Below are positions 1 through 64,000 of a stretch of DNA of 64,000 nucleotides, piece by piece; within the stretch, counting starts at the first letter, position 1, and each line of letters opens with the position of its first letter. The stretch covers positions 434,001-498,000 of the forward strand of contig CP073750.1 in the NCBI GenBank assembly GCA_024398135.1, in the 5' to 3' direction. Source of the stretch: a bacterium SCSIO 12643 (lineage in GTDB: Bacteria > Bacteroidota > Bacteroidia > Flavobacteriales_G > Salibacteraceae). Made by a program: the position numbers and the translations under genes. A model generated the notes under the pieces. The model worked only from the letters and a program-made list of their open reading frames with translations, was not told the DNA's origin and searched no databases.

Positions 1-111
1 TTCCTTCGCAGCCTCAACAGCTTCTTCAGGAGTATTTGCTACGATTCCTTCCTGGATCGCTACTCCGTAACTTTTCAAAAGGGACTTACCCTGATATTCA
101 TGCAGATTCAT
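1..111 (-). CDS. sucC: Succinyl-CoA synthetase beta subunit, N-terminal fragment
   Basis: The first 37 codons of a minus-strand gene that runs off the left edge. The translation begins [18 protein letters not shown], which is the very characteristic start of the ATP-grasp domain of the succinate-CoA ligase beta subunit (TCA cycle, cytoplasm; binds nucleotide and couples succinyl-CoA cleavage to ATP/GTP formation). The ATG lies at 109-111. Only this N-terminal piece is visible, so catalytic residues cannot be checked. It is divergent from lolD, with about 200 bases between them. Confidence 0.9.
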
Positions 112-149
112 TGATATATCTTTAAAAAATTAGTTCAAATTTAAAGCCC

Positions 150-157
150 CAAATGTA
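150..157 (-). promoter_or_regulatory. Putative -7 element of the sucC promoter
   Basis: On the minus strand this reads TACATTTG, a full match to the Bacteroidota -7 consensus TAnnTTTG, 38 bases upstream of the sucC start. No good TTG was seen at the expected -33 distance, so only the -7 half is supported. Confidence 0.45.
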
Positions 158-314
158 ACATTTAATTGTAGAAAATACGGAGCTAAAAAACATCAATTTA
201 AAAGGGCTTACTAACAATTGTTTAAACCATCTTTATTTAATTTATTCATCCTATTATTCCTTGCTTTAAATATAAAGTGGAATCCCGTATTTTCGCAGCA
301 CCAAAAAAGAACGT

Positions 315-974
315 ATGACCGTTATTGAAGCCAAAAACATTTATAAAAACTATGATGATTTACAAATTCTAAAGGGAATTGATTTGTCGATCAACAAAGG
401 TGAAGTGGTTTCAATTGTCGGGGCATCCGGAGCGGGAAAAACTACGCTGTTACAAATTCTGGGAACACTGGATGCTGTAGATCAGGGAAGTTTAAAAATT
501 ATGGATACCGAAGTCAGCCAATTAAAATCTAAAGCATTGGCCAAATTTCGAAATAAGAACATTGGTTTTGTATTTCAATTCCATCATTTATTGCCTGAAT
601 TTACTGCATTAGAAAATGCGTCACTCCCACTCTACATTGCCGGATATTCCAGGTCAGAAGCAGCTAAGACAGCAACGGAATATTTGACTTTTATGGGACT
701 GGAACATCGTTTGCACCATAAACCTTCAGAACTATCGGGCGGGGAACAACAAAGAGTAGCCGTAGCCAGATCGCTGGTTAATAAACCGGCTATTGTTTTT
801 GCAGATGAACCTTCGGGAAACCTTGATTCAGCTTCTGCCCAAGAACTCCATCAATTGTTTTTTGATCTCCGCGATCGGTTTGATCAAACGTTTGTAATTG
901 TAACCCATAACAACGAATTGGCCAATATGGCCGATCGTAAACTTTTGATTCAGGATGGTAAAATCAGCCAGTAA
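315..974 (+). CDS. lolD: Lipoprotein-releasing ABC transporter ATP-binding protein
   Basis: A 219-residue ABC ATPase of normal LolD length. Walker A is GASGAGKT (36-43), the Q-loop is Q88, the signature LSGGEQQR spans 140-147, Walker B is [12 protein letters not shown] (160-171) and the switch histidine is H198. The SGNLD after Walker B and the short single-domain layout are typical of the LolD/MacB/FtsE group. It would power extraction of outer-membrane lipoproteins from the inner membrane together with LolC/E permeases, which are not in this window. The next gene starts 8 bases after its stop, suggesting co-transcription. A MacB-type exporter ATPase is the alternative. Confidence 0.8.
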
Positions 975-982
975 CCATTTCC

Positions 983-1759
983 ATGACGAAATCAGAATTA
1001 CAAGGCTTTTTAGATGAAAAAGCCGAATATTACGAAACCTTGAATTTTATCGAATCTGATCCCATTCAGATTCCACATCTCTTCTCAAAAAAAGAGGACA
1101 TTGAAATTTCTGGTTTTCTGGCGGCATCCATTGCCTGGGGCCAACGCAAAACAATCATTCGAAATGCCAGGTTTTTGATGGAACATATGGACATGGCTCC
1201 TTATGACTTCATTTCTCATTTCGAAGATTCTGATCTGGATGCTTTTGCGAACTTTAAACACCGTACGTTCAATTTTGACGATCTCAAAGGCTTCTTTACG
1301 GCACTGCAAAATATCTATCGGAATCATGGTGGGTTGGAATCTGTATTCGCCACCCATACCGAAGATATGGCAGCCAATATTTCTAACTTCAAAAAAGTAT
1401 TTTTTAAAGCTGAACATTTGCCACGTACCCACAAACATGTCTCCGATCCTTTAAAAGGTTCCGCAGCCAAACGCATCAATATGTATTTACGTTGGATGGT
1501 GCGTTCTGCAGATAAAGGGGTAGATTTTGGGATTTGGAATCAGGTGCAACCGCAACATTTGTATTTACCACTAGATGTGCATACGGCCAATGTATCCCGG
1601 CAGTTAGGTATTCTTAAACGGAAACAAAACGATTGGAAAGCCCTCAATGAGCTGATGACCCAACTACGATCTTACGATGCGACCGATCCGGTAAAATACG
1701 ATTTTGCTTTGTTTGGATTAGGAGTATTTGAAGGGTTTGGAAAACCCAAAGACAAATAA
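983..1759 (+). CDS. DUF2400 / TIGR02757 family protein
   Basis: A 258-residue cytoplasmic protein of the TIGR02757 (DUF2400) family, recognised from the segment ISGFLAASIAWGQRKTII, the central DPLKGSAAKRINMYLRWMVR motif and the C-terminal LGVFEG stretch. The family resembles HhH base-excision DNA glycosylases in the RxxMYLRWMVR and D-V-H-T region, but its biochemical role is not established. It follows lolD after 8 bases and ends before a bidirectional terminator. An antisense reading frame over the same bases is a shadow. Confidence 0.8.
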   Translation: MTKSELQGFLDEKAEYYETLNFIESDPIQIPHLFSKKEDIEISGFLAASIAWGQRKTIIRNARFLMEHMDMAPYDFISHFEDSDLDAFANFKHRTFNFDDLKGFFTALQNIYRNHGGLESVFATHTEDMAANISNFKKVFFKAEHLPRTHKHVSDPLKGSAAKRINMYLRWMVRSADKGVDFGIWNQVQPQHLYLPLDVHTANVSRQLGILKRKQNDWKALNELMTQLRSYDATDPVKYDFALFGLGVFEGFGKPKDK

Positions 1760-1768
1760 TAATTTAAA

Positions 1769-1799
1769 GACCTCTCCACGTCTGAAACGAAGAGAGGTC
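1769..1799. terminator. Bidirectional terminator between convergent genes
   Basis: A perfect 8-bp stem (GACCTCTC at 1769-1776 with GAGAGGTC at 1792-1799) with an extra 3-bp inner stem. It lies between the convergent ends of the DUF2400 gene (stop 1759) and the NTF2-like gene (stop 1807). A/T-rich flanks on both sides make it usable in both directions. Confidence 0.6.
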
Positions 1800-1806
1800 A
1801 ATTTCA

Positions 1807-2271
1807 TTATGCTCCTTTTAGCTGGTCAAACATTCCCGCAAGATCTTCGACATGCCAAATTTCAACTACTTTACCGTCCTCGACTTTTAGTAAATCATGT
1901 CCAACAAAGTTTACCATATTGTTGGTTGCAGGTACACCAAAAAACGCTCCGGTATGCTTTGCGGTCATTCTCCATCTCACAAAAACTTTATCATCTCCAA
2001 TCAGTTCTACAACTTCAAGTTCGTGTTTAGAATTTGAAAAACCTTGTTTTAACGCCAAAGTCAACTGTTTAATCTCTTCAACTGCATTGCCTCCATGTCC
2101 ATCATGATCAATTAATCCCGGTGCCAATAAATCTTCCATTTTTTCTGCATTTCCCTGATCCAGTATCTCGTAATACGATTTTGCAATTTGATTTCTTGTT
2201 TTCATGTTCTTTTTTGTTGTGAAAGCCATTAATGCCAGACTTCCAATGAATAATAAAATTGTTTTATACAT
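1807..2271 (-). CDS. SnoaL/NTF2-like secreted protein (ester-cyclase type)
   Basis: 154 residues. A hydrophobic N-terminus (1-18) looks like a signal peptide. The rest is a cone-shaped NTF2-like fold of the SnoaL-like polyketide cyclase group: the N-terminal helix segment with YYEILDQGNAEKMEDLLAPGLIDHD, the middle VRWRMTAKHTGAFFGVPAT and the end VEIWHVEDLAGMFDQL are all characteristic. Members of this family are often uncharacterised stress or detoxification proteins, so the substrate is unknown. It is transcribed divergently from an HxlR regulator that probably controls it. Confidence 0.7.
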   Translation of the reverse strand: MYKTILLFIGSLALMAFTTKKNMKTRNQIAKSYYEILDQGNAEKMEDLLAPGLIDHDGHGGNAVEEIKQLTLALKQGFSNSKHELEVVELIGDDKVFVRWRMTAKHTGAFFGVPATNNMVNFVGHDLLKVEDGKVVEIWHVEDLAGMFDQLKGA

Positions 2272-2290
2272 AATATTGAATTTGTGAGGC

Positions 2291-2321
2291 CAAAACTATA
2301 CCTTTACCCACTGTTCATCAA
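2291..2321 (-). promoter_or_regulatory. Promoter of the NTF2-like gene
   Basis: On the minus strand TTG (2319-2321), a 20-base spacer and TAGTTTTG (2291-2298) match the Bacteroidota TTG-N19/20-TAnnTTTG promoter, about 20 bases upstream of the ATG at 2271. Confidence 0.6.
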
Positions 2322-2348
2322 GTACTTACGAAATAGTTCAGTACTTAC
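2321..2348. promoter_or_regulatory. Direct repeats, probable HxlR operator
   Basis: The 9-mer AGTACTTAC occurs at 2321-2329 and again at 2340-2348 (19-bp period), at the upstream edge of the predicted promoter of the NTF2-like gene and in the divergent region shared with the HxlR gene. The placement suits binding by the neighbouring regulator, but this is inference. Confidence 0.45.
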
Positions 2349-2386
2349 CAAAAAGTAAAAATTATTGTTTATCAGCATTTTACAAC

Positions 2387-2707
2387 ATGGAGAATATTCA
2401 AAATAAATGTCCGGTGGGTGAAGCGTTAAAATATATTGGTGGTAAATGGAGCCTCCAGATCATTTATGAAATCGGGACGGAAAAAAGACGATTTGGAGAG
2501 TTGAAAAGGCTTCTTCCGGAAATCAGTGAAAAAATGTTGATTCAAGAGCTGAAGAAAATGGCACAAACCCATATTGTTCATAGAAAAGCATATCCTGAAA
2601 TCCCTCCGCGAGTGGAATACTCTTTAACTGAACGTGGAATTAGAATTCTACCCATTCTCGAACAAATAGAAAGTTTTGGTTTAGAATTGTTAGAAGAAAA
2701 ATGCTAG
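2387..2707 (+). CDS. HxlR-family winged-helix transcriptional regulator
   Basis: A 106-residue HxlR regulator of normal length. It has the conserved N-terminal cysteine (C8, in KCPVGEAL), the GGKWSLQIIYEI helix, the recognition-helix region ISEKMLIQELKKM and the wing VEYSLTERG. Family members often sense electrophiles or oxidants through the N-terminal cysteine and control a divergent detoxification gene. That matches the divergent NTF2-like gene here and the repeated AGTACTTAC motif between them. Confidence 0.85.
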   Translation: MENIQNKCPVGEALKYIGGKWSLQIIYEIGTEKRRFGELKRLLPEISEKMLIQELKKMAQTHIVHRKAYPEIPPRVEYSLTERGIRILPILEQIESFGLELLEEKC

Positions 2708-2741
2708 TGTTTAAACCAATCATGTTTCATTTATCATACGT

Positions 2742-3278
2742 ATGCAAGACTATATCGATTTAGCCAAAAAGAATGGTGTGACGCTCTTAGATGATGGACC
2801 ATGTCAATTTTGTGGTGCACACACTCAAAGAGGTGTTCATGAATGTCTGGAGATTTTCAATGTCGGTTTTCAGGATATTGACTTTTCTAATCCGGCCAAT
2901 CACATCTATCGATTCCTGATCGTAGACGCGCATACTTTACAACATCCGGAGATTCACGGAAGATGGAATAATCATTTTCATTTGTCTCGATTGCATCTGA
3001 TATTTAACTACAAAGTAAAATGGACCTATGCCCATTCTCCGCGGTTGAGTGATCATTTAAATCGCTACAAAAAGGATAAACAAAATGAGTATTTAACCCC
3101 TCCTCCACTTTTACAAAGAGGCCAAATCACCACAACAGATATATTGGCGGTTTCGGATGATCCCACAAAACGTAAAGAGCTAATTACCCAATGGGCGCTA
3201 GAAGTGTATGATACATGGAAAACGCATCATTCGACTGTGGATATGGTCGCGCAGGGATTTTTAAAGTCGTTATATTAA
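2742..3278 (+). CDS. DUF5946-like protein with CxxC motif
   Basis: 178 residues, apparently cytoplasmic. It has an N-terminal CQFCGA motif (C21, C24) followed by YRFLIVDAHTLQHPEIHG, a pattern I associate with the DUF5946 family of unknown function. Several histidines (HPEIHG, HFHLSRLH) and the CxxC suggest metal binding, which is not proven. It lies 34 bases after the HxlR gene and 3 bases before the next gene, so the three could share a transcript. Confidence 0.5.
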   Translation: MQDYIDLAKKNGVTLLDDGPCQFCGAHTQRGVHECLEIFNVGFQDIDFSNPANHIYRFLIVDAHTLQHPEIHGRWNNHFHLSRLHLIFNYKVKWTYAHSPRLSDHLNRYKKDKQNEYLTPPPLLQRGQITTTDILAVSDDPTKRKELITQWALEVYDTWKTHHSTVDMVAQGFLKSLY

Positions 3279-3281
3279 ATT

Positions 3282-3764
3282 ATGAGTGGAATCATGAATA
3301 AAATTCTATTGTCAAAAGAGGTTTCCTTGAGTACTTCTCCAAATCAATTAAATGAAATATTCTCTAAAATGGATTCCAAATCATTTCGAGTAAAAAAACT
3401 AACCGCCAGGAAATATAAATTCCTGGCCAGGTTTTCTTTAGGGACTTTAATATTTGGGAGTACTCCGGGAATAGTTGAAGGAATCAAAGTATATGGAGAA
3501 ATCAAATCCACATCAGATACCAAAACCACAATAGAGTTCACCACTGAACTTAGAATAGAATTAATCCTCATTTGCTTTTTTTGGTTTGCTGTTATTTTAA
3601 TTCAAATATTTGGAAATGAAACCTTTCCAATATGGGTGAATTTGCTAATTTTTCCGCTGTTTTTATTTTGGTTCTGGTTTATTTACAGAAAACAAGAAAA
3701 CGAACTGTGTGACAACGTCATAAGGGAGTTACAAAATAACCATCGGATAAAATCTAACTCGTAA
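3282..3764 (+). CDS. Hypothetical two-span membrane protein
   Basis: 160 residues, family not recognised. A soluble N-terminal part (about 1-90) with alternating strand-like segments is followed by two hydrophobic spans (about 93-110 and 118-134) and a short charged tail. The start at 3282 is 3 bases after the previous stop. An ATG four codons later (3294) is an equally possible start. Confidence 0.6.
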   Translation: MSGIMNKILLSKEVSLSTSPNQLNEIFSKMDSKSFRVKKLTARKYKFLARFSLGTLIFGSTPGIVEGIKVYGEIKSTSDTKTTIEFTTELRIELILICFFWFAVILIQIFGNETFPIWVNLLIFPLFLFWFWFIYRKQENELCDNVIRELQNNHRIKSNS

Positions 3765-3788
3765 TCAAATGATGATATATAACTTCCA

Positions 3789-4160
3789 ATGAAAAACAGC
3801 AAACACATTATCACTCTTTTGGTATTAGCCTTAATAGGCTCCAATCTGTTTTGGATGGTGGATAAATATCGATCCAACAACAAACAGAGGTATGAGGATA
3901 CTTACAACTGCGAACTCAATGAATTGAATTATTGTCTGAATACGTTTGAAAAAGGAATGTCCTACTCCACCTTTAAAAAGAAGATCAAAAAAATGAACCT
4001 GGTTCCATTTAACACATGGAATAACAATAACCTTCAGTACCTCATGATCCAAAACATTCTATTGCCATGTCCGGAATCCAACCGTCCCTATTGCGGAATA
4101 CGCTTTACATTTGAAAATCAAAAACTGACTCATATTGAAGTGGGTTATCCTTGTCATTAA
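3789..4160 (+). CDS. Hypothetical membrane-anchored small protein
   Basis: 123 residues with a single N-terminal hydrophobic segment (about 7-24) that could be a signal anchor, then a small extracytoplasmic domain with several cysteines (in YNCELNELNYC, PCPES, YCGIRF and the terminal PCH) that may form disulfides. No family was recognised. It sits in a same-strand run of small genes. Confidence 0.55.
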   Translation: MKNSKHIITLLVLALIGSNLFWMVDKYRSNNKQRYEDTYNCELNELNYCLNTFEKGMSYSTFKKKIKKMNLVPFNTWNNNNLQYLMIQNILLPCPESNRPYCGIRFTFENQKLTHIEVGYPCH

Positions 4161-4170
4161 TATCTCTTAA

Positions 4171-4668
4171 ATGAATCCAAAACCACAATTTAGAACAAAC
4201 GGAGCTATTGGCGCCTTACTGGATGAATACGAAAAGGCTTTAACCGAATTAAAGCGCACCATATCTGATTTAACTCGTGAAGAGTTGATCCGCATTGTAG
4301 ATGCCGAAACACAAAACGAAGAATGCAAATCCATTCAAACCATTTTATCGCATATCGTGCAAAGTGGCTATACCTACGTGGTTGAAATCAGAAAATGGAT
4401 GGGCAAACCGGATGATTACCGACCCGTGATCCTGTTGGATAGTTTAGGCGAATATCTCACCGCGTTGGATCGCATGTTTCATTATACCGAACAGTTGTTT
4501 TTGGATCATCCTCAAGTCAAATTAACCGAGTATGATTTCGACAAAAAAATCAAAGTACGTTGGGGTCAATCTTACGATGTGGAACAGCTCATGCAACACG
4601 CTATTGTTCATGTGCTCCGACATAGAAGACAAATTGAGAAGTTTAAGCTTCAAATGAAAACAACATGA
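4171..4668 (+). CDS. DinB-like four-helix-bundle protein
   Basis: 165 residues. The helical pattern and histidine positions (H61 in ILSHIVQSGY; H143, H147 and H151 in MQHAIVHVLRHRRQIE) fit the DinB/YfiT-like metal-binding four-helix bundle family, whose members include thiol-dependent transferases and damage-inducible proteins. Its stop overlaps the next ATG (ATGA, 4665-4668), so it is translationally coupled to an AlkB-type repair dioxygenase, which suggests a shared role in handling alkylation or another stress. The specific reaction is unknown. Confidence 0.65.
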   Translation: MNPKPQFRTNGAIGALLDEYEKALTELKRTISDLTREELIRIVDAETQNEECKSIQTILSHIVQSGYTYVVEIRKWMGKPDDYRPVILLDSLGEYLTALDRMFHYTEQLFLDHPQVKLTEYDFDKKIKVRWGQSYDVEQLMQHAIVHVLRHRRQIEKFKLQMKTT

Positions 4669-5177
4669 AAGGGATCACCTATATAGAAAACTTTATAGAT
4701 ACACATTTGGAATTATTTGAATTCCTAAAATCTCATGTAGATTGGGATGAAAGAATGTATTCCAGAAAGACCGCAAGTTTTGGAAATGCGTATAATTATT
4801 CTCAGATCAGCTATCCTTACAAAGAATTCCCAAACGAGCTGGAAACTGTCATTTCATTGATAGAACAAACGCTACATTTTAGACCAAATAACTGTCTGAT
4901 TAATTATTACCTCGATGGGAAATCCAAAATGGGATTTCATTCCGATCAAACAGATATTCTTTCAGAAAATACCGGGGTTGTTATCGTTTCTTTAGGAGCT
5001 ACCCGAACGCTTCGATTTAGAAATATAAAAGACAAAGAACTGATTCATGATTTTACCCTTCCTTCCGGTTCACTCATCTATATGACCCAAGAAGTTCAGA
5101 ATCATTGGCAACATGCCATTCCCAAATCTCCAACAGATTTTGGACGAATGAGTTTGACTTTTAGAAAGATGGTATAG
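4665..5177 (+). CDS. AlkB-family 2-oxoglutarate/Fe(II) dioxygenase
   Basis: 170 residues, close to the short ALKBH2-like class. The iron triad is H92-x-D94 (GFHSD) and H150 (NHWQHAIPKS). The 2-oxoglutarate-binding arginines R161 and R167 lie in RMSLTFRK, and NYYLDGKSKMG precedes the triad as in DNA-repair members. The family removes alkyl groups from damaged DNA or RNA bases by oxidative demethylation. It overlaps the upstream DinB-like gene by 4 bases. Confidence 0.88.
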   Translation: MKGITYIENFIDTHLELFEFLKSHVDWDERMYSRKTASFGNAYNYSQISYPYKEFPNELETVISLIEQTLHFRPNNCLINYYLDGKSKMGFHSDQTDILSENTGVVIVSLGATRTLRFRNIKDKELIHDFTLPSGSLIYMTQEVQNHWQHAIPKSPTDFGRMSLTFRKMV

Positions 5178-5207
5178 TCTATTTTGAAACACAGATGATC
5201 AATTACT

Positions 5208-5669
5208 ATGAATAAAAGCATCACACTTGAAATCGTAAAGAAAGATCCCAAATACTTCGGATATATCTGGATCATTATCATCATTCTGATGCTTTCTTCC
5301 ATATGGGTTTACTTTGCTGCTTTTGGTCCACTAATGGGGTTATTAGTGATGTTCAGTTTATATCAGACTTTTCGAAAAAAATCTAGAGGCCAAATCACTT
5401 TCAATCACTCAACTGTGATCATACAGTTTGAAAATGAACCTGAATTAAAAGTCGGATTGGATCAAGTTTCTGAACTAACGGCAGACCTCCATCACTATCA
5501 ATATGAACCACCCCATTTGGGTAGAATATTTTCAGAAAGCCGGAATTATTCCGGATATGAAAATAGCATTCGGTTCAAAATCGGAGAGGTTGAACATGAA
5601 TACTTGGTATTTATTAAAAATGCTACACGTTTAGAAAAGATTAGAGATTATTTTATGGAATCTAAATAA
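5208..5669 (+). CDS. Hypothetical membrane protein, PH-like soluble part
   Basis: 153 residues. Two adjacent hydrophobic spans (about 18-36 and 37-53) are followed by a strand-rich cytoplasmic domain of about 95 residues that resembles small PH-like membrane domains. That resemblance is only a visual impression. It lies 30 bases downstream of the AlkB gene on the same strand. Confidence 0.5.
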   Translation: MNKSITLEIVKKDPKYFGYIWIIIIILMLSSIWVYFAAFGPLMGLLVMFSLYQTFRKKSRGQITFNHSTVIIQFENEPELKVGLDQVSELTADLHHYQYEPPHLGRIFSESRNYSGYENSIRFKIGEVEHEYLVFIKNATRLEKIRDYFMESK

Positions 5670-5711
5670 ACCTCCATCATACTAAACACCTTCCGACACA
5701 CGTATTATAAG

Positions 5712-6239
5712 ATGTCAATAACGGATATGCGCTTTAAACAGATCTCAATCATTATGTTGTTTCTCCTCGGTATAGAAGGTCTGAGTATAGGGCAGAATTC
5801 AGAAACGATTAACAATACGTCAAATCCAAAAGAGCCCGCTACTCCATCTCAAGAATTAATAGGCACATGGGTATTAACCCAGACTGTTACACCTGATGAT
5901 TCAATAACACATGAACCCTCTTTGCAATTATGGAAAACTCCAGATGCACCACCCTTTACAATCATTCAAATTGATTCGGCATACCGCTTTGAAATTGAAC
6001 AATCCTGTATGAAATGTCCGCTATTGTTGTGGTCTGGCACCTTAAATTCCTGGCCTAGCAAATTAAATGGCGTCTGGTATTTATATCTGCACTTCACAGA
6101 TTCCCGCTTTGTCAAAAAAACACGACAAAAAGAAACAGAACTCGCATTTAACGGCTATCTCACATATCTTGAAAATAACCTGATGATTATTATAGATCGT
6201 AAAGGACAGCAATGGGTGTATCAACATTTGGAGGAATGA
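5712..6239 (+). CDS. Secreted lipocalin-like hypothetical protein
   Basis: 175 residues. The likely true start is the internal ATG at 5727 (MRFKQISIIMLFL), which gives a clean signal peptide ending near IGQNS. The mature part begins with QELIGTWVLTQ, a typical entry strand of small lipocalin-like domains, and has a CMKC pair. Its last 19 codons (MIIIDRKGQQWVYQHLEE) are echoed in a remnant at 7343-7402, which points to an ancient tandem copy. Confidence 0.5.
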   Translation: MSITDMRFKQISIIMLFLLGIEGLSIGQNSETINNTSNPKEPATPSQELIGTWVLTQTVTPDDSITHEPSLQLWKTPDAPPFTIIQIDSAYRFEIEQSCMKCPLLLWSGTLNSWPSKLNGVWYLYLHFTDSRFVKKTRQKETELAFNGYLTYLENNLMIIIDRKGQQWVYQHLEE

Positions 6240-6344
6240 ACGTTTTGGTTCATGTTAAAAAATTTAACTGTCATAAATGTCTCTAAAACTTGAGGAATAT
6301 AATTATCCAACAAACTCTCCACGCTTCTCTTTACATTTGCGGTC

Positions 6345-7343
6345 ATGGATTCACTCACACAGGTAGTTTTAGGAGCAGCAGTAGGAGAATTGGCTTTGGG
6401 AAAGAAAGCCGGCAACAAGGCCATGCTGTATGGAGCCATTGCAGGTACCATTCCTGATCTGGATGTGTTGTCCTCTCATTTTACAGATACCACCCGGGCA
6501 TTAGAACTCCATCGGGGGTTTACACATTCCATAGTTTTTTCGGTGGTCTTTGCGCCTGTTTTTGCCTGGCTTGTGACCCGGTACGAAACCTATAAAGATT
6601 TCAAAGGATGGTTCTGGTTATTTTTCTGGGCGTTCTTCACGCACCCTATTTTAGATGCCCATACCACCTGGGGAACGCAACTCTTTTGGCCATTTGATTT
6701 ACGCCTGGCATTCAAAACCATCTTTGTGATTGATCCGTTGTATACACTCCCCTTCCTCACATTTTTGATTTTGGCACTGATTCGCAAGCGTACCAACCCC
6801 AAAAGACAGTTTTATAATAACCTGGGATTAATCATCAGTTCCAGCTATTTGGCGTTGACTTTCCTGCTTAAATTTATAGCTACTTCTCAGTTTGAAGCAG
6901 CACTGGAAGAACAACAAATCCAATACAGTCAATTGGACACCCGACCCGCTCCGCTCAATACCATTTTGTGGAGTGCCAATGTAGATACCAAAGATGCGTA
7001 TCTACTGGCCGATTATTCCTTTTTTGATACACAGCCTATTCAATTCAGATCCTATCCTAAAAATCATCATTTACTCGGCCAATTAGCCCAAAATGAACGC
7101 ATTCAACGGATGATTCACATCTCGAAAGGCTGGTATATTATTACTCAGGAAAACGATACACTTTACTTTAACGATCTGCGCTTCGGGATGCTGGGCATGG
7201 ACTCCAATGCCCAAAACTTTGTATTTAAATATGCCATCACTCCCACCGATCATGGTGAAGTGGAATTAACCGAAGTAGAGAAATCGCCTCGTGATGGGAA
7301 GAAACTCTTACAAGAATTGTGGACGCGTATACAGGGGAATTAA
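6345..7343 (+). CDS. YdjM/DUF457-type membrane-bound metal-dependent hydrolase
   Basis: 332 residues. The N-terminus MDSLTQVVLGAAVGE plus IAGTIPDLDVL (D38, D40) and LELHRGFTHSIVFS (H56, H61) is the signature of the inner-membrane YdjM (LexA-regulated) family of putative metal-dependent hydrolases. A second HPILDAHTTWG motif and four or so hydrophobic spans follow, then a soluble C-terminal part of about 150 residues. The substrate is unknown. The TAA stop overlaps an ATG (TAATG) that opens a decayed paralogue of the gene at 5712-6239. Confidence 0.8.
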   Translation: MDSLTQVVLGAAVGELALGKKAGNKAMLYGAIAGTIPDLDVLSSHFTDTTRALELHRGFTHSIVFSVVFAPVFAWLVTRYETYKDFKGWFWLFFWAFFTHPILDAHTTWGTQLFWPFDLRLAFKTIFVIDPLYTLPFLTFLILALIRKRTNPKRQFYNNLGLIISSSYLALTFLLKFIATSQFEAALEEQQIQYSQLDTRPAPLNTILWSANVDTKDAYLLADYSFFDTQPIQFRSYPKNHHLLGQLAQNERIQRMIHISKGWYIITQENDTLYFNDLRFGMLGMDSNAQNFVFKYAITPTDHGEVELTEVEKSPRDGKKLLQELWTRIQGN

Positions 7344-7402
7344 TGATCATCATAGAAAAAAAGAACAATATTTATTGGGTCTATCAAACGTTTGAAGAAT
7401 AA
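7343..7402 (+). pseudogene. 3' remnant of a paralogue of the lipocalin-like gene
   Basis: Twenty codons starting at the ATG that overlaps the hydrolase stop read MIIIEKKNNIYWVYQTFEE and stop. This lines up with the C-terminal residues MIIIDRKGQQWVYQHLEE of the protein encoded at 5712-6239. Only the 3' end survives, so it is read as the remnant of a second copy. Translation as a tiny peptide coupled to the hydrolase cannot be excluded. Confidence 0.55.
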
Positions 7403-7425
7403 CAAATGCGCTCTATACGCGTCAA

Positions 7426-7989
7426 CTATTCTATAATCACATCAACAGTTACTTTGTAACCACCGGTGGCTTCGTCCTCAATCATATCGTATACACCCTC
7501 TATCAAAATTATAGAGTTCACCCCAAGTAATTCTGCAATTTCTTCACCCAATTCTAATTCAGGTGCTGTAAATGTACCATCAATATATCCACCTTCATCA
7601 AACCAACCCTCCCGAATTTGACCAATATTTAGTGTTAATGTATTATTACTTGCATTTAATGAAATAGAACCACTAGCATCTGTTCCTAATACATAATCCC
7701 CGGTGGTCAATGGAGAATCATAATCGGGACAAAAACCCGGACCATATGGACATGTACCTGTATCACCATCCAATTTAAGACCATAATACACCTGATTTTG
7801 ATTCTCAGGCCCATAAGGAATCTGAGTTGCCGGATCTACAGAAACAACTTCTTCATTTAATAATATATTTTTATGAGACTCCGAATTGGTGATCGTTTCA
7901 TCTTTGCTACAACTGGTATACAGCATAACTAATGAAAGTACACCGGTCACTATTAATCCAAATTTTACAGGTTTCGTTTTTGAGTTCAT
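7426..7989 (-). CDS. Putative lipoprotein of unknown function
   Basis: 187 residues. A hydrophobic segment ends in LYTSCSKDE, so C27 is the likely lipidation site, followed by the charged linker usual in Bacteroidota lipoproteins. The mature part is acidic and strand-rich, with cysteines in GTCPYGPGFCPDY. No family was recognised. It ends close to the broken paralogue on the opposite strand. Its upstream region carries three repeats spaced exactly 21 bp apart. Confidence 0.55.
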   Translation of the reverse strand: MNSKTKPVKFGLIVTGVLSLVMLYTSCSKDETITNSESHKNILLNEEVVSVDPATQIPYGPENQNQVYYGLKLDGDTGTCPYGPGFCPDYDSPLTTGDYVLGTDASGSISLNASNNTLTLNIGQIREGWFDEGGYIDGTFTAPELELGEEIAELLGVNSIILIEGVYDMIEDEATGGYKVTVDVIIE

Positions 7990-8475
7990 CTTTTTTTCAT
8001 TTTAGTAGTTAAATAGTTATATCACTATAAATCTAGATGATTACCACAAACAGTACGTTAATCATTTCATAACCACGGCAGTTTATTTCATAAACCCCAC
8101 ATCTGATTTCATAAATGACTTTTTAACTTATGGACAATATGTATCAATTGTTTGATGGTAAAAAACACTATACGGGTACTTTTATTAAAAACTAAATCAT
8201 TATCCTCATCTGCTCCCCTTCTTAAAATATGCGGTGCATAGATGACTCCTCATGTTTTCTTGTGTCTGATGTGTTTTTATTACACCCTAAAAACCAACAC
8301 TTGATAAGATTATTATACGTATAAACCACATCAGTAAAATACGTATTTACCACATTTTTTAAAAAGTTTGGAAGTTCTAGTTTTACTGGGTTTTATACGA
8401 ACTATTTTGCTTAAAAAACCATCCATGGTCCTTTTTAAATGGATATAAACTTGGATAGAAATAAACCTTCATTTT
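7990..8475. other. 486-bp divergent intergenic region with regulatory repeats
   Basis: No gene was found here. The region is A/T rich and separates the lipoprotein gene (minus) from the nuclease gene (plus). It holds three ATTTCATAA-type repeats at 21-bp intervals near its left end and two copies of ATACGTAT(A/T)(A/T)ACCACAT (8315-8331 and 8339-8355). No full consensus promoter was identified. Confidence 0.5.
8064..8114. repeat. Three phased direct repeats, 21-bp period
   Basis: TTTCATAA occurs at 8065-8072, 8086-8093 and 8107-8114, starting exactly 21 bp apart (two helical turns). Each copy has an A or T in front. The phasing is like that of LytTR-type response-regulator sites. They lie 75-125 bases upstream of the lipoprotein gene start and about 360 bases upstream of the nuclease gene. 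Confidence 0.6.
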
Positions 8476-10323
8476 ATGAAATTAGAAAAAATCTTAGATA
8501 AACTTGGGTCCATTGAAAAAAACTCCTTTATCAAAATAATTGACAATATCATATCCAAAGAACCTAAAAACATTAAACAAATACAGGATATTTTAAGTTC
8601 TTCAGATAAAGGCTTAAAATCTGTGGATAATCAAAATATTGCAAATGTATTTTCACTTATTGAAAATGAATTTCAAGATCATATACGATGCGAATTCCAG
8701 GAAATATCCTCTCAATTAGATATTTTAATTGATATCATAATCCGTGACGGAAACAGTATTATGAAACAAGATTGGTTTTCAAGACTCTATGAAAACGAAA
8801 TAAAAAACCTGAAAAAGAAAACCAAACTATTAAATGCTGATTTTGAAAATGAAAAATCGGAGTTAAGTGAGTCTCGTAAAAGAGATTACAAAATTTATAA
8901 AGCCTGCCTAAATACAGCTTATAACAACGATATCGAAAATAATAGAGATGCAAAAATATCATCAGATGAACTTTCAATTATACTTACTCTTTCAAAACAA
9001 CTAGGTCTATCTCAGGAAGAAGTAAAATTGGTAAACTACTCGATTTTACCAATAAAGAAGATTGATATTCAAGATGTCATTAAAGGGCTTAAAAACATTG
9101 GTGTAATCTTCTACTCAAATAAAGAAAATACTGTTTACGTAGCTGACGAAATGGTTAGAATGTTACGTAAAATAAGAGAAAAAGAAGTGGCAGAAAAGTT
9201 TTATCGTAGAACTCTCAAACTTTTAAGAGAACCTATTATCAATCAAATTGCAAGAAAACATAACATAGATCGAAAGCTCTCGTATTCTCAAAAAATTGAA
9301 GAAATAATAAAAGAGGGAATTTCGTTCACAAATCTTCTTTTAGATGACATATATAAACCTGGGAGCACATTAACTGAAAAGAAGAAAATTCTAAACGAAC
9401 TTTGTGAAAAGAGTCTAAGTATAAAAAACCTAAAAGGAAGTACATTAGATGATAAAATAAAAAGCCTAATCCAGTATTTTGACGACATTGAACGAGACGA
9501 AAAAGTGGGAATATCATTAGATGGTTTTGACAAATTACTTGCCGAATTAAACTTAACCTTACCTAAGTTAAACGTTCAAATAAAAAAACAATTTGAACTT
9601 CAGGATGAATTTGTTCTTAAAGCTGATTATCTATTGGACTATAACATTAAGCCTAGAGATGTTCTTGATTTAATTATAAAACCAGATTTAACTAAATTCA
9701 TAAAGGATAACGGAATAAAGCAAAGAGGTAACGATATATTAAACGTTCTTGAACATTATAAAGATGTTGAAAATCTTTATTTGGAGAATTACGAAAATGT
9801 AGCTTACAGAAATCTGAATCAATTAAAGGAAAATGGAATTACAGTAAAAGAAAGTGAACTTGGAACTAAGTTTGAAGAATTAACGAAAGTGATATTTAAT
9901 GATTTAGGATTTAATGTCGATGAAGTTTTTAGAAAAAAACTCAATACCAAAAAGGATATTATGGATATTCTTTTGAATCTCGGAAGTAATGAGATTATCA
10001 TAGTCGAATGTAAAACCAGTAAAGAAAGAGGATATAATAAATTCAGTTCAGTATCTCGTCAACTAAAATCCTATCAAAATTTGGCTCTGAAAAACGATTT
10101 AAGAATTGTAAAAATCTTATTAGTTGCCCCAGAGTTTAGTGATGATTTTATAACTGACTGTGAAATGGATACTGAAATGAATTTATCTCTCATTACAGCA
10201 TCTACTCTATATAATATTTCAGAAGCATTTAAAACATCAAAGTATAAAGAATTCCCTCATGTTCTATTTCGTGATATAGTGATTAACGAAGAGCGTATCC
10301 TAAAGGCTTTGAGTAAAAAATAA
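8476..10323 (+). CDS. Large helical protein with C-terminal PD-(D/E)xK (Mrr-like) nuclease domain
   Basis: 615 residues. The first 450 or so are highly helical and charged. One segment (about 165-195, ISSDELSIILTLSKQLGLS) resembles TerB/EF-like helical modules, and later parts look like SAP-type helix pairs; both are impressions. The C-terminal part (about 470-600) has the order of an Mrr-type restriction endonuclease: LGTKFEELTKVIFNDLGF, then an aspartate (D494 or D497), then IIIVECKTS with E511 and K513, then a glutamine/tyrosine helix (SRQLKSYQNL). It probably cleaves or binds nucleic acid. The gene is visibly more A/T-rich than its neighbours and is followed after 45 bases by a HEPN-motif gene, so a two-gene defence-type module is plausible. 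Confidence 0.6.
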   Translation: MKLEKILDKLGSIEKNSFIKIIDNIISKEPKNIKQIQDILSSSDKGLKSVDNQNIANVFSLIENEFQDHIRCEFQEISSQLDILIDIIIRDGNSIMKQDWFSRLYENEIKNLKKKTKLLNADFENEKSELSESRKRDYKIYKACLNTAYNNDIENNRDAKISSDELSIILTLSKQLGLSQEEVKLVNYSILPIKKIDIQDVIKGLKNIGVIFYSNKENTVYVADEMVRMLRKIREKEVAEKFYRRTLKLLREPIINQIARKHNIDRKLSYSQKIEEIIKEGISFTNLLLDDIYKPGSTLTEKKKILNELCEKSLSIKNLKGSTLDDKIKSLIQYFDDIERDEKVGISLDGFDKLLAELNLTLPKLNVQIKKQFELQDEFVLKADYLLDYNIKPRDVLDLIIKPDLTKFIKDNGIKQRGNDILNVLEHYKDVENLYLENYENVAYRNLNQLKENGITVKESELGTKFEELTKVIFNDLGFNVDEVFRKKLNTKKDIMDILLNLGSNEIIIVECKTSKERGYNKFSSVSRQLKSYQNLALKNDLRIVKILLVAPEFSDDFITDCEMDTEMNLSLITASTLYNISEAFKTSKYKEFPHVLFRDIVINEERILKALSKK

Positions 10324-10368
10324 TATTAAGCTAATCGCAAACATTAACCTTAATTCTAAGGCAATCAA

Positions 10369-11547
10369 ATGGATTTTGAACAACTGAGAAACCTTTCAGA
10401 ACAGTATGAAGTTCGAATAGATAACCACTCTGATTTCGAAAGAACACCTCCCTTCTATTATGATTCTTTAAAGCATGCGTTTACAGCTTATTTTAACACA
10501 TTCCATACCCAAAATGCATCATATGATTACTACGCTCGAGGTCTAAACAATAGAAATATAGAAATTCTGAAAAGACAATTATTAGATGAGGATAATACCG
10601 TTTTGGCTATAATTGGATTTGAGCGATACTTTGAATTATTTCTAAAGGATTTATTAAAACAAGTTGATAGCAATCTGATATACCAAGTAAAAGATAATAA
10701 TAAAAATATATCAACTTTAATCAATAGAATTGAATGTAATAAATTTAAACTAAAAGAAATAGGTGGTAAACCTCTTACGATTCCATTTAGGGAAACTATA
10801 AACAGATTTTTTGGTCTTGCCGAGCTGGTTAAGAATGAAGGTAAAAGTAATTTGATTATCCCTAAATTTACCTTAATGCTTAAACAGTATTCTTTTCTTG
10901 TGTCTACCAATAACAAGGCTTCTTTAAAACTACTTAATTGGTATAGAGACAGAATACTTCACAATGGGAACAGATTACCGTCATTATGGCTACTTGACTA
11001 TATTGTAACGCAACGGTTTGCTCCAATTATTAAAGATATTATTAACACGGATCACAAAAGACTTGGTAAATCCATGTATTATCTAACAACAGTAACTGAA
11101 ATTGATATTTTAAAAGAACTATGCTCAGTACACTTTGAATTTAGTGATCTACAAAACAAACCGAAGGACAATCAAATATTTCAGTTATTACTTCGCATAG
11201 GGCACTTGAAAGAACTTGGGAGAGCTAATCTTAATATGAATCTTTTCGTCAGAAAAAATTACCAAGCAGGATACGAATACAATTATAAAGACCCAATTGG
11301 TAGAGGTAAGAGATTTGCTCAAATTGAAAAGAAAAAACATGAACACGCAAAAGACATCAAAAATTGTCCTTGCTGTGGAGAAAACTCTTTGGTTCTTTAC
11401 AATGAAAAAATAGACGATATTTTTAACCAAGGTCAAAAAAAAAATATTCAATGGATTAAATGTTATACTTGTGATTATCATCTACGCGATAATGCAGATG
11501 ATCCTTTCTTTTTTAATTTATATCCAGAAACGATTTTTAAACCCTAA
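10369..11547 (+). CDS. HEPN-motif protein with C-terminal zinc ribbon
   Basis: 392 residues, no known family recognised. A helical N-terminal domain contains WYRDRILHNGNRLP, where R193-x4-H198 fits the Rx4-6H active site of HEPN ribonucleases. Similar RDxxxHN strings occur in abortive-infection-type HEPN proteins. The C-terminus has CPCCG (C333, C336) and CYTC (C365, C368), a four-cysteine zinc ribbon suited to nucleic-acid contact. It follows the PD-(D/E)xK gene by 45 bases, and its stop overlaps the convergent XRE gene by 4 bases. Role as an RNase effector is inference from the motif and context. Confidence 0.5.
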   Translation: MDFEQLRNLSEQYEVRIDNHSDFERTPPFYYDSLKHAFTAYFNTFHTQNASYDYYARGLNNRNIEILKRQLLDEDNTVLAIIGFERYFELFLKDLLKQVDSNLIYQVKDNNKNISTLINRIECNKFKLKEIGGKPLTIPFRETINRFFGLAELVKNEGKSNLIIPKFTLMLKQYSFLVSTNNKASLKLLNWYRDRILHNGNRLPSLWLLDYIVTQRFAPIIKDIINTDHKRLGKSMYYLTTVTEIDILKELCSVHFEFSDLQNKPKDNQIFQLLLRIGHLKELGRANLNMNLFVRKNYQAGYEYNYKDPIGRGKRFAQIEKKKHEHAKDIKNCPCCGENSLVLYNEKIDDIFNQGQKKNIQWIKCYTCDYHLRDNADDPFFFNLYPETIFKP

Positions 11548-11765
11548 AAATCCACCAACTTCTTTAGGTTCACTTCCAATGCTATAGAGATTTCCAATAG
11601 AGAATATAGTGTAGGATTAACTTTACCGTTTTCTAACTTTTCGAGGGCTTGTCGGTCTTTATTGCAAGCACGGGCTAGATCAGACTGACTCCACCCCTTT
11701 TGGGTTCTAAGTTCTACGATACGCTGACCGATTTTCTTTTTGAGTTGCTCTTTAGTCACATCCAA
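11544..11765 (-). CDS. XRE-family helix-turn-helix repressor
   Basis: A 73-residue protein consisting of a single HTH_3 domain: IGQRIVELRTQKGWSQSDLARACNKDRQALEKLENGKVNPTL covers the five-helix fold, with the recognition helix around RQALEKLE. It is a DNA-binding regulator without a sensor domain, as in toxin-antitoxin repressors. It is divergent from the SymE-like gene, with palindromes between them that probably serve as its operators. Its 3' end overlaps the HEPN gene by 4 bases. Confidence 0.85.
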   Translation of the reverse strand: MDVTKEQLKKKIGQRIVELRTQKGWSQSDLARACNKDRQALEKLENGKVNPTLYSLLEISIALEVNLKKLVDF

Positions 11766-11778
11766 ATGTCATCTTATT

Positions 11779-11798
11779 ATACGACAATTTTGTCATAT
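11779..11798. promoter_or_regulatory. Operator palindrome 1 (XRE/SymE region)
   Basis: ATACGACAA-TT-TTGTCATAT, an inverted repeat of 9-bp arms with one mismatch. The half-site TTGTCRTAT recurs in the second palindrome of the same intergenic region. It lies just upstream of the XRE gene start, as expected for autoregulation. Confidence 0.5.
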
Positions 11799-11803
11799 TT
11801 TAG

Positions 11804-11834
11804 TTTGACAAACCAATTTATTTTAATAGCTTTG
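11804..11834 (+). promoter_or_regulatory. Promoter of the SymE-like gene
   Basis: TTTG (11804-11807), a 19-base spacer and TAGCTTTG (11827-11834) are an exact fit to the Bacteroidota promoter pattern. The predicted transcription start falls around 11841, 13 bases before the ATG. Operator palindrome 2 overlaps the -7 element. Confidence 0.7.
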
Positions 11835-11854
11835 TCGTATACTTATATGACAAA
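11831..11854. promoter_or_regulatory. Operator palindrome 2 over the SymE -7 element and start
   Basis: TTTGTCGTAT-N4-ATATGACAAA, 10-bp arms with one mismatch, using the same half-site as palindrome 1. It covers part of the -7 element, the transcription start and the first base of the ATG, so a bound repressor would block transcription. Confidence 0.55.
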
Positions 11855-12042
11855 TGAATAGATTTAGACAATTAAAAATCCAGCGGAGATTTCGCTATAA
11901 AGGGTCATATACCACCACCGTCCCTGAAATCAGATTGGAAGGTCGGTGGTTAGAAAAATTAGGATTTAATGAAGGAGACCAGATACAAATAGAACAACAA
12001 CCCCAAAAACTAACCATCACACTTCTTAAAGAATCGCAATAA
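11854..12042 (+). CDS. SymE-like (SpoVT/AbrB-fold) small protein
   Basis: 62 residues. The sequence PEIRLEGRWLEKLGFNEGDQIQIEQQPQKLTITLL is the characteristic core of the SymE_toxin family (swapped-hairpin AbrB-like fold): R-L-x-G-x-W-L, then GF-x-x-G-D, then a basic/hydrophobic end strand. Family members are annotated as type I addiction toxins with RNA- or DNA-binding activity. In this organism it is paired with a divergent XRE repressor rather than a visible antisense RNA. No antisense promoter was confirmed. Confidence 0.75.
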   Translation: MNRFRQLKIQRRFRYKGSYTTTVPEIRLEGRWLEKLGFNEGDQIQIEQQPQKLTITLLKESQ

Positions 12043-12112
12043 ATCTCTATTTTTAGGGTTAACGAGTCTGTACATCGCACTCACATAATTAATAATGTAT
12101 TAAGATTTAACC

Positions 12113-12916
12113 ATGAGATATATTAAAGTAGTCATTCTATTCCAACTGTTTATCCTACTAGGGTGTTCAGGTATACGCAATAAGATGACCTTTTTCCCGG
12201 ATACAAAAAGTGAAATCCCAAAAGAAAATATTCCGGAATACATCTCCGAAAAGAAAATAGTAACATCAGATCAAGAACGTATCCAGGCTTTTTATTTTAA
12301 TCACCCTGATCGTTCCAACCATCCATTGGTGATCTATTTTCATGGAAATGCGGGAAATCTTTATGGCCGATTTGGCTATGCGCAGCAACTCTATGAAATG
12401 AACCAAAATGTACTGTTGATTGGCTACAGAGGCTATGGCAAAAGTTCAGGCAAACCCAGTGAAGAAGGAATCTATATGGATGGACAAGCCGCGGTAAATT
12501 TTGCAAAAGATAGTTTGGGATATTCGGAAGGTGAAATCACCATATTGGGTAGATCTTTAGGAACTACCGTTGCAGTAAACACTGCTCAAAAAAGAAGTTT
12601 TAAAGGAGTAATACTCATTACTCCACTGACCTCAGGAAAAGAAATGGCTGCAGCTATGGGAATGAATTCTTTAACTTCAGTGGCAGGAGATTCTTTTAAT
12701 TCTATTGGTAAAATTGATCATCTAGAATCTCCTATTCTCATCATTCACGGAACCGATGATGAAGTCATCCCATATGACATGGGAGAAGCGCTTTTCAAAG
12801 CGTATTCCGGAGACAAAAAATTAATCACCATTGAAAAAGGAAACCATAACAATTTACAAGATGTTGACTCAGAATTATTTTGGGGAGAGATCAATGAATT
12901 TGTAAATAAGATGTAA
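12113..12916 (+). CDS. Alpha/beta-hydrolase lipoprotein (BEM46/ABHD13-like)
   Basis: 267 residues. The lipobox LLGCS puts the lipidated cysteine at C18. An alpha/beta-hydrolase fold follows: oxyanion region YFHGNAGN (75-82), nucleophile elbow GRSLG with S148, acid D216 in HGTDDEVIP and base H245 in KGNHNN, so the triad is complete. The family hydrolyses esters or related bonds; the substrate is unknown. The protein would be anchored in the cell envelope. It stands alone between the SymE-like gene and a convergent secreted-protein gene. Confidence 0.8.
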   Translation: MRYIKVVILFQLFILLGCSGIRNKMTFFPDTKSEIPKENIPEYISEKKIVTSDQERIQAFYFNHPDRSNHPLVIYFHGNAGNLYGRFGYAQQLYEMNQNVLLIGYRGYGKSSGKPSEEGIYMDGQAAVNFAKDSLGYSEGEITILGRSLGTTVAVNTAQKRSFKGVILITPLTSGKEMAAAMGMNSLTSVAGDSFNSIGKIDHLESPILIIHGTDDEVIPYDMGEALFKAYSGDKKLITIEKGNHNNLQDVDSELFWGEINEFVNKM

Positions 12917-12926
12917 CAAACCACAA

Positions 12927-12989
12927 AGCCAGTCAACGCAGCATGGATACTGCGCCAACTCCGCTTTGAGGTTGTCCCTAAACCTGGCT
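12927..12989. other. Nested inverted repeats between convergent genes
   Basis: An outer 6-bp stem (AGCCAG 12927-12932 with CTGGCT 12984-12989) encloses a hairpin CGCAG/CTGCG (12937-12954) and a second imperfect one (CAACTC/GAGGTTG, about 12956-12974). It may act as a factor-independent-like structure ending the hydrolase transcript, although there is no U-run. It overlaps the stop codon of the gene at 12988. Confidence 0.3.
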
Positions 12990-13422
12990 ACAATGAAGTT
13001 TGTTCGTAATTGTATGGTTGAATATCATAAGAAATTTCCCCACCCGAACTAAAGATATAAAATTCAGAAGGTTTCGTATTTCCGGCAGATTGGTTTTGGC
13101 TTACAATCAATGAAGCATCCGCCCATTCTCCGTTGACATTTTTCAACTTAAATTCGTAATTGACATAACCTGATTTCTTATTGGTTTTTACTTTCATTTT
13201 TTCGATGGTAAAGATTTGCTCACCCAATTTTAAAGTGCCATTTAAAATAGAAATCTCAATGAGCTGTGAAGCCGACTCTCGCTCTACCCATTTATCAGAT
13301 GTATAACTATATTCAAAAGAACCGGTGGTCATATAGGTTCCGTCAATAGTAAGTGGTTCGTTGGAAAGTGCAGAAGTTGCTATACCTAGTACAAACAACA
13401 TCCATAGCGTGATCTTTTTCAT
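12988..13422 (-). CDS. Hypothetical secreted protein
   Basis: 144 residues with a clear signal peptide (MKKITLWMLFVLGIATSALSNE). The mature part (about 120 residues) is strand-rich, beginning LTIDGTYMTTGSFEYSYTSDKW. No family was recognised. It converges on the hydrolase gene with only 71 bases between the two stops. Confidence 0.55.
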   Translation of the reverse strand: MKKITLWMLFVLGIATSALSNEPLTIDGTYMTTGSFEYSYTSDKWVERESASQLIEISILNGTLKLGEQIFTIEKMKVKTNKKSGYVNYEFKLKNVNGEWADASLIVSQNQSAGNTKPSEFYIFSSGGEISYDIQPYNYEQTSL

Positions 13423-13638
13423 AGCATTTGATTTTGATGTGTAACTAACTCATATGGTGAATCATACTATCAAACGCAACTCCCATTTTATTAAACGCTA
13501 AAAATCAACATTTTACACAAAGTCAACCTCTTGCAATTTTCCAGAATATGGAATAATTTATCCTGATCGGGAAAAATACGCTCCATATTTATATCGGCAA
13601 TCATGATATATTATATACATTCGCCTCTTTTAATAACC

Positions 13639-13656
13639 GAAGATTTAGAAATCTTC
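13639..13656. promoter_or_regulatory. 18-bp palindrome in the leader of the next gene
   Basis: GAAGATTT-AG-AAATCTTC, a perfect 8-bp inverted repeat with a 2-base centre, lying 35-52 bases upstream of the ATG at 13691. The 2-base centre is too tight for a good RNA hairpin, so a protein-binding site is more likely. A TACATTCG (-7-like) sits just upstream at 13616-13623. Confidence 0.4.
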
Positions 13657-13690
13657 ATTTAATTCTATAACAAACCTGAAACATATTACG

Positions 13691-14272
13691 ATGGAAAAAT
13701 TTAAACTTTTAATTTCTATAACCTTATTCTTTGCACTCTCAATCTTTACAGTATCAGCAAATACCGTGATCACTGTTTATAAAACTTATGAAGATTATCA
13801 GAATAAGATTGGAGAAAAGTATGACAAGTATGATGGATATATTCATTCCTTGGGCAAAGTGAAACTTTATTTGTATAAAAATGGGGTCAAAACCAAAGTT
13901 AAATGTGCAGATATATGGGGTTTTACATACAATACCGAACTATTTCGTATTTATAAAAAGGATGCTCAACCAGTAAGAGTTATAAACAATGGAAGCATTA
14001 TTTATTACGAAAATGGTGTTGCACATTTAGAAATGTTAGCAACAAACTCGAAATCAGCAGAGTTATATGTAGGATACTACTGTTTTCTATCAAAAGGTAT
14101 TAATACTCCGATAATACCTATGCCAGGTGTTTGGACTATCACAGGTTATGCTAAAAAGCAAGTCAAAAAATTTAGAAAAGAATACCCTGAATATTCGGAT
14201 TTATTTGATTGCATTGACGAAAACTATAGGTACACCAAAATGAGGGTTTGTGTTCAGATATATGGAAAATAA
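13691..14272 (+). CDS. Hypothetical secreted protein
   Basis: 193 residues with a signal peptide (MEKFKLLISITLFFALSIFTVSANT). The mature part is basic and tyrosine-rich, with cysteines near KVKCADIWGF, YYCFLSKG, DLFDCIDE and RVCVQIYG. The family was not recognised. It is a single gene with its own leader, and its A/T content is higher than that of neighbouring lemA and htpG. Confidence 0.5.
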   Translation: MEKFKLLISITLFFALSIFTVSANTVITVYKTYEDYQNKIGEKYDKYDGYIHSLGKVKLYLYKNGVKTKVKCADIWGFTYNTELFRIYKKDAQPVRVINNGSIIYYENGVAHLEMLATNSKSAELYVGYYCFLSKGINTPIIPMPGVWTITGYAKKQVKKFRKEYPEYSDLFDCIDENYRYTKMRVCVQIYGK

Positions 14273-14330
14273 GTCTATTAAACCAATGCCAGATTAAGGG
14301 TTAACATCTTTAATCGATATGTAATTCATT

Positions 14331-14358
14331 AAAAAAGCCGGAAGATTACTCCCGACTT
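14331..14358 (-). terminator. Terminator of lemA
   Basis: On the minus strand a 9-bp stem (AAGTCGGGA with TCTTCCGGCTT, including two wobble pairs) is followed by six T. It lies 25 bases after the lemA stop. Confidence 0.6.
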
Positions 14359-14382
14359 TACATCACTAATGATATGTTTTCC

Positions 14383-14973
14383 TTAAAACTTCACTTCAGG
14401 GGCTACATCTGTACCTTCTTTGGCTTCGAAATATGGTTTCTCTTCAAAGCCGTTACTTGAAGCTATAAACTTGTTTATAAATCCTTTGATATATCTATTG
14501 TATTCCTTAGATGTATCATTATATCTGGTTCTGGCCACACTGATTCTATTTTCAGTACCTTCCAATTGTGCCTGTAACTGTAAGAAGTTTTGATTGGCTT
14601 TTAAATCCGGATACTTCTCTACCACTACCATCAATTTAGACAATGCACTGGCCAATCCGGTTTGCGCACCATTAAAATTTTGAATATCCTGTGCAGTCAT
14701 ATTACTCGGGTCAATATTTACCGAAGTCGCTTTGGCCCTTGCCTCAATTACCGCAGTTAAAGCTTCTTTTTCGTGCGCAGCATATCCTTTGACCGTACTC
14801 ACCAAATTGGGAATCAAATCGGCTCTTCGTTGGTATTGCGCTTCCACATTTGCCCACGAAGCATTTACTTCTTCTTCCATAGCTACCATCGTATCATATT
14901 TTCCGGTAAACCATGAAAATCCAATGAGTCCCAAGACCACTATAGCCGCAATTCCTATTAATAAATTTCTCAT
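14383..14973 (-). CDS. LemA family membrane protein
   Basis: The start is placed at the internal ATG at 14973 (MRNLLIGIAAIVVLG), giving 196 residues. The upstream ATG at 15012 would add a polar stretch before the membrane segment and run into the htpG terminator. The N-terminal transmembrane helix, the EVNASWANVEAQYQRRADLIPNLVSTVKGYA motif and the later TENRISVARTRYND motif identify LemA, an inner-membrane protein with a long helical extracytoplasmic domain. Its function is not settled in any organism. It lies downstream of htpG in the same direction. Confidence 0.88.
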   Translation of the reverse strand: MRNLLIGIAAIVVLGLIGFSWFTGKYDTMVAMEEEVNASWANVEAQYQRRADLIPNLVSTVKGYAAHEKEALTAVIEARAKATSVNIDPSNMTAQDIQNFNGAQTGLASALSKLMVVVEKYPDLKANQNFLQLQAQLEGTENRISVARTRYNDTSKEYNRYIKGFINKFIASSNGFEEKPYFEAKEGTDVAPEVKF

Positions 14974-15010
14974 ATTTTCTGATTTAATTAAGTTATCGAT
15001 AAAAGTAGGC

Positions 15011-15041
15011 AAAAAAAGAGGCTTTCAAATCTGAAAGCCTC
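15011..15041 (-). terminator. Terminator of htpG
   Basis: A perfect 10-bp stem (GAGGCTTTCA with TGAAAGCCTC, 4-base loop) followed on the minus strand by seven T. It lies between the htpG stop (15057) and lemA and separates the two transcripts at least partly. Confidence 0.8.
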
Positions 15042-15056
15042 CTCTTTTAAGCTTTA

Positions 15057-16949
15057 TTAGTCAATCAATTCAACACTTCGTTTTAAGAAAGCGCTTAATT
15101 TTTCACCTTTTAATAAGTTTTGAGAAAGCAATGCCAAATCAATAGCTTGTTGTGCCAAACTTGATTTTTTATCTGCATCTACTTCTACCAAAATCTTACT
15201 GGTTAACGGGTGATTGGCATTCACTACTAAATTATACATATCCGGGAAATTGCTCATTCCCATCATACCGCCACCCATGGCTTGTTGATCTTTCATTCTA
15301 CGCATAAACTCTGGCTGTGTAATAATCACAGGCGCATCATTTTCAGTCAGCGCTTCGAATTGAACGGTATAAGATTGTTTGTCTACCAATTGCTCTACCA
15401 CTTCTTTCAATTCTTTCTCCTGATCTTCAGATAAGTTAGATGCCACTTCCTCATCTTTCTTGATCAATTTATCGATCGTATCCGAATCAACACGCACAAA
15501 TGAAGCATTCTCCAATTTTGTTTCCAGGAACTGTACATAATGCGGAGTTAATGGCGTATCAAATACCAATACATCATAGCCTTTGTTTTTTGCACTTTCT
15601 ACAAATACGTGTTGTTCTTCGGCATTATCAGAATACAAGTACACCAATTTGTTATCCTTATCCGTTTGGTTTTCCTTGATTTTCTCTTCGTACTCAGCTA
15701 ATGTCGCATATGTATTGTCTGTGCTCTTTAACAACAATGATTTTTTAATTCTATCAAAGAATTTTTCATCCGTTAACGCACCATACTCCATAAATACTTT
15801 GATGTCGTCCCATTTAGACTCAAAATCAGCGCGGTCTTTCTTAAACATAGAAGCCAATTTGTCGGCAACTTTTTTAGAGATATGAGATGAAATTTGTTTC
15901 ACCTGCTTGTCCTCTTGTAAGTAAGAACGAGAAACGTTTAATGGAATGTCCGGAGAATCAATCACCCCGTGTAAGATCGTTAAGAACTCAGGAACGATGT
16001 TTTCCACGTTATCGGTAATAAACACCTGATTCGAATACAAGCTGATCTTGTTTTTCTGTACCTGAATATTATTGCTCAATTTCGGGAAGTATAAAATTCC
16101 TGTCAAATTGAACGGGTAATCCACGTTTAAGTGAATGTGGAACAACGGCTCTTCAAATGTAGCCGGATACAACTCTCTGTAGAAATTCTTGTAATCATCC
16201 GCTTCCAAATCAGCAGGCTTCTTCGTCCATGCCGGAGTTGGGTTGTTGATGATGTTATCTACTTGTCTTTGTAATTGTTTTACATTACCGTTTTCATCTT
16301 TCTCACCACTTGGATCGTCATAAGACTCACTCTTTGTTCCGAATTTGATTTCAATTGGCAAGAATTTACAGTATTTGTTTAAGATGCCGCCAATTCTGCT
16401 TTCTTCCAAAAACTCTAAAGAATCATCATCCAGGTGTAAAACGATATCCGTACCACGATTTTCTTTCGTGATCTTTTTCATGTTGTACTCCGGATCTCCA
16501 TTACAAGTCCATTGTACCGCATCCGCATCTTTATATGATTTGGTGTTTACCTCTACTTCTTTAGCCACCATAAACGCAGAATAGAAACCCAATCCGAAGT
16601 GACCAATAATTCCCGCTTCTTTACCTTCTTTCTCGTATTTTTCTAAGAATTCTTCCGCACCGGAAAAAGCCATTTGGTTTAAGTACTTCTTGGTCTCCTC
16701 TTCCGTCATCCCGATACCATTATCCGAAATGGTTAATGTTTTGGCATCGTTATCAATCTTCACTTCAACTCTAAGGTCATCAACATCACCTGAAAATTCG
16801 CCTGCTTGTTTTAATGCTTTTAATTTTAATGAAGCATCAATTGCATTTGAAACCAATTCACGTAAAAATATCTCGTGATCAGAATATAAAAACTTCTTTA
16901 TTACAGGAAATATGTTTCCCGATTCTACTTTTATTTTTCCTTTCGCCAT
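15057..16949 (-). CDS. htpG: Molecular chaperone HtpG (Hsp90)
   Basis: 630 residues from the ATG at 16949, whose product starts MAKGKIKVESGNIFPVIKKF. A longer frame to 16994 adds 15 residues unlike the family and is rejected. The GHKL ATPase domain has E31 and N35 in FLRELVSNAIDAS, DNGIGMT (76-82), GHFGLGFYSAF (116-126) and GTDIVLHL. Middle and C-terminal dimerisation domains follow. It is an ATP-dependent cytosolic chaperone. It is transcribed alone or with lemA and ends in a strong terminator. Confidence 0.95.
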   Translation of the reverse strand: MAKGKIKVESGNIFPVIKKFLYSDHEIFLRELVSNAIDASLKLKALKQAGEFSGDVDDLRVEVKIDNDAKTLTISDNGIGMTEEETKKYLNQMAFSGAEEFLEKYEKEGKEAGIIGHFGLGFYSAFMVAKEVEVNTKSYKDADAVQWTCNGDPEYNMKKITKENRGTDIVLHLDDDSLEFLEESRIGGILNKYCKFLPIEIKFGTKSESYDDPSGEKDENGNVKQLQRQVDNIINNPTPAWTKKPADLEADDYKNFYRELYPATFEEPLFHIHLNVDYPFNLTGILYFPKLSNNIQVQKNKISLYSNQVFITDNVENIVPEFLTILHGVIDSPDIPLNVSRSYLQEDKQVKQISSHISKKVADKLASMFKKDRADFESKWDDIKVFMEYGALTDEKFFDRIKKSLLLKSTDNTYATLAEYEEKIKENQTDKDNKLVYLYSDNAEEQHVFVESAKNKGYDVLVFDTPLTPHYVQFLETKLENASFVRVDSDTIDKLIKKDEEVASNLSEDQEKELKEVVEQLVDKQSYTVQFEALTENDAPVIITQPEFMRRMKDQQAMGGGMMGMSNFPDMYNLVVNANHPLTSKILVEVDADKKSSLAQQAIDLALLSQNLLKGEKLSAFLKRSVELID

Positions 16950-17103
16950 TTTAGTAATTTTATATGATGGCGCCCTTTTCAATTGATATACCAAACCGTA
17001 AATGCTGACAGGGTGTCGCGATATTTCAAAAATCGCTTTTTAACACGAGGTTTTAATGACATTAAAACTGCAATTCTGACAACTATTGATCTGACGCAGT
17101 ACA

Positions 17104-17133
17104 TTGCCTGTGCTTTAAAATTTGTTAAATTCG
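17104..17133 (+). promoter_or_regulatory. Promoter of the DUF4136/beta-barrel operon
   Basis: TTG (17104-17106), a 19-base spacer and TAAATTCG (17126-17133) fit TTG-N19-TAnnTTyG. The predicted start is near 17140, about 26 bases before the ATG. Confidence 0.6.
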
Positions 17134-17165
17134 CGCAACAGAAAAACTAATTAATTACGAAAATT

Positions 17166-17783
17166 ATGAAACTAACAAAATGGATGTCTTTTCTTTTTAT
17201 AGCTGGAGTCATTGCTTCCTGTTATCCTGAGAAAGATAGAACGATTGAAGATTTTGATTTAGTAGGGACCCGATTTGCCGACAATGTGAATTTTGATGAC
17301 TACAAAACCTATCACCTGTATGATTCTGTAGTGATCGTTTACGATACCACTGAAGAAAAACCAGATTACCCAAAAGAAGAAGCGGATATTATTATCAGCG
17401 GAATCAGACAAAATATGATGAACTACGGATGGGTGGAAGTTGCACAAGGTGACACTCCTGATGTGTATTTAGAAGCAGCTGTTTGGACCAATAAAATTGT
17501 AGGTGCTTCATATTACCCGGGATGGGGTTATCCTGGATGGGGATGGAACCCATGGTGGGGATATCCTGGATGGGGTGTTTCATACTACTCGTACACAACA
17601 GGTACAGTATTGATGTCTATGATGGACGTGAAAAACTATGATTATTCTGACAAGCCTGCCCAGGTGATCTGGACCGGAGGACTAAATGGTTTAGTGTCTT
17701 CTTCGAATAACAATAACCTGAGCAGAATTGAATATTCCGTGAATCAGGCATTTACTCAATCTGCTTACTTAAATAAAAAATAA
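17166..17783 (+). CDS. DUF4136 lipoprotein
   Basis: 205 residues. The lipobox VIASC places lipidation at C19. The mature part has the DUF4136 layout: NFDDYKTYHLYD near the start, a helix with ADIIISGIRQNMMNYGW, and a central Gly/Trp/Tyr/Pro-rich insert (YPGWGYPGWGWNPWWGYPGWG region, about 117-138), then a conserved end. The function of the family is unknown, with a likely envelope location. The next gene, an outer-membrane beta-barrel protein, starts one base after its stop, so the two are probably partners. Confidence 0.8.
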   Translation: MKLTKWMSFLFIAGVIASCYPEKDRTIEDFDLVGTRFADNVNFDDYKTYHLYDSVVIVYDTTEEKPDYPKEEADIIISGIRQNMMNYGWVEVAQGDTPDVYLEAAVWTNKIVGASYYPGWGYPGWGWNPWWGYPGWGVSYYSYTTGTVLMSMMDVKNYDYSDKPAQVIWTGGLNGLVSSSNNNNLSRIEYSVNQAFTQSAYLNKK

Positions 17784-17784
17784 G

Positions 17785-18378
17785 ATGAAAAAGTTTAAAC
17801 TATTTATACTAGCGAGCGTATTATCTACCGGTTTATTCGCTCAGGACAATTTCTTCGCGATTACGTATAACATGGCAGCACCTATGGGTGAAACTAAAGA
17901 TTTCATCGACAAGTATAGCTGGGGAGCGATGGGCCTTGAATGGAAGAAAATGATGTCGGACAATGTATCTGTTGGATTGAATATTTCATGGCAGATATTG
18001 AGTCAAAAAATCAACAAAGCAACACTTGAGATTCCGGAAAGAAATATGACTTTATCCGGAACACAATTGCGTTACTTAAACTATTTCCCAATGACTTTAA
18101 CAGGTAATTATTTTTTCAACCCTGAAGGTAAAGTCATTCCTTTTGTAGGTGCGGGAGCTGGTTTATACAGAGTATTACAAAGATTTGATATCAGTGGTTT
18201 TGCGTATAATCAAGATACCTGGAACTTTGGGTTCTATCCTGAAGCAGGTGTGATCTTCCCTACAGGAGGTAGTGCAGATTTCTTTGTGAATACTAAATAC
18301 CACTACGTGCTTCCAGCTGGAGGACACCAAAGTCACAATTTCTTAAACATTAATGTTGGGTTTAGTTATTTCTATTAA
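17785..18378 (+). CDS. Outer-membrane beta-barrel protein
   Basis: 197 residues with a signal peptide (cleavage near LFAQDN). Alternating aromatic/polar strands, a glycine-rich turn (VPFVGAGAGLYRVLQ type) and a terminal aromatic residue (FSYFY) fit a small porin-like barrel of the OmpW/PorT-like beta-barrel superfamily. No ligand can be inferred. It is translationally linked to the DUF4136 lipoprotein gene (one base gap) and followed by a strong terminator. Confidence 0.7.
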   Translation: MKKFKLFILASVLSTGLFAQDNFFAITYNMAAPMGETKDFIDKYSWGAMGLEWKKMMSDNVSVGLNISWQILSQKINKATLEIPERNMTLSGTQLRYLNYFPMTLTGNYFFNPEGKVIPFVGAGAGLYRVLQRFDISGFAYNQDTWNFGFYPEAGVIFPTGGSADFFVNTKYHYVLPAGGHQSHNFLNINVGFSYFY

Positions 18379-18399
18379 TCTCCAACGTTAAATCATATT

Positions 18400-18424
18400 A
18401 AAGCGGCTTCATGCCGCTTTTTTT
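18400..18424 (+). terminator. Terminator of the DUF4136/beta-barrel operon
   Basis: AAAGCGGC-TTCAT-GCCGCTTT, an 8-bp perfect stem running into seven T. It lies 21 bases after the stop of the beta-barrel gene. Confidence 0.85.
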
Positions 18425-18590
18425 ATGCGCATCATTTTACCCGATTGAAAGCGGTTGACATCTAAATTCTTTATTCTGCGCGGACCGGATATTTCAATAA
18501 ACTTCGGGCGATTTGTTCAGCATCTGACCAAAAGGTCAATTAGATGGTTTTTACTGGATAAATGTCACTTAACTTCAGATCATTTCCTGT

Positions 18591-18598
18591 TACATTTG
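18591..18598 (+). promoter_or_regulatory. -7 element of the OsmC gene promoter
   Basis: TACATTTG, an exact TAnnTTTG match, 27 bases upstream of the ATG at 18625. The -33 region has only TTA at the right distance. Confidence 0.5.
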
Positions 18599-18624
18599 TG
18601 CAGCAATAATTAAAAATAGAACAT

Positions 18625-19044
18625 ATGAATCACGAAGTTTCTTTTGGATATAATGGTGGCATGTCTCTTAAAGGTGAGGTAAATGGTCATGAAATGATTT
18701 TGGATGCGGATGAGAGCTTTGGAGGGAATGATCAGGGCCCAAGACCTAAACCTCTTATCTTAGCTTCTTTGATCGGCTGTACTTCTTTGGATGTGATCTC
18801 ACTACTTAAAAAAATGCGCGTAGATTTTAAAGACTTGCAGGTGACCGCCAATGGTTCTTTAACCGATGAGCATCCAAAATATTACGATCACATTAAGTTG
18901 ATCTATAACATCTGGGGAAAAGATTTAAACCGCGATAAAGTTGAAAAAGCTGTGGTGTATTCTCAGGAAAGATACTGTGGAGTTACTGCTATGTTAGAGA
19001 AAGCAGCTAAAATTGACTATGAGATTGTATATCACGAAGACTAA
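18625..19044 (+). CDS. OsmC family peroxiredoxin-like protein
   Basis: 139 residues, the normal OsmC/Ohr length. The two redox cysteines are C52 (LIGCTSLDVI) and C118 (QERYCGVTAML), and GPRPKPLILAS precedes the first. The family reduces organic hydroperoxides in the cytoplasm. The sequence is of the general OsmC/YhfA type rather than classical Ohr, so the natural substrate is uncertain. It is a single gene with its own promoter and a shared terminator. Confidence 0.85.
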   Translation: MNHEVSFGYNGGMSLKGEVNGHEMILDADESFGGNDQGPRPKPLILASLIGCTSLDVISLLKKMRVDFKDLQVTANGSLTDEHPKYYDHIKLIYNIWGKDLNRDKVEKAVVYSQERYCGVTAMLEKAAKIDYEIVYHED

Positions 19045-19050
19045 TCTTGC

Positions 19051-19086
19051 AAAACGTCTTAAACCATTTGTTTAAGGCGTTTTTTT
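19051..19086. terminator. Bidirectional terminator after the OsmC gene
   Basis: A 14-bp stem with one G-T pair (19051-19064 with 19070-19083) and a T-run to 19086. It begins 7 bases after the OsmC stop, and its stem includes the last codons and stop of the convergent gene at 19059. Confidence 0.75.
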
Positions 19087-19910
19087 CTTCTCGCAGCACC
19101 ACCATCACCATTTGAAAACGCATCTTTTAACTCATGCTTGTGTGAGTCTAATTTATACATGCGATAGCGTTTAATATCGATCTGCTCTCTTCCGGCAATG
19201 ATCAGATAGGCCAATATGATTCCGAAAATGACATTTACCAAAATCATCAAATACGGATTTCTGACACGCACTACCCAGAACATCAAATCGTAAAAACCAA
19301 CCATCATCAGGATGACCACTTCGCGCATCATCAGTTTTTCATTTCGCTCCTCATACTGTGCATAAAACTTACCGTATTTGCGTTTTTGCTTGTCATATAC
19401 CAATCGAATCTTTTTGGTATACCAAAAAAGCTGTAAGTACCACAATACATGCGCTGAAACCAAAACGTATCTGGCAATTTTTTTACTGGTGACTCCTGAC
19501 TCTAATTTTTGCAGGGTAAGAATATCATTTACGTCTTTGATCGAAAAAATAGACAAACCTACCACCAGAATCAGCACACTATAAATGGCCGGCACAAAGT
19601 TTAAAGCAATCTTCTGATGTCCCAAAAGTTTGTGCTTCATGCCCATTAAAGATTTCTGATACATCAACAATAAAGGTCCGGCCAACATGGAAAACGGCAT
19701 CAATAACACAAAACCTACAATTTGTGTTTCACCCATTTCCACCTCGGTCATCAGGTTGAATAAAAAGAAGCTTAAAACTGAAAATAAAAATGCACCGAAT
19801 ATCGTTCTCGAGATTCCTTTATTTCTATTGGAATAAATATCCAACAGCCCAATGGCAATGACGCCCACCGGAATAAGAAAGGTAATTAATGATAGTATGA
19901 ATAAATTCAA
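19059..19910 (-). CDS. Multi-pass membrane protein like the sensor part of 7TM-AraC regulators
   Basis: 283 residues with about seven hydrophobic spans between 1 and 240. The layout and phrases such as LLMPFSMLAGPLLLMYQKSLMG and the final REQIDIKRYRMYKLDSHK resemble the membrane half of Bacteroidota AraC-type regulators that carry a C-terminal HTH. Here only a short basic tail (RRKKRLKQMV) follows and no HTH is visible, in this frame or directly downstream. It is either a stand-alone membrane sensor or a truncated relative. The gene's last codons are part of a terminator stem. Confidence 0.5.
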   Translation of the reverse strand: MNLFILSLITFLIPVGVIAIGLLDIYSNRNKGISRTIFGAFLFSVLSFFLFNLMTEVEMGETQIVGFVLLMPFSMLAGPLLLMYQKSLMGMKHKLLGHQKIALNFVPAIYSVLILVVGLSIFSIKDVNDILTLQKLESGVTSKKIARYVLVSAHVLWYLQLFWYTKKIRLVYDKQKRKYGKFYAQYEERNEKLMMREVVILMMVGFYDLMFWVVRVRNPYLMILVNVIFGIILAYLIIAGREQIDIKRYRMYKLDSHKHELKDAFSNGDGGAARRKKRLKQMV

Positions 19911-19940
19911 AAAGTGTGCAATTTGTTGCGACTAAAATAA

Positions 19941-19964
19941 AAAAAAGGAGACATATGTCTCCTT
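19941..19964 (-). terminator. Terminator of trxB
   Basis: A 20-bp perfect palindrome (AAGGAGACATATGTCTCCTT, 19945-19964) followed on the minus strand by an eight-T run. A second inverted repeat, ACTATTTG-GT-CAAATAGT (19983-20000), lies between it and the trxB stop. Confidence 0.75.
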
Positions 19965-20007
19965 CTCTTATCACAAATTTTGACTATTTGGTCAAATAGT
20001 TAAACTA

Positions 20008-20952
20008 TTATTCCATCGCAGCAAGATATCTTTCAGCATCCAAAGCAGCCATACATCCACTACCCGCTGCTGTAATCGCTTGACGGTAAGTATTATCCGC
20101 TGCATCACCTGCAACAAATACACCTTCAACATTAGTTTTTGAAGTTCCTGGTACATTTTTAATGTAACCCACCTCATCCACATCGATAAACTCTTTAAAG
20201 ATATCCGTATTTGGCTTGTGTCCGATAGCCACAAAGAATCCGTCTACTTTAATATCCTGTTCTTCACCGGTCACATTGTTTTTAGCTCTTACACCTTCCA
20301 CAACATCTTGTCCCAAAACCTCAACCGTTTCAGTATTGTATAATACTTCAAGATTTTCTGTAGCATTTACACGGTGTTGCATTGCTTTAGACGCACGCAT
20401 TTTGTCTTTACGAACCAACATGTATACTTTGTTACATAGCTTCGCTAAATACGTTGCTTCCTCAGCCGCAGAATCACCCGCACCTACAATCACCACGTCT
20501 TTTCCTCTATAGAAGAATCCATCACAAGTTGCACAGGCGGAAACTCCACCTCCACTCTTTCTGATTCTTTGCTCACTTTCTAAACCTAACCACTTTGCAG
20601 AAGCACCAGTTGAAATAATTACAGTATCCGCAGTGATGTGTTTTTTCTCATCTACTACCACTTTATGTGGCTTACTTGAAAAATCAACAGAAGTTACTCT
20701 ACCAAATCTCACATCCGTTTCAAAACGTACAGCTTGATTCTTAAGATCTTCCATCATTGCCGTTCCATCTACACCATTCGGATATCCTGGGAAGTTATCT
20801 ACTTCTGTGGTGGTAGTTAATTGTCCTCCAGGCTCCATTCCTGTATACATTACCGGACTCATATCCGCTCTGGCAGCATAAATTGCAGCAGTATAACCTG
20901 CAGGGCCAGATCCTATAATTAGGCATTTTAAGTGTTCTATTTCTTCTGACAT
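20008..20952 (-). CDS. trxB: Thioredoxin-disulfide reductase
   Basis: 314 residues. The FAD-binding motif is IIGSGPAGYTAAIYAAR (12-28), the redox-active pair is C140-A-T-C143 (SACATCDGFF), the NADPH site is VGAGDSAAEEA, and the C-terminal FAD motif is GVFVAGDAAD. It is a standard low-molecular-weight TrxB that transfers electrons from NADPH to thioredoxin in the cytoplasm. A minus-strand TAAATTTG (20978-20985) upstream is a likely -7 element, and a strong terminator follows. Confidence 0.96.
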   Translation of the reverse strand: MSEEIEHLKCLIIGSGPAGYTAAIYAARADMSPVMYTGMEPGGQLTTTTEVDNFPGYPNGVDGTAMMEDLKNQAVRFETDVRFGRVTSVDFSSKPHKVVVDEKKHITADTVIISTGASAKWLGLESEQRIRKSGGGVSACATCDGFFYRGKDVVIVGAGDSAAEEATYLAKLCNKVYMLVRKDKMRASKAMQHRVNATENLEVLYNTETVEVLGQDVVEGVRAKNNVTGEEQDIKVDGFFVAIGHKPNTDIFKEFIDVDEVGYIKNVPGTSKTNVEGVFVAGDAADNTYRQAITAAGSGCMAALDAERYLAAME

Positions 20953-21271
20953 CTTATTATTTATTTTTTCAAGTTCACAAATTTAATTTTTTCTCATTCC
21001 CAATAAAATCTTATTGGAAACCAGGCAAAATTGCAACAAACCTAAACTTTAAATTGTAACATATCTTACAGTTTTGTAATACTTCTATAAACAAAATATT
21101 AACCTCCGTTGAAACCATATAAACGTCCAATAAATCTGTATTTTACTTATTGGGTTTTCTTATACAGTTGCTTTTTTATTTATCCCAAAACACAAAAAAT
21201 AACTTCACAAAAAAAGCCCCTTTCGCTTTCGCAAAAGAGGCTTCGTTTTCAAATCTAAATTTTAAATATGA
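20953..21271. other. 319-bp intergenic region between trxB and the repeat-protein gene
   Basis: No gene was seen. It holds the trxB -7 element (20978-20985 on the minus strand) and the terminator of the upstream repeat-protein gene (21209-21243). The rest is A/T-rich sequence without evident structure. Confidence 0.5.
21209..21243 (-). terminator. Terminator of the repeat-protein gene
   Basis: On the minus strand an imperfect stem (AAGCCTCTTTTGCG with CGAAAGGGGCTT) is followed by seven T. It starts 28 bases after the stop at 21272. Confidence 0.65.
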
Positions 21272-24200
21272 TTAATGACCTTTAGTTTCTCTATTGTACG
21301 TTGCTTCGTCAATTTTCTTTCCATTTTTAAAGTAGAAAACCGCACCATAGTTATACACTTCTTTCTTGTACTCATCCCCTCTACCATTGGCTACAATTAC
21401 AATTCGTGTAGTGGTTTTACTTCCTTTCTTGGTCGTTTCATTTAAACCATTTGGATATTGTTCGGCCAACTGACGGTTAAACTCCGTATCATTCTTCGCA
21501 TGGAATTCAGCCAGTTTACGTGCTTCTTCAATCTGTGCAGAGACATCACGCATCTTTTGCGTCACCACTGCATCACCCGCAATTAATTTCAGGGCCGCTT
21601 CGTATTTGTACTTCCCTTTCTCCAATTCTCCTTTTTGTACAAAGTCATCACCTTCTGCAACTAAAGCATCAAACTTTTGTTGGTTTTCTTCACGTTGCTT
21701 GGCCAGCAATGCTTCTTCCTCAGCTTTTCTTTGCGCCTCTAATTCCAGACCTTCAATCTTTTTCAACTGAACTCCCGGATAAGGTTTGTCCGCAAAAATT
21801 TGCTGTGCTGCCTGATACTCTGTTTTCGCCTTAGCGTAATCTTTGGCTAACAATGCTGCATCACCCGCTTTAATCGCTGTTTGATATTGTGCTTCTTTAG
21901 CTTCTAATTCTGCCTGTGCTTTTGCTTTTGCAGCTTCTTCAGCGGCCAATAATTCAAGCTTCTCATCAATCTGCATGATTTGACTGGTTGGATACGTCTT
22001 CCCTTCAAAAATGGTCAATGCATTTTGATATTCTGCTTTCGCACCATTCCAATCTCCAGCTTTAAACATTTGATCTGCTTTCGCTATCGAAGCTTTATAG
22101 TTTTGCTCTTTCTCAGCTAATGCCTGTGCCTCAGCTTCTGCTTTAGCCTCAGCCGCAGCGATCTCAGCTAGTTTTGTGTTGATCACTTCTATTTGAGTCT
22201 TAGGATACTCCTCTTTTGGTTTCACCTCTAATGCACTTTCATAAGCGGTTTGCGCTTCAGTATATTTCTCTAATGCCATTTGTGCGTCTCCCTCTGCCAC
22301 AAAACCATTGTATTTATCTTCAACCGCTTTTTTCTCAGCTGCTAACGCAGCAGCCGCAGCCGCAAGTTTAGCATCAATAGCCGCAATCCCATCTTTAGGC
22401 TTTTGCTCATTTGGCTTTAATTCAGATGCCGCCTGATAGTCTGCTTTTGCTAATTCCAGTTTCCCGGATTGTTGCTTCTGAACAGCACTTACCATTAACT
22501 TATCGTATTGTTTATCGATACCTTCTAACTTAGCTAATGTTTCGTTGATCGATGCAATTTGCGTTTTTGGATATTCCTCTTTTGGCTTTAACGCCAATGC
22601 CCCTTCATAATCCGTTTTTGCTTTTGCATAATCCTTATTCTCTAAAGCACCATCTGCACTTGCGATTAAACCATTGTATTGATCCTCCAGTGCTTTTTCT
22701 TTAGCTGCCAACTCCGCTGCCATAGCTGCTAATTTCGCATCAATTGCAGCAATCTCATCCTTTGGCTTTTGTTCAGCTGGTTTTAACTCAGATGCAGATT
22801 GATAATCTGTTTTAGCTAACTCCAATTTCCCTGCCTGTTGCTTTTCAGCCGCACTCGCCATCAATCTATCGTATTGCTTATCGATGCCTTCTAATTTGGC
22901 TAATGTTTCATTGATTGACGCAATTTGCGTTTTTGGATATTCTTCTTTTGGTTTTAATGCTGATGCCCCTTCATAATCCGTTTTTGCTTTTGCATAATCC
23001 TTATTCTCCAAAGCACCATCTGCACTTGCGATTAGACCATTATATTGATCCTCCAATGCTTTTTCTTTGGCCGCAATCTCAGCTGCCATAGCCGCTAATT
23101 TTGCATCAATTGCTGCAATCTCATCTTTCGGCTTTTGCTCAGACGGTTTTAACTCAGAAGCGGCCTGATAATCCGTTTTAGCCAATTCCAGTTTTCCGGT
23201 TTGTTGCTTCTCAGCTGCACTCGCCATCAACTTGTCGTATTGCTTATCGATGCCTTCAAGTTTCGCTAATGTTTCATTGATTGATGCAATTTGCGTTTTT
23301 GGATATTCCTCTTTTGGTTTTAGTGCCAATGCACTTTCATATTCAGCTTTCGCTTTTTCGTATTCTTTATTAACCATCAAAGCATCTGCACTGGTAATCA
23401 TGGCATCATACTGCTCTTTCAATGCAGCCTCTTTTTGAGCAGCCAACTCTGCTTCTTTCGCTTTCAATGCAGCCATATTTGCCAGCAACACATCAATCTC
23501 AGAAATCTTTGTTTTTGGTAAAGCCTCATCCGGCTTCAAAGCCAATGCCTGATTATATGAAGCTTTTGCCGCATCATAATCTTTATTGTTCATTTGCGTA
23601 TTTGCGGTAGCTAACAGACTTTGATAATCCTTATCCGTTTTCGCATTTGACGCTAAAATAGCGTCAATCTCTTTGATTTTAGTCTTTGGATATACCTGTT
23701 TAGAATCCATCGCAACAGCTTCGTTGTACTTTCCTTTAGACTCTGCATATTTTGATAATGCCAATAATGAATCCGCTGAAGCAATGACCGCATCGTATTT
23801 GGCTTTTCTTTCCTTTTCTGCCATTTCAGCGGCTAATGCTTTTTCTGCCGCTATACTCTTAATAATTTTATCGATCTGATCTTTTGGATATTCAATCTTT
23901 GGCTTCACATCATGCGCCATTTCGTAATTCTTACGCGCTGTTTCCCATTCTTTGTTGTCAAATGCCTCATCCGCAGCCTGAATATGAGTCGCGTACTGTT
24001 CATCCACAGATTGGTTGGCCTGCATGATGGCCATCGTTTTCTTAATCTGTTTGTCCGGATATGTTTCTTTAGGTAAAATCTCTTTGGCTGCCTCGTATTG
24101 AATCAATGCATTTTCATAATCTCCTTCTTTTAAGAAAGCATCACCATCTTTTACGGCCAACATATAATCATCATAAGCTTCTTCCGAATTAACGTCTTTT

Positions 24201-24757
24201 TGCTCATATGCATCATACACCTGATCCGCTAATTTTATCAAACTTGGACGGACTGAACGTTCGTATTTTTTATCGGTACTAAATCCATCTTCCGTTGGGT
24301 TATACACCACAACCGCTACAGGTTTTTTTAGAATAGAATAATCCACATCCAAATCCAATGGATACATATCTACCCTCCAGCCTTTGTAATAGAAAGGGTA
24401 TTTTCGATTGTTTTCGGGAACATTACGGGTATCTATTTCCACAATCTTATCTGCAAAGTCATCCTTTACAAAGTGCAACGTAAAAATCTTATCTAATTTG
24501 ATTTTTACTTTAAATTTTCCGTTCTCATCACTACGTACTTCATCTACTACATCTCCATCTTCCTTGAGCAACAAAGACACATTTTCCAGACGTAACCCAT
24601 CTGCATATAAAGTTCCGCTAATCGTTAAATCTGCCTTCCCGACTTTTCCAGAACTACCTTCTGCTCCACCATTATCTTCCTGAGAATAAACCGGAACGGT
24701 GAACATCAAACAGCTCAATAAAATGAACAAAATAAACTTGGGGAATTTATGTATCAT
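21272..24757 (-). CDS. Large secreted TPR-like repeat protein
   Basis: The start at 24757 (MIHKFPKFILFILL) is preferred: it gives a clean signal peptide and lies after the predicted promoter, whereas an ATG at 24796 lies upstream of it. The product has 1161 residues. After a carboxypeptidase-regulatory-like beta-sandwich (about 40-110: ISGTLYADGLRLENVSLLLKE) come some 14 helical repeats of about 60 residues with the pattern ADxxLxxxxYxxAKxxYxxALxLKPxExYPKxxIxxI, related to TPRs. Part of the array is a 122-residue (366-bp) two-repeat unit copied almost exactly. A short C-terminal strand domain ends in YNYGAVFYFKNGKKIDEATY. It is a probable periplasmic or surface scaffold; partner unknown. Confidence 0.75.
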   Translation of the reverse strand: MIHKFPKFILFILLSCLMFTVPVYSQEDNGGAEGSSGKVGKADLTISGTLYADGLRLENVSLLLKEDGDVVDEVRSDENGKFKVKIKLDKIFTLHFVKDDFADKIVEIDTRNVPENNRKYPFYYKGWRVDMYPLDLDVDYSILKKPVAVVVYNPTEDGFSTDKKYERSVRPSLIKLADQVYDAYEQKDVNSEEAYDDYMLAVKDGDAFLKEGDYENALIQYEAAKEILPKETYPDKQIKKTMAIMQANQSVDEQYATHIQAADEAFDNKEWETARKNYEMAHDVKPKIEYPKDQIDKIIKSIAAEKALAAEMAEKERKAKYDAVIASADSLLALSKYAESKGKYNEAVAMDSKQVYPKTKIKEIDAILASNAKTDKDYQSLLATANTQMNNKDYDAAKASYNQALALKPDEALPKTKISEIDVLLANMAALKAKEAELAAQKEAALKEQYDAMITSADALMVNKEYEKAKAEYESALALKPKEEYPKTQIASINETLAKLEGIDKQYDKLMASAAEKQQTGKLELAKTDYQAASELKPSEQKPKDEIAAIDAKLAAMAAEIAAKEKALEDQYNGLIASADGALENKDYAKAKTDYEGASALKPKEEYPKTQIASINETLAKLEGIDKQYDRLMASAAEKQQAGKLELAKTDYQSASELKPAEQKPKDEIAAIDAKLAAMAAELAAKEKALEDQYNGLIASADGALENKDYAKAKTDYEGALALKPKEEYPKTQIASINETLAKLEGIDKQYDKLMVSAVQKQQSGKLELAKADYQAASELKPNEQKPKDGIAAIDAKLAAAAAALAAEKKAVEDKYNGFVAEGDAQMALEKYTEAQTAYESALEVKPKEEYPKTQIEVINTKLAEIAAAEAKAEAEAQALAEKEQNYKASIAKADQMFKAGDWNGAKAEYQNALTIFEGKTYPTSQIMQIDEKLELLAAEEAAKAKAQAELEAKEAQYQTAIKAGDAALLAKDYAKAKTEYQAAQQIFADKPYPGVQLKKIEGLELEAQRKAEEEALLAKQREENQQKFDALVAEGDDFVQKGELEKGKYKYEAALKLIAGDAVVTQKMRDVSAQIEEARKLAEFHAKNDTEFNRQLAEQYPNGLNETTKKGSKTTTRIVIVANGRGDEYKKEVYNYGAVFYFKNGKKIDEATYNRETKGH
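22330..23230. repeat. 366-bp in-frame tandem repeat inside the TPR-like gene
   Basis: The 122-residue unit starting KALEDQYNGLIASADGALEN occurs twice almost identically, with a third more divergent copy. For example, the motif TGCATAATCCTTATTC is found at about 22625 and 22991, 366 bp apart. Boundaries are approximate. Confidence 0.7.
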
Positions 24758-24783
24758 GGTGATGTTTAGTTTATACGAACACG

Positions 24784-24791
24784 CAAATTTA
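24784..24791 (-). promoter_or_regulatory. -7 element for the repeat-protein gene
   Basis: The minus strand reads TAAATTTG, an exact TAnnTTTG match, 26 bases upstream of the ATG at 24757. It lies inside the longer frame that starts at 24796 and so argues for the shorter start. Confidence 0.5.
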
Positions 24792-25024
24792 GCCAATTTA
24801 GTATGTGATCAGATGCAATTTTATGAACTCTAAACAAATTGATTCATTGGTTAAAATGGCATCAGATCGATGTGGCAAGGGGAAAACAAAAATAAAACCA
24901 ACTTTAGTATTCTCCAACTCCGTTTCTCCTAATAAATACCCATTTCGTCACAAGACCATAGTGTTTAACAGAATATTCGCATTCATCCTATCGCATATGC
25001 ATCTATTATTTCATTTAAACGATA

Positions 25025-25032
25025 TACTTTTG
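25025..25032 (+). promoter_or_regulatory. -7 element for mtaB
   Basis: TACTTTTG, an exact TAnnTTTG match, only 7 bases before the mtaB ATG at 25040. The transcript would therefore be leaderless or nearly so. No good TTG lies at -33. Confidence 0.45.
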
Positions 25033-25039
25033 CGCGCCA

Positions 25040-26329
25040 ATGAAAGCTTATAATACTGCTGCATATTACACTTTAGGTTGTAAACTGAATTTTTCAGAAA
25101 CATCGACTATCGCACGTAATTTAAAAGATGCCGGCTATGCCAAGGTAGATTTTGAACATGGCGCAGATGTTTACGTTATTAATACCTGTTCCGTAACCGA
25201 AAATGCAGATCGTAAATGTAGAAATATTGTAAGACGTGCGCAGAAATATAATCCGGACGCCAAAGTAGTTGTCCTGGGTTGCTATGCGCAGTTAAAACCA
25301 GAAGAGATTTTAAAAATCCCTGGAGTTAATTTGGTTTTAGGAGCCAGTGAAAAGTTTGATGTGGCAAAATACATGGAGCAACTGGAAACTGACGATAAGC
25401 AAGCACACTATAAAAAAGTGAGTCGCGCCAAAACCTTCTATCCTTCTTATTCTGTTGGAGATCGTACCCGTACATTTTTAAAAATCCAGGATGGATGTGA
25501 TTACTTCTGTTCCTTTTGTACCATTCCTTTAGCACGTGGTAATAGCCGTTCACAAAGCATTGCGGAAACTATGAAAGTGGTGAGCGAGATTGAACAAACG
25601 GACGTGAAGGAAGTAGTTCTTACCGGAGTAAACACTGGAGAGTTCGGAATTGGAACGGATGAAAATTTCCATGATTTAATTCAGGTGTTAGATCAAACTG
25701 AAATTGATCGTTTTAGAATATCATCTATCGAACCAAATCTGCTCACCAACGAGATTATTCATTTCTCTGCGCAGAGTAACAGGTTTGTTCCACATTTTCA
25801 TGTACCATTACAATCTGGATCCAATCGGATTCTTAAAGATATGAAAAGGAAATATCTCAGAGAATTGTATGCGGACCGGGTACATACCATCAAAAAAGCT
25901 ATGCCAGACGCTTGTATTGGTGTGGATATCATTGTAGGATTCCCTGGAGAAACGGACGAAGAATTTATGGAAACTTTTGAATTTGTAAGAGACCTACCCG
26001 TTTCCTATTTTCATGTATTCACATATAGCGAAAGACCAAATACCATCGCCAATCGTATGGACCATCCGGTCCCAATGCATGTGAGAAATGAACGTAGTGA
26101 AAAACTAAGAATCTTATCACAAAAGAAAAGACGTGCATTCAATGAAACGCAATTGGGCAAAACCAAAACCGTTTTATGGGAATCACATCAAGATGAAGAT
26201 GGAATGATGCATGGTTTTACCGAAAATTACGTAAAAGTATCCAAACCTTATGATGCCGATTTAACCAATACTTTTGAGCAAGTCACGCTAAAAGAATTGG
26301 CACCTGAAGGAGTGGTGAGGGTAGGCTAA
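25040..26329 (+). CDS. mtaB: tRNA t6A37 methylthiotransferase
   Basis: 429 residues. The N-terminal UPF0004 domain has cluster-binding C14, C50 and C81 (TLGCKLN, INTCSVT, LGCYAQ). The radical-SAM cluster is C153-x3-C157-x2-C160 (GCDYFCSFCTIPLARG). A TRAM domain closes the protein (about 365-429). It would convert t6A to ms2t6A at position 37 of tRNAs reading ANN codons. TLGCKLN and NTCSVTENADRKCR place it in the MtaB rather than the MiaB or RimO subgroup. Confidence 0.92.
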   Translation: MKAYNTAAYYTLGCKLNFSETSTIARNLKDAGYAKVDFEHGADVYVINTCSVTENADRKCRNIVRRAQKYNPDAKVVVLGCYAQLKPEEILKIPGVNLVLGASEKFDVAKYMEQLETDDKQAHYKKVSRAKTFYPSYSVGDRTRTFLKIQDGCDYFCSFCTIPLARGNSRSQSIAETMKVVSEIEQTDVKEVVLTGVNTGEFGIGTDENFHDLIQVLDQTEIDRFRISSIEPNLLTNEIIHFSAQSNRFVPHFHVPLQSGSNRILKDMKRKYLRELYADRVHTIKKAMPDACIGVDIIVGFPGETDEEFMETFEFVRDLPVSYFHVFTYSERPNTIANRMDHPVPMHVRNERSEKLRILSQKKRRAFNETQLGKTKTVLWESHQDEDGMMHGFTENYVKVSKPYDADLTNTFEQVTLKELAPEGVVRVG

Positions 26330-26330
26330 A

Positions 26331-26360
26331 AAAACGGAGCCTTTTATATATAAGGCCCCG
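26331..26360 (-). terminator. Terminator of the 26372-28369 gene
   Basis: On the minus strand a 9-bp stem with one mismatch (CGGGGCCTT with AAGGCTCCG) is followed by seven T, which overlap the end of mtaB on the other strand. It lies 12 bases after the stop at 26372. Confidence 0.7.
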
Positions 26361-26371
26361 CTTATGAAAGA

Positions 26372-28369
26372 CTATTTGTGCTGGATAATTACCTTTTCAT
26401 TATGAATAAACCCATCAGCTACAAAACTCAGTATGTAAATTCCATTTGGAATTTCATTTGTCTGTAAGGTCCATTTTGAATCATTCCCGATCTGAGTCTT
26501 ATTGATTCCAACATTTACTCTTTTTCCTACTGCATCTGTCATGTATATTTCAGAGATTAAGCTTGAATTCACACCTGACAGTTCAATTGATAACTGTTCA
26601 GAAGCAGGGTTAGGATATATACTCAACTCTTTAAATATTTCCGTTTCATTTATGCTAAGCCCCTTCTTCCATTCTCCTTTTTCCAGACACAATTCAGAAT
26701 TATGATTAATAACTTCATATTCACCTCCTGGCTCAACAACGAAGTTTGGACCAAAGAATACTTGTCCTCCTGCTTCAAAAACAACTTTCACTCCACTTTG
26801 AATAACAAAATCTCCTCCTGAATAATTTTTATTTCCCATAGCATCATCCGCTTGATATGGTGAGTTTTCATAACCCACATAAAGGTTATCCTTTGCATAA
26901 AAATCCTGATCAAAATAACAATATCTATTGCTTAAGTATAAGCTATAACACTCTTTATCCCAATGTGCAGCAACCATATCTCCCCATCCTTTCATACGCA
27001 TTCCTTCAGTTATGTAATAAACAGAAGCATCATTGTGATATTTAATATATGCACCATATAAATCCATAATTATGTTATAAACATTTGGAGCAGTATTACT
27101 TCCTGAATTGTCAAACTTATATAATGGAGTCCATGCTAATCCAAATAGTCTCGCTTTAGGATCATCAAAAGTAAAGGTCATAAAATCTGTGTATATATTA
27201 TTTTGCGTGGTACCGTCAACCCCCATATGGAATCCATCATAAACTTGTCCTCCACAACATACATAATTATTATCCCATATATTCTTAGTGAAAGTGTTTC
27301 TAAATCTTTCCATATGGAAATTCTCAAAGTATTGACCGGTAGTTACATGATTATAAATCAAAGACTTGTTCTTATTATATAACAATGGAAACATGATATC
27401 CCATGTGGCATGTCCCATATCTTCAGTAAAAGTGTAAGAACACGCATTCCAAGGATTATGTCTCCACCAATATGCGCCAGTTGAAAAATTATATTTCAAA
27501 GCATTAGAAGTCGGCCATTGCGCTGTCCAACCGCAATTTTGTTCATCACAGCCATTTCCCATAATCAACTTTGCAATATCCACAGCCCTTTGTCCATATA
27601 AGTAATAGTTATTTACATTAGACAGATACATGTACAAAAATGCAATGGCCCAGGGAGTTTGATGATTAAATTCTGCCATAGCTTCATTGGCAAAGTTATG
27701 CCCCATACCACTCTTGTTTAAACATTCTGAATCATTATACCACATGTTATTCATATTTTGAGAATTGTTCCACGAAATCGCCCATTTCAACGTCTGATCA
27801 ACATTTTTTTCCACCCAATTGGCATACGCTCCGAAAGTGTAATAATTCTTGTATAGCGTATTTCTATCCTCTCCTGGATATAGCTCAATTGGCGTGTTTT
27901 GAAGGTACCAATCTTTTTTGACGATATAATTAAAATGTGCGAGAACTAACAATACACGACCATTAAATGCAGCCCCTAAACCATTTCCCGTAGCATCTAC
28001 GTTATTGTTATAATCGACATCACGAAACCATAATGGATAATGATTAGAACCATACACATAATCTCGTCTAGAATTAATAATTTGTGTACTTTCCTTCATA
28101 AAAGCATATAAGTATGCTTTATCTTTTGTCGTTTCATACATCGTTAACAATGCTTCCAATGCAGGACACCAGGCTGATGACAATCTACTTGCTAAGCCAC
28201 TACCGCCACCCAATTGTAGTTCATATCCGGTATAATCGTATTTAGTCCTATTCTGGTAAGATTCGATAAACATTTTGTCAAAATGTTCCTTGATATGATA
28301 GTTTTGGTATTGAGAAAACGCGGCAATATTAATGACCACGAACATTAGGATTAATGATACTTTTTTCAT
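26372..28369 (-). CDS. Secreted protein with (alpha/alpha)-barrel-like catalytic region and T9SS sorting domain
   Basis: 665 residues with a signal peptide (1-19, ending AAFSQ). The large middle part (about 30-480) is rich in Trp, Tyr and Asn with helix-hairpin-like spacing, including GSGLASRLSSAWCPALEALL, HNFANEAMAEFNHQTPWAIAF and EDMGHATWDIMFPLL. This resembles six-hairpin or toroid polysaccharide-active enzymes, but I cannot name the family. A strand-rich linker (VIQSGVKVVFEAGGQVFFGP) resembles the lumen-marking region common before T9SS tails. The C-terminal 85 residues, with IYPNPASEQLSIEL and IPNGIYILSF, are a type A sorting domain, so the product is exported to the surface. Confidence 0.65.
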   Translation of the reverse strand: MKKVSLILMFVVINIAAFSQYQNYHIKEHFDKMFIESYQNRTKYDYTGYELQLGGGSGLASRLSSAWCPALEALLTMYETTKDKAYLYAFMKESTQIINSRRDYVYGSNHYPLWFRDVDYNNNVDATGNGLGAAFNGRVLLVLAHFNYIVKKDWYLQNTPIELYPGEDRNTLYKNYYTFGAYANWVEKNVDQTLKWAISWNNSQNMNNMWYNDSECLNKSGMGHNFANEAMAEFNHQTPWAIAFLYMYLSNVNNYYLYGQRAVDIAKLIMGNGCDEQNCGWTAQWPTSNALKYNFSTGAYWWRHNPWNACSYTFTEDMGHATWDIMFPLLYNKNKSLIYNHVTTGQYFENFHMERFRNTFTKNIWDNNYVCCGGQVYDGFHMGVDGTTQNNIYTDFMTFTFDDPKARLFGLAWTPLYKFDNSGSNTAPNVYNIIMDLYGAYIKYHNDASVYYITEGMRMKGWGDMVAAHWDKECYSLYLSNRYCYFDQDFYAKDNLYVGYENSPYQADDAMGNKNYSGGDFVIQSGVKVVFEAGGQVFFGPNFVVEPGGEYEVINHNSELCLEKGEWKKGLSINETEIFKELSIYPNPASEQLSIELSGVNSSLISEIYMTDAVGKRVNVGINKTQIGNDSKWTLQTNEIPNGIYILSFVADGFIHNEKVIIQHK

Positions 28370-28407
28370 TTTAGATATTTTAAAGTTAGTATAGAGTTTT
28401 ACTAATC

Positions 28408-28415
28408 CAAATGTA
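28408..28415 (-). promoter_or_regulatory. -7 element for the T9SS-exported protein gene
   Basis: The minus strand reads TACATTTG, an exact match, 39 bases upstream of the ATG at 28369. A TTTG lies upstream but with only a 14-base spacer. Confidence 0.4.
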
Positions 28416-28459
28416 TGTATTTATCTTATCAAACCATAACTAACTTCTTAATAATCGAA

Positions 28460-28714
28460 TCAAATTGTTCGAATTCTACCCAGTGGAATCAAATCCCATT
28501 TAAAATTCTTTTCTAGAGCATTTTTCTCCTTCACACCAGCGTATTTTGAATTGATACAGAAAATAATCCCTCTTTTAATTTCACCGTTAGTAGCTATATA
28601 TTCAATTTCCTGACCTATTTCATATCCATAGTATCGAATTTGATCTTCGGTTTTAGAGGCATGTAAAACATGTGAATAATGATAGTTACTATACCCATTA
28701 GTGTATACTACTTC
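28460..28714 (-). pseudogene. In-frame 84-codon continuation of the DUF6567-like gene beyond a TGA
   Basis: Directly after the TGA at 28715-28717 the same frame stays open for 84 more codons, to a second TGA at 28460-28462. The translation (EVVYTNGYSNYHYSHVLHAS then YEIGQEIEYIATNGEIKRGI) looks like real protein and continues the strand pattern of the upstream domain (compare FKVGDTVYVMTNEYAMTLDKG). It has no start codon of its own near the junction. It is most simply the severed 3' part of a once longer gene. Readthrough or a sequencing error are alternatives. Confidence 0.5.
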
Positions 28715-29206
28715 TCACCGCTTTTGTCCAAAACCAGAAACATAACCTTTATCCAAAGTCATCGCATACTCGTTGGTCATTACGTAAACAGTATCTCCAA
28801 CCTTAAATCCTACATGTGCATTGGGGTTATAAAGTAAATATACATCTTCGAATTCCTCTTCGGTATCCATTGGATTAAAATCTATCACATCAGCAGAAAC
28901 AGTTATCAGAGTTTTTTCATAAAATAAAACAAATGTCTTTTTTATATCAACAGTCACGTTGGCTAAAGCCTGACCTTTTCTCAGTGGGTAATTCGTCAAC
29001 ATATCCTTCTTAGCTTCCAATACCAAAGCTGACTTTGAGAGTCCTCCAATGCCTAAAATATGTGTAGTAGAAGCCTGACCATCAATTATTCCTGCGACTC
29101 TAAAGTTATTATTTGCAATACTCGCATTTCCAGTCATCATTCCAGTATGAAATGCACATGAAGACATGATAAGAGCCAAAAGGTTAATAAGTAAAAGGTT
29201 TTTCAT
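28715..29206 (-). CDS. DUF6567-like TRL-type lipoprotein, probably truncated
   Basis: 163 residues. The lipobox IMSSC gives lipidation at C17, followed by AFHTGMMTGNASI and NNNFRVAGIIDGQASTTHILGIGGLSKSALVLEAKKDML, the pattern of the DUF6567 (TRL-like) lipoproteins of Bacteroidota. ALANVTVDIKKTFVLFYEKTLITVSADVIDF follows, as in the family. The function is unknown. The frame continues for another 84 codons after the TGA stop, so the visible protein may be the front part of a longer ancestor. Confidence 0.65.
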   Translation of the reverse strand: MKNLLLINLLALIMSSCAFHTGMMTGNASIANNNFRVAGIIDGQASTTHILGIGGLSKSALVLEAKKDMLTNYPLRKGQALANVTVDIKKTFVLFYEKTLITVSADVIDFNPMDTEEEFEDVYLLYNPNAHVGFKVGDTVYVMTNEYAMTLDKGYVSGFGQKR

Positions 29207-29242
29207 AGTTAAAATATTATATCATAATGTTTTCGAAAATAG

Positions 29243-29647
29243 TTAATTATCAAAAAAAGCACCAATATCAGGTTTAAAATAATTCTCCCCTTTAAGGACT
29301 TTCCCATCCGCACGATATACTGGTTTTCCATCTGCTCCCAATTTCGACATATTGCTCCTGTGAATTTCGGTAAACACCTCTTCAATTTTCCCCTGCATTC
29401 CATGCGCTAACATTGTTCCACATAAAATATACAGCATATCACCTAAAGCATCAGCTACTTCAACCAAATCACCTTTTTGCGCGGCTTCCAGATATTCCTG
29501 ATTTTCTTCTTGCATTAAATCAAAACGCAATTGAACTGTTTTAGGATCCAATTTCACCGAAGGCTGATCTATACTATTGATACCGAAAGCATCATGAAAT
29601 TCACGAACTAATTTTATCGTTTTTTCCAGTGTCAATTTTGAATCCAT
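29243..29647 (-). CDS. MazG-like nucleotide pyrophosphohydrolase
   Basis: 134 residues, all-alpha NTP-pyrophosphatase fold. The metal-binding pattern E47-E48-x2-E51 (LMQEENQEY) with D66-x3-D70 (VADALGDMLY) is complete. Related proteins hydrolyse (d)NTPs or phosphoribosyl-ATP to the monophosphate and pyrophosphate, and the small single-domain form often cleans up non-canonical nucleotides. Substrate not assignable. It lies upstream of the DUF6567-like gene on the same strand (36 bases) and is divergent from the bat operon. Confidence 0.8.
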   Translation of the reverse strand: MDSKLTLEKTIKLVREFHDAFGINSIDQPSVKLDPKTVQLRFDLMQEENQEYLEAAQKGDLVEVADALGDMLYILCGTMLAHGMQGKIEEVFTEIHRSNMSKLGADGKPVYRADGKVLKGENYFKPDIGAFFDN

Positions 29648-29740
29648 ATTTCCAGTTTTAGAAATTCAAAGTAATTTCAAAACATCAATAAAATTAAGGT
29701 TTTCAAACAGAATTGTTAACAAAATTTAACGAGGTCGGAT

Positions 29741-29770
29741 TTGATTAAAATTATCATTAATCCATATTTG
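29741..29770 (+). promoter_or_regulatory. Promoter of the bat operon
   Basis: TTG (29741-29743), a 19-base spacer and CATATTTG (29763-29770) match the consensus except for the first base of the -7 element. The transcription start would fall near 29777, so translation should start at the ATG at 29796 rather than at the TTG at 29775. Confidence 0.55.
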
Positions 29771-29795
29771 TTGGTTGCTAAAAAATGCTTACAAA

Positions 29796-30842
29796 ATGGA
29801 TATGTTACAATCAGACGGATTGAATCAAAATACAGCTGCTACTTCTACCCCGGCTGTAGATATCAGATTACTCAATGAAATGATTCAAAAAGAAAGCGCT
29901 TTTATTGATCTCGTAAGAATGGAGATGAAGAAAGTACTGATCGGTCAGGAATATATGATCGATAGATTATTGATCGCTATGTTGGCCGATGGACATATAC
30001 TTTTAGAAGGGGTTCCTGGTCTGGCAAAAACATTGGCCATTACCACACTATCAAAAACGATCGATGCAGATTTTAGCAGAATTCAGTTTACTCCGGATTT
30101 GCTTCCTGCCGATTTGGTTGGAACCATTATTTACAATGCCAAGTCAGGTGAGTTCACCAATAAAAAAGGGCCGATCTTTGCCAATTTTGTATTAGCAGAT
30201 GAGATCAATCGTGCGCCTGCTAAAGTGCAAAGTGCGTTACTGGAAGGAATGCAGGAACGTCAGGTCACTATTGGAGATACCACATACCCGCTACCTAAAC
30301 CATTCCTCGTAATGGCTACTCAGAATCCGGTAGAACAAGAAGGTACATATCCGCTTCCGGAAGCACAGGTAGACCGTTTCTTAATGAAAGTGGTTATTGA
30401 CTATCCTACCCGAGAAGAAGAAAAACTAATTGTAAGAATGAATATGCAGGCTAAAGGTTTTGCCAAACCTAACCCTGTGTGCAAACCTGATGATGTAATC
30501 AAAGCCCGTGAGGTGGTTCGTCAGGTCTATATGGATGAAAAAATTGAGCAATACATCGTTGATATTGTTTTTGCTTCCAGATACCCAAAAGATTATGGCT
30601 TAGATCATCATGAGAATTTAGTCAGCTTCGGAGCTTCTCCAAGAGCTTCTATTAGTTTGGCTTTAGCAGCAAAAGCATATGCTTTTATCAACCGAAGAGG
30701 TTATGTGATTCCTGAGGATGTACGTGCCGTTTGTATGGATGTCATGAGACATCGAATCGGAATTTCTTACGAAGCAGAAGCAGAAGACATTACCAGTGTT
30801 GATATTGTCAATAACATTCTGAATAAAGTTGAAGTTCCGTAA
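29796..30842 (+). CDS. MoxR-type AAA+ ATPase, first gene of the bat operon
   Basis: 348 residues from the ATG at 29796. A longer frame uses a TTG at 29775 and begins at the transcription start, so it is not preferred. Walker A is GVPGLAKT (72-79), Walker B VLADEINR (133-140), followed by the sensor segment MATQNPVEQEGTYPLPEAQVDRF typical of MoxR proteins. MoxR ATPases act with von Willebrand (VWA) proteins as chaperone-like machines, here presumably BatA and BatB. The next gene follows after 24 bases. Confidence 0.9.
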   Translation: MDMLQSDGLNQNTAATSTPAVDIRLLNEMIQKESAFIDLVRMEMKKVLIGQEYMIDRLLIAMLADGHILLEGVPGLAKTLAITTLSKTIDADFSRIQFTPDLLPADLVGTIIYNAKSGEFTNKKGPIFANFVLADEINRAPAKVQSALLEGMQERQVTIGDTTYPLPKPFLVMATQNPVEQEGTYPLPEAQVDRFLMKVVIDYPTREEEKLIVRMNMQAKGFAKPNPVCKPDDVIKAREVVRQVYMDEKIEQYIVDIVFASRYPKDYGLDHHENLVSFGASPRASISLALAAKAYAFINRRGYVIPEDVRAVCMDVMRHRIGISYEAEAEDITSVDIVNNILNKVEVP

Positions 30843-30866
30843 CATTTTCTCCTGCTACCACACTAA

Positions 30867-31742
30867 ATGGAAACAAAAGAACTATTACGTAAGGTTAGAC
30901 GCATCGAGATTAAAACTCGTGGGTTATCCAATCAGATTTTCTCTGGGGAATATCATAGTGCCTTTAAAGGACAAGGGATGACGTTCTCTGAAGTTAGAGA
31001 ATATCAGCCGGGTGATGAAATCCGAAAAATTGATTGGAATGTAACTGCACGGATGGGACATCCATATGTAAAGATTTTTGAAGAAGAGCGTGAACAAACC
31101 GTAATGCTTATTGTAGATGTCAGCGCCTCAGAAGATTATGGCAGCCACGAAATTCTAAAAAGAAACTATGTAACTGAAATTTGTGCAGTTTTAGCATTCT
31201 CCGCAATTCAGAATAACGATAAAATTGGAGTCATCTTTTTCTCCGATAAAATTGAAAAGTTTATTCCGCCCAAGAAAGGTCGTGGACACACATTACATAT
31301 CATCCGTGACCTGCTCAACTTCAAAGCAGACAGTAAAGGAACAGATATTGAAATGGCCCTGAGCTATTTCACTGGAGTCATCAAAAAACGAAGCATTGCT
31401 TTTTTGATTTCTGACTTTATCAGTAGTCCATTTGAAAAAGCCATCAAACTAGCGAACAAAAAACATGATTTGGTAGCACTTAGAGTGACTGATCCTATTG
31501 AAAGTCAATTCCCTGAAGTTGGACTGGTTCCATTAACAGATCCGGAAACAGATGAAGTGTTTTGGGCAGATACCAGTTCTAAAAAATTCCAGGAAGCTTA
31601 TGCTTATGAGCTTTTAAAATTCGAAGAGGAATTAGAACGAACTTTTAAGACTGCCGGTGTAGATTCGGCTATTATGCCTACACATGAGAATTACGTACAA
31701 CCATTGATGAAACTATTCAAAAAAAGAGAATCTAAGCGATGA
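30867..31742 (+). CDS. DUF58 protein of the bat operon
   Basis: 291 residues. The DUF58 core motif REYQPGDEIRKIDWNVTAR (about 45-65) is followed by a VWA-like fold whose metal site is altered (IVDVSASEDYGS instead of a perfect DxSxS plus distant T/D). DUF58 proteins regularly sit between MoxR and VWA genes and probably adapt the ATPase to its partner. It overlaps the next gene by 4 bases (ATGA). Confidence 0.88.
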   Translation: METKELLRKVRRIEIKTRGLSNQIFSGEYHSAFKGQGMTFSEVREYQPGDEIRKIDWNVTARMGHPYVKIFEEEREQTVMLIVDVSASEDYGSHEILKRNYVTEICAVLAFSAIQNNDKIGVIFFSDKIEKFIPPKKGRGHTLHIIRDLLNFKADSKGTDIEMALSYFTGVIKKRSIAFLISDFISSPFEKAIKLANKKHDLVALRVTDPIESQFPEVGLVPLTDPETDEVFWADTSSKKFQEAYAYELLKFEEELERTFKTAGVDSAIMPTHENYVQPLMKLFKKRESKR

Positions 31743-32716
31743 TTGAGGCGTTAAAACATAGCACTTTGAAATGGGGATTTATAGTGTTACTCTCATTTAT
31801 CAGCGTACTTTCTTTGGCGCAAACCAAAAGAGTTTCTATTAATCCGTTTAGCCAGTCCATTTTAATTGGTGAGCAGGTTCGGGTAGAATTGCAGGTAAAT
31901 GCTTCGGCTCATGAAGAAATTATTTGGCCTGAATTTAAAGATACGATTACAACTCCTCTGGAGATCATCGAGTCACATCCGATTGATACATTATTTGATG
32001 ATTCTACCACAAAGGCCAACATATTAGGGTACCAAAAGCAATGGGTCATCACTTCATTTGATTCTGGTTTATGGGCATTCCCTGAAGTTACTGTATGGAT
32101 AGATTCTATCCCATTTAGTACCGATGCTTTTCTATTTGAAGTCAATACCGTAGAAGTCGATACTTCTAAAGCGTTTGTAGACATTGTGGAACCTATTGAA
32201 GTTCCGATGACTTTATTGGAATATATTCAGGAATATTACATCTATGGATTGTTGGCTTATGGAGCGATAATTATGGCTGCCATTATCGCCTTCCTGATTG
32301 GAAAAACTCCGGAGAAAAAATCAACTGCACCAATTATTCCTAAAGTGGCTGCACACGTTTTGGCTATTGAACGATTAAATCAGTTGAAATCAGAAGAACT
32401 CTGGCAAGTTGGTGCATTTAAGGCTTACCATGTCCAAATCTCAGACATTACCAGAGAATATATTGAAAATAGATTCCATATCCCGGTAAAGGAATCCACT
32501 ACAGATGAAATTAAGCATCTGTTGAAAAAAGCTAAAATGGACAGAGCTTTACGTCAAAGAATTATCGAATCGTTACGGATTTCCGATTTGGTAAAATTTG
32601 CGAAAGCCACTCCTCTACCTGAAGAAAACGAACAATGTATGCACATTGCATTTGAGCTAGTGGAAAGCACCAAAATTGTAGAACCCCAAGAAGAACAGGA
32701 TACCACAAATGAATAA
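31739..32716 (+). CDS. BatD-like/DUF4381-type membrane protein of the bat operon
   Basis: 325 residues. A signal peptide (to about LSLAQ, residue 28) precedes a BatD-like beta-sandwich (SINPFSQSILIGEQVRVELQV), one transmembrane helix (about 166-187, YIYGLLAYGAIIMAAIIAFLIG) and a helical cytoplasmic tail with YHVQISDITREYIENRFHIPVKESTTDEI, as in DUF4381-type partners of VWA proteins. It overlaps the DUF58 gene by 4 and batA by 8 bases, so it belongs to the complex. Confidence 0.75.
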   Translation: MIEALKHSTLKWGFIVLLSFISVLSLAQTKRVSINPFSQSILIGEQVRVELQVNASAHEEIIWPEFKDTITTPLEIIESHPIDTLFDDSTTKANILGYQKQWVITSFDSGLWAFPEVTVWIDSIPFSTDAFLFEVNTVEVDTSKAFVDIVEPIEVPMTLLEYIQEYYIYGLLAYGAIIMAAIIAFLIGKTPEKKSTAPIIPKVAAHVLAIERLNQLKSEELWQVGAFKAYHVQISDITREYIENRFHIPVKESTTDEIKHLLKKAKMDRALRQRIIESLRISDLVKFAKATPLPEENEQCMHIAFELVESTKIVEPQEEQDTTNE

Positions 32717-33707
32717 TATTGAGTTTGCATATCCGTGGGTTTTATGGACTTTGGTCATTGTTCCGTTACTATGGCTTTGGCACTTTATGAGATATGAAGG
32801 CCGGAAAACGAAAGTAAACCTGCCTACACTTTCATTCGCAAAAAAAACCGCTCCGACCTTTAAGATCATTTTATATCATAGCTTATTCATTGCTAAAACA
32901 GTTGCGCTGGGACTTATTCTGGTAGCCATTGCGCGTCCACAATCTTCCAGTAGTTGGCAAAATATTAAAGCTGAAGGTATTGATATTATTCTTTCCATGG
33001 ATATTTCCGGGTCTATGCTTGCGCGTGATTTGGAACCCAATAGATTGGAAGCCGCCAAAACGGTAGCAGCGGATTTCGTAGATAAACGAATCAATGACCG
33101 AATCGGATTGGTGATTTATGCCGGAGAAGCCTACACACAATCTCCTTTAACTACCGATCATTCGGTAATTAAAGGTTTATTGAGAAGTTTACAAAATGGT
33201 ATGGTTGAAGATGGAACCGCAATTGGTTTGGGATTGGCAACTGCTATAAATAGGCTCAAAGAAAGTGAAGCTAAAAGTAAAGTGGTGGTTTTACTTACAG
33301 ATGGAACTAATAACTCCGGTGATATTCCTCCATTAACCGCTGCTGAAATTGCACGCAAATTTGGTATCAAAGTCTATACAATTGCAGTGGGCACCAATGG
33401 CATGGCACCTATGCCATTCTCTCAACCCAATGGTCAGATCATCTACCGCAATCAACGTGTTTCTATTGATGAAATCACACTGAAGAAAATCGCAAAGCAA
33501 ACCAATGGCAAATACTTTAGAGCCACAGATAATGAATCTTTGGAAGGTATTTATGCACAGATTGACGAGTTAGAAAAAACTGAAATTGACGTTAAAGAAT
33601 TCAGAAAGCGAAATGAACAGTTTTATAGTTGGGCCATGGCCGCAGCGATTATCTTGCTTCTGGAGTTTTTATTACGTAAAACCATACTAAAATCTATTTC
33701 CATATAA
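32709..33707 (+). CDS. batA: BatA, VWA-domain membrane protein
   Basis: 332 residues. Two N-terminal transmembrane segments (about 8-27 and 54-75), a VWA domain with the metal-ion-dependent adhesion site DISGS (98-102) and a downstream TDGTNN, and a C-terminal transmembrane helix (about 305-322). In Bacteroides fragilis the Bat proteins contribute to aerotolerance, and VWA/MoxR pairs elsewhere insert cofactors or assemble complexes. The end overlaps batB by one base (TAATG). Confidence 0.88.
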   Translation: MNNIEFAYPWVLWTLVIVPLLWLWHFMRYEGRKTKVNLPTLSFAKKTAPTFKIILYHSLFIAKTVALGLILVAIARPQSSSSWQNIKAEGIDIILSMDISGSMLARDLEPNRLEAAKTVAADFVDKRINDRIGLVIYAGEAYTQSPLTTDHSVIKGLLRSLQNGMVEDGTAIGLGLATAINRLKESEAKSKVVVLLTDGTNNSGDIPPLTAAEIARKFGIKVYTIAVGTNGMAPMPFSQPNGQIIYRNQRVSIDEITLKKIAKQTNGKYFRATDNESLEGIYAQIDELEKTEIDVKEFRKRNEQFYSWAMAAAIILLLEFLLRKTILKSISI

Positions 33708-34744
33708 TGTTTCGTTTAGCACATACAGAATATTTATGGTGGTTAGCTGCAATAGCGATCTTCGCAATTGTATTTGCGATAGATTTAATCTGGACCAAGA
33801 AAATGGTTCGCAAACTCAGTCATGTGAAGTTCCGAGGGTATGTATTACCTCAGATGAGTTTTCAATCTAAGTGGATGCATTTTCTTCTATTTTCAGGAGT
33901 ATGGATTTTCCTTATTCTGGGAATCACCAATCCTCAAATTGGCAGTAAATTATATGAGGCCAAACGTGAAGGTATTGACATCATGCTTGCGGTAGATGTA
34001 TCTAACAGTATGTTGGCCGAAGACATTCGCCCAAATCGTTTGGAGCGTACACGAATGGGTGTAGAAAAATTGATTGATAATTTGGATGGCGATCGTTTGG
34101 GTATCATTGTGTTTGCAGGACGTGCTTATGTACAGTTGCCATTAACCACAGACTATGCAGCTGCAAAACTATTTACCAATTCATTAAGCACCACAAGTGT
34201 CAACAATCAGGGAACTTCTATTGGTGCCGCATTAGATATGGCTTTGGAATCATTTGATTACAACACCAAAACCAGCAAAGCCATTGTGATTGTAACAGAT
34301 GGTGAAGATCATGAAGAAGATGCGGTAAATCTGGCGGAAAAAGCACAAGATATGGGTGTTGTGGTATATACCATTGGTTTAGGCTCAGTTCAGGGTGCTC
34401 CAATTCCTATTTATCGTAATGGAATTCAACTGGGCTTTAGAAAAGACAAAGAAGGGAATACCATCGTGACCAAATTAAATGAACAGATGCTTACGGATAT
34501 TGCGGAAGCAGGAGGTGGCAGATTTTTTAGAGCGGATAACGGAAATATTGGTTTAAAATCCATTTTAGAAGAAATCAATAAATTGGAAACCACCGAACTG
34601 GAATCCAAAATTTATAGTGATTATGAAGATCGTTTTCAATACTTTTTAATTGCCGCTGTTCTACTTTTGATTCTGGAAATTTTATGGCCGGAGAAACGTA
34701 TGAAGTTTATGGATAAGTTAAATTTATTCGAAGTCAAAAAATGA
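33707..34744 (+). CDS. batB: BatB, VWA-domain membrane protein
   Basis: 345 residues with the same plan as BatA: two N-terminal membrane spans, a VWA domain with intact DVSNS (97-101) and VTDGEDHEED, and a C-terminal span. BatA and BatB are probably paralogous partners. The stop overlaps the start of batC by 4 bases. Confidence 0.88.
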   Translation: MFRLAHTEYLWWLAAIAIFAIVFAIDLIWTKKMVRKLSHVKFRGYVLPQMSFQSKWMHFLLFSGVWIFLILGITNPQIGSKLYEAKREGIDIMLAVDVSNSMLAEDIRPNRLERTRMGVEKLIDNLDGDRLGIIVFAGRAYVQLPLTTDYAAAKLFTNSLSTTSVNNQGTSIGAALDMALESFDYNTKTSKAIVIVTDGEDHEEDAVNLAEKAQDMGVVVYTIGLGSVQGAPIPIYRNGIQLGFRKDKEGNTIVTKLNEQMLTDIAEAGGGRFFRADNGNIGLKSILEEINKLETTELESKIYSDYEDRFQYFLIAAVLLLILEILWPEKRMKFMDKLNLFEVKK

Positions 34745-35607
34745 AGTATCTATTCGCATTCATAGGGTTATTTATCGCGCTTTTAGGTTTTTCTCAAAAT
34801 CCTAAGAAGTGGGTACGTGAAGGTAATGCGTCTTATAAAATAGATTCTACACAAAAAGCCATTTTGGAGTACGAAAAAGCTTTGGAGATAGATCCTAAAA
34901 TGGAAAGTGCCAAATTCAACCTTGGAGATGCGCAATATCGTTCAGGAAAATATGCTGATGCGATCAAAACGTACGAACAACTGGCGCAAACAACTACAAA
35001 TCCTAAAATCAAATCAGACTCGTATTTCAACATGGGGAATGCACATATGCAAACGCAGAAGTATCAGGATGCAATGAATGCCTTCAAAAATGCAATGAAA
35101 GCCAATCCGCAAAACTCAAAAGCCCGATATAATTATGAGTACGCCAGAAAGAAACTAGAAGAACAACAAAAACAAGATCAGCAGGATAAAGACAATCAAG
35201 ATCAAAATAAAGACGACCAGAACAAGGACGATAAAAATAAAGATCAGAATAAAGACAATAAGGATAACAAGGATCAGAACAAAGATCAAGATCAAAACAA
35301 GGATCAAAACAAAGACCAGAATAAAGATCAGAATAAAGACCAGGAAAAGAATAAAGACGATCAAAACAAAGACCAGAACAAGGACAACAAAGACAACAAG
35401 GATCAAAATAAGGATGATCAAAAATCAGATCCAAAGGATGAAAAAGGGGATCAAAAAGATCAACAACCTCAACCTGGTCAAATGTCAAAAGCTGATGCGG
35501 AGCGTTTGTTAAAAGCAATGGAGGATAAAGAGAAAAAGACACGAGAAAACGTTGCTAAAAAGAAAGCTAAAGCTGCTTCACGTAAAAAATCAGAAAAAGA
35601 TTGGTAG
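34741..35607 (+). CDS. batC: BatC, TPR protein with long Asp/Lys/Asn/Gln tail
   Basis: 288 residues. A signal peptide (to about LGFSQN) is followed by three TPR motifs (about 25-130) and then an extreme low-complexity stretch of about 100 residues made of D, K, N and Q in KDQN-like steps (about 137-240). A more normal basic end has SKADAERLLKAMEDKEKKTR. BatC is a periplasmic TPR partner in the Bat complex. The low-complexity part is probably disordered, and its length may vary between strains. The stop adjoins the batD start. Confidence 0.85.
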   Translation: MKYLFAFIGLFIALLGFSQNPKKWVREGNASYKIDSTQKAILEYEKALEIDPKMESAKFNLGDAQYRSGKYADAIKTYEQLAQTTTNPKIKSDSYFNMGNAHMQTQKYQDAMNAFKNAMKANPQNSKARYNYEYARKKLEEQQKQDQQDKDNQDQNKDDQNKDDKNKDQNKDNKDNKDQNKDQDQNKDQNKDQNKDQNKDQEKNKDDQNKDQNKDNKDNKDQNKDDQKSDPKDEKGDQKDQQPQPGQMSKADAERLLKAMEDKEKKTRENVAKKKAKAASRKKSEKDW

Positions 35608-37419
35608 ATGAATAGACTGATACTCTTCATATTATTTTTAACATCTGGTATTGCTTCAGCGCAAACTCCGGTTTTGAATGCTTTGGTTAGCAAAAACACC
35701 GTACCGGAAGGAGGCAATTTCACCTTAAGCTTTCAGTTTAATGCTTCTGGTGATGATTTTACCGCTCCGGGAAACCTGACCAAAGATTTCAGAATTTTAC
35801 GTGGCCCGAGTAAATCATCCGAGATGCGTTATATCAACGGAAAAATGTCAAGTAGTGTCAGCTACTCTTATATTCTTTCTCCGTTGAATAAAGGGAAGTA
35901 TACTATTGAACCTGCGCGGATTCAATTTGAAGGGAAAACCTACAAAAGTAAACCTGTTGAAATCACAGTAACGGAAGCTTCAGCAAATCAAAATGGCAAT
36001 GGTTCTGCAACTACTCAATCCGAAGTAAACCGTCAGGAAAAACAAAAAAAGGAACTCAAGAAGAACATTTTTATACGCCTGGAAGTCAATAAACGCACGG
36101 TCTATCAGGGAGAACAAATTATTGCGACTTATAAATTGTACAATCGTGCGAGCTTAAGAGGGATTGAAGCGCAAAGGATGCCTGAATTTGACGGATTCTA
36201 TACTTCTGATATTGAGATTAGCAATAACAATAACCACACCAGAGAGATTATTAAAGGGATGCAATATGACGTTTTCACGTTAAAGAAAACCATTTTAATT
36301 CCACAGAAAACCGGAGAGCTTACTTTGATCCCTCTTGAAGTGGATGCTGTGGTACAAATTCAGGGTTCAAAACCGGTAAATACCTGGTTTGGTCCAAGGT
36401 ATCAAATGAAAGATGTCAACGTTCTTTTAAAAAGTAATCCCATAAAAATCAATGTAAAGCCATTGCCTCCCGGAGCCCCTGAAGGTTTTTCAGGAGCAGT
36501 TGGACAGTTTAATTTTTCTACAAAAATTACCCCTACAGAATTGGCGGTAAACGATGCGTTAAACTATTCCATTAAAATCTCTGGTTCTGGAAATATCCCA
36601 CTTATTGATCATCCTGTTCCGAATTGGCCTCAGGAATTTGAGGTATATGATCCAAAATTAAAATCTAGCGTAAATAATAAAGCCAATAGATTAGCAGGGG
36701 CTAAAACCTGGGAATATCTGGCTATACCAAGAAATGGAGGTACTTATGAATTCCCATCCATTTCATTCTCTTATTTTGACCTGGCTACAAAAAAGTACAA
36801 AACCATCGAATCCGAGGCGGTAGAAGTTAATGTTTCCGGAACTTCTGATGCCGGTTCAGGAGGAGCCCAGGGTCCGGGAGTTAACCGACAAGATGTTTCT
36901 CGTCTGGGAACTGATATTCGTTTCATTCATACCAAAAATCCTGAATTAGAAATGGAAGGTACTTCCTTCTTTAATTCCGTATGGTATTATTTCTGGATCG
37001 TTGTTCCAATATTTCTTGCAGGATTAGCCTATATCATTTTACGAAGACAAAATGAGTTACAAGCGGATACTATTGGTATGAAAAAACGTAAAGCAACAAA
37101 GTTTGCTAAACGTTTACTCAAACAAGCTGAAGAAACACTTAAATCCAATAACAAAAACGCATTTTACGAATCTGTTTTTAAAGCTCTAAATGGTTATTTG
37201 GCCAACAAACTCAATATTGCCAATACAGATTTAAACAAATCATTTATACAAAAGAAACTACTCCAGCATCAGGTTTCTGAAAATACTGTACAACTTCTGA
37301 TCACTACTTTGGATCATTGTGAAATGGCTCGATTTGCTCCGGTAAGTCAAATCAGCGATGCTGAACTTTTGGAACAGGCGCAAAACATTATTGTTAAACT
37401 TGAAGACGAAATCAAATGA
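35608..37419 (+). CDS. batD: BatD, large periplasmic membrane protein
   Basis: 603 residues. A signal peptide (1-19), several oxygen-tolerance BatD-type beta-sandwich modules (NTVPEGGNFTLSFQF; RLEVNKRTVYQGEQIIATYKL; ITPTELAVNDALNYSIKISG), a transmembrane helix (about 455-475) and a helical cytoplasmic tail. The module order and length match BatD of Bacteroidota. It overlaps batE by 4 bases. Confidence 0.88.
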   Translation: MNRLILFILFLTSGIASAQTPVLNALVSKNTVPEGGNFTLSFQFNASGDDFTAPGNLTKDFRILRGPSKSSEMRYINGKMSSSVSYSYILSPLNKGKYTIEPARIQFEGKTYKSKPVEITVTEASANQNGNGSATTQSEVNRQEKQKKELKKNIFIRLEVNKRTVYQGEQIIATYKLYNRASLRGIEAQRMPEFDGFYTSDIEISNNNNHTREIIKGMQYDVFTLKKTILIPQKTGELTLIPLEVDAVVQIQGSKPVNTWFGPRYQMKDVNVLLKSNPIKINVKPLPPGAPEGFSGAVGQFNFSTKITPTELAVNDALNYSIKISGSGNIPLIDHPVPNWPQEFEVYDPKLKSSVNNKANRLAGAKTWEYLAIPRNGGTYEFPSISFSYFDLATKKYKTIESEAVEVNVSGTSDAGSGGAQGPGVNRQDVSRLGTDIRFIHTKNPELEMEGTSFFNSVWYYFWIVVPIFLAGLAYIILRRQNELQADTIGMKKRKATKFAKRLLKQAEETLKSNNKNAFYESVFKALNGYLANKLNIANTDLNKSFIQKKLLQHQVSENTVQLLITTLDHCEMARFAPVSQISDAELLEQAQNIIVKLEDEIK

Positions 37420-38186
37420 AACAGTTCATATTAATCTCTTTTTTGGTATCCGGTTTTCAGTTTATGGCAATAAGTTCTGAACTTAATGCGCATTATGATT
37501 CGCTATACACACTGGGAAATCAAAGCTATCAGGAACAAAAGTTCGAAGACGCCTTAAAGTCGTATAATGCCATTGCCGAATCTGGCATGCGTTCTTCAGA
37601 TTTATATTACAATATTGGAAACTGTTACTACAAACTCAACAAAATCACTGAGGCGATTCTTTACTATGAACGAGCATTAAAAATGCAACCAAATGGTGAA
37701 GATATCAAATACAATCTGGCTTTGGCCAATAAGCAAATCGTAGACAAAATTGAAACCCTCCCTACCCCTTTTTATAAAGAATGGTGGTATACACTGGTCA
37801 ATTCATTTGCAATGGATACCTGGGCATATATAAGTATTGTATTCATCGTTTTAGGCATGTTAAGTCTGCTCTTATTTTTAATGACCAGATCCACCGGAGT
37901 TAAGCAATTATCCTTCTATTTATTTTTGGTTCTCTTACTGGCTACCGGAATGACCTTCCTATTTGCACGTGCACAATATCATAAAAATATTGCGGAGCAA
38001 AATGCCATTATTTTTGAAACCAGAACTAATATCTATTCGGAACCTAATACAACCAGTACCGTTTTATTCGTGATTCATAATGGACTAAAAGTGAAAGTAC
38101 TCAAAACATCCGGACAATGGTTAAAGATTATGTTACCAGACGGAAGTATTGGCTGGATTCCTGAGGAGACTTTAATGGTGATTTAA
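37416..38186 (+). CDS. batE: BatE, TPR and SH3-domain membrane protein
   Basis: 256 residues. A signal peptide, TPR repeats (about 28-110, YYNIGNCYYKLNKITEAILYYERAL), two transmembrane helices (about 133-153 and 163-183) and a C-terminal bacterial SH3 domain (RTNIYSEPNTTSTVLFVIHNG to the end, SIGWIPEETL). This is the typical last gene of the bat operon. No clear terminator was seen after it. Confidence 0.85.
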   Translation: MKQFILISFLVSGFQFMAISSELNAHYDSLYTLGNQSYQEQKFEDALKSYNAIAESGMRSSDLYYNIGNCYYKLNKITEAILYYERALKMQPNGEDIKYNLALANKQIVDKIETLPTPFYKEWWYTLVNSFAMDTWAYISIVFIVLGMLSLLLFLMTRSTGVKQLSFYLFLVLLLATGMTFLFARAQYHKNIAEQNAIIFETRTNIYSEPNTTSTVLFVIHNGLKVKVLKTSGQWLKIMLPDGSIGWIPEETLMVI

Positions 38187-38256
38187 ACCGTCTGTCATAA
38201 ATCTTACCTTACCGGCAAAATTAAATCCTACCTTTAGTCCCAATAATCTTCGGGTA

Positions 38257-38790
38257 TTGGATGAACACAAAAAAATATTTCGACTAGACCTACTAGAACT
38301 GGCACTTCGTATTTGGACTGCATTTTTCATTTTCGTTTACGGTGTGGCAAAATGGAAACAATTTGAAGGTGCTAAGCTTATAGAAGTTGCAATCAAAGAT
38401 GCTACCGAATTTCAAATCATGTGGGCTTTTTTTGGAACCACCAAAACATATCCATTAATTGTTGGTGGCATTCAGGTTATTGGTGCTTTTATGCTACTAT
38501 TTAGGAGAACAAAACTTCTGGGAGCAGTATTACTCACTCCGGTATTTATCAATATCATCTTATTGGATATTTTGTATAAAATCAATCAGGGTGCGCTTTT
38601 AAATGCCATAGTTTTTCAATCGGTCTTCATCCTGATTTTCGTTCAACAACGAAAGAAAATTATCCAGGTCTTTAAAACCTTACGCATAGATGAAGCTCCC
38701 TCCATGACTCAAAAAACGAAATGGATCAGATTTGCATGGGCCACGCTTATTGCCATTGGAATGTTCTTCGGATATCAGGTGCTTACTTAA
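38257..38790 (+). CDS. DoxX-like integral membrane protein
   Basis: 177 residues with four to five hydrophobic spans, beginning LLELALRIWTAFFIFVYGVAKW, similar in layout to DoxX/MauE-like small membrane proteins. No ATG precedes the family-like start, and the frame is closed upstream by a TGA at 38179, so TTG at 38257 is taken as start. A TACCTTTA (-7-like) at 38229-38236 agrees. Function unknown. Confidence 0.55.
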   Translation: MDEHKKIFRLDLLELALRIWTAFFIFVYGVAKWKQFEGAKLIEVAIKDATEFQIMWAFFGTTKTYPLIVGGIQVIGAFMLLFRRTKLLGAVLLTPVFINIILLDILYKINQGALLNAIVFQSVFILIFVQQRKKIIQVFKTLRIDEAPSMTQKTKWIRFAWATLIAIGMFFGYQVLT

Positions 38791-38898
38791 AGTAATGTAA
38801 CCATAGATGCAGAACAATTGTCAATCAAAAAGACTACTTTTACAAGCGTTAATTAATAACATTTAGAATTATCCCTTATTCGTACAAAAAACTCTAAC

Positions 38899-40953
38899 AT
38901 GATGCAACAGGATATTAAACTGTCTTCTCAATTTAAAACCCAAACCACTAAATCTGTAATCAGTATTCTTTTATTTGTTATCACTTATATTGCTATTCTA
39001 TTATTTGCGATTGGATTAACTATAGGCTCCTTTTATGTTGGGCTTATTCTAATTTTAAAAATACCAAACCTCTTCACTGTTTTTATTGGAATTGGCTTCG
39101 CTAGTTTAGGGATTTTGATTTTGGTTTTTATCTTGAAGTTTGTCTTCAAATCTCACAAAATTGACTTATCACATCTTATTGAAATTAATCGAAAAGATGA
39201 ACCTGAATTGTTTGAAATGATTGAAGATATTGTAAAAACAGTAGATACTGACTTTCCTAAAAAAATCTATCTATCACCGGATGTAAACGCAGGTGTTTTT
39301 TATGATTCCAGTTTCTTTAGTATGTTTCTCCCAATAAGAAAGAATTTACAAATCGGTTTGGGGTTAATTAATACGGTTACGAAAAATGAGTTAAAAGCCA
39401 TATTAGCGCACGAATTTGGTCACTTCTCGCAAAGGTCTATGAAAGTAGGAAGCTATGTGTATAATGTCAATCAAGTTATATTTAACATGTTATACGATAA
39501 TGAATCCTTCGATCGAGTTATTCAAAAATGGGGTAATGTAAATGGTATTATTTCAATATTCGTCTTATTAGCCATCAAAATAATAGAAGGAATTCAATGG
39601 GTATTAATCCAACTATACAACATTATCAACAAATCATATATGGGATTATCTAGAGAAATGGAATTCCATGCGGATGAAATCGCAACTCGCGTAACCGGTT
39701 ATGAACCTCTAAAAAACGCTTTGCTCAGAATGAATCTCGCTGAGTACTCTTTTAATTCGGTTCTTTCTTTTTACGAAAAAAAAATATCAAATAATCAGAA
39801 TAGTCCGAATATCTATCCTGAACAATCATATATCATGAACTTCATTGCCAGGGATGATGAATTAAAATTCATAAATGAATTACCATCAGTAACCATTGAT
39901 GAATTAAATAAGTTCAATAAATCTAAATTGGTTATTAAAGATCAATGGGCTTCGCATCCTAGTACTGAAGACCGAGTGAACAAAATTGAAGCACTGGGAA
40001 TAGAATCAACTAGTTCCGATCAAGCACTTGCAAACAACCTTATAAATCGATTGAATGATTATCAAAAAGAACTTACAAAAAAGGTTTTTTCTCAAATTGA
40101 GTATAAGGGTCAGGTCTCTCAACTTTTATTTACAAATTTCAAGGATGAGTATGATACTTTATTTAATCAAAACTCATTTTCAAAAATTTACAATGGATAT
40201 TATGATATGAAAAACCCACTTCCGTTTGATCCTATTACAATCAGCGGAAATACGGAGTCAAAGTCATTGAATCAACTGTTCTCTGAGCAAAATATCAATA
40301 TGGTGTTCTCCTATGTATATTTAAAAAGTGATTTAGACATCATAAAACAAATCTCAGACAAAACCATCCGGATTAAAAGCTTTGATTACGATGGTATAAA
40401 GTATAGCAAAAAAGAGAGTTCTAAACTTTACAACAGATTAAATACTGAACTTTTAGATCTTGAGGAAAAAATTAAACAAAACGATATTAATGTCTTTTCA
40501 CACTTTAAAAAAATAGAACACGACAAATTACTTACCAATAAATTGGCTTCGCTTTACAAGAACTTTTTCGAATTTGATGTCAGATACGATTCTAATTATA
40601 AAATATACGAAGAGTTAAGTAATCAATTACAATTTGTTCAATTTTCACTACCTATTGAGGAAATAGAAAAACAGTTTAGAAATATAAAATCACAAGAACA
40701 AAAACTCAAAATTGAGATCCAGGCAATTCTAAACAATCCTCTTTATAGAGAAGAACTCACCCCCGAAATCAAAGAAAACTTTGAAACCTATTTATCAAAA
40801 GACTGGTTATACTTTGGGCACAGCGTTTACAATGATAAAAATTTAGAAATGCTCTTTTCAGCATTAAATGATTATGCATTCCTCCTATCTAGAGGATACT
40901 TCATAATGAAGAAACAAATTCTGGATTATCAAATAGACCTGATTTCAAAATAA
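38899..40953 (+). CDS. M48-family membrane metallopeptidase
   Basis: 684 residues. Two N-terminal membrane helices (about 18-52 and 57-84), the zinc motif HEFGH (H171, E172, H175 in LAHEFGHFSQR) and the third ligand E255 in the SREMEFHADEIAT motif identify an M48 (HtpX/Ste24-like) protease with its active site facing the cytoplasm. A long C-terminal helical part (about 300-684) is not part of the usual HtpX and has no recognised domain. The tandem ATG at 38899 leaves a one-residue start ambiguity. Codon use is more A/T-rich than in the bat operon. Confidence 0.8.
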   Translation: MMQQDIKLSSQFKTQTTKSVISILLFVITYIAILLFAIGLTIGSFYVGLILILKIPNLFTVFIGIGFASLGILILVFILKFVFKSHKIDLSHLIEINRKDEPELFEMIEDIVKTVDTDFPKKIYLSPDVNAGVFYDSSFFSMFLPIRKNLQIGLGLINTVTKNELKAILAHEFGHFSQRSMKVGSYVYNVNQVIFNMLYDNESFDRVIQKWGNVNGIISIFVLLAIKIIEGIQWVLIQLYNIINKSYMGLSREMEFHADEIATRVTGYEPLKNALLRMNLAEYSFNSVLSFYEKKISNNQNSPNIYPEQSYIMNFIARDDELKFINELPSVTIDELNKFNKSKLVIKDQWASHPSTEDRVNKIEALGIESTSSDQALANNLINRLNDYQKELTKKVFSQIEYKGQVSQLLFTNFKDEYDTLFNQNSFSKIYNGYYDMKNPLPFDPITISGNTESKSLNQLFSEQNINMVFSYVYLKSDLDIIKQISDKTIRIKSFDYDGIKYSKKESSKLYNRLNTELLDLEEKIKQNDINVFSHFKKIEHDKLLTNKLASLYKNFFEFDVRYDSNYKIYEELSNQLQFVQFSLPIEEIEKQFRNIKSQEQKLKIEIQAILNNPLYREELTPEIKENFETYLSKDWLYFGHSVYNDKNLEMLFSALNDYAFLLSRGYFIMKKQILDYQIDLISK

Positions 40954-40972
40954 ACACACATCGAAATAACAT

Positions 40973-41752
40973 TTACTTAAACAACTCATCATTATGATAC
41001 GTTTCAGAATACATTTCTGCGCAACTACATTCTAAATGAACCGGTTTATTCGGAAAGAATTTCTGATATAATTCAATGCGTTTTTCTAATGCGATATTTA
41101 TCCCCCACGCCCCTCTATTCATCCACATCCCTAATACTAGTAAAGGCTCATGAATAGGAGGCCTCCAGCCATCATATCCACAGAAACGCGTGTGATATAT
41201 CAAATGCATTCCCAAAATCTTTTCATTAAAAAAATTAGGCTCCAGTTCTCTATAATTTGATTGTTCAAACGCTTCGACATCCTCCAGCGCAGATGCATAT
41301 AGAATTCCCACGCTCAATACCCCAACCAAACAGATTTTAGACCCAACAAAAAATGCTTTGCGTATCATTTTAGAGCCTTCCTTTAGAAAAAGCTTATACC
41401 ATATTTGACCAGCTAAAAAGTGAGGCGTAAAAGTTAAAATTGCAGATCCTGTAAATATGAAAATAAGCCCCCAGAAATTCATCTCTCCCAGGAAAATAAT
41501 GCAATAGAGATACATCCAAAAAGACAACGCCCCAATAAACCCAATAATAAAATGATACTTTTTATATTTAATCACAAAGGGCAAAATAATGGTATATAAA
41601 AAGCTAATGGTAATAAATACAATCGCCCAGGAAGATGGATTACAGAATACCTGCCAATAAGAATTAGCCCAAATTGCCGCTAATATCAATAACGTATTTA
41701 GAGCGGATAACCGTATTGGATTTGCAAAAAAAGAAATGAGCTTTCGGATCAT
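40973..41752 (-). CDS. Hypothetical multi-pass membrane protein
   Basis: 259 residues. Five hydrophobic spans in the first 155 residues are followed by a soluble tail of about 100 residues with HLIYHTRFCGYDGWRPPIHEPLLVLGMW and a CSCAEM motif near the end. The family was not recognised. It converges on the M48 gene with 19 bases between stops. Confidence 0.5.
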   Translation of the reverse strand: MIRKLISFFANPIRLSALNTLLILAAIWANSYWQVFCNPSSWAIVFITISFLYTIILPFVIKYKKYHFIIGFIGALSFWMYLYCIIFLGEMNFWGLIFIFTGSAILTFTPHFLAGQIWYKLFLKEGSKMIRKAFFVGSKICLVGVLSVGILYASALEDVEAFEQSNYRELEPNFFNEKILGMHLIYHTRFCGYDGWRPPIHEPLLVLGMWMNRGAWGINIALEKRIELYQKFFPNKPVHLECSCAEMYSETYHNDELFK

Positions 41753-41857
41753 ATGATTCTGTAAACGCCAAAATCAATTTTTATTTTATCACATCTAAAA
41801 GTACAATATCTTTATATCTTGATATTGCACATTTTCATTCATCAAATTCGTTATCCA

Positions 41858-42292
41858 TTGGAATTCCAAATCAGACCTGTTAAATCAGAAGATGCCTTAG
41901 CCATCACACGGTTATCCGATCAACTAGGGTATCGTTCTCCTCAGAAATCCATAGCAACCAGAATTGAACTCATCCTTAAAGATCCGAATCATCAGGTATT
42001 TGTGGCTGTTTTAAACCAACAAATCGTAGGCTGGATTCATGGTTTTTATGTGCTAAAAATAGAGTCCGAACCATTTATGGAAATCGGTGGCTTAATAGTT
42101 GATGATCAATTTCGGAAAATGGGAATTGGTAAAAAACTGGTTCAGCAAATAGTCATCTGGTCAAATCACAATGGCATCTCAAAGTTACGTGTCAGATGTA
42201 ATGTCATTCGATTAGAATCACATAAATTCTATGAAACGATTGGTTTTGAATTAAACAAAGAACAAAAAGTTTTTGACCGTTTTCTAGGTTAA
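41858..42292 (+). CDS. GNAT-family N-acetyltransferase
   Basis: A GNAT fold with FQIRPVKSEDALAITRLSDQLGY at the start and the acetyl-CoA motif VDDQFRKMGIGKKLVQQ, then NHNGISKLRVRCNVIRLESHKFYETIGF. The frame is open from a TTG at 41819, but that lies at the predicted transcription start (TATCTTTA at 41807-41814). The TTG at 41858 gives the family-like start (M)EFQIRPV and 144 residues, so it is preferred. The acetyl acceptor is unknown. Confidence 0.75.
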   Translation: MEFQIRPVKSEDALAITRLSDQLGYRSPQKSIATRIELILKDPNHQVFVAVLNQQIVGWIHGFYVLKIESEPFMEIGGLIVDDQFRKMGIGKKLVQQIVIWSNHNGISKLRVRCNVIRLESHKFYETIGFELNKEQKVFDRFLG

Positions 42293-42302
42293 AGGTCTAA
42301 TT

Positions 42303-42920
42303 ATGAGAATTAAAAATACCATAAGATTATGTCTCCTCTACATTTTTTTAACGTGTATACCTCTAGTTAGCGTAGGGCAACATTTTTTGGATAGTCTTCG
42401 TATGGAATCTGAAAGAATTTATCCCAATTCAAAAATTGACACCATTGATCTGGATCTCTTTAATCAAGATTTCTTTACTTCCTCTGAAGTAAAAATGAAA
42501 ATCAGACCAACCGGTCAATACCAAATCATGTTTATTCATGAGACGGGTTGGTCGCATACGTATGGTATGGAAGGCCCATGGACCTATAAACAAGCTCAAA
42601 AAGAATCTCAAATATTACATCTGATAGACTCCAATTCCATTTCTACTGCAAAAACACAGATACTCCATTGTCATGCTGCAAAAAGCTATTCCGGACAAGA
42701 GCTCAGTAACGGTCTGGGATTCCTCGTTCGAAAAAATGATCATTATCAGACTATCCATTCATTCCCTGACGTTTACGAAAGAGATGATCCTTTAAACCGA
42801 AGGTGGACATACTTTGAAAATGATACATATTTGGTTCTTAGATATGTCCATAGCTACCCACATGGAAATCAAACCAGTTTTTACAATGAAATTGTGATCT
42901 ATTTCAAGCGTTTAGATTAA
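42303..42920 (+). CDS. Hypothetical secreted protein
   Basis: 205 residues with a signal peptide (ending near VSVGQ). The mature part is strand-rich with several His and Trp residues (MFIHETGWSHTYGMEGPW; HCHAAKSYSG). No family was recognised. It follows the GNAT gene by 10 bases and may share its transcript. Confidence 0.5.
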   Translation: MRIKNTIRLCLLYIFLTCIPLVSVGQHFLDSLRMESERIYPNSKIDTIDLDLFNQDFFTSSEVKMKIRPTGQYQIMFIHETGWSHTYGMEGPWTYKQAQKESQILHLIDSNSISTAKTQILHCHAAKSYSGQELSNGLGFLVRKNDHYQTIHSFPDVYERDDPLNRRWTYFENDTYLVLRYVHSYPHGNQTSFYNEIVIYFKRLD

Positions 42921-42969
42921 GAATTAAGTACTTTAAAAAACTCCTCTATCAATCAAAACCTTAAATAAT

Positions 42970-42999
42970 TTGCATTTCATATACCGTACAGTATATTTG
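42970..42999 (+). promoter_or_regulatory. Promoter of the tetR gene
   Basis: TTG (42970-42972, preceded by T), a 19-base spacer and TATATTTG (42992-42999) are an exact consensus fit. The ATG follows at 43004, so the mRNA would be almost leaderless. The operator palindrome covers the spacer and half of the -7 element. Confidence 0.75.
42979..42996. promoter_or_regulatory. TetR operator at its own promoter
   Basis: ATATACCGTACAGTATAT is an 18-bp palindrome with one mismatched pair, nearly identical to the perfect copy before fabF. It overlaps the spacer and -7 element of the tetR promoter, so bound TetR would repress itself. Confidence 0.75.
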
Positions 43000-43003
43000 T
43001 TTT

Positions 43004-43591
43004 ATGATTCGATCTGAAAAAACCAGGCAACTCATCATTGAAAAAACCGCATCTATTTTTAATAAAAAGGGATATACCGGCACCTATTTGTCAGATTTAA
43101 CCAATGCTACGGGTCTTACCAAAGGCAGTATTTACGGAAACTTCAAAGACAAAAATGAAGTAGCGATTGAAGCATTTCGATACAATTATAAATTTCAATC
43201 GGACCAACTATTTGCTAAAATGCAATTACATGATCATGCCATTGATAAACTGTCGGCCTTCTTAAATCATTTTAGAACGCATTACCAGCAGGTTTTTAAT
43301 AATGGTGGATGTGCCATACTGAATACCGCTGTAGATTCGGATGATGGAAATGAATCTCTAAAAAATGAAGTGGTTTTGAAAATTAATAACTGGATTAAAT
43401 TAACCAATGAAATTCTGGTGTCGGGAGTTCAAAAACAAGAAATTAAGCATATCGAAACTTTAGATTTTTCCAATAAAATTATTGCATTATTAGAAGGGAG
43501 CATTCTTTTAGCCAAGACATTAAATCAACCTGGAATTCTACTCAAAAACATAGATGCACTGGAAAAAGAAATTCAAGAACTAAGAACCTAA
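43004..43591 (+). CDS. TetR/AcrR-family transcriptional regulator
   Basis: 195 residues. The N-terminal HTH (about 6-52) is classical: IIEKTASIFNKKGYTGTYLSDLTNATGLTKGSIYGNFKDKNEVAIEAF. The C-terminal ligand-binding part has GGCAILNTAVDSDDGN, as in the AcrR-like group with TetR_C_6/16-type domains. It probably controls itself and the adjacent fabF-like gene through the shared palindrome. The natural ligand may be an acyl compound, given the neighbour, but this is inference. Confidence 0.88.
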   Translation: MIRSEKTRQLIIEKTASIFNKKGYTGTYLSDLTNATGLTKGSIYGNFKDKNEVAIEAFRYNYKFQSDQLFAKMQLHDHAIDKLSAFLNHFRTHYQQVFNNGGCAILNTAVDSDDGNESLKNEVVLKINNWIKLTNEILVSGVQKQEIKHIETLDFSNKIIALLEGSILLAKTLNQPGILLKNIDALEKEIQELRT

Positions 43592-43607
43592 AATTTTTTA
43601 TCAAAAC

Positions 43608-43625
43608 ATATACCGTACGGTATAT
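43608..43625. promoter_or_regulatory. TetR operator before the fabF-like gene
   Basis: ATATACCGTACGGTATAT is a perfect 18-bp palindrome, 14 bases upstream of the ATG at 43639 and identical but for one base to the operator at 42979-42996. Confidence 0.75.
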
Positions 43626-43638
43626 ATAATTAACTATT

Positions 43639-44883
43639 ATGAAAAAAGTTGTTATTACCGGATTAGGAGCCATCACTCCTATTGGAAAAAATGTAAATGA
43701 ATACTGGAAAAGTTTACTTAACGGGCAATCAGGCGCAGATAAAATCACTCGATTTGATCCCGAAAAATTTAAAACCCACTTTGCCTGTGAAATAAAAGAT
43801 TATGACCCCAAAGACTATTTTGACCGAAAAGAGATACGCAAATTAGATCGTTACAGTCAATACGGGATAATCGCTGCGGATGAAGCCATTGCCGATGCAA
43901 AATTGGATTTTTCTAAACTAAATACGGACAAAATCGGAGTTATTTTCTCGAGTGGAATCGGTGGTTTTGAAACATTTGAGAAGGAAATAATTGATTACAC
44001 TCAAAAAGACTTTATCCCACGATTTAATCCATTCTTTATCACTAAAATCATTTCTAATGGCTTATCCGGATTGATTTCTATCAAACATGGTTTAAGGGGG
44101 ATCAATTATTGCCCGGTGACGGCATGCGCTTCCTCTACCCAAAGTATTATTCAGGCCTTTAATTATATCCGACTGGGAAAAGCGGATATCATTATTGCTG
44201 GAGGGTCTGAAGCACCAATTACAGAATCATCAGTTGGGGGTTTTAACGCAATGAAAGCTATGTCTACCAACAATGAGAATTTCATATCGGCCTCCAGACC
44301 TTTTGATACACACCGGGACGGATTTGTAGTTGGCGAAGGCGCAGGCGCTTTAGTCATTGAAAGCATAGATTCTGCCAGAGCAAGAGGAGCAAAAATCTAC
44401 GCGGAAATCGTAGGCGGAGGCGAAAGTTCTGACGCATATCATATTACGGGAACTCACCCGGATGGATTAGGCGCTTATCTGGCTATGGAAAATGCCATTT
44501 CTGAGGCCAATATCTCACCTGGCCATATTGACTATATCAATGCTCATGCAACTTCAACAGGTGTAGGAGATATCTCTGAGATTAATGCCATAAAAAGATT
44601 ATTTCAATCTCATTTAAATGAATTGCAAATCAGCGCCACTAAATCAATGACGGGTCATTTATTGGGTGGAACCGGTGCGATTGAAGCTATTGCTACTTGC
44701 CTCACAGTTCAATCCAACTGGATTCCTCCAACAATAAATACTACACATGTAGACGAAAGAATTCCAACAGAACTTAATCTTTCTCTGGGAAAGAAATCTA
44801 CAAAACAGGTTAACTACGCATTAAGCAACAGTTTCGGTTTTGGAGGACATTGTGCGGCTTTAGTTTTAAAGAAATATGTGTAA
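43639..44883 (+). CDS. Beta-ketoacyl-ACP synthase II (FabF-like)
   Basis: 414 residues. The thiolase-fold condensing enzyme has its catalytic triad intact: C163 ([12 protein letters not shown]), H303 ([12 protein letters not shown]) and H340 ([16 protein letters not shown]), with K335 before it. It would elongate acyl-ACP with malonyl-ACP in fatty-acid or a specialised acyl-chain synthesis. Being next to its own TetR rather than in a fab cluster suggests an accessory, conditionally expressed paralogue; no acpP or other fab gene is in the window. The TAA stop is followed directly by the 7-bp repeat array. Confidence 0.88.
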
Positions 44884-45005
44884 GGAGTTGGGAGTTGGGA
44901 GTTGGGAGTTGGGAGTTGGGAGTTGGGAGTTGGGAGTTGGGAGTTGGGAGTTGGGAGTTGGGAGTTGGGAGTTGGGAGTTGGGAGTTGGGAGTTGGGAGT
45001 TGGGA
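44884..45005 (+). repeat. Perfect 7-bp tandem repeat, about 17 copies
   Basis: The unit GGAGTTG is repeated without interruption from the base after the fabF-like stop codon to about 45005 (122 bases). The unit has no stop codon in any frame, so all three plus frames stay open through it and give Ser-Trp-Glu-Leu-Gly-Val-Gly repeats; these are not regarded as genes. Copy number could vary by slippage. Confidence 0.95.
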
Positions 45006-45448
45006 AAGGTGTTATTTCAGACGACACAAATATTATTATTCAAATAAAATTATTAACGAAAACATTGATTATATCTCACGCTCAAAAACGCTTTACTTAT
45101 TGTACGGTAATCCGAAGTGAATATATAAAACCCATAATGGGACACTGAACGAAGTCGAAGTGCCCTTACTACTCTATACTTCCACCTCAATACTCATTCC
45201 TTGTCTCTCGTTGCTCCCTACTCTACGCTTATTACAAACTAAGTATAAACCACATTCCTTATACGTAGTTTCCACATTTTTTTGATTTCCACATGAGATC
45301 AAATTGCCTTCTGAGTCCATTAATAGTTGTGACTTTTCGGTGGAATTGTTTGTCCAAAAGCACATTCTTCCATTGAAGCCTCATTTTAAAAAGCTTCATT
45401 ATCCGGAATGAATTGTTTTATTTTATAGAAACCAATACCATCAGTCCG
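45006..45448. other. Intergenic region after the 7-bp array
   Basis: No convincing gene. It contains a short ACTGAACGAAGTCGAAGTG element (45143-45161), a 10-unit degenerate heptad array (45165-45234), and a stretch at 45242-45294 with three CCACAT words and one ATACGTA that resembles the region at 8315-8360. A 63-codon minus-strand frame (45174-45365) is partly made of the array and is rejected. Confidence 0.5.
45165..45234. repeat. Degenerate heptad array, CTYNNNN x10
   Basis: CTC or CTT begins every seventh base at 45165, 45172, 45179, 45186, 45193, 45200, 45207, 45214, 45221 and 45228. The four other positions vary. It has the same 7-bp period as the perfect array about 160 bases upstream, in opposite sense. 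Confidence 0.7.
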
Positions 45449-46558
45449 ATGCAACTTTTCAAAAACATATACATCATCCTACTATGTCTTGTTATGCCAT
45501 TTGTTGTAGATTATCCGGAACCATTTGGAGCAATATCTATTGGATATGGAGTCATTGCATTGATCTATTTTATTTATACCACCACACGTAAAGACCCCAT
45601 GGATGAAGTCTTTGTTACACTGGATAAAAAATTAGACGAAGTCGATAGCTATTTAGATCAGGGAAAGGGAATTTTTGAAGTAGCTCAAACATTCAAAAAT
45701 GAAGCCGGTATTCCACCCGTACTTACCATCAAAAGTATTTTATATACCATACAAGAAGCGTGTAAAGAAGATGTTTTACCCTATACCCATGCCCTGGATC
45801 GTAAGGCTCCTTCTGATGTCGGGGTGATGATGTTATTGCAACAAATGCTAAAAGACTTTAAGAAAAAAGAACATTTTGATATCTCTGAAACCATTAAAGA
45901 GATGGATGAATTTGAAAATGTACTGTACGTAAAGGAGAATGTAAACTTTAAAATCACCAGAGAAAATGAAGAACCACGTAAAGGTTTTGGTGTTCTAATT
46001 CTCACGCTACATGAAATTCTTTTTATTCCTATGAAATGGGAGTTTCTTAAAAATCTGGATAAAGGAAAACTATTTGATTTACTGGGAGAAGCTACTTCAA
46101 GTATGCCATTTTTAAATGTGGGGTTGGCCACTTCTGAACTGTTTTTAGCATATAAAGATGCTCAAAAACCCGAAGAAATATATTTCAATGAAGAACGAAA
46201 AACAGAAATGTTAAGTCATTTTGAGATCAATAATGGTTGGCATATCCCATACCATCATGTAGATGAATTGACTTTTCCATATAAAATGAGAGGTCTAAAA
46301 GGTGTGGATCATTCATTATATGTCAGATCAGATCAAACCACGTATCAGCTTTATCACATTGAAGATAATGAGGATTTTAAAATCGAAATACTGGAACAAC
46401 TTTTATTGAGTACTTTACTGAATCAGAATATTTATTACCCGATTAATGACAAATATGATGGCCACTTTCACAAATGTGATTTGGTTCCGCATACAGAAAT
46501 CGATTACGATGATCCCAGAATGGTGGAATTTCGGGAACAGGAAATGAAGAATTCTTAA
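45449..46558 (+). CDS. Hypothetical membrane-anchored protein
   Basis: 369 residues from the ATG at 45449; the frame extends to a TTG at 45413 but the ATG is preferred. Two N-terminal hydrophobic spans (about 5-21 and 29-46) are followed by a large acidic cytoplasmic part rich in helices, with KKLDEVDSYLDQGKGIFEVAQTF and a conserved-looking end, EIDYDDPRMVEFREQEM. The family is not recognised. It lies between repeat-rich intergenic regions. Confidence 0.5.
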   Translation: MQLFKNIYIILLCLVMPFVVDYPEPFGAISIGYGVIALIYFIYTTTRKDPMDEVFVTLDKKLDEVDSYLDQGKGIFEVAQTFKNEAGIPPVLTIKSILYTIQEACKEDVLPYTHALDRKAPSDVGVMMLLQQMLKDFKKKEHFDISETIKEMDEFENVLYVKENVNFKITRENEEPRKGFGVLILTLHEILFIPMKWEFLKNLDKGKLFDLLGEATSSMPFLNVGLATSELFLAYKDAQKPEEIYFNEERKTEMLSHFEINNGWHIPYHHVDELTFPYKMRGLKGVDHSLYVRSDQTTYQLYHIEDNEDFKIEILEQLLLSTLLNQNIYYPINDKYDGHFHKCDLVPHTEIDYDDPRMVEFREQEMKNS

Positions 46559-46563
46559 AGAGG

Positions 46564-46709
46564 GTGTATTGAGTTTTGAAGGACGAGTAATGAGAGTTGA
46601 GTATTGTATTAGAATATCATAATTAAACACACGTTATACATTCCTCTACAACACTCAATTCTCAATCTTGTTTACTCATTACTCTATCCTCTTTACTGTG
46701 CGCTTCTTA
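46564..46709. repeat. Heptad-periodic inverted-repeat element, copy A
   Basis: GAG-type heptads at 46571, 46585, 46592 and 46599 (with variants at 46564 and 46578) on the left, CTC-type heptads at 46654, 46661, 46675, 46682 and 46689, with variants at 46668, 46696 and 46703, on the right. The inner arms pair over 17 bases (46592-46608 with 46647-46663, 15 Watson-Crick pairs plus a wobble). The right arm runs to the stop codon of the next gene. Confidence 0.65.
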
Positions 46710-48065
46710 CTCCAACACCACCATTCCCCTTACCGTTCCTAAACGATAGGTATAAACTCCGGTGGGTAAATGTGATATGGAAATAGAATTAACCCCGTTT
46801 ATTAAATTAGCTCTTAAAACTTGTTTGCCTAAAACATCATAGAGTTCGAATATTGAATTTTGATTATATCCGGTAACCAAATCTATATGTAGAATATCAT
46901 GTACAGGATTTGGATATACAGAAACTTCACTGGTTTCTAAAACAACATGAGGCACATCGGTTACGATTTGACACGGATTATTTGCCGGGTAATTACCCAC
47001 AGCAATACGTTTTCGAAGATAATCCTTACCACAGTTTGTTTCAACCTTTAGTTTTACTGTATAACATTCATAAACTCCCGCTGGACTATAAATATGGTTT
47101 GGATTAGCTCCCATTGAAGTATCTCCATCACCAAATTCCCAGTAAAATTTACTTCCACTACCATCATAGTAAAAATCTACGTCAAGCCCTTGAATTGAAG
47201 ACTTAATTCTTGACCCCCAATACAAACCACTATAGACATATATCACCTGTTCAAACGTATCTATCCCACACTCATTAAACGCATATAACTTAACATTGTA
47301 ACACTTCTCATTTTCAATGGTCCACGGATAAACATGCACAGGGTATTTATTTGTAGAATATAGTCCATCCCCAAAATCCCAATAAAACGAATCCGCATGC
47401 ATAGATACATTATCAAAAACAACAGTAAAGTTACTTGATGAATCAAAAAAAAGAGCAACCGGATCTAAAACCGACTCCACCCAAATGGAATCTGTACTAG
47501 AACATTGTTGCTCAGTCACGGTTACTGCATAATATCCGGTATCTGCTACTTGAATGGATGGTGTGGTATCTCCATTGCTCCATACATAAGAATCATATAA
47601 TCCGGCATCTAAAACCACACTATCATTTTCGCAATAATGTGTTGAATCGTTCAAGTCAACAGGTAATATCGTATGGATTACTATTGCATTGGTATCATTG
47701 GTCATATCACCATCCATATTACCATTGGGCCATTTGGTCCATGCTACCATAACGATATTGTTAGACGGTACGGTAACCGTTGTTAGTGCTATTTGTTCGG
47801 TTATTGACCCCGTACCACCTATAGTGTCTAGCGGTTGATATACCCACATTGAATCCAGCACCAAATTGATTTCCCAAAACACCATAAAACTATCAATGGG
47901 ATTGATTCCGTAATTGGATACTTCTGCATATACCGTATCAGTATTACCTACACATAAGGATACAGGTTGAATCCCCTGAACACCTATATCATTGGATGTT
48001 TGAGCATGGATAGCCAGCACGGATAAGATACTGAACCATACAGTTACGAGTATATTTTTTGTCAT
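46707..48065 (-). CDS. PKD-domain surface protein with T9SS sorting domain, paralogue 1
   Basis: 452 residues from the ATG at 48065 (MTKNILVTVWFSIL); a further upstream ATG at 48116 adds a basic stretch and is not preferred. Signal peptide to HAQ (about 21), a CARDB-like adhesive domain (about 25-125), an Ig-like module (LDAGLYDSYVWSNGDTTPSI, about 130-190), two PKD modules with FYWDFGDG and FYWEFGDG, and a type A sorting domain (VYPNPVHDIL to the end). It is exported by the type IX system to the surface, probably for adhesion. It is nearly identical at both ends to paralogue 3. Confidence 0.8.
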   Translation of the reverse strand: MTKNILVTVWFSILSVLAIHAQTSNDIGVQGIQPVSLCVGNTDTVYAEVSNYGINPIDSFMVFWEINLVLDSMWVYQPLDTIGGTGSITEQIALTTVTVPSNNIVMVAWTKWPNGNMDGDMTNDTNAIVIHTILPVDLNDSTHYCENDSVVLDAGLYDSYVWSNGDTTPSIQVADTGYYAVTVTEQQCSSTDSIWVESVLDPVALFFDSSSNFTVVFDNVSMHADSFYWDFGDGLYSTNKYPVHVYPWTIENEKCYNVKLYAFNECGIDTFEQVIYVYSGLYWGSRIKSSIQGLDVDFYYDGSGSKFYWEFGDGDTSMGANPNHIYSPAGVYECYTVKLKVETNCGKDYLRKRIAVGNYPANNPCQIVTDVPHVVLETSEVSVYPNPVHDILHIDLVTGYNQNSIFELYDVLGKQVLRANLINGVNSISISHLPTGVYTYRLGTVRGMVVLE

Positions 48066-48164
48066 TATTTTAAATTTAGTGGTTTTCCTTTTTTGCTTGT
48101 CAAAAAAAGAAAACAAAAAATACTTTATTTATTACGGTTAGCTCATTACTCGCCACCGTTAGGT

Positions 48165-48210
48165 CACTGAGCGTCTTGTGCTGAGCAAAGCCGAAGCAAG
48201 TCGAAGTGCC
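48165..48210. repeat. CACTGAGC...GTCGAAGTG intergenic element, copy 1
   Basis: A short element whose ends are CACTGAGCGTCTTG and AAGCAAGTCGAAGTG. It recurs at 51207-51252 with one or two differences and in reduced form at 45143-45161. Similar CTTCGAC/GCTCAGTG words are common between genes in Bacteroidota genomes. Confidence 0.6.
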
Positions 48211-48211
48211 C

Positions 48212-49573
48212 TTACTCCAACACCACCATCCCTCTTACCGTTCCTAAACTATAGGTATAGACTCCGGTGGGTAAATCTGAAACCGAAATAGAATTAACCT
48301 CATTTATCAAATGAGTTCTTAAAACTTGTTTGCCTAAAACATCATAGAGTTCAAATATTGAATTTTGATTATATCCGGTAACCAAATCTACATTTAGAAT
48401 ATCATGTGCGGGATTAGGATATACAGAAACTACACTTGTTTCTAAAACAACTTTGGGCACATCGGTTACGATTTGACATGGGTTATTTGCTGGATAATTA
48501 CCTACAGCAATACGTTTTCTAACATAATCATACCCACAATATGTTAAAGCTCTAACTTGTACTGTATAACATTCATAAGCTCCATTTGGACTATATGTGT
48601 GTACTGGCTTGGACTGTTTCGAGGTTTGCCCATCTCCAAATTCCCAGTAGAACTCTGTAGCCGATCTGGAATATGAAAAATCGACTTGCCAATTATTTAT
48701 AGAAGACCCGATACCAGAGTACCATATAGGTGGATAAACTCCGACATAAACAATTTGTCCAAATGTATCCGAACTACATATGTTTGAAGCAATAAGAATT
48801 GGATTGTAGCATAAGGAATCATGAACCGTCCAAGGATAAGTGTGAGTAGGACTTATATCGGTAGAATAAGTTCCATCTCCAAAACTCCAATAAAAGGAAT
48901 CCGCATACAAAGATAAATTGGTTAAAACTACAGTCCAAAAGCTTGATGAATCATGAAAAATCGCAACCGGATCTAAAACCGATTCGACCCAAATAGAATC
49001 TGTACTAGAACATTGTTGCTCGGTCACTGTTACTGCATAATATCCGGTATCTGCAACTTGAATGGATGCTGTGGTATCTCCATTGCTCCATACATAAGAA
49101 TCATATAATCCGGCATCTAAAACCACACTATTATTTTCGCAATAATGCGTTGAATCGTTCAGGTCAACGGGTAATATCGTATGGATTACCATTGCATTGG
49201 TATCATTAGTCAAATCACCATCTGTATTACCATTGGGCCATTTGGTCCATGCTACCAAAACGATATTGTTAGATGGTACGGTAACCATTGTTAGTGCTAT
49301 CTGAGCGGTCATTGATCCCATACCACCTATGGTATCTAAGGATTGATATACCCACATTGAATCCTGCACCAAATTGATTTCCCAAAACACCATAAAACTA
49401 TCAATGGGATTGATTCCGTAATTGGATACTTCTGCATATACCGTACCAGTATCACCCACACATAAGGATACAGGTTGAATCCCCTGAACACCTATATCAT
49501 TGGATGTTTGAGCATGGATAGTCAGCACGAATAAGATACTGAACCATACAGTTACGAGTATATTTTTTGTCAT
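48212..49573 (-). CDS. PKD-domain surface protein with T9SS sorting domain, paralogue 2
   Basis: 453 residues, starting directly at MTKNILVTVWF. Domain order is as in paralogue 1: signal peptide, CARDB-like, Ig-like, two PKD modules (FYWSFGDG, FYWEFGDGQTS), sorting domain (VYPNPAHDIL). Its second PKD module (INNWQVDFSYSRSATEFYWE) is shared with paralogue 3 but not with paralogue 1, which shows mosaic exchange among the three copies. Confidence 0.8.
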   Translation of the reverse strand: MTKNILVTVWFSILFVLTIHAQTSNDIGVQGIQPVSLCVGDTGTVYAEVSNYGINPIDSFMVFWEINLVQDSMWVYQSLDTIGGMGSMTAQIALTMVTVPSNNIVLVAWTKWPNGNTDGDLTNDTNAMVIHTILPVDLNDSTHYCENNSVVLDAGLYDSYVWSNGDTTASIQVADTGYYAVTVTEQQCSSTDSIWVESVLDPVAIFHDSSSFWTVVLTNLSLYADSFYWSFGDGTYSTDISPTHTYPWTVHDSLCYNPILIASNICSSDTFGQIVYVGVYPPIWYSGIGSSINNWQVDFSYSRSATEFYWEFGDGQTSKQSKPVHTYSPNGAYECYTVQVRALTYCGYDYVRKRIAVGNYPANNPCQIVTDVPKVVLETSVVSVYPNPAHDILNVDLVTGYNQNSIFELYDVLGKQVLRTHLINEVNSISVSDLPTGVYTYSLGTVRGMVVLE

Positions 49574-49592
49574 TATTTTATTTTTTGTTTTT

Positions 49593-49743
49593 GAGTAGTG
49601 GGGAACGCATTTTGAGTAATGAGAGTTGAGTATTGTATTAGAATATCATAATTAAACACACGTTATTCATTCCTCTACAACACTCAATTCTCAATCTTGT
49701 CTATTCATTACTCTACCCTCTTTACTCATTACTGTTCATTACT
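49593..49743. repeat. Heptad-periodic inverted-repeat element, copy B
   Basis: A near-identical second copy of the element at 46564-46709: GAG heptads at 49593, 49614, 49621 and 49628, and CTC/CTG heptads at 49683, 49690, 49711, 49718, 49725 and 49732. The inner inverted repeat is 49621-49637 with 49676-49692. It lies at the 3' end of paralogue 3. Confidence 0.65.
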
Positions 49744-51108
49744 TCACTCCAACACTACCATCCCCCTTACCGTTCCTAAACGATAGGTATAGACTCCGGT
49801 GGGTAAATGTGATATGGAAATAGAATTAACCCCGTTTATCAAATGAGCTCTTAAAACTTGTTTGCCTAAAACATCATAGAGTTCAAATATTGAATTTTGA
49901 TTATATCCGGTAACCAAATCTATATGTAGAATATCATGTGCGGGATTTGGATATACAGAAACTACACTTGTTTCTAAAACAACATGAGGCACATCGGTTA
50001 CGATTTGACATGGATTATTTGCCGGGTAATTCCCTACAGCAATACGTTTTCTAACATAATCATATCCACAATGTGTTAAAGCACGAACTTGTACGGTATA
50101 ACATTCATAAGCTCCATTTGGACTATAAATATGTATGGGGTTTGCTTGTGTAGAAGTTTGTCCATCTCCAAATTCCCAGTAAAACTCTGTCGCTGATCTG
50201 GAATATGAAAAATCAACTTGCCAATTATTTATGGAAGACTTAATTCCAGAATACCAGTTTGATGATCCATAAGACCCAACAATAGTAATTTGTCCAAATG
50301 TATCTGAACTGCATACATTCGAAGCAACTAGAATGGTATTATGGCATATAGTATCCTCATTGGTCCAAGGGTAAATATGCACAGGATCTTTATCCGTTGA
50401 ATGGGTCCCATCTCCAAAATCCCAATAAAACGAATCCGCATGCTGAGATAGATTCAAGAAAGCTACCGCAAACAAACTAGATGAATCATGAAAAAAAGCA
50501 ATCGGATCTAAAACCGATTCCACCCAAATGGAATCTGAACTAATACACTGTTGATCAGTCACAGTTACTGTATAATATCCGGTATCTGCTACTTGAATGG
50601 ATGGTGTGGTATCTCCATTGCTCCATACATAAGAATCATATAATCCGGCATCTAAAACCACACTATCATTTTCGCAATAATGCGTTGAATCGTTCAAGTC
50701 AACTGGTAATATCGTATGGATTACTATTGCATTGGTATCATTGGTCATATCATTATCCACATTACCATTGGGCCATTTGGTCCATACTACCATAACAATA
50801 TTGTTAGACGGTACGGTAACCGTTGTTAGTGCTATTTGTTCGGTTATTGACCCCGTACCACCTATAGTGTCTAGCGGTTGATATACCCACATTGAATCCA
50901 GCACCAAATTGATTTCCCAAAACACCATAAAACTATCAATGGGATTGATTCCGTAATTGGATACTTCTGCATATATCGTATCAGTATTACCTACACATAA
51001 GGATACAGGTTGAATCCCCTGAACACCTATATCATTGGATGTTTGAGCATGGATAGCCAGCACGGATAAGATACTGAACCATACTGTTACGAGTATATTT
51101 TTTGTCAT
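49744..51108 (-). CDS. PKD-domain surface protein with T9SS sorting domain, paralogue 3
   Basis: 454 residues from the ATG at 51108. Same plan as paralogues 1 and 2. Flanks, signal peptide, CARDB/Ig-like modules and sorting domain match paralogue 1 almost exactly, while the second PKD module matches paralogue 2. The stop codon is TGA, while the corresponding position of paralogue 1 is TAA. It probably arose by tandem duplication followed by gene conversion. Confidence 0.8.
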   Translation of the reverse strand: MTKNILVTVWFSILSVLAIHAQTSNDIGVQGIQPVSLCVGNTDTIYAEVSNYGINPIDSFMVFWEINLVLDSMWVYQPLDTIGGTGSITEQIALTTVTVPSNNIVMVVWTKWPNGNVDNDMTNDTNAIVIHTILPVDLNDSTHYCENDSVVLDAGLYDSYVWSNGDTTPSIQVADTGYYTVTVTDQQCISSDSIWVESVLDPIAFFHDSSSLFAVAFLNLSQHADSFYWDFGDGTHSTDKDPVHIYPWTNEDTICHNTILVASNVCSSDTFGQITIVGSYGSSNWYSGIKSSINNWQVDFSYSRSATEFYWEFGDGQTSTQANPIHIYSPNGAYECYTVQVRALTHCGYDYVRKRIAVGNYPANNPCQIVTDVPHVVLETSVVSVYPNPAHDILHIDLVTGYNQNSIFELYDVLGKQVLRAHLINGVNSISISHLPTGVYTYRLGTVRGMVVLE

Positions 51109-51206
51109 TATTTTAAATTTAGTGGTTTTCCTTTTTTGCTTGTCAAAAAAAGAAAACAAAAAATACTTTATTTATTACGGTTAGCTCATTACTCGCCACC
51201 GTTAGG

Positions 51207-51252
51207 TCACTGAGCGTCTTGTACTGAGCAAAGCCGAAGCAAGTCGAAGTGC
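51207..51252. repeat. CACTGAGC...GTCGAAGTG intergenic element, copy 2
   Basis: The second copy of the element at 48165-48210, again between the 5' end of a paralogue and the 3' end of the next gene. It has CTTGTACTGAGC where copy 1 has CTTGTGCTGAGC. Confidence 0.6.
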
Positions 51253-51254
51253 TC

Positions 51255-52814
51255 TTACTCCAACACTACCATTCCTCGGACTGTTCCTAAACGATAGGTA
51301 TAGACTCCGGTGGGCAAATCTGAAACCGAAATGGTATTCATATAAGGCTGTAACTTGGTTTGATAAACTCTTTTACCTAACATATCATAGAGTTGAAATT
51401 CATACGTATTATTTTTAGTTTTTTGAATTCCCGAAGTGATTTCTATATGTAATATGCCTTTAGATGGATTCGGATAAATTTTCAACGTTTCTATGGTTTG
51501 TGCAATTTCAGGAACACCAATGACTTCACAACCCGGTTCTAAACATCCAAAACTATCTACTTTTATCACCCAGGTATCTTGGGTCGTATCAGTTGATGGA
51601 TTTAACCACCCAGCCGCCACAAAACCGCCATCTGAAGTAGGTTCCACGTCATACAAAAAATGTTTCGTATTCCATAAATCCACTGCTTCAGGATGTCGAT
51701 ATCTTCGTTCCCAAATATGTACTCCGTCCCTAGAATATTTTGATAGTATGCCATGTAATCTAAATTTAGCCGGTTCAACAATATTGGGATTCCAAATATT
51801 CCTCTGTCCACAAGCAATTAATGAACCGTCATCCAATTCTAATATATCGTAATACTTATTGTCAATGATGGTTGCATCCTTTGTAGAAGCCGTATCATTC
51901 CATATCATATCTCCCAAGGAATCAATTTTAACAATCCATGGAGATTTTTCGTCTTTAACGCCATCATTCCGAACTCCAACCCCACCTACGAATACATAAC
52001 CTCCATCTTGTGTTTGTAAAATTCCATATGCTGGTGAATTACTTAAAATATTGCTTCCATATTCTTTTCTCCATTCTATATTCCCCAAACCGTCTAATTT
52101 GACCACCACGGGTTTCACCTTTTCTTTTGGTACTATTGTGTAATCATTTTCCGCCCCCCCTATAATAAACCCACCATCATCGCATAAAGCAATACATTCT
52201 CCATTATGGCCATTTCCTCCTAGCCAAAGTGATTTTTGCCATAATTCATTCCCCAGACTATCCATCTTTACTACAAAAACTTCTTCATCATTGGGATGGG
52301 TTCCTGATTTTTGGATTGTTCCTACCGCAATAAAATTTTTATCCGGTAACTCTTGTATTTCATTTATTACTACAAATTGATATTGACCAGTATTCATATT
52401 ATGAAAAATCATTTTTCCATTCAAGTCATACTTCATCATTCCATAATGATGCTTACCAGAACCAATATCCAATATTGTAAAAGCTTGGTATAAAGTAGAA
52501 CCTTTAGACTTTTTAAAACTATTTACATATATCTGTTTATCTAAAAAATGGATGCTATCAGTATTTGAAATCATATTACCATTCGCATCAAGCTTACCTA
52601 TTTTATTCCACCATGTACCGTCCAACTTATCTAACGACCATCTAGAAACAAAATAACCAGAAGATTCGTTGACAATAGAAAATGATCCACTCGCCCAAGT
52701 CCCTGAATCCGGAGGATAACGCATATTAAAATAGGTTTGCCCCCAAAGAATTTGGGGACAAACCATTAAAAAGCATAATATTTTAATGAATAACTTCAAG
52801 TGGTTGTTTTTCAA
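51255..52814 (-). CDS. Secreted beta-propeller-like protein with T9SS sorting domain
   Basis: 519 residues. A signal peptide (to about LWGQ, residue 25) is followed by a series of propeller-blade-like repeats with D-G-G-F/Y-(I/V) turns (DDGGFIIGG, QDGGYVFVGG, SDGGFVAAGW) and KxDSLGxxxW words, typical of Bacteroidota delta-60/T9SS propeller proteins. The sorting domain begins IYPNPSKGIL and ends exactly as in the three PKD paralogues. The ATG lies 32 bases inside the end of the upstream 1702-residue gene, so the two are translationally coupled. Confidence 0.75.
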   Translation of the reverse strand: MKNNHLKLFIKILCFLMVCPQILWGQTYFNMRYPPDSGTWASGSFSIVNESSGYFVSRWSLDKLDGTWWNKIGKLDANGNMISNTDSIHFLDKQIYVNSFKKSKGSTLYQAFTILDIGSGKHHYGMMKYDLNGKMIFHNMNTGQYQFVVINEIQELPDKNFIAVGTIQKSGTHPNDEEVFVVKMDSLGNELWQKSLWLGGNGHNGECIALCDDGGFIIGGAENDYTIVPKEKVKPVVVKLDGLGNIEWRKEYGSNILSNSPAYGILQTQDGGYVFVGGVGVRNDGVKDEKSPWIVKIDSLGDMIWNDTASTKDATIIDNKYYDILELDDGSLIACGQRNIWNPNIVEPAKFRLHGILSKYSRDGVHIWERRYRHPEAVDLWNTKHFLYDVEPTSDGGFVAAGWLNPSTDTTQDTWVIKVDSFGCLEPGCEVIGVPEIAQTIETLKIYPNPSKGILHIEITSGIQKTKNNTYEFQLYDMLGKRVYQTKLQPYMNTISVSDLPTGVYTYRLGTVRGMVVLE

Positions 52815-55800
52815 ATAAAACTTCGTTTTGGTAAATTAACACAAAATACGATCCGGGCGCAAGGTTTTGTGTCATTAAGTTTATGACCATCCCATTTTGC
52901 ACCTGATCACGGTGGGTCAACATCACTTGACCAGCCGTATTGATCACCTGAATCTGTACAGATGTTTGTGCCTCTATATTTTGCATTTTTAACGTGACAT
53001 AACTATTGGCCGGAACAGGATACATCTCCATTGTCTTTTGTGGTGTTTCTACCCTTGGTGCACGTGGATTACGCCATGCTTTTTTCCCTGCGAGAGCATC
53101 CGGCAATACCGGCCAATACGTTTCCTCATTTAACCACATTAAATAGTTTTTTGCCATCCGTCCTCCTTTTAATTCCGGTTGCGCAGCCAACTGTTCTAAA
53201 GCAGATTTTTGTGATTCACTCGGATTTTGTACCGCATCGTTCTGAATCAAATTGATCCAGGTATTGTAATAATCATTCAACACATCATATTGATTGGTCG
53301 CCCAATCTCCCAATTCAAATTTACCCGGAATCGCATTTTTAACGATCTGTGCATCTTCCAGATTTCCACGCGTGACCAGATACGCCACACTGTTCCAATC
53401 GGCCTCCGGAGTATGGAGTTGCTGATTGTAAATCAATAAACTATCATCATATGGATCAATAGAATCTGCACGCCAGTCTACATAGATTTGACGCATCGCT
53501 TCACGGGCATCTTGCATGGCACTTGCCATTTCAGCTTCTAATACATCTTTTTGCGTTTGCCCCTCATAAATTCCAAGTAGCGTATTGATCATATATGCCG
53601 GCATCGGATTGGTTTTGGTTTCCAATACATGCATCACTTCTTCATTCCGTACCGCATGTGGATTGACCATAATGACATCATGCAGTAACGCATTGGACAA
53701 TACACCTTCTTCAATGGTTTCCATAATCACTTCGATACTTAGAGGAGAGGCATTAATCAACTCCGTTCGTAAATCCCAGGCCGTTTGGGCATTGCTACTT
53801 TGCACACTATTTAACAAACCATAGGTATCTCCCCCATCAATCGTACTCACATATACATATTTGGCCTGGCTATATGCATTTAATGCCCCATCAAAATCAT
53901 TTCGGATCAGTAACGAACGTCCTCCGGTCGCCAACCCCTTAGGATTTTGATCCATGACATTTCCCAACCTGGAAGGACAGTGGTCATTTATATTGAATGT
54001 AATATTCACTTGAGAAGTAGTCACATTTCCACTAATTTTAAGCGGTTCAAATACATACCCTCCATCATCTGCTCTGTGATAGTAAATTATTGGATTAGCC
54101 CCATCATTTGCTATATGCCCTTCCGGGTTTACTATATTGGAAGTAAACATATTATCTACCGGACGGTTATTGCCCCCTTGGGCTCCTGCAATTCCTCCTG
54201 GTTGATCTATGGTATACACATTAAAGTCTCGATATTTAGAACCAGCCAATTCGTTACACCCATATTCCAAACCTTTATTTGGTTCACCTGGATTAAAATT
54301 AGTACCAAAAGCCGTATTGCCTACATATACTTCTTTAAAGGTATTTTTATAAATGGCATTATTTCCAGCCCCTGAGTTCTTTACTACAATCCCACGGTCA
54401 TCACCCAGAAATGGAATCCCAACTGGTGGTTCCGGTGGAGAATAATTGATCATGGTATTCTCTATAAAATTTTCCTGCACGGTATATTGATCGGAATTCT
54501 CCAGAAATATCGCAGTCGGTTTATGAAACAAAAAATCATTGGTAATTTCAAAATGGTTATTGGTCACCACCGCATAATCTACAGCAGATGTGGCCACCCC
54601 AAAACGACAATCCGTAAACTCTGCATGATCTACCACAAAATGGTAGTCCAATCCGGTACTTAAAGCCGTAATTCCTGAAGCCAGATGTTTAAATGTTGAT
54701 TTTTTATGGCTCGTACATGGGATATTGCTATTGGTACAATAATCGGTCACCACAAAATGCGCATTATGCAGGTAAATACCCGCTACTTCCAAAGGTTGTC
54801 CTGAGGTGTTTTTAAAATCACAACCGTAAAATTGTACTCCTCGTACTTCCCATGCCGTAATCATTTGATCACGTGGGGGCTTTACATCAAACATATAATT
54901 GGCATCAATTTCGAAGATACAGTCTTTAAAACGACTCGCATTATCCATCACCGTAGAAGTGCCTGGGCTATGGTTTTCAAATTTGGCAAATGCAATGGCT
55001 TTTCTATTATTTAAAAAATGTACATTGGTGGCATTAATCACGCCTCCTCCATTGACATATACGCCATCCTGATCACTATTTATCGCGATATCTGCTTTTT
55101 CAATAGTTGAATTTTGGATTACTACTTTTCCGACCAAACATCCTGAGTTACAATATTGCGTTTGTGCATTTGGATCTGACCAGATTTCTATTCCTCCCCA
55201 AAATGCATCACAATAACTAGTTAATATAGAATTGGAAACATTTAATTTCCCACCTTTTTTTACAATGATCTTGGCTCCTCCGGCCATAGAGATGGTGGCT
55301 CCGGTAATATTAAGGGTCGCACCTTCTTCAACTACCACATCAGAATAAAATGTTTGATTAGTTGTCCAGTTTACAGTAGCGCCTCCGGTTCCTACTTTTT
55401 TCTGCGGCCATAAATCACTTAAATCTGCTTTATAAATCCCATGTCCAATCGTTGCTGCATATAATTCGCGGGTACAATATTTGACTTCAAAGTTTTTTAC
55501 AATCGTTGGTGGCAATCCATTATTGTAACATTCCCAATCAGAATTGTTATCTAATACACGGTAATACACCCCTAAATCCGTTGCAGCCAATAAAACATTA
55601 TTCGGATAGGCATCAATCATCTCCAATTCATGTACTGCCACATTCGGCAACGATCCGGTAAAATCAGCCCAACTGTTTCCTCCACCCAACGAACGAACCA
55701 CTTTATACGCTCCGGGAACAACCCCACTAATAGACAAATACACATGATTTTGATTGTCCGGATCAACCAAAACATCTGTAATATGTTGGTCACCGTTATT

Positions 55801-57891
55801 ATAGTTTAATATATGATTAGAACCAATCGTTAATGTAGAAGACATATCTGTCCAATCGGTGCCCGATGGCCCTCCCTTGGTTGTCGTCTTATATAATGAT
55901 GCATTATTCTCTCCGGTTCTAACATTTGATACCCAAATTACATTTTCATCACTATGCGACATCGCAATTCCGGTGATTTTATTATTTCCGAAGTTGGATA
56001 GTTTAGTATAAATTGGAGGGCCTTGAGTAACAAAACTGGTTTGGAAGTTTACATTCTTATGAGCCGTCAAATCATATTCAAATAAATCGTACTGCCCTAG
56101 CAAAGCTCGATCTCCATGTACGGGATTTTGAATTTGCGGACATCCCATAAAAACCTCATTATTACTTTGAGAAAAGGCGATCGTAAAAGCCTGCTCGTTT
56201 TGTCTATCAAAATAATAAGGATCACCGTTAACATGAAATAAACCATAATTTTCATCATCATCAAAAAACAATGCAGGTGATCCATCTCCACCACGTAAAA
56301 ACCCAAACCAAACTCCATTTTTATTCCAATGAGTACCAATATCTAAAGCACCAGCAATAATATCGCTATGACTTTCCGCAATTCCAACATCATAATACTC
56401 CCCAATCGTCATATTTTTATGTTCTAGTATCCAAGTGCTCCCTTGGTCTGTTGAACGGTGGAGGCCACCATCATGCGCTACCCAAATTTCTTCAACTCCA
56501 TTGCGTATAATAATTTCAATGTCTCTTACATCGTCATGAAAACCAGGAACTGTTTTCCACTTATTTCCTGTATTTAAATTGGTTTTAAGAAATTCAACAG
56601 CAGCATTATAAAATACCTGATTATTATTTGAGGTTAATTTTGAAAATGCGATATCATTTCTATAAAAATTCATTCCCGTTCTAGAGGTAGCAGAATTCGT
56701 ATTAAACACACTGGCCCAGGTAATACCATAATCATCTGATTTAATGACTTCTACTACGGAACCTTCTCCATAACTGGCTATAATACTTTGCGGATTATTT
56801 CTAGAAATATCAATCGCAATACGTTTTACGTTATGTGGATTTGTTTTAATCAAGTTCACCGTTTGCCAATTGTTTGCATTATTTACTAGTTGCAAATTAT
56901 TTGTCGCATCCAGATCGTGATACATAAGTTCCGCTTCTTGAAAAGCAAAAACATCATGAGTACTGATAAAAATACGTCTTGGAGCACCATTTTGAGGCGC
57001 AACAAATCTAATATCTCTAATCAGTTTTCGGTAGGTTGAACCCGGAGCAGGATTGGGATGTGTTGAAAACACTTCTATAAAATTATTTCCATCATATCGA
57101 TACAATTCATTTCCTACACTGGCAAATAAAGTATAGGGAGGAAAATCAGTATACACCACTGCTATAGCCTCCTTATCATACTGATTATTCGAAAAATTAA
57201 TTCGCTCCCAGGTATCTCCTCCATCCGTGGTATGAATCAAACCAATTCCATACCCATGCATTCCTTGATATCCGCCATAAGCTGTGGCACAATAGATTTC
57301 ATTGGGGTTGGTGGGATGAATCGCTATTTCCTGAATTCCCAATGCCGGGAAACCAATTTTATCGGTAATATTCTCCCAATTATCCGTCCCAATGGTTTTA
57401 CGCCATAAACCACCAGATTCTGATCCAGCATATACCAAATTATTCACTTTATCTATAGCCACACTAGTTAGCCTTCCATTATTCCCCATATTAATGGCAT
57501 AAGAATTCCCTTGATTTGGCGCTATAAGATTATCTACCATGTTAGGTCCCAAACTTTGCCATCCTTTTGATGGCCCTACACCACAACCATTAATATTGGG
57601 TAAAGGTTGAGCCAATGCTGCAGATTGTGTTAAAAAACCGGGATAAAAATGATCTACAGTTCCATCTGCTCCCAAATATGGACCATAATACGCTTGATGA
57701 CGGTTATAGGCTTTAATCAAACTTTGATCTACTGTTCCTCCTCCGGTCACATAATTATTCATCTTTTGTTGCAATTCGAGGTAATCGCTTTCCGGGTTGG
57801 CCATCATACTTCTGATGGAATCTACGGGTTGTGTAAGTCCTACCTGGCTTAAACACCATAGGGCACCTACTAAAAGGTAGTTTTTCTTCAT
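52783..57891 (-). CDS. 1702-residue BNR-propeller and beta-helix protein with T9SS sorting domain
   Basis: Signal peptide (1-20). Residues of about 140-850 carry sialidase/VPS10-type Asp-box blades (TTDGGDTWERI, KSDDYGITWASV, STDQGSTWILE), as in extracellular BNR/Asp-box proteins. Residues of about 870-1300 look like a right-handed parallel beta-helix (ATLNITGATISMAGGAKIIVKKGG, then many V-x-x-N-x-F turns). A helical region of about 1380-1600 precedes the type A sorting domain (MYPVPANSYVTLKMQN). This is a giant cell-surface protein; a carbohydrate-binding or adhesion role is likely, but no catalytic residues were verified. Confidence 0.75.
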   Translation of the reverse strand: MKKNYLLVGALWCLSQVGLTQPVDSIRSMMANPESDYLELQQKMNNYVTGGGTVDQSLIKAYNRHQAYYGPYLGADGTVDHFYPGFLTQSAALAQPLPNINGCGVGPSKGWQSLGPNMVDNLIAPNQGNSYAINMGNNGRLTSVAIDKVNNLVYAGSESGGLWRKTIGTDNWENITDKIGFPALGIQEIAIHPTNPNEIYCATAYGGYQGMHGYGIGLIHTTDGGDTWERINFSNNQYDKEAIAVVYTDFPPYTLFASVGNELYRYDGNNFIEVFSTHPNPAPGSTYRKLIRDIRFVAPQNGAPRRIFISTHDVFAFQEAELMYHDLDATNNLQLVNNANNWQTVNLIKTNPHNVKRIAIDISRNNPQSIIASYGEGSVVEVIKSDDYGITWASVFNTNSATSRTGMNFYRNDIAFSKLTSNNNQVFYNAAVEFLKTNLNTGNKWKTVPGFHDDVRDIEIIIRNGVEEIWVAHDGGLHRSTDQGSTWILEHKNMTIGEYYDVGIAESHSDIIAGALDIGTHWNKNGVWFGFLRGGDGSPALFFDDDENYGLFHVNGDPYYFDRQNEQAFTIAFSQSNNEVFMGCPQIQNPVHGDRALLGQYDLFEYDLTAHKNVNFQTSFVTQGPPIYTKLSNFGNNKITGIAMSHSDENVIWVSNVRTGENNASLYKTTTKGGPSGTDWTDMSSTLTIGSNHILNYNNGDQHITDVLVDPDNQNHVYLSISGVVPGAYKVVRSLGGGNSWADFTGSLPNVAVHELEMIDAYPNNVLLAATDLGVYYRVLDNNSDWECYNNGLPPTIVKNFEVKYCTRELYAATIGHGIYKADLSDLWPQKKVGTGGATVNWTTNQTFYSDVVVEEGATLNITGATISMAGGAKIIVKKGGKLNVSNSILTSYCDAFWGGIEIWSDPNAQTQYCNSGCLVGKVVIQNSTIEKADIAINSDQDGVYVNGGGVINATNVHFLNNRKAIAFAKFENHSPGTSTVMDNASRFKDCIFEIDANYMFDVKPPRDQMITAWEVRGVQFYGCDFKNTSGQPLEVAGIYLHNAHFVVTDYCTNSNIPCTSHKKSTFKHLASGITALSTGLDYHFVVDHAEFTDCRFGVATSAVDYAVVTNNHFEITNDFLFHKPTAIFLENSDQYTVQENFIENTMINYSPPEPPVGIPFLGDDRGIVVKNSGAGNNAIYKNTFKEVYVGNTAFGTNFNPGEPNKGLEYGCNELAGSKYRDFNVYTIDQPGGIAGAQGGNNRPVDNMFTSNIVNPEGHIANDGANPIIYYHRADDGGYVFEPLKISGNVTTSQVNITFNINDHCPSRLGNVMDQNPKGLATGGRSLLIRNDFDGALNAYSQAKYVYVSTIDGGDTYGLLNSVQSSNAQTAWDLRTELINASPLSIEVIMETIEEGVLSNALLHDVIMVNPHAVRNEEVMHVLETKTNPMPAYMINTLLGIYEGQTQKDVLEAEMASAMQDAREAMRQIYVDWRADSIDPYDDSLLIYNQQLHTPEADWNSVAYLVTRGNLEDAQIVKNAIPGKFELGDWATNQYDVLNDYYNTWINLIQNDAVQNPSESQKSALEQLAAQPELKGGRMAKNYLMWLNEETYWPVLPDALAGKKAWRNPRAPRVETPQKTMEMYPVPANSYVTLKMQNIEAQTSVQIQVINTAGQVMLTHRDQVQNGMVINLMTQNLAPGSYFVLIYQNEVLFEKQPLEVIH

Positions 57892-58256
57892 AGTTAAATA
57901 TAATTTTAGTTTTAAGGCTATAAATCTATCGCTTCATTTTAATATTTCATATACGTATAAACACGTATTTTATAAAATAAAGAAAAAACCATAAAACACA
58001 ATCAAAACACTAAAAAACAATATTTTAAACATTTAAAATTTCGATTTAAGAAAATAGATAGAATTGAAAAAAGAAAATATCAACGTCAGTTTTGAAGTAT
58101 TAGAGTTAAAAACAACAATAAGTTAAAATTACATAAAGGATCAAAAAGAAACATTTATTACATATTTATTATCAGTTGTGAGTAGTGAAAGTTATTTTTT
58201 ATATAACTCAATACTGTTAACTCCCTACTCGTGCCCCAACACTCTTCCCTCATCAC
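57892..58256. other. 365-bp intergenic region between the giant surface-protein gene and the fur-like gene
   Basis: No gene seen. Near its left end lies ATACGTATAAAC (57951-57962), the same 12-mer as at 8315-8326, followed by ACGTATTTTATAAAA. The right end carries GAG heptads (58180, 58187) and a CTC-heptad array that continues into the 3' end of the fur-like gene. Confidence 0.45.
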
Positions 58257-58269
58257 TCACTTCTTACAA
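58207..58269. repeat. Degenerate heptad array, CTCNNNN x9
   Basis: CTC (or CTG, CCC, CTT) begins every seventh base at 58207, 58214, 58221, 58228, 58235, 58242, 58249, 58256 and 58263. The last units cover the stop codon and final codons of the fur-like gene. Confidence 0.65.
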
Positions 58270-58667
58270 TTCTCACAAACACCAGTAGCAACCACCTCTA
58301 TTTGATGGATGTCATGGTTGGATAGTGGAATTTGAAATGAAGATTCTATTTCCAAACAAGATACCGTTTTACATTCCACGCACTTAAAATGAATATGTTC
58401 ATGGTGATGATGGGTTGAATCACAAGTATGTTCACACAAAGCGTAATAGGTATCGTTTTCGTCAATGGCTGCTTTATGAATAATTCCTTTATCCGTTAAA
58501 CTGTTCAGGGTTCTATACAGTGTAACTCTATCAAAATTAGTTAGTTGTTTTTGCAGAACGGTATACGGAATCGCACTCTCAAATTCAGAAATAATCTGTA
58601 ATACTTCAAGCCTTATCCCCGTGGCTTTCAAATTCCTATTTCTAAGTAATGCTTTTAATTCCTCCAT
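58257..58667 (-). CDS. Fur-family metalloregulator
   Basis: 136 residues. The winged helix (about 10-70: NLKATGIRLEVLQIISEF and DRVTLYRTLNSLTDKGIIHKA) is followed by a histidine cluster (HHHHEHIH, 86-93) and two zinc pairs, C96-x2-C99 and C131-x2-C134. Fur-family members bind DNA when loaded with iron, zinc or another metal. The gene is the last of a lipoprotein/TonB-receptor operon whose promoter has a Fur-like palindrome, so Zur-like or Fur-like autorepression of metal uptake is likely. Which metal cannot be decided. Confidence 0.85.
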   Translation of the reverse strand: MEELKALLRNRNLKATGIRLEVLQIISEFESAIPYTVLQKQLTNFDRVTLYRTLNSLTDKGIIHKAAIDENDTYYALCEHTCDSTHHHHEHIHFKCVECKTVSCLEIESSFQIPLSNHDIHQIEVVATGVCENCKK

Positions 58668-58676
58668 GTTATTCTA

Positions 58677-60986
58677 CTAAAAAGAAAACGAAGCACCGAA
58701 TACAATACTTCTTCCCAAATCATCTGCAAAATAACGCTGTCTGTTTAAATAATCTCTATACTTTACGTTGAATAAATTATCGACATGGATAAAAAAGTGC
58801 CATTCGCTTTTTTTCATGGGAGCGGTACCTGATATTTTCATCCCTACCAAATTATATGCATCAGGAGGTAAAACGAAATCCTGCCCCTCAACAATATTGG
58901 TTTGCTCAAAAACATACTTATTGGTCAACGAGAAGTCGAGGATAGAAAAGAATCCATTCAAATTCCAAGCATATTTTACAGAAGCAAATAGACTATTGGA
59001 AGGCATATTGATCAATCCTAAATTATTGGTCAGATCTTCACCTTTGATCCAACTGTATTTCAATGAAGTTTCAACCGCTTCGATTGGTTTATATACCACA
59101 ACTGCATCCCACCCCATAATTTGTGCAAAGGTTTGCTCATACTTAAACACCGGAAAAGCACCACGAATCGTAAGCCTAATTTCATTTTGTGGAGCTAAAT
59201 AAATATAATCCTGAATAGACTGGAAATATAATTCGGACGAAACATTCCATTTGGTGCTTAATTGGCTCCTCCAGGATAAAGTTGTTTTTAACGACTTCTC
59301 AATTTTTAAATTAGGATCGCCTTCTTCAATTCCTCCAACTCCCTGATGTAAGCCATTACTATAAAGCTCATTAACCTCCGGGTTTCGGGATGCATATCCA
59401 ATGTTAAAAGCTAATTTAGAGTCATTTCTGACTTGATAAGTAACTCCCCCCAGAATTCCGAATGTATTGTACACATTTTCAGAACGTACAATTTCGCGTG
59501 GAAATCCATTTGTAATTCTCACCACTCTTTGGTCTACTCTATTCCATCTCCCACCGGTTTCTATTTCCCAGTTATTCCATTGTCTTTTAAGTATAGCAAA
59601 AACACCATTTTCGTATGACAAATAATCCGGAATTAAAGGTAATATATTCGTTTCCGGATCATTCGTATTATCTATGCTTCGGTATTGAACTCCTCCGACC
59701 AAACTCCAGTATTCACCAAAGTACCCATGGTATTTACCTTCTAAAAAATGTGACCACTGATTTAGACTTAATGCCGGAATATCCGAACGCCCTCCTCTTC
59801 GTACATCAAACTCTTTTCGGAGGTCCCATTGCCCTGCATAGGTCGCTTCTACCCATTGTGTGCTGTCAATCGTATATTTTGAATGTAGCTTTAACAACTG
59901 GTGATTCACTAACTGACGCGGGGCTTCAATATCATACGAAAATGTACTCCTGGTAAAAAAGGGTTCTTCTCTTTGCAAGGCTTCTTCTAAATCAGTGGTA
60001 TTCCCAATATGAGATCCTCTTAAAATCCCAATTTCCGTATTATAAGAACTTAAATAGGCATCTACCTTCCATTTATCATTGAATCTTTTTTCAATTTGAA
60101 AAGCACCATTCGCTTCTTTGCTACCGGTATTGGTTAAGTAATAATCCGGAGTATGCAAATCTCCGTTTTGCTTTAATGTAACATTTGCCCGCCAGGCCCA
60201 ACCATTTTTGTAATTTCTCAGTTGTAAATTCGTTGCATGTCCACGTCCATTGGTTTCATACACATACAACGCACGCCCGTGCCAGCCTTCTTCGTGTGGA
60301 ATATCTCCAGGGTTAACAATCACTACGCTACCTAATGAACTTCCCATATAAGCCAGCGCACTTGCTCCTTTGATTACCGAAATTTCTGAAGCTACCAAAG
60401 GATCTATTTCAGGGCTATGATCTACTCCCCATTGTTGCCCGCTTTGCGCAACTCCATTATTCAATAAAGTCAATCGGTTTCCATATAATCCCTGCACAAC
60501 AGGTTTCGAAACCTTATTTCCACTTTTTATAGTGGTTACCCCAGAAATATCTTCCAGCATATTTGCCAGATTCTTGTTACTATTCTCTGTGATCGTTAAA
60601 CGATCCAGTACAGCCGTTTCCTGGGTAGATGCTGTACTCGAAGTTCCTACGATGGTAAGGTCTTGTAAAACCTCACTATTAGGTCGGAGTTTAACCGTAA
60701 AACTCGTATCGGAATTTACCGACACATTTAGATGCTGTGCTGAATAACCCACACAGCTTATTTCTATTTGATAAACTTTGGTACATAAATTATGAAGAAC
60801 AAACTGCCCGACAGAATCACTTACATCCCCTTGTTGCAATTCACTAATGTAAATGTTTACATACGGAATTGGCTGGCTGGTTTGATCATCCAGTACTTCA
60901 CCTTGAATGTGAAAATTGCATTCCTGAGTTTTACCGGTTAAAAATCCGATTGATAAAAAAAATAAAAGAATAAACTTATTGTACAT
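58677..60986 (-). CDS. TonB-dependent outer-membrane receptor (metal uptake type)
   Basis: 769 residues. Signal peptide (1-20), a carboxypeptidase-regulatory-like domain (about 25-105), plug (about 110-225, with GLYGNRLTLLNNGVAQSGQQ and DHSPEIDPLVASEISVIKGA) and a 22-strand barrel ending in an aromatic residue (GASFSF). The QQWGVDHSPEIDP motif recalls ZnuD-like receptors, so zinc or another metal complex is a plausible substrate. It follows the lipoprotein gene with an 11-base overlap and precedes the fur-like gene by 9 bases. Confidence 0.82.
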   Translation of the reverse strand: MYNKFILLFFLSIGFLTGKTQECNFHIQGEVLDDQTSQPIPYVNIYISELQQGDVSDSVGQFVLHNLCTKVYQIEISCVGYSAQHLNVSVNSDTSFTVKLRPNSEVLQDLTIVGTSSTASTQETAVLDRLTITENSNKNLANMLEDISGVTTIKSGNKVSKPVVQGLYGNRLTLLNNGVAQSGQQWGVDHSPEIDPLVASEISVIKGASALAYMGSSLGSVVIVNPGDIPHEEGWHGRALYVYETNGRGHATNLQLRNYKNGWAWRANVTLKQNGDLHTPDYYLTNTGSKEANGAFQIEKRFNDKWKVDAYLSSYNTEIGILRGSHIGNTTDLEEALQREEPFFTRSTFSYDIEAPRQLVNHQLLKLHSKYTIDSTQWVEATYAGQWDLRKEFDVRRGGRSDIPALSLNQWSHFLEGKYHGYFGEYWSLVGGVQYRSIDNTNDPETNILPLIPDYLSYENGVFAILKRQWNNWEIETGGRWNRVDQRVVRITNGFPREIVRSENVYNTFGILGGVTYQVRNDSKLAFNIGYASRNPEVNELYSNGLHQGVGGIEEGDPNLKIEKSLKTTLSWRSQLSTKWNVSSELYFQSIQDYIYLAPQNEIRLTIRGAFPVFKYEQTFAQIMGWDAVVVYKPIEAVETSLKYSWIKGEDLTNNLGLINMPSNSLFASVKYAWNLNGFFSILDFSLTNKYVFEQTNIVEGQDFVLPPDAYNLVGMKISGTAPMKKSEWHFFIHVDNLFNVKYRDYLNRQRYFADDLGRSIVFGASFSF

Positions 60987-61539
60987 TCACATTAAACGTT
61001 ACCTGGATATCTGTTTCTCCACCCGCATTTGCAATCTCTCCATCAGATACTCCAGGAGCAGTTTTGTCCGGTTGGTGGCGCAAAACTACAGTAAGTGTTC
61101 CACTTCCCTGTGCTCCGGTAACAACATGTGTTTTAATTCCGATTGGTCTGTTGTTTTTATCTTGATCCATATAATTTACCTGTAAACCAGCAATATCATT
61201 TGGAAAGAAAAACTGATGCTCATCTCCTTCTTCTTCAACTTCCAGCGTAATATCCTCTGCTGGAGATTCTTGCTCGTTTAATAATTGGATCACACCTGAA
61301 TACTCTGTATTCTCCTTTAAATCACCATTAACAATCACAGGATCATCTCCTCCATCTCCATCTAAATCTTTAAAACTCAATACCACCGGTGTTCCCCCTG
61401 CCGTAGGAGTTAAAGTATAAGTTAATGTGGTAATTACTTCTTCTTCATTTGGGACTTGTGGAGTCTCTTGTTCTTTCTTACAAGCTGACAATCCTACTAA
61501 TAAACTAATCGCTAACGCTCCAAAAAATTTAATTTTCAT
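60976..61539 (-). CDS. Lipoprotein of the TonB-receptor operon
   Basis: 187 residues from the ATG at 61539 (MKIKFFGALAISLLVGLSAC); a frame start at 61593 lies inside the Fur-like box and upstream of the -7 element, so it is rejected. Lipidation at C20. The acidic mature part (EEEVITTLTYTLTPTAGGTPVVL; DLDGDGGDDPVIV; EEEGDEHQFFF) matches a Bacteroidota group usually filed as type 1 periplasmic-binding-fold proteins and regularly found beside TonB receptors. A metal-capturing role is inference. Confidence 0.7.
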   Translation of the reverse strand: MKIKFFGALAISLLVGLSACKKEQETPQVPNEEEVITTLTYTLTPTAGGTPVVLSFKDLDGDGGDDPVIVNGDLKENTEYSGVIQLLNEQESPAEDITLEVEEEGDEHQFFFPNDIAGLQVNYMDQDKNNRPIGIKTHVVTGAQGSGTLTVVLRHQPDKTAPGVSDGEIANAGGETDIQVTFNVNVQ

Positions 61540-61561
61540 GATAATATTTTTTATGACGGTG

Positions 61562-61569
61562 CAAACATA
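61562..61569 (-). promoter_or_regulatory. -7 element of the metal-uptake operon
   Basis: The minus strand reads TATGTTTG, an exact TAnnTTTG match, 23 bases upstream of the ATG at 61539. No clear TTG lies at -33, but the Fur-like palindrome occupies the -14 to -33 region. Confidence 0.6.
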
Positions 61570-61575
61570 GTATTT

Positions 61576-61594
61576 AATGCAACAATGTTGCATT
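61576..61594. promoter_or_regulatory. Fur-family box
   Basis: AATGCAACA-A-TGTTGCATT is a perfect 9-1-9 inverted repeat, the symmetry used by Fur, Zur and related repressors. It sits 7 bases upstream of the -7 element of the operon that ends with the Fur-family gene. Confidence 0.75.
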
Positions 61595-61778
61595 TAAACT
61601 TTAATTAATTTTTTATTTATCTTCAAAATGCGCTTTCAACCTACATAATACTTCAGAAAATCTCTATTCAAGTCGTAAAAAATATTAGTTTTACCATATT
61701 AACCAGACTATTGCTCCAACCACACAGTAAAGGTCTGATAGACTTATTAATTTATTATCTCTATTTAAAACATTTACT

Positions 61779-62366
61779 ATGTCAACTCAAACAACCGAGG
61801 CTATTAATGACCGTGTGAAACTTCCACTCACATTTGATGCGGAAAGAATGTTGGAAGAAATTCGTAACATGAATCTGGAAGAATTTACCCACTATAATGT
61901 AATTCCATTACGCTCTCCCGCACATATTGTGGATCCTTCTCGTCCATTCCCTCCACCCGCTGATGATTACGCAGATGGTTCCTGGACCGAATGGCTAAAT
62001 ACCCCACAATTGGAAAGTAGCCCCTACCTCACCGAAGTTATCAATACATTTAGAAAACATACTGACGTAACTCTGGTTAGAATACTGAGACTAGAACCGG
62101 GAGGTATTTTACAACGTCATACTGACCCTACATTAGGATTAGAGATAGAAAAATCTGTAATCAGATTAACCATACCGGTTTATTCCAATGATCAGGTTCA
62201 GTTTTTATTAAATGATACCCATGTACCAATGCAAAATGGAGAATGTTGGTATATGAGATTAACAGATCCACACGAAGTTCTAAATCCAGGAGAAACTGAA
62301 CGAATTAACATATCTATTGATATGATCCCTAATGATTGGGTGCGTTCAATGATATTAGACAATTAA
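61779..62366 (+). CDS. Aspartyl/asparaginyl beta-hydroxylase-domain dioxygenase
   Basis: 195 residues. The double-stranded beta-helix has the iron ligands H114-x-D116 (LQRHTDPTLG) and H165 (DPHEVLNPG), with R175 (GETERINISID) for 2-oxoglutarate. This is the Asp_Arg_Hydrox family; soluble members hydroxylate peptides or small metabolites. An arginine/aspartate-like product specificity is not inferable. It is transcribed divergently from the metal-uptake operon and has a good terminator. Confidence 0.82.
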   Translation: MSTQTTEAINDRVKLPLTFDAERMLEEIRNMNLEEFTHYNVIPLRSPAHIVDPSRPFPPPADDYADGSWTEWLNTPQLESSPYLTEVINTFRKHTDVTLVRILRLEPGGILQRHTDPTLGLEIEKSVIRLTIPVYSNDQVQFLLNDTHVPMQNGECWYMRLTDPHEVLNPGETERINISIDMIPNDWVRSMILDN

Positions 62367-62373
62367 AGTAGGT

Positions 62374-62405
62374 TCCCCTTAAATATTATTTTAAGGGGAC
62401 TTTTT
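62374..62405 (+). terminator. Terminator of the dioxygenase gene
   Basis: A 10-bp stem (TCCCCTTAAA 62374-62383 with TTTAAGGGGA 62390-62399) followed by C and five T, starting 7 bases after the stop at 62366. Confidence 0.8.
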
Positions 62406-62423
62406 GCTTGTATTTCTTGCAAT

Positions 62424-62696
62424 ATGGATAAGCTTTTTAAGCTATTCTTCTGGCTTCGGATATTTATTTCTCCCACGCTCATTGGGGTTATATTAGGGCT
62501 TATCACACTTGCATATTTAAATGACCCTTATGGACTTGTCATTGGTATTCTACTATCTATTACTGGCATTATTCTAGGAATTGTATTTGCTGAAAAAATG
62601 AGAAAAAAACATGGAACAGCTAGGTTTATTTCTAAAGTTGATTCCAGTATTCCCGTCAAAACCGAAAAGAGAAAACCTCAGATACCGCATAAGTAA
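62424..62696 (+). CDS. Small two-span membrane protein
   Basis: 90 residues: two hydrophobic helices (about 14-30 and 35-56) and a basic C-terminal tail (EKMRKKHGTARFISKVDSSIPVKTEKRK). It starts 57 bases after the dioxygenase stop and 18 bases after the terminator. No family was recognised. Confidence 0.55.
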   Translation: MDKLFKLFFWLRIFISPTLIGVILGLITLAYLNDPYGLVIGILLSITGIILGIVFAEKMRKKHGTARFISKVDSSIPVKTEKRKPQIPHK

Positions 62697-62714
62697 ATGC
62701 ATACCTGTATGCAT
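62697..62714. promoter_or_regulatory. 18-bp palindrome upstream of the beta-barrel gene
   Basis: ATGCATAC-CT-GTATGCAT, a perfect 8-2-8 inverted repeat, immediately after the stop of the small membrane protein and 9 bases before the -7 element of the next gene. Probably an operator. Confidence 0.55.
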
Positions 62715-62723
62715 GAATAATAC

Positions 62724-62731
62724 TACTTTTG
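62724..62731 (+). promoter_or_regulatory. -7 element of the beta-barrel protein gene
   Basis: TACTTTTG, an exact TAnnTTTG match, 24 bases before the preferred ATG at 62756. The TTG at 62729 that would start a longer frame lies inside this element, so the ATG is chosen. Confidence 0.6.
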
Positions 62732-62755
62732 ACGCGTTTAACTAAAGCCATCAAT

Positions 62756-63841
62756 ATGAAAGTATTGTACCGTTTTTTACTTCTAATTGGAATTTGGAGT
62801 TGTTGTGCATCTAACTTATATAGTCAGGGTGTGCCAAGCACCGGAGGTGGGAATAATGAAAGAAGTGATGAAAATTTCAAATTCATGCCAATTCCTTATA
62901 TTGATTATAACCGGAGTTTGGGATTTACTGTTGGAGCCGTTCCAATTGCCATGTATAATCTGAGTAAAAAGGATACGATTTCCCCATCATCATTATCCGG
63001 AGCTATTGGAATGTACACCACCACACAATCGTGGTTTGTGGTTCAGTTTAACCGTTTTTATTTTAATGAAGATAGGTACCGTGCCACATTAGTTGGAGGA
63101 CAAGGAAATATTAACTTCCAGTTCTTTCTGGACATGCCATTTTCTCCCGGATATATCGATTACAACACGGGTGCCACTTTCTTTATGGTAGAACTTCAAC
63201 GGAAAGTTTACAAGCAGTTATATCTAGGGGCAAATTACACTTATACCAAGTTGATTACCAACTTTGACATTGCCAACGCACCTCAACAAGAAGATTATTT
63301 AAACGGATTGGGAGCTGTGGCTTCCCTCGACCTCAGAGATAATGTGTATTACCCGCATAATGGTTTTATTGCCAATCTGGACTACTCCACCTTCCCTGAA
63401 TTTTTAGATAATGAATTCGTATCTCAAAAAATCGAAATGGACTTTGATTATTTCATTGAGATGAAAAACAAAAAAGACATTATTGGAACCCGAATCTATA
63501 CGGGATTTGGAATTGGAGATTTAAACTTTAATCAGCAATTTGTGGTTGGACAAACTGATATCCGTGGGTATTCATTAGGAAAATATAGAGGAGAACAAAT
63601 TATAGCCGTTCAGGGAGAATATCGTTACAATCCTTTTAAAAAGTTGGGATTCGTTGGCTTTTTAGGATTCGCTTCCATTTTTGGATCTATCAACGATGGA
63701 GACAATGGATTGATTTTACCTGGACTTGGAACTGGATTTAGATACATGGTTTTTGAAAAAAATCATTTAAATGTCGGGATGGATGTCGCTGTAGGTAAAG
63801 GAGATTGGGGACTATACTTTAAAATTGGAGAGTCTTTTTAG
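62756..63841 (+). CDS. Outer-membrane beta-barrel (BamA/surface-antigen-like) protein
   Basis: 361 residues from the ATG at 62756. A signal peptide ends near LYSQG. The rest has the alternating pattern of a 16-strand-like barrel with the surface-antigen motif GQTDIRGYSLGKYRGEQIIAVQGEYRYNPF (about 270-300), typical of the C-terminal barrel of the Omp85/BamA family, and a terminal Phe. There are no POTRA domains in front, so it is a stand-alone barrel of the Omp85-like or patatin-associated type. The function is unknown. Confidence 0.7.
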   Translation: MKVLYRFLLLIGIWSCCASNLYSQGVPSTGGGNNERSDENFKFMPIPYIDYNRSLGFTVGAVPIAMYNLSKKDTISPSSLSGAIGMYTTTQSWFVVQFNRFYFNEDRYRATLVGGQGNINFQFFLDMPFSPGYIDYNTGATFFMVELQRKVYKQLYLGANYTYTKLITNFDIANAPQQEDYLNGLGAVASLDLRDNVYYPHNGFIANLDYSTFPEFLDNEFVSQKIEMDFDYFIEMKNKKDIIGTRIYTGFGIGDLNFNQQFVVGQTDIRGYSLGKYRGEQIIAVQGEYRYNPFKKLGFVGFLGFASIFGSINDGDNGLILPGLGTGFRYMVFEKNHLNVGMDVAVGKGDWGLYFKIGESF

Positions 63842-63932
63842 TCTAAAAAGTTGATCCTTATCCTAATTTATTCCGTATCTAAATCATATTCTGGAAAGGG
63901 AAACGGTTATACATTTACACATAGAAAAAAAG

Positions 63933-63958
63933 TCTAATCTCAAGCTTTAAGGATTAGA
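63933..63958. other. Short inverted repeat near the right edge
   Basis: TCTAATC (63933-63939) pairs with GATTAGA (63952-63958) around a 12-base loop containing AAGCTT. It lies about 90 bases after the last gene and might be a weak terminator; the T-run is missing. The rest of 63842-64000 shows nothing else. Confidence 0.3.
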
Positions 63959-64000
63959 AACATAGGTGAATGATATTGTATAAATTACATGTATATTGGA

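Follow-up and report, generated by a model that had tools for sequence, protein, structure and literature searches.

Arrays of seven-base units in the window

The host genome, from a member of the Bacteroidota, is a single contig of 4.12 Mb, and the stretch of it analysed here, a 64-kb window (434001-498000 of the contig), carries several intergenic arrays with a 7-bp period. The most regular is a perfect (GGAGTTG)17.4 array on the plus strand (44884-45005), listed as (GGAGTTG)17 in the first-pass annotation, which immediately follows a FabF-type gene (43639-44883) and its TAA stop. It can also be read as GGG-N4 repeats (GGGAGTT) and is, by pattern, capable of forming a G-quadruplex. Next to it lies a degenerate GAGNNNN array on the minus strand, with CTC on the plus strand (45165-45234), comprising nine units with the core broken in three; it is joined in phase to a REP-like palindrome (45139-45165) that reads GGGCACTTCGACTTCGTTCAGTGTCC on the minus strand. 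An inverted array follows, the GAG half of which (46560-46610, plus strand) begins directly after the stop of a 381-aa ORF (45413-46558), while the CTC half (46644-46709, minus strand) enters the stop of a convergent gene (46707-48116), its first heptad being GAG TAA G. A second copy of this inverted array, to which no strand is assigned, is found at 49603-49743, 3' of the gene at 49744-51159. The last array (58171-58262, minus strand), which is mainly CTC on the plus strand (58203-58262) and weakly GAG in its left part, abuts the stop of a Fur-like gene (58257-58667).

In the region 46707-51159, three paralogous genes stand in tandem; they encode secreted proteins with near-identical ends, probable substrates of type IX secretion, and each has an inverted heptad array or a REP directly after the stop. 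In the gene at 48212-49573, a REP-like element (48151-48216, minus strand) directly follows the stop and occupies the place of the array in the paralogues. Repeats of other kinds also occur in the window: a tandem repeat of 366 bp at 22302-23371 (2.9 copies, 84% matches) and, at 35234-35405, AAAGATCAGAAT-like units in overlapping 12-, 18-, 24-, 30- and 42-bp repeats that resemble a coding repeat.

Four degenerate stretches with a strict period and three kept positions had been described besides the perfect array. The 7-bp phase is present in all four (45165-45234, 46560-46709, 49603-49743 and 58203-58262), but "strict" overstates its regularity: core breaks affect 3 of 9, 4 of 9 and 2 of 8 units. 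The arrays annotated at 46564 and 49593 are copies of one array, lying 3' of duplicated genes and differing by substitutions and indels, including one core change; the window therefore holds three independent degenerate sites and not four.

By RNA folding, the two long inverted repeats noted at first pass are confirmed, with z-scores of -5.0 for 46559-46706 and -4.2 for 49600-49743. At 58171-58256 the signal drops to z -2.5, and 45163-45234 yields no structure whatever (MFE 0). The inverted repeat at 46560-46706 consists of two convergent genes with one sense-oriented array each, and this accounts for the clearest arrangement of GAG on the left and CTC on the right. An intrinsic terminator combines a G+C-rich hairpin with a U run; 46559-46706 folds, but no T run lies behind it.

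Period, core and distribution

The cluster of 7-bp arrays in the window is real and does not arise from chance. Seven GAG/CTC chains of at least three units occur in the window at period 7 and none at periods 5, 6, 8, 10 or 11, and an order-3 Markov simulation of 8 Mb with the same composition contained no four-unit run and no locus with five of eight units in phase. Period 7 also exceeds other periods in the sampled genome and in the relative G013.

Within the genome, the arrays are sparse and the window is a cluster of them. Eight sites have at least four in-phase GAG, among them a (GAGTATT)11 array at 576.0 kb and strict arrays with variable units at 184.18 kb and 3965.07 kb; counting weaker sites, there are about 14 arrays genome-wide, five of them within the window, and a 720-kb sample taken away from the known sites contained none. 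The first-pass annotation had named two outcomes that would count against it, a confinement of lag-7 enrichment to the window, or an absence from close relatives together with an origin in one local duplication; instead, the phase recurs elsewhere in the genome and in many relatives, although two array-bearing genes have same-genus orthologues free of arrays. Of 60 relatives, 23 have five in-phase GAG at period 7, and with the threshold raised to six, 107 of 296 phylum members have matches. In a scan of species genomes, the matches listed for six-unit arrays include Bacteroidota, cyanobacteria, Chloroflexi, Verrucomicrobia, Proteobacteria and others, a handful of chance matches being expected at that collection size.

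The sets of heptads are specific to each genome, with spacers such as ATGC, ATTC, ATTG and AAAC in G013. The relative G042 has 1274 matches for five in-phase GAG, and its sampled DNA also contains lag-7 arrays with other cores, such as GGGTTTC and CAGTTGG. With GTG as a control core, this genome gave no array; 16 of 60 relatives did, and the units of their arrays were mostly identical. Heptamer arrays are thus common in general, and it is the degenerate ones that favour GAG. Period seven is preferred but not exclusive, as a period-8 GAG control gave fewer but real arrays (9 of 60 relatives). In G009, period-8 arrays with a GAGTG core and variable spacers occur alongside period-7 arrays, and there the core seems to be kept independently of the period.

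Across six arrays of this genome, mismatches to the consensus affect 9 of 159 core cells (6%) versus 101 of 212 cells in the other columns (48%). The loci were collected by a GAG search, which makes the core constancy partly a matter of ascertainment, though runs of 9-10 units exceed the 4-6 units searched. In the strict arrays, GAG is intact in 9 of 9 units (184.18 kb) and 10 of 10 (3965.07 kb), whereas roughly half of the cells in the remaining four columns deviate and hardly two units are alike. One explanation is neutral decay, in which perfect arrays such as (GGAGTTG)17 and (GAGTATT)11 represent the young state. Perfect and degenerate arrays do occur in the same genome, broken cores are found in the window, and the two duplicated window copies have diverged by substitutions and indels, once within the core. 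The untouched GAG of the strict arrays amid variable columns makes neutral decay distinctly unlikely: against uniform decay, the hypergeometric p is about 1e-6 for each array (assuming independent cells), and a very conservative minimum-change count gives 0.0065 for the 3965-kb array and 0.011 for the 184-kb array. The earlier choice between decaying old arrays and selection for the phase is thereby narrowed: for the strict arrays, decay alone from a single ancestral unit can be rejected, and a core-favouring process stands. The data support some process that favours the GAG core, with selection as one candidate. Some higher-order repeats of 21 bp in other genomes show that groups of heptads get duplicated.

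Arrays at the ends of genes

Two arrays had been said to run into stop codons. The contact is real and involves more than two, at 44883 and 46558 on the plus strand and at 46707, 49744 and 58257 on the minus strand. In this genome, array ends touch the stops of FabF-type, secreted-protein (with Val-Glu or Leu-Glu ends), ABC permease and Fur-like genes, and the last codon, the stop and one further base often form an in-phase heptad, as in GTGTAAG, GAGTAAG, GAGTAGT and GAATAGA. Taken over 97 named loci, in-phase identity to the array starts at the stop codon and does not reach back into the coding sequence. When all loci are considered against ORFs of 200 aa or longer, called mechanically and without gene annotation, the GAG strand is the sense strand in 22 of 25 arrays that begin 1-14 nt after a stop, versus 24 of 54 at 15-150 nt (Fisher p 2e-4). 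Arrays adjoining a stop follow TAG in 16 cases, TGA in 10 and TAA in 4, versus 322, 295 and 722 overall. Intergenic loci number 143, versus 58 within mechanically called ORFs, and all eight GAG runs of this genome are intergenic. The arrays of G013 lie mostly upstream of starts, in divergent gaps, so that a location at 3' ends is not universal. The (GAGTATT)11 array lies inside a 152-aa frame on the minus strand (L022:9772-10230) that would encode a seven-residue repeat, NTQYSIL; this frame is probably spurious.

A period that is not a multiple of three could serve as a ladder of stop codons, heptads like TGAGTAA repeating stops across all three frames. Arrays do begin at stop codons, and many units here read GAGTAAT, GAGTAGT or GAGTGAT. 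However, across genomes T precedes GAG in 43 of 232 cases in arrays abutting a stop (ORFs of at least 200 aa) versus 425 of 1273 elsewhere, hence without enrichment, and the perfect GGAGTTG array has no stop in any frame. We regard such a ladder as extremely improbable.

Comparison within the genus bears on the age of the arrays. A concatenated protein query gave usable same-genus orthologues, in G001, for only two array-bearing genes, those of FabF (73% identity) and the ABC permease (74%). Neither orthologue has an array after its stop, which places the gain, or the loss, of these arrays inside the genus. The C-terminal residues and stop position of the permease are unchanged relative to the G001 orthologue, indicating that the array follows an intact stop and did not shorten the gene. 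A search with the 381-aa gene (45413-46558) gave no same-genus match; only three genomes matched, one of them this genome, and the gene was of no help for synteny.

We considered whether a REP/RAYT-type mobile system produces the arrays as a by-product, depositing or carrying them with REP palindromes. This genome has 32 REP-like palindrome matches and one Y1 transposase gene, and four arrays are joined directly to a REP, always with the GAG strand leading into CTTCGACT. For most arrays, however, the nearest 75 bp are free of REPs, and most REPs stand without an array; arrays are also widespread over many phyla with unrelated sequences, and shared tolerant intergenic sites would give similar clustering. 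The arrays themselves are not REP palindromes and also occur free of REPs, in which they differ from REP elements with RAYT (Y1) transposases. Such an origin therefore appears very unlikely. A cluster of REP-like palindromes (L316:4535-5160) lies about 2.5 kb from the sole Y1 transposase gene; REP clusters close to the transposase gene are usual for RAYT loci.

The GAG/CTC phase might be kept because transcribed CTC-strand RNA is a loading site for Rho, and CTC placed antisense after stops would then halt antisense transcripts that invade genes. Descriptions of rut sites name stretches of C over G with YC dimers 9-13 nt apart (PMC9160355). The arrays have these features (C-rich, G-poor, unstructured RNA with spaced YC dimers) at the level of sequence: RNA of the CTC strand gives an MFE of 0 for the degenerate arrays at 45165 in the window and at 184, 352, 3275 and 3965 kb, every second heptad provides the YC-N9..13 spacing, and by C minus G, 9 of 12 array windows rank in the top 0.1% of the sampled genome and all 12 in the top 1%, a skew that is partly a consequence of how the arrays were found. 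Mostly, CTC lies antisense to the gene that the array abuts, and Rho is present in this genome. Against this stand the G013 arrays upstream of starts and the 45165 array, in which CTC runs in the direction of both flanking genes. To our knowledge, most cyanobacteria lack Rho though they are rich in heptamer arrays, which weakens Rho as a general reason. It is possible that the arrays block antisense transcription via Rho, but Rho loading seems an unlikely reason for the phase to be kept.

Relation to known heptamer repeats and proposed origin

The first-pass annotation found the arrangement unfamiliar beyond the heptanucleotide arrays of cyanobacteria, but arrays of this class have been described from cyanobacteria, Xanthomonas, Beggiatoaceae and Bacteroidota (PMC4692102, PMC4679880). 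The arrays described here are degenerate members of this known, poorly understood class of bacterial heptanucleotide arrays. They are less ordinary in two respects: a triplet persists amid four variable bases, and they tend to begin at stop codons in the sense orientation. STRR heptanucleotide repeats of heterocystous cyanobacteria such as Calothrix (cited in PMC4692102) are likewise tandem heptanucleotides at many loci per genome, and the present arrays share with them head-to-tail 7-bp units at several loci per genome. STRR repeats are defined by particular units, and the literature consulted describes for them no fixed three-base core with free positions. Near-identical units are found in the arrays at 44884 and 576 kb but not in the degenerate arrays, which are therefore a variant, and not plain members, of the STRR type.

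The TAACTGA repeats of Beggiatoaceae, Cyanobacteria and five Bacteroidetes (MacGregor 2015, PMC4679880) resemble these arrays in being intergenic, in occurring in Bacteroidota and cyanobacteria, in often mixing heptamers and in being absent from the same gaps of close relatives. They differ in having a fixed unit and, in the Beggiatoaceae genome studied, in lying mostly just upstream of start codons; the TAACTGA unit is not among the heptads listed for our arrays. A like placement is reported from Xanthomonas and Nostoc, where GGGAATC and GGGGA(C/T)T heptameric G-quadruplex repeats of unknown function, which prefer four units, have the G-rich strand as the coding strand within 50 bp of stops, some overlapping the stop (Rehm et al. 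2015, PMC4692102). Both kinds are 7-bp, intergenic and sense-oriented at stops (here 22 versus 3 within 14 nt). The Rehm core, however, is GGG, whereas ours is GAG with four free positions, and only the perfect 44884 array could form a canonical G-quadruplex. We accordingly rejected the phase as a simple G-quadruplex feature: the GAG arrays lack four runs of at least three G, and only 44884, read as GGGAGTT, fits. Units that form no quadruplex also start in the sense orientation at stops, so it is improbable that this placement generally rests on quadruplexes.

We propose, with a probability of roughly 0.6, that the arrays arise by 7-bp duplication seeded at gene ends, with units that diverge while the GAG/CTC phase is maintained. 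Slipped-strand or tandem duplication in steps of 7 bp (and 21 bp) would create the arrays. Seeding would take place at the stop codon or immediately behind it, where duplicating a length not divisible by three would spare the protein, and the units would then diverge. The phase may be maintained by continued duplication that needs the core for re-pairing, or by selection on a strand-asymmetric 3' end. Where two convergent genes each acquire an array, an inverted repeat would result. As to function, Rho might load onto the C-rich, unstructured RNA of the CTC strand and so keep antisense transcription out of the gene. That the arrays originate by duplication is fairly clear, by inference. Counted against seeding at gene ends are the placement in G013 and the arrays inside mechanically called ORFs; against duplication alone, the dissimilar units of the strict 184-kb and 3965-kb arrays.

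A broader reading would make the arrays phylum-wide "phase-coded" gene-end elements, with GAG (CTC) every seven bases, free spacers, genome-specific dialects and, in some genomes, period eight, selected through a sequence-reading factor on the strand after stops, such as Rho on antisense RNA. We consider this speculative and rather unlikely.

Bacteria have several widespread kinds of unexplained repeat, and heptamer arrays are one of them. Degenerate arrays separate the kept part of the unit from the free part, which perfect arrays cannot do, and they extend the sense placement at stop codons from the Rehm G-quadruplex heptamers to units unable to form quadruplexes. The question of whether the phase is kept by the mechanics of duplication or by a factor that reads it thereby becomes testable.
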